Part shown: positions 1 to 21,221 of the stretch, in pieces
Numbering within the stretch: position 1 is the first letter of the stretch
Layout of the letters: every line of letters starts with the position of its first letter
IMG/VR virus record: IMGVR_UViG_3300021964_009451
Coordinates: 1 to 21,221 of that record
Direction: 5' to 3' (one strand)
Length of the DNA: 21,221 nt
Source: a virus
Made by a program: the position numbers and the translations under genes
The notes under the pieces: generated by a model
What the model saw: only the letters and a program-made list of their open reading frames with translations
What the model was told of the DNA's origin: nothing
The model's database searches: none

Positions 1-2
1 AA

Positions 3-434
3 CTAGGCTTTTTACCAGGTACACTGGAGCAAAAAATGGCTCCCTGGACAAGACCAATTTTTGATGTGTTAAGAGAATATTTTAATGCAAAAGAAATAGA
101 AGGGATGATAACAGAAGGGATTATCGAAATAGCACCATTAGCATATATGCGAGGAAGAACATTTAAAAATTCGTTTATTCTTGCAGATGAAATGCAAAAT
201 GCCACCCCTAATCAGATGAAAATGCTTTTAACTAGATTAGGTGAAAACAGTAAGATGGCAGTAACAGGAGATTTAAATCAGGCTGATAAATTGAAAGATA
301 ACGGATTAATTAATTTTGTTAATCTGTTAAAAGATAGACCAACATCAAGACTTGATGCAGTTTATTTTAATCATAAAGATATTGAAAGGCACGAAGCAGT
401 CAAAGAAGTCCTTGACATTTATGGAGATATTTAA
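3..434 (+). CDS. phoH: PhoH-like P-loop ATPase, C-terminal part (cut by left edge)
   Basis: The reading frame is open to the left edge, so the true start and the Walker A region lie outside the window. The visible 143 residues begin with LGFLPGTLEQKMAPW, a PhoH-family signature. They also contain a Walker B-like strand (FILADEMQNA) and VTGDLNQAD, the second conserved PhoH motif. PhoH proteins are cytoplasmic ATPases of uncertain role, possibly in RNA metabolism or phosphate stress, and are very common in marine phages. An internal ATG at position 36 is not the real start, because the family motif continues upstream of it. This is the only + strand gene here. It converges on the dCMP deaminase gene, and the two stop codons overlap. 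Family assignment is secure; function is not. Confidence 0.93.
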   Translation, partial: LGFLPGTLEQKMAPWTRPIFDVLREYFNAKEIEGMITEGIIEIAPLAYMRGRTFKNSFILADEMQNATPNQMKMLLTRLGENSKMAVTGDLNQADKLKDNGLINFVNLLKDRPTSRLDAVYFNHKDIERHEAVKEVLDIYGDI

Positions 435-868
435 ACTTTAACAACCCAAATATTAGACTTTTTTAAAAACTCAACGCCCTGTGTACTACGATAATCATTT
501 TTGTAGTACACAGTGGTAATACCACTTTGATAGATTAGTTTAGCACAATCTATACAAGGTGCGTGTGTAATAAAGATAGTGGCGCCATCGCCGCTTTCAG
601 AAGACTTTGCTAGTTTAGCGATTGCGTTAGACTCGGCATGAAGCACTTCTGGTTTGGTTTTTAATTCTGTTGTATAGTCGTCACCGTCTTCTACAATGAC
701 TTCGTATTCACACTCGTTATCCCACCCACTAGGCATACCATTGTAACCGATAGAAATAATCCTATCATCCTTTACAACGATTGCTCCTACATTCAAACGC
801 TTTGCTGAACTTAGTTGTGCGAAGCGTTCTGCAACATCCATGTATGCATCAATAAACTTTTGTTTCAT
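431..868 (-). CDS. dCMP deaminase-type zinc deaminase
   Basis: This 145-residue protein of the cytidine/deoxycytidylate deaminase fold has the zinc-binding HAE motif at residues 77-79 and PCIDC at 104-108. These give one His and two Cys zinc ligands plus the catalytic Glu. The N-terminal part (AKRLNVGAIVV, then GYNGMPSG) fits the ComEB/dCMP deaminase subfamily. The likely reaction is dCMP to dUMP, the substrate pool for ThyX three genes upstream. The frame can be extended to a TTG at 880. I chose the ATG at 868 because it makes an ATGA overlap with the stop of the preceding gene and has a GGGAAAG stretch just upstream. The last 100 bp carry two adjacent inverted repeats (see the repeat entries). 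Its TAA stop overlaps the phoH TAA on the other strand. Confidence 0.9.
   Translation of the reverse strand: MKQKFIDAYMDVAERFAQLSSAKRLNVGAIVVKDDRIISIGYNGMPSGWDNECEYEVIVEDGDDYTTELKTKPEVLHAESNAIAKLAKSSESGDGATIFITHAPCIDCAKLIYQSGITTVYYKNDYRSTQGVEFLKKSNIWVVKV
479..513. repeat. 11-bp perfect inverted repeat inside the 3' end of the deaminase gene
   Basis: CTGTGTACTAC at 479-489 is the exact reverse complement of GTAGTACACAG at 503-513, with a 13-nt loop. It lies 45 nt past the phoH stop in phoH orientation and codes for Val-Tyr-Tyr...Arg-Ser-Thr of the deaminase on the other strand. There is no U-run after either arm, so it is not a standard intrinsic terminator. It could still fold in either transcript. 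Confidence 0.75.
513..525. repeat. Short hairpin adjoining the 11-bp inverted repeat
   Basis: GTGGT-AAT-ACCAC gives a 5-bp stem with a 3-nt loop. It starts on the last base of the previous inverted repeat, so the two could form a tandem hairpin downstream of phoH. A 5-bp stem alone could be chance; its position is what makes it notable. Confidence 0.45.
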
Positions 869-1236
869 ATTCTTTCCCAAATATTATCTGAAGTGTAGCG
901 GAAACTACCTTTAAATTCCATTGTCCATTCATGTGGCGCAATTAAACTTAAAAATAGTTTGTCAGTAGGTCCTACGTATAAGTGATATATTTTTCCTACT
1001 ACTGGAATAAATTTATATTCGGCTCCATAAACTAATTGACTATCTTCAACTTTTTGTACTAATTTAAAATATTCTTCTTTAAGTTCTTCAAACTTAGTTT
1101 CAAAATAATTTGTTGCATTAGCACCTCTATCTTTTTTATCTTTTATTACATCTGGAATAGTAAATGCCGGCGCACCTACATTGGTAGGGTAGGGCATACT
1201 TGCCGGATTTGCAACGACATTGTCTGGCTTTTTCAT
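865..1236 (-). CDS. DUF2452-like conserved protein of unknown function
   Basis: This 123-residue soluble protein has no signal peptide or membrane segment. It opens with a KPDNVVANPASMPYPTNVGAP-type segment, followed by a charged helical stretch (about residues 32-65). It ends in a beta-rich part with YKFIPVVGKIYHLY, LSLIAPHEW and a final TSDNIWERI. This order (N-terminal KP-N-V motif, helix, F-P-G-YYLY, then P-EW) resembles the DUF2452 family, known from bacteria and T4-like phages without an assigned function. I match it from memory of the pattern, not from a search. It sits between the aldolase and dCMP deaminase genes with ATGA overlaps on both sides, so it is probably translated with them. 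No activity can be inferred. Confidence 0.72.
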   Translation of the reverse strand: MKKPDNVVANPASMPYPTNVGAPAFTIPDVIKDKKDRGANATNYFETKFEELKEEYFKLVQKVEDSQLVYGAEYKFIPVVGKIYHLYVGPTDKLFLSLIAPHEWTMEFKGSFRYTSDNIWERI

Positions 1237-1880
1237 ACACCGCTTGCTAATACTATCTTACAAATATGTTCTAATCGTTCAATGTGTTCAAACGTTCTCC
1301 ACGGGCTAGTATCAATAGCAACTACACCGTGCCCTTTAATGCCAATAATATCGTGTGCAATATTACCATCGCTATCTACTCCAAGTCTTGAGATAGTTTC
1401 ATCTGCAAGTTCTTGACTGATAGGTGCAACGTCTGGCACATTAGGTGCTACCTTTGTGTAGCGTCCTAGTTCTGGAAAGTCCTGCACTAGTTTATCTAGT
1501 TCAATGCCTTTATGCATCGCCGCTACAATATAAGTAGGATGGAAATGCATAACGACACGAACATCATCTTTGTGCTGACCCATTTCTTTTTGCAAACCAA
1601 AGTGTAGAGGAATCTCTCCACTAGGTTTTAGATTAGCACTAATGTCTGTATATTCCATTTCCTCCCAACTATGCATAAGTTTAGGAGGTTGGTCATAGAA
1701 ACCTTTGTTGATCTTAATTTTTTTAAACAACTCTGGTTGCATTGTTTGCTTGCGAATGCCGCTCGGAGTAATATAAAAGTGGTCTCTATCGTGATGGCGG
1801 ATACTTACATTGCCATCACGGCTGGTAATCCAGTTGCGACCGTAAGCCGCAACCATTGTTTCACAAATTGTTTCTAACAC
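1233..1880 (-). CDS. Class II aldolase/adducin-family sugar-phosphate enzyme
   Basis: This 215-residue protein matches the zinc-dependent class II aldolase (fuculose-phosphate aldolase/AraD/MtnB) fold over its full length. RDGNVSIR lies at residues 21-28 and YITPSGI at 36-42. PSGEIPLH at 86-93 includes the likely catalytic Glu89. Zinc ligands are His112 and His114 (HFHP) and His184 (KGHG). The C-terminal EHIERLEHICK helix is also typical. Family members cleave or epimerise small sugar phosphates, or dehydrate methylthioribulose-phosphate; the substrate here cannot be read from sequence. The start is GTG at 1880, overlapping the ThyX TAG stop (TAGTG), with AAAGGA six bases upstream. All key residues are present, so it should be active, most likely as an auxiliary metabolic gene taken from a host. 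Confidence 0.88.
   Translation of the reverse strand: MLETICETMVAAYGRNWITSRDGNVSIRHHDRDHFYITPSGIRKQTMQPELFKKIKINKGFYDQPPKLMHSWEEMEYTDISANLKPSGEIPLHFGLQKEMGQHKDDVRVVMHFHPTYIVAAMHKGIELDKLVQDFPELGRYTKVAPNVPDVAPISQELADETISRLGVDSDGNIAHDIIGIKGHGVVAIDTSPWRTFEHIERLEHICKIVLASGV
1790..1820. repeat. 9-bp perfect inverted repeat inside the aldolase gene
   Basis: CGTGATGGC at 1790-1798 pairs exactly with GCCATCACG at 1812-1820 across a 13-nt loop. The - strand codes here for the start of the conserved RDGNVSIR motif and the following HHDRD. It is about 60-90 nt after the GTG start and could fold in the mRNA near the ribosome entry site. It could also be a by-product of codons for conserved residues. Confidence 0.55.
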
Positions 1881-2557
1881 TATAAGTCCTTTGCAAGTGG
1901 AAATATTTCTGCAATTACTTTAGCACAAGCATGAGCAACATCCATATGCTCTTTTTGTGTACCATTAGCACCACGCAGTTCAATATAATGTACCCAACTA
2001 CGCAATGTACCGTTCATATACAAACGTGTCTTTGTAAGACCTTCTGGTAATACAGCACGAGCTTGTTCTTTAGCAATGCCTGCCGCAATAGCCCATTCAT
2101 ATGCACGTTGAGCTCTAAAAATAACATCTTGTTGTTCTTCAACCCAACGCTGTGAAATAGCAACGTGATCAAGATTTTCTAAATCTAATTCAACAGAATT
2201 TTGGCGATTCTTTTCATCTTGTAAACGTGCTTCTCGAGTAACAAACTGATCGCCCATTTCTTTAGGGTCTGCATAACGCTGAGAGAACTCTTGGAATGCA
2301 AAACTACGGTGACGCACGATTTGGTGTGCAATGTCACGAGTAGTGTTAATCTCTAGTGTAGCATTAACCATTTCAAGTGGAGACCAGTGTTTGTGCTTGA
2401 TCAAATACTTGATTAGTTTTTCGCTTGTTTCGCTATTCATTTGATTAGCAGGGTTGCTAACTCTAGCACAGTATGCAATAAGATCCTGTACGTTTTCTAA
2501 ACCTTCAGCCGCAAATTCTTCTGTTGGCTGTGAGTATGATACTAATTTTACTGTCAT
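1880..2557 (-). CDS. thyX: Flavin-dependent thymidylate synthase ThyX
   Basis: This 225-residue protein makes dTMP from dUMP using FAD, NADPH and methylene-tetrahydrofolate. The diagnostic ThyX motif RHRx7S is complete: Arg82-His83-Arg84 to Ser92 within RHRSFAFQEFSQRYAD. The C-terminal segment RAVLPEGLTKTRLYMNGTLRSW is also typical, with the dUMP-binding Arg residues. Length matches the family. A purine-rich AAAGGAAAT stretch precedes the ATG. It is the first gene of a tight group with the aldolase, DUF2452-like and dCMP deaminase genes; the deaminase would supply its substrate. Classical T4 uses the unrelated folate-dependent Td enzyme, whereas ThyX is usual in marine T4-like phages. Confidence 0.97.
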   Translation of the reverse strand: MTVKLVSYSQPTEEFAAEGLENVQDLIAYCARVSNPANQMNSETSEKLIKYLIKHKHWSPLEMVNATLEINTTRDIAHQIVRHRSFAFQEFSQRYADPKEMGDQFVTREARLQDEKNRQNSVELDLENLDHVAISQRWVEEQQDVIFRAQRAYEWAIAAGIAKEQARAVLPEGLTKTRLYMNGTLRSWVHYIELRGANGTQKEHMDVAHACAKVIAEIFPLAKDL

Positions 2558-2572
2558 TCTATTTCCTTTAAA

Positions 2573-3211
2573 TTAAAATTCTATCCAAGCATTTATGAGA
2601 TATTTCTTATTTGACCTTGGCGGATTTCCTCTATGTGTATGTGTATAGTTACCAGGATAGATAAGCAATGTTCCTTCTACTGGCTTCTCAATTCTATTCA
2701 AGTAAAGGAATTCTGTTTCGCCGCCTTCATCTACATTGTTTAAAAAAACTTGTACGTTCATAAATCTTGAACAACCGTCACGCCCAACTTGTTCGTAGTG
2801 CCAAGTATGGAACCCCTCTCCAATCTCAGTTTTTTGTATTTTCATCTCATACATATCTTGAGGAGCCCAAGAGTCTGTTTGTAAACAACTATATTTGTAT
2901 CTATAAATGTCATACCAATACCAAACAGTTTTGTTGAAATCTTCTTGTATTGCAGGAACACCGTTAAATGCCAGTCCTTTATGAGGAGTGTCTAATAATT
3001 CTGTTTTTGCAGATACAAATCTTGTGGTATTAAACATTTCTGTATCTTTTAAATGTTTTGGAATACCTTCAACTTCTTGACGATTTCTACAAAAACCAAG
3101 TTTAGACATATTATCATAGTAGTCTATTACTTTTTTACACCAATCACTACTAAATGCTGTAGGTACTTTTAGTATAAAATCTGACAAGTTAACATCTAAA
3201 TGTTCTGACAT
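2573..3211 (-). CDS. 2OG-Fe(II) oxygenase, prolyl-hydroxylase-like (first copy)
   Basis: This 212-residue protein has the C-terminal double-stranded beta-helix of 2-oxoglutarate/Fe(II) oxygenases. HTWHYEQ (His138, Glu140) sits where the iron-binding HxD/E should be. FLNNVDEGGETEFLY (about 156-170) is the typical prolyl-hydroxylase strand pair. GTLLIYPGNYTHTHRGNPP (180-198) supplies the distal His193, and Lys203 is the likely 2OG-carboxylate partner. Glu in place of the usual Asp is accepted in some members. The N-terminal 100 residues are less conserved and may bind substrate. Targets of phage 2OG oxygenases are generally unknown; candidates are protein side chains or nucleic acid. A second, different member is encoded at 5242-5814. 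Confidence 0.87.
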   Translation of the reverse strand: MSEHLDVNLSDFILKVPTAFSSDWCKKVIDYYDNMSKLGFCRNRQEVEGIPKHLKDTEMFNTTRFVSAKTELLDTPHKGLAFNGVPAIQEDFNKTVWYWYDIYRYKYSCLQTDSWAPQDMYEMKIQKTEIGEGFHTWHYEQVGRDGCSRFMNVQVFLNNVDEGGETEFLYLNRIEKPVEGTLLIYPGNYTHTHRGNPPRSNKKYLINAWIEF

Positions 3212-3214
3212 TTA

Positions 3215-3571
3215 TTAATCGCCTTTTCCTGGATTTTCACTAAAGTGTTCTGCATACTTATTAGGAATGCCGTCCCATTCTTTTGCATCTGGCGGAACAT
3301 CGTCTTTCCGCATACGTGTAATATTAGGCCAAACCAAAGAATACTTTCTATTAATCTCAAACCAATCTGTATTAGGTTGATCAAGATCTAGATCGTATTC
3401 ATACTCAATAGCAAATGCAGGACATTCGCCAACACAAACGCCGCAATCAATACATTCAATTGGATTGATTACGAGCATATTTTCTCCTTCGTAGAAACAG
3501 TCAACTGGACAAACTTCTACACAATCCATGTGTTTACATTTGATACAGTTTTCAGTTACAATATACGCCAT
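3215..3571 (-). CDS. fdxA: 7Fe ferredoxin (3Fe-4S plus 4Fe-4S), FdxA type
   Basis: This 118-residue ferredoxin contains nine cysteines: 9, 12, 17, 21, 25, 40, 43, 46 and 50. The spacing equals that of Azotobacter-type ferredoxin I shifted by one residue. By analogy Cys9, 17 and 50 hold the 3Fe-4S cluster and Cys21, 40, 43 and 46 the 4Fe-4S cluster. The C-terminal extension ([16 protein letters not shown], then [12 protein letters not shown]) is also that of the FdxA family. The gene is therefore a full-length bacterial electron carrier, not a plant-type 2Fe-2S photosynthetic ferredoxin. Its ATG overlaps the gp44 stop (TAATG), with a GAGG ribosome site inside the gp44 3' end. Its neighbours include an Fe(II) oxygenase and the flavoenzyme ThyX, but the redox partner is unknown. 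Confidence 0.95.
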
Positions 3572-4485
3572 TAAAGCCTCGCTAATCTAATTAATGTTGC
3601 CGCTAGGTTGATTTCAGCATCAACAACTAACGTATGGTCTACAAGACCTTGTTTAATGATAAGAACAGCAGAGTCTTGCTTCTCTTCCTCACCAAACAGC
3701 TCAATATTATCGTAAAGCCAACGATAAATTTCTTCCATTTCTTCTGTTCTAACAGAGCCGCACAACAATTTACGTGCTTCTTGAATCTTGCCTGCTTTGA
3801 ACAATTCTACCATATCTAGTTTCCAGTCTTGCTCACCACTGTCACCTTCATGCGGAGCAAGCAATGAACCATCCTGGCTATTCATTTGTACCATGTTAAT
3901 GCACTTACGCAAGTCTGGGTAGGTTGCTTTTACATAAGTGTCTAGAGTGTCCAGGTCTGGCGTAATCCCTTCCGTAATAAGAATCTCAGCCACGCGAGCT
4001 GTAAATTCAGTCTGATCGATCTTGGCAATGTGGAAGCCTTGACAACGACTGTGTAGAGCTGGAATAATCCTGTTAGGGTAATTACAAGTAAGTATAAACC
4101 TAGCAGTTGTATGATATTCTTCCATAACTCCACGAAGTGCAGCCTGTGCGTTAGGTGATAAGTAATCTGCCTCATCTAATAGTACTACCTTAAAGTCTCC
4201 AAACGGAATCATTTGGACAAAGTTTACAATCTTATCACGAACATCATCTACTGAGTTTGTTCGCGATGCGTTAATCTCTAGTATGTCTAAGTCATTAACA
4301 TCTAGTTCGTTAAACAACAGTTTAGCAAGTGTAGTCTTACCAATACCTGCGTTGCCGCTAAACAACAAGTGCGGGATTGTTTTGTCTTTGATCCACGTTT
4401 TAACTTGATTACGTTGTGCGTCATCTCTAAACACATATCCATCTATCGTCTTAGGACGATATTTTTCTACCCATAATTCTTTCAT
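3571..4485 (-). CDS. 44: Sliding clamp loader ATPase subunit, gp44-like
   Basis: This 304-residue AAA+ ATPase of the RFC-small/gp44 type opens the sliding clamp and places it on primer ends for the phage DNA polymerase. It starts with [15 protein letters not shown], the RFC box II. Walker A GNAGIGKT is at 44-51 and Walker B LLDEAD at 102-107. Sensor 1 is around Asn135 (LTCNYPNRI), and the Ser-Arg-Cys arginine-finger motif is at 146-148. Length is close to T4 gp44 (about 320). The ATG overlaps the stop of the 55-aa gene (ATGA), with an AGGAAAAG site. In T4 gene 62, the loader's partner subunit, follows directly. Here the next gene is the ferredoxin, so gp62 must lie elsewhere. Confidence 0.95.
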
Positions 4486-4649
4486 TTCTTTTCCTGTTCT
4501 TTTTTTGGCTTACGTCCGTAATAACTTTTATATGAAATGTTTTCAGTTCTTGCTCCAGCAGGACATTTTTGAATTTTACCACCTTTATCTAAAAAGTCCT
4601 GTAGTTGCTTTTCAGTTAAGCCGCCTTCTTTTGATTGTCTATCCATCAT
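4482..4649 (-). CDS. 55-aa basic protein of unknown function
   Basis: This small protein begins MMDRQSKEGG and ends in a highly charged tail ([11 protein letters not shown]). In the middle are a predicted helix (LTEKQLQDFLDKGG, about residues 11-24) and a KCPAGARTE segment. The frame is open further upstream, but the ATG at 4649 is preferred. It makes an ATGA overlap with the exonuclease stop and has a GGAG site at 4660-4663, whereas a longer form would be read inside the exonuclease C-terminus. I do not recognise the family. Its place between exonuclease and clamp loader, coupled to both by 4-nt overlaps, suggests early or middle expression with DNA metabolism genes. One Cys and a basic tail could fit nucleic-acid contact; this is inference only. 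Confidence 0.75.
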   Translation of the reverse strand: MMDRQSKEGGLTEKQLQDFLDKGGKIQKCPAGARTENISYKSYYGRKPKKEQEKK

Positions 4650-5191
4650 TTGTTTGTTACTCCAAAGTGTTTGTATGATTGTTGAACACACTTCGCTTGA
4701 TAATAACAATCTGCTAATGCATTATGTAGTTCTTCTTGTATTGCTTTGCGTGGATCCTGAGGCATCATTGCAAACAGTGTGCGACTGTCACGTATCTGCC
4801 AATAGTTCCACGGTGCAGGTTTTTCTGCTGCCTTGTATAAATGTTGTAATATAACAAAGTCAAATGTAGGACCTTGACACCAAATGTAGTCTAATCCTAC
4901 ACACCATTTGTTAAGTTGACGTAACATTTCTTGTACAGTAACACGATCTGTGTGTTCACCAAATGCTTCATCTTGAATTGCTTGGGGTTGTCTACTCCAC
5001 CATGCAAGTGTGTTATCGTCAATTGAACGACCATACTGTTCTGACTGTTCTTCTACATCACCCCGCAAGTATAAGGGACTGTGAGGTTCTGCATTTGAAA
5101 ATGGATCAAACTTGATAGCACCTAGAGTCATAACAACACTATCTGGTTCTACACCTAACGTTTCTAAATCAATCATACCATGCGTTGCCAC
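4646..5191 (-). CDS. dexA: DEDDh 3'-5' exonuclease, DexA/RNase AS-like
   Basis: This 181-residue DEDDh-fold nuclease has its first acidic pair in MIDLETLG (Asp8, Glu10), the second Asp in GPTFDFVIL (Asp111), and the final His and Asp in HNALADC (His156, Asp161). All five two-metal catalytic residues are present. The arrangement is that of T4 DexA and the mycobacterial Rv2179c-type exoribonucleases, so single-stranded DNA and RNA are both possible substrates. The start is GTG at 5191, supported by AGGAG at 5198-5202 six bases upstream; the next ATG (5176) would cut into the first strand. It is the first gene after a strong sigma70-like promoter whose predicted start lies about 20 nt upstream, so its leader is very short. 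Confidence 0.88.
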   Translation of the reverse strand: MATHGMIDLETLGVEPDSVVMTLGAIKFDPFSNAEPHSPLYLRGDVEEQSEQYGRSIDDNTLAWWSRQPQAIQDEAFGEHTDRVTVQEMLRQLNKWCVGLDYIWCQGPTFDFVILQHLYKAAEKPAPWNYWQIRDSRTLFAMMPQDPRKAIQEELHNALADCYYQAKCVQQSYKHFGVTNK

Positions 5192-5216
5192 GGACTACTC
5201 CTATACTATTTCATAT

Positions 5217-5245
5217 ATTATAACTGAAATATTATAGAAAGTCAA
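5217..5245 (-). promoter_or_regulatory. Near-consensus sigma70 promoter driving the exonuclease-to-deaminase block
   Basis: On the - strand the -35 box TTGACT (5245-5240) and -10 box TATAAT (5222-5217) are separated by exactly 17 nt. The flanks are AT-rich, including an A/T run upstream of the -35. This matches a bacterial housekeeping promoter at 11 of 12 positions. The TGA inside TTGACT is the stop codon of the upstream oxygenase gene. Predicted start is near 5210, followed by AGGAG and the GTG start at 5191. It lies in the only unoverlapped intergenic gap (50 nt) of this part of the array. Confidence 0.8.
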
Positions 5246-5814
5246 GCAATAAAATTATAATTGATGATACAGCGATGTCCAGTTTTTGGAACACCTGCCC
5301 CGTGTTGTATCTTTCCGTAAAATACTAATAGTCTATTCTTTTTTGGATATACTTTGTCTAAAATGGTACCATCGTTTCTAAACAAATATGTTGGACCATC
5401 TGCATCATGCACATAGTATATGGCTGAAAGATGAGAATCTATGTGAGGTAGGTCTATATGTTTTTGGTGATATTTTAGTTCTTTGTTATCTGGAGGATAA
5501 GTTATGAATACTCTAGCATTAACTAATGTTTGTAATGGAACTTTGTTTTTAGTGCACCAATTAATAATAGGTCCTAAAAACGTTTCTACATGTTTACTAG
5601 TGCCATGGATATCATCTTTTATAGGATAAAAGAAACTTAATGTCGGTAAACCATCGTCGCTATCAGCAGTTGGTTCATATTTTGGTGAAAATTCAAGTTG
5701 AGGTATTATATGTCTGTTGTCTGGATCACCTAAAACAAACTTTTCAAGCCAGTCTGCTTCGTTCTCTGACAATATATCATCAACAACTTGAAAGTTGTAC
5801 ACTTCATCTAACAT
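5242..5814 (-). CDS. 2OG-Fe(II) oxygenase, prolyl-hydroxylase-like (second copy)
   Basis: This protein of about 190 residues is distinct from the oxygenase at 2573-3211. The core reads KHIDLPHIDSHLSAIYYV then HDADGPTYLF, the pattern of phage prolyl-4-hydroxylase-like enzymes. Two HID triplets (residues 119-121 and 124-126) could each supply the iron-binding His and Asp. The distal His is in QHGAGVP (171), and Arg181 of HRCIINYNF would bind 2-oxoglutarate. The frame can start at GTG 5817 or ATG 5814. I chose the ATG, which makes a TGATG overlap with the MazG-like gene; no good ribosome site is seen, so translation may depend on coupling. The stop codon is part of the -35 box of the next promoter. 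The substrate is unknown. Confidence 0.83.
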   Translation of the reverse strand: MLDEVYNFQVVDDILSENEADWLEKFVLGDPDNRHIIPQLEFSPKYEPTADSDDGLPTLSFFYPIKDDIHGTSKHVETFLGPIINWCTKNKVPLQTLVNARVFITYPPDNKELKYHQKHIDLPHIDSHLSAIYYVHDADGPTYLFRNDGTILDKVYPKKNRLLVFYGKIQHGAGVPKTGHRCIINYNFIA

Positions 5815-6173
5815 CACTTATTGATAAATTGCTCTAGTTGTGGAGCCTTCCATCCTTCTGGCTTCAGTACCTTGCCATCTTCACGTTTACGAACTTTGCC
5901 TGTAACTGGATCAATCTTAGCAAAGTTTGTATCCATTACTTCTTTCCACGCACCTTCGCCATCAAAGCCTGCTGCTCTAATTGCACCCATAGTAACAACA
6001 AGAATATCAACAAGTGCATCGAGTTGTTCTACGGTGTCGTTATTTGCTAGTGCAAGTTGTAGTTCATCGTATTCTTCTTTAATTAGATCAAGATACATGG
6101 CATAGTTTTCAGTACTAGGCTCTTGATCACACGCTGTTTGAAACGTGTCAATATCTTTAAATGGATTTGTCAT
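5814..6173 (-). CDS. MazG-like nucleotide pyrophosphohydrolase
   Basis: This 119-residue all-alpha NTP-PPase-superfamily protein has EEYDE at residues 33-37 (the ExxE metal motif) and DALVD at 52-56 (the second metal site), joined by a short loop. The C-terminal DTNFAKID, then a Val-Arg-Lys-Arg-Glu-Asp-Gly stretch and KPEGWKAP, resembles phosphoribosyl-ATP-diphosphatase-like and phage MazG-like enzymes. Such enzymes hydrolyse (d)NTPs or related nucleotides to monophosphates, which could recycle host nucleotides or clear alarmone-like molecules. The actual substrate of phage versions is unsettled. A GAGGA site precedes the ATG, which overlaps the GroES-like stop (TAATG). It belongs functionally with the dCMP deaminase and ThyX in nucleotide supply. 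Confidence 0.87.
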   Translation of the reverse strand: MTNPFKDIDTFQTACDQEPSTENYAMYLDLIKEEYDELQLALANNDTVEQLDALVDILVVTMGAIRAAGFDGEGAWKEVMDTNFAKIDPVTGKVRKREDGKVLKPEGWKAPQLEQFINK

Positions 6174-6577
6174 TATGTCCTCATAAAACTGCTAGGATCT
6201 ATTGTTGCGTGGTCGCCGTCTGAATATTCTGCACCTATGCTTAGGTCATTTGGCTTTTCGTCAGAGTATGCTAAAATGCTTTCTGTTTCTATCATACGAA
6301 CATCAAAGTCTTCTGACCCGTCATTCATTTTCATTGCACGAGTCCAACGACCGTGTTCAATAAGAATCCATTGGCCTACTTCATACGGATCCGTATTCCT
6401 AGGACCCTTTGCGTATACTTTTGCCCAACGTGGATAGATGCCACGAGTCTTCCCGTCATCATTTCCAATAATAAGACCACTTGCGGTCTTTTGCTCTCCA
6501 AAATACATATCGGTGACCAGCACACGATTTCCTACTGCGCGAAGATTTCCTTTAATAGAATTAATGTTCTGAGCCAT
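6173..6577 (-). CDS. GroES-like co-chaperonin, candidate gp31 functional analogue
   Basis: In this 134-residue protein the first 100 residues fit the GroES beta-barrel. AVGNRVLVTDMYFGEQKTASGLII (14-37) corresponds to the N-terminal strand and mobile-loop entry. RWAKVYAKGP (50-59) corresponds to the GKVLAVGPG strand, and EVGQWILIEHGRWTRAM (66-82) to the C-terminal strands. The last 35 residues are acidic and unlike GroES. T4 gp31 is such a divergent GroES that lets host GroEL fold the large capsid protein; the same job is plausible here. It is the second gene of a coupled string (TAATG on both sides) with an AGGTGA ribosome site. Sequence similarity to GroES is partial, so the fold is likely but the partner is inferred. 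Confidence 0.7.
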   Translation of the reverse strand: MAQNINSIKGNLRAVGNRVLVTDMYFGEQKTASGLIIGNDDGKTRGIYPRWAKVYAKGPRNTDPYEVGQWILIEHGRWTRAMKMNDGSEDFDVRMIETESILAYSDEKPNDLSIGAEYSDGDHATIDPSSFMRT

Positions 6578-6957
6578 TATTCACCTGCTGGTACAAAATT
6601 GCCATCTTCGTCTTCAACCCAATCATCAGTTAGGTCTTTTTCTACTACTGGCTTAACTTCTTCTTTTGGTTCAACTTTCTTCGTTGCCACTGTTGGTGCT
6701 GGCGTTGGTGCTGGTGCTGGTTTACGACTAACAGCAGCCTCCTCTGGAACACCTTTTGAATTTTGATAATATTCTTTCAATACATCTTCACGTTTACGAA
6801 GAATTTTACCACCTGGGCCTAATTCATCACCACGTGCATTTACACGAGCATTGCCAACCGCAGGAGTTAATTCATTGCGTTGGCGTAACAAATCCATATC
6901 AACGGTTTTGCCTTGCATACTTTTGTAGACTTTACGTCCTGTTTGTTTCATTGGCAT
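6577..6957 (-). CDS. 126-aa conserved-looking phage protein with Pro/Ala-rich linker, unknown function
   Basis: The first 65 residues are basic and look structured or conserved (GRKVYKSMQGK, MDLLRQRNELTPAVGNARVN, GDELGPGGKI, KREDVLKEYYQ). Residues about 78-95 form a Pro-Ala-Thr linker (KPAPAPTPAPT). The last 35 residues are strongly acidic and end in a WVEDEDGNFVPAGE tail. No enzyme motif, signal peptide or membrane segment is present. Polarity from basic head to acidic tail would suit a scaffold or nucleic-acid-associated protein, but I do not recognise it. The start at 6957 is supported by an AGGAG site nine bases away. It follows a late-promoter-like motif at 6980-6990, so it may head a late transcription unit with the GroES-like protein. 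Confidence 0.8.
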   Translation of the reverse strand: MPMKQTGRKVYKSMQGKTVDMDLLRQRNELTPAVGNARVNARGDELGPGGKILRKREDVLKEYYQNSKGVPEEAAVSRKPAPAPTPAPTVATKKVEPKEEVKPVVEKDLTDDWVEDEDGNFVPAGE

Positions 6958-6979
6958 AATTTTTCTCCTAAATTATATT

Positions 6980-6990
6980 AGTACTTATCT
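6980..6990 (-). promoter_or_regulatory. Late-promoter-like motif (variant)
   Basis: The - strand reads AGATAAGTACT, one base from the T4-late -10 core ATAAATA, and is followed 24 nt later by the ATG at 6957. The TAA stop of the upstream pol III-like gene is embedded in the motif. It is weaker than the other copies because of the A to G change. Confidence 0.4.
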
Positions 6991-7506
6991 CAAGAACTCA
7001 CGCCAATCCAGGTCATACTGGATTGAATTAATTCTGTGAACACCTATCAAGTATAGCACATAACTTGCTACACTGCTACCTCTACCTACGCCCCATACGA
7101 TGTTATTTTCACGCATAAAGTCTACAAGATAGATCATATAGCGTAACAAGTCCGTCATACCACGTTTGTGAAATTCATGTAATTCGGCAAATGCTCTTTG
7201 TTGTTCTATGTCTGATTCACATTTGTTTATCACATATGCTTCTACATCGAGGCTTTTATATTCGTCAGGCATAAACCATTCGCCTTGACAAACGCCATCA
7301 AATGTCTTTTGATCTACATCTAACGGAATATATTTTTGTAATTTTGGAAAACCTTGCTCTTCCATTGCGGCATCGAACTTGTCTACATCGTCCGAAGCAT
7401 CGCACAGCACCACATGGACTTTATCCGCATGACCACTATAGATCATATCAATAAGATCGCGATTAGAGAATCTGGGTACACCGAGAGAATCTGTTTTCAT
7501 AAGCAT
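6985..7506 (-). CDS. Stand-alone fragment resembling DNA polymerase III alpha (DnaE) central region
   Basis: This 173-residue protein has a C-terminal half resembling the start of the palm of bacterial C-family polymerases. A helical stretch (AFAELHEFHKRGMTDLLRYM, then IYLVDFMRENN) leads into VWGVGRGSSVASYVLYLIG (137-155) and ends NSIQYDLDWREFLR. In DnaE the equivalent is PVGPGRGSxAGSLVAY...DPLxFDLLFERFLNPER. There it is followed within a few residues by PDFDVDF with two catalytic aspartates. The protein here stops exactly at FLR, before those aspartates, so it cannot polymerise DNA. The N-terminal 90 residues show no PHP signature. The GRGS loop in DnaE contacts the nucleotide triphosphate, so nucleotide binding is possible. 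The start (ATG 7506 or 7500) lacks a clear ribosome site. Function is unknown. Confidence 0.75.
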   Translation of the reverse strand: MLMKTDSLGVPRFSNRDLIDMIYSGHADKVHVVLCDASDDVDKFDAAMEEQGFPKLQKYIPLDVDQKTFDGVCQGEWFMPDEYKSLDVEAYVINKCESDIEQQRAFAELHEFHKRGMTDLLRYMIYLVDFMRENNIVWGVGRGSSVASYVLYLIGVHRINSIQYDLDWREFLR

Positions 7507-7515
7507 TCTTGTAGT

Positions 7516-7746
7516 TTAACTGATCTTGATTAAATTGTCAAGACCATTTTCGCCATTTTGTTGCTGAATGGCTTGTTTTTGTCTGCGAGAGTGCAGTTCT
7601 TCTTTTAGCATATCTAAAATAGATGCAATTTGCATACGCAAATCTGGATTATGTGTTTGAAAATATTTTTTTGAAAGTTCATGAACCTTCAATTCTAGTT
7701 GATTGTCGTTTAGATCATCAAAAGAATCAACCAAGGGGTTAAACAT
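7516..7746 (-). CDS. 76-aa helical protein, unknown function
   Basis: This small hydrophilic protein is predicted to be nearly all helix: FDDLNDNQLELKVHELSKKYF, then LRMQIASILDMLKEELHSRRQKQAIQQQ. A short tail follows (GLDNLIKIS). Heptad-like spacing of Leu and Ile suggests a coiled coil. It opens with FNPLVDSF. Short proteins of this layout occur next to baseplate and tail genes in marine T4-like phages as I remember them, but I cannot assign a role. The ATG overlaps the stop of the 193-aa structural gene (TAATG), so it is probably expressed late with the structural cluster. A weak GAAG lies upstream. Confidence 0.72.
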   Translation of the reverse strand: MFNPLVDSFDDLNDNQLELKVHELSKKYFQTHNPDLRMQIASILDMLKEELHSRRQKQAIQQQNGENGLDNLIKIS

Positions 7747-8327
7747 TATACTTCAAATTTTCCTAATAATGTTGCATACACAGTTAATCCACCATCATTT
7801 GACCACATATTGATAAATGTCAAATCTGTATCGCTTGTAGCAGCAACACTAGCAGTTGGAATATTGCCTAGTGATTTCCAACCTGGGCTTACTTTAATAA
7901 TACCAGTGCCACTAGCAGCAAAAGTACATACACGGTTAATGCCGTCACTCTTAATACCAATCCACATTCTACCTAGTTTTCCTGATTCTGGCCAACCTGT
8001 TGTAGTTAGCGTAACATCATCACTTAGTGTAAAGATTTGGTATTCGCCGTTTGTCCATAAAATATCTTGCGAGACTGAAACTGTATCAGAAATATATGCT
8101 TCATTAGAATTATTAATAAAAACAGCATTTCTAATAACATTTCCGTTAAAATCGTTTTCATCGTTTAATTTTGCGGTATCTGACTGCAAAGTAGTAATTT
8201 CGTCAGCAGCAGTAGCAAGACCATCCTTGATGATTCTAAAATTATCTCTAAAACCCTGTGAATCATTATCTTCTCCCGCTACTGGGAAAAGTTCGTCTAT
8301 TGATGATGTTGTAATGTTACTTGCCAT
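7746..8327 (-). CDS. 193-aa virion structural protein, fibre/baseplate-associated
   Basis: The N-terminus (IDELFPVAGEDNDSQGFRDNF, residues 10-30) is a diverged version of the anchor-like module in the 76-aa and 231-aa proteins to the right: a short leader, a DxDsxGFRdNF core, then a helix. Residues 31-65 form a helical, coiled-coil-like part (TLQSDTAKLNDENDFNG). The remaining 125 residues are beta-rich, with repeated T/S/G strands and no enzyme motif. This suits a short trimeric fibre or baseplate decoration. A good AGGAG site precedes the ATG, and a late-promoter-like AATAAATA lies 26 nt upstream. A 173-aa frame on the opposite strand is a shadow. The structural assignment is by composition and context. 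Confidence 0.77.
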   Translation of the reverse strand: MASNITTSSIDELFPVAGEDNDSQGFRDNFRIIKDGLATAADEITTLQSDTAKLNDENDFNGNVIRNAVFINNSNEAYISDTVSVSQDILWTNGEYQIFTLSDDVTLTTTGWPESGKLGRMWIGIKSDGINRVCTFAASGTGIIKVSPGWKSLGNIPTASVAATSDTDLTFINMWSNDGGLTVYATLLGKFEV

Positions 8328-8339
8328 TTAAAAAGTCTC

Positions 8340-8351
8340 CTAAATATTTAG
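8340..8351. repeat. 12-bp perfect palindrome in the leader of the 193-aa gene
   Basis: CTAAATATTTAG reads the same on both strands and lies between the late-type -10 motif and the AGGAG ribosome site. Its last two bases overlap that region. It could be an operator-like site or chance in AT-rich DNA. Confidence 0.4.
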
Positions 8352-8353
8352 TG

Positions 8354-8360
8354 TATTTAT
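8354..8360 (-). promoter_or_regulatory. Late-promoter-like motif upstream of the 193-aa structural gene
   Basis: The - strand reads GAATAAATACACT, with the T4-late core ATAAATA at 8360-8354, 26 nt before the ATG at 8327 and within the 39-nt intergenic gap. T4-like late promoters need only this -10 element, read by a phage-encoded sigma factor. Confidence 0.6.
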
Positions 8361-8366
8361 TCTTTC

Positions 8367-11300
8367 TTACACGTTAAACTGATAATTTGCCATTAACAAA
8401 TACTTTTGATCACTACCATCAAATGTACTATCTATAATAAATCTATCAATATCCATATTAATTCCGCTAAAGTCTAACTGTTTGTATTCAATTGCTCTAG
8501 CAATAATTTCTGCTGTTCCTGGTTTACAATAACACAACGGAATAGCAGGTGTATAACCTAATTCTGGATAATTATCCTTTTGTGGAGTACGCATCCAAAG
8601 AGGTAAAAATTCTCTGTTTGTTAGTCCAATATCTTTAATATTGTCTCTCATGTTTTTCAAGTTTGAAATATATCTGGTTCTGTCATATTCTTGACTGCCT
8701 TCAACAGCGTCAGAGTCAACACGTAATTCGTTACTATCAATGCTACGCAAATACCATGGGCTTGCATCTTCTGTATTTTGAATTTGTATATCAGACGGTG
8801 CTAGTTCAATTATCTCGCCGTTACGTAGTGTAACACTTACAATAGGCTCGTTAATTATAACATCGTTTCCTCTTGCAGATCCTAATGCTCCTCTAAGTTC
8901 AACGGTGTATTGTGATATATTTGATGAAGTTGTAATAATTGCACCTGAACGTAAAACTATTCGTACTACTGCATAAAAATTACGCTCGTCACCTGTGTCA
9001 GACTGATTGGTAATTAACTTAGCAGCATTTTTAATTTTGATTTGTTTTGCTGTAGACTGTCCTTTTTTAGCACCTGCAGGATCAATTACATCAAGATAAA
9101 CAACTTCGTAAACAACATCATTAGTGCCAGGAAGTTTAGCAACCGCAGTTCTTACTTTACCTATCTTATAAGAACGTCTTTTATGATTTTTAGCCATTGC
9201 AGCCACGTACTGATTTGTTTCTTTGGTTTCAATGCCTGCATATACTAAAAATTGTGGGTACAGTTGAAGTCCATATGTAGGATCATTTGGTCTATAAAGA
9301 TACTTTGTTAAGAATACATCAGGATCGTTAATTAATTCGTTATAACGATCACGATCTTGTTGACGCAACATTGGTCTAGCATACAAGTTACTATAACGAG
9401 TGTCTTCACTATCATCAACAATAATATAAAACTCACGTTCTTCAACACTTAGTTTATATTGGTCTTGTACACTAACTGTAAATCTATATGATCTATCAAA
9501 GGTAGCATCAAATGTTGTAGTTACACCGTCAAATAATGTAACACCTTTACGTTTTTCGTTACTAAACTTTTTGATGGTACCGTGTATAGTTCCATCAAAC
9601 GCCATAGTTAAACCTGGTGGAAGTGATCCGCTAGTAATTTTAAATAATAGATAAGAATTTGGTACATTAGAAACTGCATCAATGTTTAATCTATAATCGT
9701 AATTTGTAATTAAGGTTCCTAAATTAGAATTTGAATTCCAAATTAATCTAGAATCAACATCTCCTATAGTCTTAACTATAAAAGTTTTGACACTACTAAC
9801 ACCTTCAAGATATATATCGTCAGAGAAACTAAATGTATAGTTAGTTCCTTGTGATACTACGTCATTGGTATATAGTTCAACTAATGTTAACGTAGTATTT
9901 GAACCAGCATATATTGTTTGTGTAATAGGCGTTGTAAAAGTAATATACTCAAACTCGGAAGGATTATATTTTACAAGTTCACTTAGGTTGTAATTGTTAT
10001 CTGACATCCAAACATTTAAAGAAGATTTATCAATTAAAGATAAATCATACCCTGTAACTTCCTCCCAGTATGTATCAACATCTCCTGCAAATAAAGAAGA
10101 AGATGTATGTACTGTTTTTGAACGATACACTCTAGTATTATCATCTACACTATCTATAGTATATGTGTTAGATCCCCATGAAATATCTAAACCAATAAGT
10201 TGAGATAAAGTTTCAGGACCTAATTTCCTAATAGAAATTGTTGTTTCACTTGGCAGTCCGTTCTCCCAAGCAGTTACAATAACATTTTCACCTAAGTATA
10301 ATACATCGTATGTACTTGATTCTGTTTTATCTACAGAAGTAATAGTGAATAAGTCATTTCCAATAGTTAGTTTACGACCTACTAGTAGTGAAGTATCTAA
10401 ACTTTTAATAACTTTTATAGAATGCGAATTAATCGGTGCATCTTCATATACTTCTAATGTTAAATCTTGTTTTTCGTTAACAACACCATATCTTGTTGCA
10501 CGAACACTAAATTTATATTCTTGTGTTGTACTTGGTTGATATGGTACACTGCCAGCAATTTCTCCTGTAGTAGGATCTAATTTTACACCAGGAGGTAAAA
10601 CACTTACACTTCCGTCATCATTTACAGATTCTAAACTGTAAACTATTTGTCCTAATAACTCGTTAGTATCAAGAACATCTAGCATAAGTGTAACGTAGTT
10701 CTTTGCTCTACGGTATCCTAAATCTCGCGGAGTTAACCATACTGGAGTTCTAATATGTGTTACATCAGCAGTAAAAACACCATTTCCTGTTTTCATTAAT
10801 GTTGTATCAGAACGCACAAAATCGTCACCAATAACAAAAATGCTAAATTGACGTTTAGCAGTAGTGTCGCCGTCGGTAACTGATACTACAAATTTATATT
10901 GTCTGTTTAATTTTTTAGGCGATCTAGTTGGCTCACTATGATCATACGGAACTGTGTCATAGAAGAAACTATCAAAACCATTTTGCATATATTGGCCAAA
11001 GTCGTATGGTATAGAGTCATAGCCTACTTTGTCAAAGTTTTGCGGATCTAAGTATCTTTCTAAAGAAAGTAATGGTTCAACTATACCAACTAAACGTCCA
11101 TCTGTTGTTAGTTGTATACCCGGTGGCAATTCGCCGTCGCCCTTATCGATAAAAAATTCTAATGTTTGTCCTACAGGAACATCTAAATCTTCAACCACAA
11201 GTTGATAGTCTATCAAAGAACTATCTAAAATATATATTTGATCTCGCTGCCCTATAGGCAAATCACCTGCAGGAGTAACCCAAGTTGGTGCATCTGGACC

Positions 11301-11564
11301 CTGAACTTCAATAATAAATGTTCTATCGCTTATTTTGTTATCGTATGTTGCTCTTAATACAAAGGTATAGTCTGTATTTCTTACAACTTCGTAAGGAGTT
11401 CCAATAATGTTAGTACCACTTAACAACATACCTGCAGGGAGCGATCCGCTTATTAATTTAACAGAGGCAGACGGTTCAGAGAGAGGTAACGCAACAGAAG
11501 TTTCTACCCCTTCTTCTAAAGTAGTTAATTTTGTTCCTGTAGATAGAGTCCAGTAGTTTGCCAT
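8367..11564 (-). CDS. 1065-aa virion protein with He_PIG/Ig-like repeats (fibre or baseplate)
   Basis: Four copies of the putative-Ig (He_PIG) signature are visible. They are LPAGMLLSG-TNIIGTP near residue 42, LPPGIQLTTDGRLVG near 146, LPPGVKLDPTTGEIAG near 323 and LPPGLTMAFDGTIHG near 648. Each is followed by a strand like YKFSVRAT or YRFTVSVQD, giving domains at roughly 1-90, 95-245, 275-375 and 600-720. Residues 180-208 hold a small internal repeat (GYDSIPYD / GFDSFFYDTVPYD). The C-terminal 345 residues are a different domain, ending in FSGINMDIDRFIIDSTFDG and LLMANYQFNV, a tail I associate with marine T4-like structural proteins. No signal peptide is present. He_PIG folds are common in surface adhesins, so host contact or a fibre shaft is likely. 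Confidence 0.83.
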   Translation of the reverse strand: MANYWTLSTGTKLTTLEEGVETSVALPLSEPSASVKLISGSLPAGMLLSGTNIIGTPYEVVRNTDYTFVLRATYDNKISDRTFIIEVQGPDAPTWVTPAGDLPIGQRDQIYILDSSLIDYQLVVEDLDVPVGQTLEFFIDKGDGELPPGIQLTTDGRLVGIVEPLLSLERYLDPQNFDKVGYDSIPYDFGQYMQNGFDSFFYDTVPYDHSEPTRSPKKLNRQYKFVVSVTDGDTTAKRQFSIFVIGDDFVRSDTTLMKTGNGVFTADVTHIRTPVWLTPRDLGYRRAKNYVTLMLDVLDTNELLGQIVYSLESVNDDGSVSVLPPGVKLDPTTGEIAGSVPYQPSTTQEYKFSVRATRYGVVNEKQDLTLEVYEDAPINSHSIKVIKSLDTSLLVGRKLTIGNDLFTITSVDKTESSTYDVLYLGENVIVTAWENGLPSETTISIRKLGPETLSQLIGLDISWGSNTYTIDSVDDNTRVYRSKTVHTSSSLFAGDVDTYWEEVTGYDLSLIDKSSLNVWMSDNNYNLSELVKYNPSEFEYITFTTPITQTIYAGSNTTLTLVELYTNDVVSQGTNYTFSFSDDIYLEGVSSVKTFIVKTIGDVDSRLIWNSNSNLGTLITNYDYRLNIDAVSNVPNSYLLFKITSGSLPPGLTMAFDGTIHGTIKKFSNEKRKGVTLFDGVTTTFDATFDRSYRFTVSVQDQYKLSVEEREFYIIVDDSEDTRYSNLYARPMLRQQDRDRYNELINDPDVFLTKYLYRPNDPTYGLQLYPQFLVYAGIETKETNQYVAAMAKNHKRRSYKIGKVRTAVAKLPGTNDVVYEVVYLDVIDPAGAKKGQSTAKQIKIKNAAKLITNQSDTGDERNFYAVVRIVLRSGAIITTSSNISQYTVELRGALGSARGNDVIINEPIVSVTLRNGEIIELAPSDIQIQNTEDASPWYLRSIDSNELRVDSDAVEGSQEYDRTRYISNLKNMRDNIKDIGLTNREFLPLWMRTPQKDNYPELGYTPAIPLCYCKPGTAEIIARAIEYKQLDFSGINMDIDRFIIDSTFDGSDQKYLLMANYQFNV

Positions 11565-11582
11565 TATATTTCCTATTTGTAG

Positions 11583-11589
11583 TATTTAG
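11583..11589 (-). promoter_or_regulatory. Late-promoter-like motif upstream of the 1065-aa gene
   Basis: The - strand reads GCTAAATACTA with core CTAAATA, one base off ATAAATA. It lies in a 34-nt gap, 18 nt before the ATG at 11564, with TAGGAAA as ribosome site between them. Confidence 0.5.
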
Positions 11590-11598
11590 CGGAAAATA

Positions 11599-12294
11599 TT
11601 AGACAAACCCTCCAAGATCAATCACCGCTGCTGTCGGTGAAGTAAATCCACCAAGGTCAATAGTTGTACTAAATTCTAACCAATCTTGGAAGTTAGTTAT
11701 TGACTGAGTAAATTCACCAAAGTCAAATCCTGGTGAATGTAATGCACTTAACTGACGTATATCAATGCCATAAACTAGGCCACTTAAAGGTCCTTCAAAT
11801 TGAGAAGCACTAACAGTACCGCCGTTAATAATATTTTTAAAATTAGCATTTAAATTTGCACTTAGAGTAGGGGTACCATCTGCTGATAAAATGCCGTCAA
11901 TTACGTGTATAGAAATGTCTTGACCGTTTGCTTCTGTAGTAATACCTGTACTACCAATGATTGACATTGTTTGACCGCGTTCAACAACAACGGTTCCGGA
12001 ATCAGTAGTAGTTATTAATTGGTCGAGGCTATCTATAGCGGAAATACTAATAGAAGTACCATTATATGTAACAACAGTATTGTCGCCTGCAACAATACTT
12101 CTAAAGAATAATTCGCCGCCGTCGGCACTTTCAAATACAGGTGCACCTGTTCCTAAGTTTGTTCCAAATGTTACTTCTGGAAAGCGACTATCTAGTTCTG
12201 TAAAGTTATTGTTTGCTTTGTCAAAAGCCGTACGAAGGTCATCTCCTGTCCCGTCGTTTGCAATAGTTCCGATATTAATTGTTTGAATAGCCAT
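11599..12294 (-). CDS. 231-aa fibre-type structural protein with INIG anchor module
   Basis: The N-terminus, TINIGTIANDGTGDDLRTAF then DKANNNFTEL (residues 5-34), is the clear paralogue of the 76-aa protein at 17263. This short module starts many marine phage fibre proteins and may attach them to the virion. The middle (45-145) is beta-rich (Gly, Thr, Ser and Ile; GTVVVERGQTMSIIGSTG), and SADGTPTLSANLNANFKNI follows at about 135-153. The C-terminus carries a small repeat: FDFGEF, TIDLGGFTSP and VIDLGGFV. The repeated (I)DLGGF strands probably form the tip of a trimeric beta structure. Late-type promoter GATAAATATAG lies just upstream. No enzymatic motif is present. Confidence 0.78.
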   Translation of the reverse strand: MAIQTINIGTIANDGTGDDLRTAFDKANNNFTELDSRFPEVTFGTNLGTGAPVFESADGGELFFRSIVAGDNTVVTYNGTSISISAIDSLDQLITTTDSGTVVVERGQTMSIIGSTGITTEANGQDISIHVIDGILSADGTPTLSANLNANFKNIINGGTVSASQFEGPLSGLVYGIDIRQLSALHSPGFDFGEFTQSITNFQDWLEFSTTIDLGGFTSPTAAVIDLGGFV

Positions 12295-12308
12295 TTTTAA
12301 TTCCTATA

Positions 12309-12319
12309 CTATATTTATC
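12309..12319 (-). promoter_or_regulatory. Late-promoter-like motif, GATAAATATAG (copy 1)
   Basis: The - strand 11-mer GATAAATATAG contains the T4-late core ATAAATA at 12318-12312, 17 nt before the ATG at 12294. The TAA stop codon of the protease gene is part of the motif. The identical 11-mer occurs at 17251-17261 in front of another fibre gene, with the same TAGGAA ribosome-site context. Confidence 0.65.
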
Positions 12320-14354
12320 TTAGTTTCAGTGTCACACCACTACGGAACCTAATATTGCCTCGTGAAAGTGTAGTAACAGCAGTTGAGTCTGGAGTATCTT
12401 GATCTGGTGGTAATTCGTTTGATATTGTGATATTACCTCGATACAAAACATTTCCTACGCCACCCTCTAAACTAGTGTAATCATACCAGTTTGATGATGT
12501 TGCACTAGTTGATTCGGTGCCGTAATACATTTGAGAACTAGGAACAATATCTAAAGTTGACAACCAAGATCTAATATCTCGCCAAGTCCATCCTCTATTG
12601 TGTTCTAAAACTGTAGCAATAAATCCAGCCGCAACAGGGCAAGCAGCACTAGTACCGCCAAATGCACAATCATATGCTATGCCGCCATTATAAGTAAATC
12701 CTGGATAAGTTGCAGGATGTCTTCCTAAATTAGAATAACTGTGATTAGCAGCAATTGTGCCGTCGGCAGGTGCATAAATGTCTATATCGTTGCCTCGATC
12801 ACTATAATTTACTTTTCGTTCTCTAATTGGACTTGTTATTTGAGCATCATCTAACGCACCAATTTGTATCACAGGGTGTATACGAATGCCCGTATCAGGA
12901 TCAAAATATTTTCCAAGTTGTTGTGGAAATCCTCTACGATTTGTTGTACCTGTAGTTTCAAGACCAAATTCATAATATCTTGAATCTTCAAGAGTTGTAC
13001 CTGAACCAGCAGCAATGTAATTATTAAAATCTGGATGATCTGATGAAACTAGTTTCTGATTAGAGTTGCCAGCCGCTACAATCATAATAACACCTGCATC
13101 TAACATTTCTTCACCGGCTTGCACCATTGAGTTGTATTTCATTTCACTCTTCCAACGTCCGCCGTCACCAGTTAGACCCATATGTGCTATAAATGCAGGT
13201 TCGGATAACTGTCCACCATACTGCACAGAACTTCCACGGAAATGATAATAATCACCATTAGAACCTTTAGTTGCACGATACCCCCAACTGTTTGATGTTA
13301 TTGTTGGATTTTTATTTTGCCAATACTCGTTGATTGGTTTCATTTGATGGAATAGTTTTACAAGATCAAAAGACGGTTCAATATCTGTTCCAAAATAGTT
13401 AAGATTTTGTAAAAACCATTTATTAGCATTGTATGCCCAACCTAGAGATCTTCCATATGTTAATGAAGCACAAGCAGTACCGTGTTGTCCATATGTTGAT
13501 CTAGCAGCATTAGAACCGTTGTTTCTTGCTCGTGTGTAACCACTTGATATTAGATTTACTGTTCCATAACTGTTAAATTGTGTAGACCTATTAGCAGTAA
13601 ATGCCCACCATCTTAACGCTTCTAGTTCGTCTGGAACAATTGTACCGTCCCATCGTGTTATTAATCTGTTGGAAGGATCTGCGTCAAACCAGTCTGGATC
13701 AATATAATATGGAGCATCTAATAAAAGATCTAGCAACATACAAGTACCGTCACCCGGTAATGGATTGCCGCCAATAAAGTTAGCAGGAGTAGGAGTATTA
13801 GTATTGCTTTGAAATTCTGGATGTCCAAACCAACATCCATCGTCGGTTACTATAACATCAATATTTTCACCAGTTCCCTGCAATTGAATATTTCGATTAA
13901 GTATTGCTGTAGAGTTATACGCATTTGAACTCCATGGATCTCGTTGACTCGTTGTACGTAATAACTGATATCCTGCTCTATTATAGTCAGCCGCACCAGG
14001 AGTAGTTGGTAATGATGACACTTGTTTATAGTTTTTAACTGAAGTGTTATACCTATTAATCACTGCTGGACTAGCAGAAACAAGTTGATCTGGCGGCGCC
14101 TTAAATTGCTCAGGATATGACGGCAAATCTAAATGAATAAATTTAATTGAAGGATGATTCTTTAAGTCTTCTGCTTCTTCGTCTGATAATAAGAAAGTTC
14201 CACGAGTTGGACTATGTACTTTATCATCTTCGCACGACACTAGTCTATCCGGAATGCCATCATTATTAGTATCTTCAGTTGTTAATAGTTCATAAATTTC
14301 AGGCCATTGTTCTGCTGTATGTGTCCCTAGGGTATACTTTTTTAATTCTGACAT
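12315..14354 (-). CDS. Subtilisin-like serine protease (peptidase S8) in the fibre cluster
   Basis: This 679-residue subtilase has a complete catalytic set. Asp171 is in IDVIVTDDGCWFGHPEF, His291 in YGQHGTACAS and Ser569 in FGGTSAACPVAAG, with the oxyanion Asn430 in VAAGNS. NSWGYR at 355-360 is the usual substrate-binding strand. Residues 50-80 (RGTFLLSDEEAEDL, NHPSIKFIHLD) resemble an inhibitor-I9-type propeptide, suggesting a zymogen. There is no secretion signal. The C-terminal 50 residues contain two RGNI segments and may be a virion-binding tail. Large inserts between Asp and His (about 180-285) are unlike secreted subtilisins. It sits between two fibre genes with no gap to the upstream one (3 nt), so it is probably made late. 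It could be a virion component cutting host surface proteins, or it could process fibres. Confidence 0.93.
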   Translation of the reverse strand: MSELKKYTLGTHTAEQWPEIYELLTTEDTNNDGIPDRLVSCEDDKVHSPTRGTFLLSDEEAEDLKNHPSIKFIHLDLPSYPEQFKAPPDQLVSASPAVINRYNTSVKNYKQVSSLPTTPGAADYNRAGYQLLRTTSQRDPWSSNAYNSTAILNRNIQLQGTGENIDVIVTDDGCWFGHPEFQSNTNTPTPANFIGGNPLPGDGTCMLLDLLLDAPYYIDPDWFDADPSNRLITRWDGTIVPDELEALRWWAFTANRSTQFNSYGTVNLISSGYTRARNNGSNAARSTYGQHGTACASLTYGRSLGWAYNANKWFLQNLNYFGTDIEPSFDLVKLFHQMKPINEYWQNKNPTITSNSWGYRATKGSNGDYYHFRGSSVQYGGQLSEPAFIAHMGLTGDGGRWKSEMKYNSMVQAGEEMLDAGVIMIVAAGNSNQKLVSSDHPDFNNYIAAGSGTTLEDSRYYEFGLETTGTTNRRGFPQQLGKYFDPDTGIRIHPVIQIGALDDAQITSPIRERKVNYSDRGNDIDIYAPADGTIAANHSYSNLGRHPATYPGFTYNGGIAYDCAFGGTSAACPVAAGFIATVLEHNRGWTWRDIRSWLSTLDIVPSSQMYYGTESTSATSSNWYDYTSLEGGVGNVLYRGNITISNELPPDQDTPDSTAVTTLSRGNIRFRSGVTLKLR

Positions 14355-14357
14355 AGA

Positions 14358-17234
14358 TTAATAATCCCATACTTGGAAGTTTGCTCTCTCAGTTGTAGGA
14401 GTACCACTTGATTGTACTTCTACTCTAAATCCTGTTGTTGTTTTATTTGAAATAAAGACTTCAATGTTTGTAAAGCGATCTGCGTGTGCATTAATAGCAT
14501 ATGTATCTGTTGCTAGTTCGTGGTCAAATGTAATATCATATATTCCTGAAGAAACATCAGTGAATGTGTATCCAAATCCTTGCCCCGAAACTGTTGGAGT
14601 ACCTACTGCTGCATTATCAACACCAAGAGAGCCCATGCATACAGGGCTAACTATACGATTCCATTTTCCTTTTGCATAATTTTCAATGTTCTTTGAATCT
14701 GTGTTGAATATTGTGTCACCTTCTTCAACGACAATACTGTCTTTTTCTAGGTCTGTATAATCTGCTAATTGGAGTGGACTGCTTGTGATTTTAACTCTTT
14801 GTTCAGCAGTAAATAACAAATCAGTTTGTGATAACAGTTCTGGAGCAGTACCCGAACCTGACTCAGCAGTTATTTCGCCTGTGATTGTTAAGTTGCCATC
14901 AACAATAACATTTCCATCACCTACATAAGTTGCTAATATAATATCTTGATCTGAATAAATTTCTCTGTTACTACCAGTTAGAATAATTCTAACATGTGCA
15001 GTTAGATCACTATCTACAGTTACATCTGAATTGAATGTTGTTTGTGGCACAACATTAATTCCTGAACTGTCATCAGTGTCAATAACACTAGCGTCAAGAA
15101 CAAAGTTTCCAACCGCTGCAACTTCACCCGGTACCCATGTATTTGTTGCTGCACTCCAAATTAACGCTTGTCCAGCAATTGGTGCTGTTGTTGTAGTATC
15201 AACGTCATTTAGTGCGTTAACAGAAGCATTGTTTAGGTCTGTAGTAAAGTCTGTAGTTCCATAACCTGCTGCTTGTGTCCATTGACTACCGTTATATTTT
15301 AATACTTGTCCTGCAACTGGACTTGTAATTGTCACATCACTTAATCCGTCAAGTTGCACACCTTGGTCAATCCAGTTAGAACCGTCCCAGCGTAGGAACG
15401 CACCATTTGTTGGACTAGTTATATTAGTATCATTTAAGTCACTTAAATCTAAACTAATAGAACCTGGATCAATGGTAATACCTCCTAAGTCGCCCTCAAT
15501 AGTTAAATCACCTTTAATAACAGTTGTAACAGTACTAGAACCAATTTCAATTCCTGTCATTGCTGCACTATTACCTAAAATTAATTTTTGGCCTGTGTTA
15601 CCATTAAGTTGTAAATCAAATCCTGGACCAGATGCTATGTTACCTTTTACGCGAAGATCCGCATCTAGTAAAACATACTCACCTCTAAATTGTGCCACAC
15701 TAGTCATTACACCATTTTTAGCAACGGCTATAGATAACTGGCCATCTTCTGAACCTGATGTAATATCAAGCACTCGTGTATTAAGTTGAGCGATATTATA
15801 GTTTGCTAAACTAGTTGTACTTGTTCTAAATAATAGTTGTGGACCACGATCGTTGTTTGCAGGGCTTTCTCTATATGCACCTAAATCTAATGCAGGAGCA
15901 GTTGCGCCTCCAAATGATGTCATGTTTATTATAGAACGAGCAAATTTATTGTCGCCTGGACCGTAGCCTACTTCAAAGTTTTTGTATAGCGGAATAGTTG
16001 AATAGTTTTCACCAATTTCTAAGCCGCCTATCATAATAGCATTTTCTGTGCTATTACCAAAATTAGTAATAGTATCTAAATCTGCATCAGTTATGCCAAA
16101 CCCTGCAATAGTTGTTGGAACACCATTCAATACACTGTAAGGTATAACGCTATTAACACCGTCAACAAGTAGTGTAGAATCATCACCAAACACAGAACCT
16201 GTTACATCACCTGTTCTTGGCTCGTTAGCAAGTAAATATCCTGCTGTACTGTGATCCCCCCAACTGTACGCTGTATCCCAATTAGCACTATTATTTGTAG
16301 TAGCAGTAAAGTTTCCAGCACCATCTGATATTACAATACCAATTGCACCAAAGTCCGCAACTGATAGTACATTTGACCCATTTAATGTTGCTGAGTTAGT
16401 TTCAATAGGACCAACAATCTTTCCAGCAACAGCGTCAACCATCTGTGTTGAATCATCTGCATAAACAGATCCAACATGATCGCCACGGAATGTGTCACCT
16501 GGTTGTACAGCACTGTCTGCTAATGCGCCTTGTGCGCTAGTTGCAGCATCAGTAATACCGTATCCTACTAGTGTAGTTGGTTTGCTCGTTAATGAAGCAA
16601 AGTCGCCTGCGGTAGCAACAGCAGACAAACTTGCTATCGTAGCAAAAGGTGTCAAGTCAGGTGGCGTATAGGTAAAGACACCAAAGCCATTGTTATATGT
16701 TAGTGTTCCTGTACCCGAAGCAGCATTTTGTGTTACACTTAGATCAGTTAAGTTTAAGTTACCTGTAGCAGCATTAACACTAACAAACGCAAAGTTATTA
16801 GCACCGTCTGTTGCTAATACATATCCTGAAGGACCGTCTGTAATATTTAGATCAGTAAGTGTTGTGGTACCTGCTTGTAATGCATCAGTAATACCATAAC
16901 CTGCTAGTGTAGTTGGCTTACTTGTTAACGAAGCAAAGTCGCCTGGGAACAATGCAGGTAAATTTGATAAATCGTTATAGTCTCTAGAAAAGAACAAATT
17001 GGCAGCATCTGTTAAATGTGATACGTCTGATGGTATATTAGGTTTGTCTGTTAAATCGTTGTAACTACCTACGTTTGACGTAATTGCTACACCATTAACA
17101 GTTAGTGTTTGTGTCTCAATAGATACAGCATTTACTATGCTACTGTTTTCTAAATTTAAATCATCTCCACTCGGTAACTCTTTTATCTTGTTACCGTCTG
17201 TTGTGTCAATGATTAGTGGAAATCTATTTGCCAT
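14358..17234 (-). CDS. 958-aa repeat-rich tail fibre-like protein
   Basis: Several families of internal repeats mark a long fibre. FASLTSKPTTLAGYGITDA-type units start near residues 100, 212 and 366; the third copy is YSVLNGVPTTIAGFGITDA. Two units like GSVYADDSTQMVDAV and GSVFGDDSTLLVDGV lie near 256 and 347. Three later units have the form LSDxxITSPxxGQxLxYNGSxW. Such repeats are typical of phage fibres and build trimeric beta shafts. The last 110 residues (from about LEKDSIVVEEGDTIF to NFQVWDY) form a separate, likely receptor-side or capping domain. The start MANRFPLIIDTTDGNKIKELP differs from the INIG module. A late-type GATAAATATAG motif and a TAGGAA ribosome site precede the ATG. No enzyme motif is seen. 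Confidence 0.86.
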   Translation of the reverse strand: MANRFPLIIDTTDGNKIKELPSGDDLNLENSSIVNAVSIETQTLTVNGVAITSNVGSYNDLTDKPNIPSDVSHLTDAANLFFSRDYNDLSNLPALFPGDFASLTSKPTTLAGYGITDALQAGTTTLTDLNITDGPSGYVLATDGANNFAFVSVNAATGNLNLTDLSVTQNAASGTGTLTYNNGFGVFTYTPPDLTPFATIASLSAVATAGDFASLTSKPTTLVGYGITDAATSAQGALADSAVQPGDTFRGDHVGSVYADDSTQMVDAVAGKIVGPIETNSATLNGSNVLSVADFGAIGIVISDGAGNFTATTNNSANWDTAYSWGDHSTAGYLLANEPRTGDVTGSVFGDDSTLLVDGVNSVIPYSVLNGVPTTIAGFGITDADLDTITNFGNSTENAIMIGGLEIGENYSTIPLYKNFEVGYGPGDNKFARSIINMTSFGGATAPALDLGAYRESPANNDRGPQLLFRTSTTSLANYNIAQLNTRVLDITSGSEDGQLSIAVAKNGVMTSVAQFRGEYVLLDADLRVKGNIASGPGFDLQLNGNTGQKLILGNSAAMTGIEIGSSTVTTVIKGDLTIEGDLGGITIDPGSISLDLSDLNDTNITSPTNGAFLRWDGSNWIDQGVQLDGLSDVTITSPVAGQVLKYNGSQWTQAAGYGTTDFTTDLNNASVNALNDVDTTTTAPIAGQALIWSAATNTWVPGEVAAVGNFVLDASVIDTDDSSGINVVPQTTFNSDVTVDSDLTAHVRIILTGSNREIYSDQDIILATYVGDGNVIVDGNLTITGEITAESGSGTAPELLSQTDLLFTAEQRVKITSSPLQLADYTDLEKDSIVVEEGDTIFNTDSKNIENYAKGKWNRIVSPVCMGSLGVDNAAVGTPTVSGQGFGYTFTDVSSGIYDITFDHELATDTYAINAHADRFTNIEVFISNKTTTGFRVEVQSSGTPTTERANFQVWDY
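16546..16609. repeat. 64-bp imperfect direct repeat, copy 1
   Basis: This 64-bp stretch matches 16882-16945 at 57 of 64 positions by eye. It encodes the FASLTSKPTT(L)xGYGITDA unit of the 958-aa fibre. Most differences are at third codon positions, as expected for a duplicated coding unit kept by selection. Confidence 0.8.
16882..16945. repeat. 64-bp imperfect direct repeat, copy 2
   Basis: This is the partner of 16546-16609, 336 bp away, in the same frame of the 958-aa fibre gene. It could act as a recombination point that changes fibre length in steps of 112 residues. Confidence 0.8.
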
Positions 17235-17250
17235 TTTCTGTTCCTATTTT

Positions 17251-17261
17251 CTATATTTATC
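17251..17261 (-). promoter_or_regulatory. Late-promoter-like motif, GATAAATATAG (copy 2)
   Basis: This is identical to the 11-mer at 12309-12319. The T4-late core ATAAATA lies at 17260-17254, 19 nt before the ATG of the 958-aa fibre and 2 nt after the stop of the 76-aa gene. TAGGAA lies between the motif and the start codon. Confidence 0.65.
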
Positions 17262-17262
17262 G

Positions 17263-17493
17263 TTAAATCGGATTGTTGCCGTGTGCTTGATAAATGTAAT
17301 CTGCTAACATATCAAGAGCTTCACCCACCGTTGTTGGCGGAGTCGACCATTGAGTTGCATCAGCGGGTGTGTACGGTGCATCGTATGCATATAGTTCGTC
17401 AAAATTGTCGTTAATCTTATCAAAGGCTGAACGGATGCTTTCCCCATCTCCTTTATTCTCAGATGTACCAATGTTTATAGTTTGCTTTGCCAT
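17263..17493 (-). CDS. 76-aa INIG-module protein, anchor-like fibre component
   Basis: The first 35 residues (QTINIGTSENKGDGESIRSAF then DKINDNFDELYAY) are the same module that begins the 231-aa protein at 11599: ..TINIG..(N)xGxG(D/E)xxRxAFDKxNxNFxEL. Here the module is nearly the whole protein. Only about 40 residues follow (DATQWSTPPTTVGEALDMLADYIYQ), with a predicted helix. In the 231-aa paralogue the module is fused to a beta-rich fibre body. A stand-alone version could be an adaptor that docks another fibre, or a cut-down relic. The ATG overlaps the stop of the large gene on its right (TAATG), with an AGGAAG ribosome site, so the two are probably translated together. Confidence 0.8.
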   Translation of the reverse strand: MAKQTINIGTSENKGDGESIRSAFDKINDNFDELYAYDAPYTPADATQWSTPPTTVGEALDMLADYIYQAHGNNPI

Positions 17494-20400
17494 TATACTC
17501 TTCCTACAATAATTTCTATAGTGCCACGGTCGCTGGTTTCTTTGTTTTCAATTGCCTTACCAACGACAGTACCAACCTTTGGTTCGTTGTTTACAATTGC
17601 ATAACCTGGAACTGCACTAGTTACAAGTATGTCACCTTTCTTAACAGCGCCAATTACTTTACAAGGTACTCTACCTGTTAGAGCAACCTCAACTACATTT
17701 TCGCCACCTAATTCTGAATTCATTAAGAATGCAGGATCAGTTGAAACAACACCAACCACTGCTGGATCATTTTTTCTGTTTGTAGTTGTTACTTCAGCAT
17801 CACCGCCTAATACTAGTACAGTGCCTGGCTCGTATGCTTCGTCAGCAGTATATTTTTCTGCTAAGTCAGCGTATCTTGCAGTAGTAGCAGTACCACTAAA
17901 TGTTACAGCATATACTGTATTAAATCTTAGAGGATTTGCGCCACCACGACCTAAGTTTATAGTATTATCAGTTGCAGGTATGATGTCTGTTGACAATCTT
18001 GCTGGAACTTCAAGTCTAGCAGTAGTTGCTGAACCTAACTTAACTGTAGATGTATTACCACCAATATTTAAATTAGTACCATAAGTTGTGCCTACATTAA
18101 ACACAGTACCTTCAAGTGTTACTGTATTATTAGATGTACCTAGATTAATAAAATTATTATCAATAACCATCTTTTCGATGCCATTTGATACCATAACAAT
18201 TGCATCATTTGAACTAGATGGTAGACCAGTGTTAGCACCTAAACTGATACCTGTACTTGCTGTACCTCTTTCATCACTTGCTTCGATGAACTTTGTGTAA
18301 ATCCAATCTGTTGATACAAAACTTTCACCAGCGTAATTACTTTGACCCTGTAAATAACTCTCAGCAGTAATACCAGTATTACCAATATCAACCTTTCCAG
18401 GAATACTAACAATTGGATACACTGGAGTTGGATTTGTTTGTCCGCCTGTAGCGTACAATATTAAACCATCATCTGGAGTTTTAAGTGATAGCGTGTCACC
18501 TGTACGAGATAATGAAAGATTCCCGCCAGCGTCGCCAACCTCATAGCCAACTGCTTTTACAGTTCCTGTGTTAGTTCTTCTAACAAGTGTATCAGCATCT
18601 GGATCAGCACTAACAACAGTAACACCATAGTTACCTTCGCTTAGTTTAATTAGTGCAGAACCAGGGAATCCAACATCACCTGATACAATGGTGTTTGTAA
18701 AGTCTAGATCTTCAAGACCAAGACCAAATTTAACAACATCACTAAAGTCAATTTGATCTGTATAACCTGTGCCAGCAACCACTCTACCAATCACTTGATA
18801 CTGATCAATGTTTTGTAGTTCGTGGAATTCAACACCATTTACTTTAAGTCTTACATAACCATCTTTAGTTGTAAAGTTTTGATCTGAGAACTTGGCAAGA
18901 CCTAAGTCTGCTTGTGTCTTTGGAGCAGTACCGTCCCAACCAACTACTGGATCAAATTCAGGGAACGTATTTGCCTTTTGCATTGCAAGTTTACTTTGTG
19001 AAATTGCAGCACTTGGGCTAATCATACTATTAACAATACAACCTGGTGTAATAACAATAGTTGTTTCTGCTTTTGTTTGCGTTCTATTAACTGTTAGTTG
19101 AACATTACTTGCTGGGTTTAGATTTGAATTTGCAAACTCACTTCTTGGACTCATTAATATTGTTGCAGTACCAGTGCCGTTAGTAACAATGTCACCTAAC
19201 GCAAATGTACCGGCAGTAGGAGTAATTGCAATTTTTCTTACTTCATATGCAGCGCCAACATCACCTAGTATTTGATCAAAGTCAACATCAATATCAATGA
19301 TAGTACCTGTTACACTTGGATCACCAACTTTAGTAAGTACATCACCGTATGCAAATGCAGAACTTGGAACATCTGTAATAATTTTCTTCTTGTTAGTGGA
19401 AACAATAAAATCATTGGCACCAACATTATTAAATTCAAAGTCTCTTAATTCTGCAAGTTCGTCATGATCAAGCACTCTTGCATCAACATAGTTTTTATTA
19501 GTTGCAGCAGTGCCGTCACCGTTTGGTAGTCCAACGTTAACTATTTGATTTTCGTCTACATCAAGTGTGCCTTCTAATGCACTACTACCATCAAGTGGTA
19601 AGAAACCAGTACCAATTCTAGTAGATGTTAATTGTGCTCCTGCAACAGTAGTACCTAATCTTCTTGACAAGTAAGATGCTACTGCTTTTTCTGTTGGAAC
19701 TGCTGAACTTGATTCGTCAGCAAAAGAGTCGTCTGTACTAAACTCGTCAACAACAACACCTTTCTTAAAGCCTAGTGCAGTTGCATTAGATAAACCTACG
19801 TCTCCTGAGAAACTAATAGCACCTGTTTCTTGATTAACATTAAAGAATCTACCAACTCTATAAATTCCTGCTTCGTCTGTACTTGTGTGATAAATTTTAC
19901 CACGTGTTCTTTCCCAAACTTGTGCGTTCGATGCAGTTTCTGAGTTTGAATAACTTTCTGCAACAGAGTTGTCTGGATCACCAAACACTGCTGCTGGTAA
20001 ATTAGTAGCATTAACTGAACCAGTACCTACACTATTAAATGTATGATTGTTTGCTTTAATAGTTGCAGTTGAACTAGTTACAGCACCTACAGTTCCTACT
20101 CCTAAACCTGCTGTTAATGTAGTTTCAACCGTAACACTAAATGCATTGTTAATGCCTGTGCCTGAATATGTAGGATGGATATTAGTTCCTGCAACATCGA
20201 TAATATCTATGTAGTAATAAGATATCATGTCAGTATAACCAGTAACTTGATGTGTTTTACCTTGCCATACAAATGACATACCGCCTACGTAACCAGGATC
20301 TCCAGGGTTAGCATCGTTAACACTGTCGTATAATAATCTAGCAAGATCCCCTGCATCTAGTAATTGAATTGCAATACTAGTATCACCTTGTGCAGAACCG

Positions 20401-21221
20401 TGGCCGCCACTAAGGTTAGGAAGTCTAGTTGTAAAGTTAACAAAGTCGTAGCCTATATCAGACGTATAATTAACAGTGTTTGCAGCCAATGGCAAACCAA
20501 ATGTATCATTTATAGAAATATCAGTTGCTTTGTACGTTGCTTGTGAGTCGTTATAGTTTAATGCTACATTTGATTTTGACACCAACGTAGCAGTATCAGC
20601 AACACCATTAATAGTTTGATTGTAGTTATGTCTAAATTCAATAAGTGTGTTGTGTGCTACTGTATCTTGTAGTGTACCATAGTAGTCATTTGACTGAACA
20701 CTATCTTCTCGTAAGTATAACTGGTAAACAGAGTTACTTAAAACACCTGCACCAACTTCATCACCTGCTTCACCTTCAGTACCATCATTGTCTAAGTCAG
20801 ACAAGTTAATAATACTGCTAACAGTATAGTTTAATCTACCAACTGATCCACCATGATGTATTGTAACAATTGAACCAATTGTAGGTTTAGATGCTAAATC
20901 GTATACAGTTAGGGTAGCCTCCCCGCTCGCATTTGTATAGGTACCTGTTGTGTACGCTTTAGCGGGTTGAACCATTGCATTTGCTAGGCCAATTACATCT
21001 GGAATTTCGTTTGGATCTGAACCTTTAGCAGCAAGACCAAAGTTACCATAACTATTGTTAGTATTGCGTGTAATAATTTCAGCACCGTTGTTAGCATAGA
21101 TACCAACTTGGTTAAATTCTGTTGTTGTATTGTCAACACTAATAGTTGCTCCGTTATTAGCAATAATACCGTAGCCTAAATCGTTTACAAATTTAGAATT
21201 AGAAATAATAACAGTACTATT
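17493..21221 (-). CDS. Giant virion structural protein (fibre/beta-helix), N-terminus beyond right edge
   Basis: The frame is open through the right edge, so the apparent start at 20975 is an internal Met; 1242 residues are visible. The first 80 visible residues contain beta-helix-like coils (YGIIANNGATISV and VGIYANNGAEIIT, then NNSYGNFGLAAKG) as in large marine myovirus structural proteins. Central fibre landmarks are SSAVPTEKAVASYL (near 19,690) and a VNVGLPNGDGTAATNKNYVDA segment (near 19,500). SPSAAISQSKLAMQKAN is near 19,000. The C-terminal 120 residues (from YADLAEKYTADEAYEPGTVL near 17,850) form a compact beta domain ending in TIEIIVGRV, likely a tip or trimerisation cap. Composition is rich in Thr, Ser, Asn and Gly, with no membrane segment. 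The specific role (fibre or baseplate) is unresolved. Confidence 0.85.
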   Translation of the reverse strand, partial: NSTVIISNSKFVNDLGYGIIANNGATISVDNTTTEFNQVGIYANNGAEIITRNTNNSYGNFGLAAKGSDPNEIPDVIGLANAMVQPAKAYTTGTYTNASGEATLTVYDLASKPTIGSIVTIHHGGSVGRLNYTVSSIINLSDLDNDGTEGEAGDEVGAGVLSNSVYQLYLREDSVQSNDYYGTLQDTVAHNTLIEFRHNYNQTINGVADTATLVSKSNVALNYNDSQATYKATDISINDTFGLPLAANTVNYTSDIGYDFVNFTTRLPNLSGGHGSAQGDTSIAIQLLDAGDLARLLYDSVNDANPGDPGYVGGMSFVWQGKTHQVTGYTDMISYYYIDIIDVAGTNIHPTYSGTGINNAFSVTVETTLTAGLGVGTVGAVTSSTATIKANNHTFNSVGTGSVNATNLPAAVFGDPDNSVAESYSNSETASNAQVWERTRGKIYHTSTDEAGIYRVGRFFNVNQETGAISFSGDVGLSNATALGFKKGVVVDEFSTDDSFADESSSAVPTEKAVASYLSRRLGTTVAGAQLTSTRIGTGFLPLDGSSALEGTLDVDENQIVNVGLPNGDGTAATNKNYVDARVLDHDELAELRDFEFNNVGANDFIVSTNKKKIITDVPSSAFAYGDVLTKVGDPSVTGTIIDIDVDFDQILGDVGAAYEVRKIAITPTAGTFALGDIVTNGTGTATILMSPRSEFANSNLNPASNVQLTVNRTQTKAETTIVITPGCIVNSMISPSAAISQSKLAMQKANTFPEFDPVVGWDGTAPKTQADLGLAKFSDQNFTTKDGYVRLKVNGVEFHELQNIDQYQVIGRVVAGTGYTDQIDFSDVVKFGLGLEDLDFTNTIVSGDVGFPGSALIKLSEGNYGVTVVSADPDADTLVRRTNTGTVKAVGYEVGDAGGNLSLSRTGDTLSLKTPDDGLILYATGGQTNPTPVYPIVSIPGKVDIGNTGITAESYLQGQSNYAGESFVSTDWIYTKFIEASDERGTASTGISLGANTGLPSSSNDAIVMVSNGIEKMVIDNNFINLGTSNNTVTLEGTVFNVGTTYGTNLNIGGNTSTVKLGSATTARLEVPARLSTDIIPATDNTINLGRGGANPLRFNTVYAVTFSGTATTARYADLAEKYTADEAYEPGTVLVLGGDAEVTTTNRKNDPAVVGVVSTDPAFLMNSELGGENVVEVALTGRVPCKVIGAVKKGDILVTSAVPGYAIVNNEPKVGTVVGKAIENKETSDRGTIEIIVGRV

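Follow-up and report, generated by a model that had tools for sequence, protein, structure and literature searches.

An S8 subtilase gene as an optional cassette between fibre and gp10-N-like genes in phage tail clusters

The window analysed here is the whole 21,221-nucleotide stretch of IMG/VR virus record IMGVR_UViG_3300021964_009451 (positions 1 to 21,221). It carries a real and intact S8 subtilase gene, and this gene is an optional cassette, whose one fixed slot lies between a tail-fibre gene and a gene for a gp9/10-N-like protein (gp10-N). On balance we favour the reading that its product enters the tail tip as a latent pro-protease, which would digest a host surface protein at adsorption, the nature of the substrate being what we infer. 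The genes of the cluster that matter for this reading are the following.

14358-17234, minus strand: upstream tail-fibre gene, 958 aa (phrog_9729 tail fiber protein, E=1.7e-18)
12315-14354, minus strand: S8 subtilase gene, complete, 679 aa
11599-12294, minus strand: downstream gp9/10-N-like protein, 231 aa, 20 nt from the S8 gene and the other border of the slot (phrog_677 baseplate wedge tail fiber connector, E=6.5e-8)
8367-11564, minus strand: He_PIG Ig-domain fibre-like protein, 1065 aa (PF05345)

The S8 gene is a complete ORF with an ATG start and a single ATG-to-stop frame, and stops abound in the plus strand reading of the same interval. Its product matches Pfam PF00082 (Peptidase_S8) over residues 163-598 (E=1.1e-19, 71.3 bits against a cut-off of 21.8) and PHROG 9158 (phrog_9158, an uncharacterised phage family) with E=3.3e-96; the intact frame and the two matches bear out an earlier note that had proposed a complete subtilisin-like protease at this position. 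Chance is excluded as the origin of the ORF because it is conserved and under purifying selection. From pairs at 75-98% identity we estimated a dN/dS of about 0.10 for both prosegment and catalytic domain; the value for the C-terminal part is 0.25. We saw no hydrophobic signal sequence when the N-terminus of the protein (MSELKKYTLGTHTAEQW...) was inspected by eye, in agreement with the same note.

The S8 gene lies 3 nt from the fibre gene, as had been noted, and this arrangement recurs. A homologue of the window's fibre genes is found upstream in 43 of 53 non-redundant IMG/VR S8 loci, mostly across gaps of less than 12 nt, so that the search for S8 genes beside fibre genes of other phages, proposed earlier, gave a positive answer; two of the 53 non-redundant S8 ORFs are preceded in tandem by another S8 gene. 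Since the 53 loci had been picked by S8 similarity, we performed the reverse test on loci fetched with the fibre alone, taking in 21 non-redundant loci in which both the fibre and the following gp10-N gene are visible. An S8 gene stands between the two in 15 of these (14 found by BLAST and one, L102, by Pfam), and the fibre directly adjoins gp10-N, without S8, in the other 6. The S8 genes of the slot encode proteins of about 500 to 1170 residues, many with long C-terminal extensions, some of which give weak Ig-like or other beta-domain matches. The slot, which may be filled or empty behind the same fibre, is thus a cassette site for subtilases.

Two side observations concern slot occupancy. 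In L045 (9001-12610) and L078 (4707-8310) two different S8 subfamilies stand in tandem behind the same fibre. The slot of L102 was considered as a case filled by a non-S8 gene, and this was rejected: its 602-aa gene (9037-10845) is a very divergent S8 with the motif segment TLEVG, in which Glu stands at the position expected for the catalytic Asp (by eye).

The cassette distribution bears on the main rival explanation, according to which the S8 protein would cleave the adjacent fibre, or some other protein of the tail, while the particle is being assembled, and copies in the finished particle would be remnants. The close and conserved association with gp10-N and a single type of fibre would fit such a maturation protease, as would the synthesis of a signal-less protein in the cytoplasm, the site of fibre assembly. 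However, the 6 of 21 loci with an empty slot show that this fibre does not need S8, other S8 members adjoin different fibres, and the lectin and esterase fusions described below fit surface substrates better. We therefore regard fibre maturation as unlikely, if still the explanation most worth setting against ours.

The protein itself can be divided as follows, the prosegment, junction and domain limits being predicted.

14121-14354, minus strand: prosegment, residues 1-78, I9-like predicted fold
14061-14120, minus strand: probable prosegment/mature junction, residues 79-98
12429-14060, minus strand: catalytic domain, residues 99-642, folded like proteinase K/aqualysin but with larger loops (Z 28-29 in VIA-align against 5wsl, 4dzt, 2b6n and 2prk)
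13842-13844, minus strand: catalytic Asp171
13482-13484, minus strand: catalytic His291
13065-13067, minus strand: oxyanion Asn430
12648-12650, minus strand: catalytic Ser569 (in GTSAACP)
12318-12428, minus strand: residues 643-679, hypervariable linker and strand-like C-tail of about 15 residues (RGNIRFRSGVTLKLR), from alignment frequencies and sequences

The Asp-His-Ser triad and the oxyanion Asn occur in the order of the S8 family. The earlier note had named D171, H291, N430 and S569 correctly: all four are invariant in 42 of 42 sequences (alignment A2), and they are also kept in the complete divergent S8 members found through the fibre gene. An AlphaFold2 model built with 41 IMG/VR relatives has a mean pLDDT of 88 and a pTM of 0.82, and its residues 99-642 align with keratinase 5wsl, aqualysin 4dzt and the Serratia enzyme 2b6n at Z of about 29 and 22-23% identity; rmsd to proteinase K-like enzymes is 2.5-2.9 over about 270 residues. 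The best Foldseek PDB matches include pro-subtilisin E (3whi) and ProN-Tk-SP (3afg), both entire pro-enzymes. By profile, residue order and predicted subtilisin fold, the window protein belongs to peptidase family S8. It resembles the secreted, I9 prosegment-bearing enzymes proteinase K, aqualysin and subtilisin E in fold, catalytic residues and placement of the prosegment, and differs from them in lacking a signal peptide, in having larger loops that add about 270 residues, in its phage tail locus and in its C-terminal tail.

The subtilase fold could instead serve mainly as a tail scaffold or binding domain, with proteolysis minor. The virion context would allow this, and so would the divergent L102 protein, with its apparent Glu in place of the catalytic Asp. 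The invariance of the catalytic residues in 42/42 sequences and their conservation in the complete proteins of a further set, which was found independently, argue against it, as do the strong purifying selection and the retention of the prosegment, and we consider a structural or adhesive use very unlikely.

The suggestion that the N-terminus is an I9-like prosegment stood at the level of predicted structure and failed at that of sequence. Residues 1-78 of the model follow a strand-helix-strand-strand-helix-strand order, and in residues 1-96 modelled alone the strands and helices again succeed each other as in a propeptide, at modest confidence (pLDDT 72). Most top fold matches of residues 1-96 are subtilisin-type propeptides or pro-enzymes (Z 7.0-7.6, which is moderate), and several subtilisin propeptide matches have a Foldseek probability of 0.96-0.99. 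Pfam Inhibitor_I9 has no match in the window prosegment at an E limit of 10, so the I9 claim rests on fold; I9-type propeptide folds resemble other small alpha/beta folds, which counts against the assignment. The relative in phage S-SCSM1 has a weak Inhibitor_I9 sequence match (0.051). The proteinase-K-type mature N-terminus aligns from about residue 99, and model confidence is very low (pLDDT <50) at residues 86-92, where a processing site is expected; self-cleavage would probably fall within residues 79-98.

At the other end, structure prediction did not return the virion-binding C-terminal domain that had been envisaged, since residues 643-679 form only the hypervariable linker and the short strand-like tail. 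Mean top-residue frequency is 0.19 in the linker and 0.36 in the C-tail at 96% occupancy. A C-tail pattern was present in 33 of the 83 S8 ORFs but in none of the 923 other ORFs in these loci, which rules out an attachment tag common to other proteins of the locus. The C-tail of the S8 protein itself possibly has a docking role.

Placement in the tail is suggested by what S8 proteins are fused to and by the company their genes keep. He_PIG Ig domains are fused to S8 in two of the loci, L064 and L086, and the Ig-domain protein of the window contains the same domain type. BLAST found no match between the window protein and the L064, L086 and L087 fusions, so this link holds at the level of domain type only. 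In the S-SCSM1 relative a Laminin_G_3 lectin domain is fused to S8, and in phage S-TIM54 S8 is fused to a BD-FAE type alpha/beta-hydrolase and Ig domains. The latter protein (L003, 7995-14417) is a 2140-aa virion structural protein that holds an I9-like N-terminus, the esterase-like alpha/beta hydrolase (GHSAG), S8 and Ig domains in one chain. Three S8 members have an inserted domain shortly N-terminal of the active-site serine, and the same domain occurs in a Stenotrophomonas phage protein whose annotation is tail fiber.

Among named phages, P-SSM2, S-WAM2 and S-RSM4 have a homologous S8 protein among their tail/fibre genes, and S-SSM6a/S-SSM7 have one in the gene order of the window, although the window protein is at most about 43% identical to any named record. 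In Atu_ph07, S-CREM1, S-RSM4, S-T4 and ACG-2014j the S8 gene likewise has fibre, baseplate, tail or structural genes next to it or close by. This contradicts the possibility that homologues occur mainly in non-structural contexts, which would have spoken against a tail protease: fibre, tail or structural genes surround or adjoin the annotated relatives that we examined.

The best match to the window S8 in a viral structure library is the S-SCSM1 protein (QFG06492, annotated as a baseplate wedge subunit). It resembles the window protein in its N-terminal S8 part and its position within a fibre cluster, and differs in its length of 1411 aa, its added lectin part and an identity of about 25% over the S8 region. 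Its GenBank record tags this protein "(virion protein)", which is an annotation. Mass spectrometry detected 45 proteins in CsCl-purified S-SCSM1 virions (PMC9602691); we counted 48 such tags in the record, against the 45 reported, and several obvious structural genes have no tag. Taking the tag as detection, the S-SCSM1 relative is likely a virion protein.

A tail or virion location of the S8 protein is thus well supported by the slot, the fibre-type domain fusions and the S-SCSM1 tag, as judged from sequence and annotation. Of the proposal that the virion carries the protease, the tail association has held up, and the dedicated C-terminal binding domain has not. The same evidence bears on a late intracellular protease that would digest host proteins or help lysis and be merely encoded in the fibre cluster. 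Such an enzyme would, like this one, have no secretion signal, but the Ig and lectin fusions, the inserted domain common to a tail fiber protein, the tagged S-SCSM1 member and the consistent structural context make it quite improbable.

In the tail-tip reading that we favour, the S8 protein would be made in the infected cell alongside the neighbouring fibre as a signal-less pro-enzyme. A signal-less subtilase in the cytoplasm must be held inactive, and the conserved prosegment is the obvious device: it would act as folding helper and inhibitor and keep the protease latent. The pro-enzyme would join the tail fibre or baseplate of the new particle and process itself near residues 79-98; we place it at the tail tip because its gene is tightly coupled to the fibre and gp10-N genes and because relatives are fused to adhesive domains. 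When the new particle adsorbs in its turn, the mature enzyme would digest a host surface protein (outer-membrane, S-layer-like or giant surface proteins) and so work like a depolymerase with a protein target. Latency, self-processing, docking and substrate are all features that we infer. We found no site in the window for the exact TATAAATA late-promoter motif, which we counted against this explanation.

The family is large and appears to be essentially a phage family. There are at least 562 IMG/VR relatives, and tblastn with the window S8 matched 47 records, all from cyanophages or marine single-cell viruses. Among Synechococcus phage records of the same collection, 376 have clamp-loader matches and 37 have the S8 gene, so the gene is accessory. 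In a scan of 84,980 bacterial and archaeal genomes, family-specific patterns matched just four marine MAG contigs, which is why this S8 subfamily looks to us essentially phage-borne; no fibre or gp10-N neighbours were found on those four within the stretches examined. The contigs that carry the S8 relatives L095-L098 were assigned to marine bacterial MAGs and are possibly mis-binned phage contigs.

The remaining genes of the window give some indication of the phage. The clamp loader (3571-4485, minus strand) is closest to those of the jumbo phages PA5oct (55%) and Atu_ph07 (47%), and ThyX (1880-2557) shares 65% identity with its counterpart in OM43 phage Melnitz; to judge from these affinities, the phage is a T4-like myovirus whose host is uncertain and need not be a cyanobacterium. 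A 4Fe-4S type ferredoxin gene with a DUF3470 tail (3215-3571, minus strand) adjoins the clamp loader, and a class II aldolase/adducin-like gene (1233-1880, minus strand; PF00596, E=4.5e-26) lies in the nucleotide-metabolism part. A free-standing 173-aa piece matching a DNA polymerase III alpha domain (PF07733; 6985-7506, minus strand) is probably a real short protein and not debris, since a small gene like it (16669-17199) lies close to the same cluster in L045.

S8 genes are already listed in cyanophage genomes: the record of PSSM2_297 (P-SSM2, T4-GC 292) carries a PF00082 note, and the text of Sullivan 2010 (PMC3037559) lists an S8 peptidase, T4-GC518, for P-HM1/P-HM2. The records and literature examined assign these genes no function, and in the literature searched we found no study of a phage-tail subtilase and no description of the slot, its cassette behaviour or its function.

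The phage tail enzymes that are known to aid attachment mostly attack polysaccharides or the cell wall, and tail-spike and tail-fibre depolymerases are polysaccharide lyases and hydrolases. The S8 protein resembles these depolymerases as an optional, exchangeable enzyme of the fibre region, and differs in that it would cut protein and is a separate protein next to the fibre. Tentatively, and with somewhat less assurance than for the window protein, we propose a class of T4-like marine phages with an exchangeable "protein depolymerase" slot between a fibre gene and a gp10-like connector gene, which would hold latent subtilases of various kinds whose task is to remove proteins from the host surface. 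Such enzymes would be the proteolytic counterpart of capsule depolymerases, and if tail-borne subtilases are widespread, protein too would be a barrier that ocean phages encounter. This would raise the question of how a broad protease stays silent during assembly. Because isolated laboratory phages, among them S-SSM7, S-WAM2, Sf-FS3 and P-SSM2, carry the S8 gene, the idea is directly testable, and the gene would offer a testable host-range determinant for phages of Synechococcus and Prochlorococcus.
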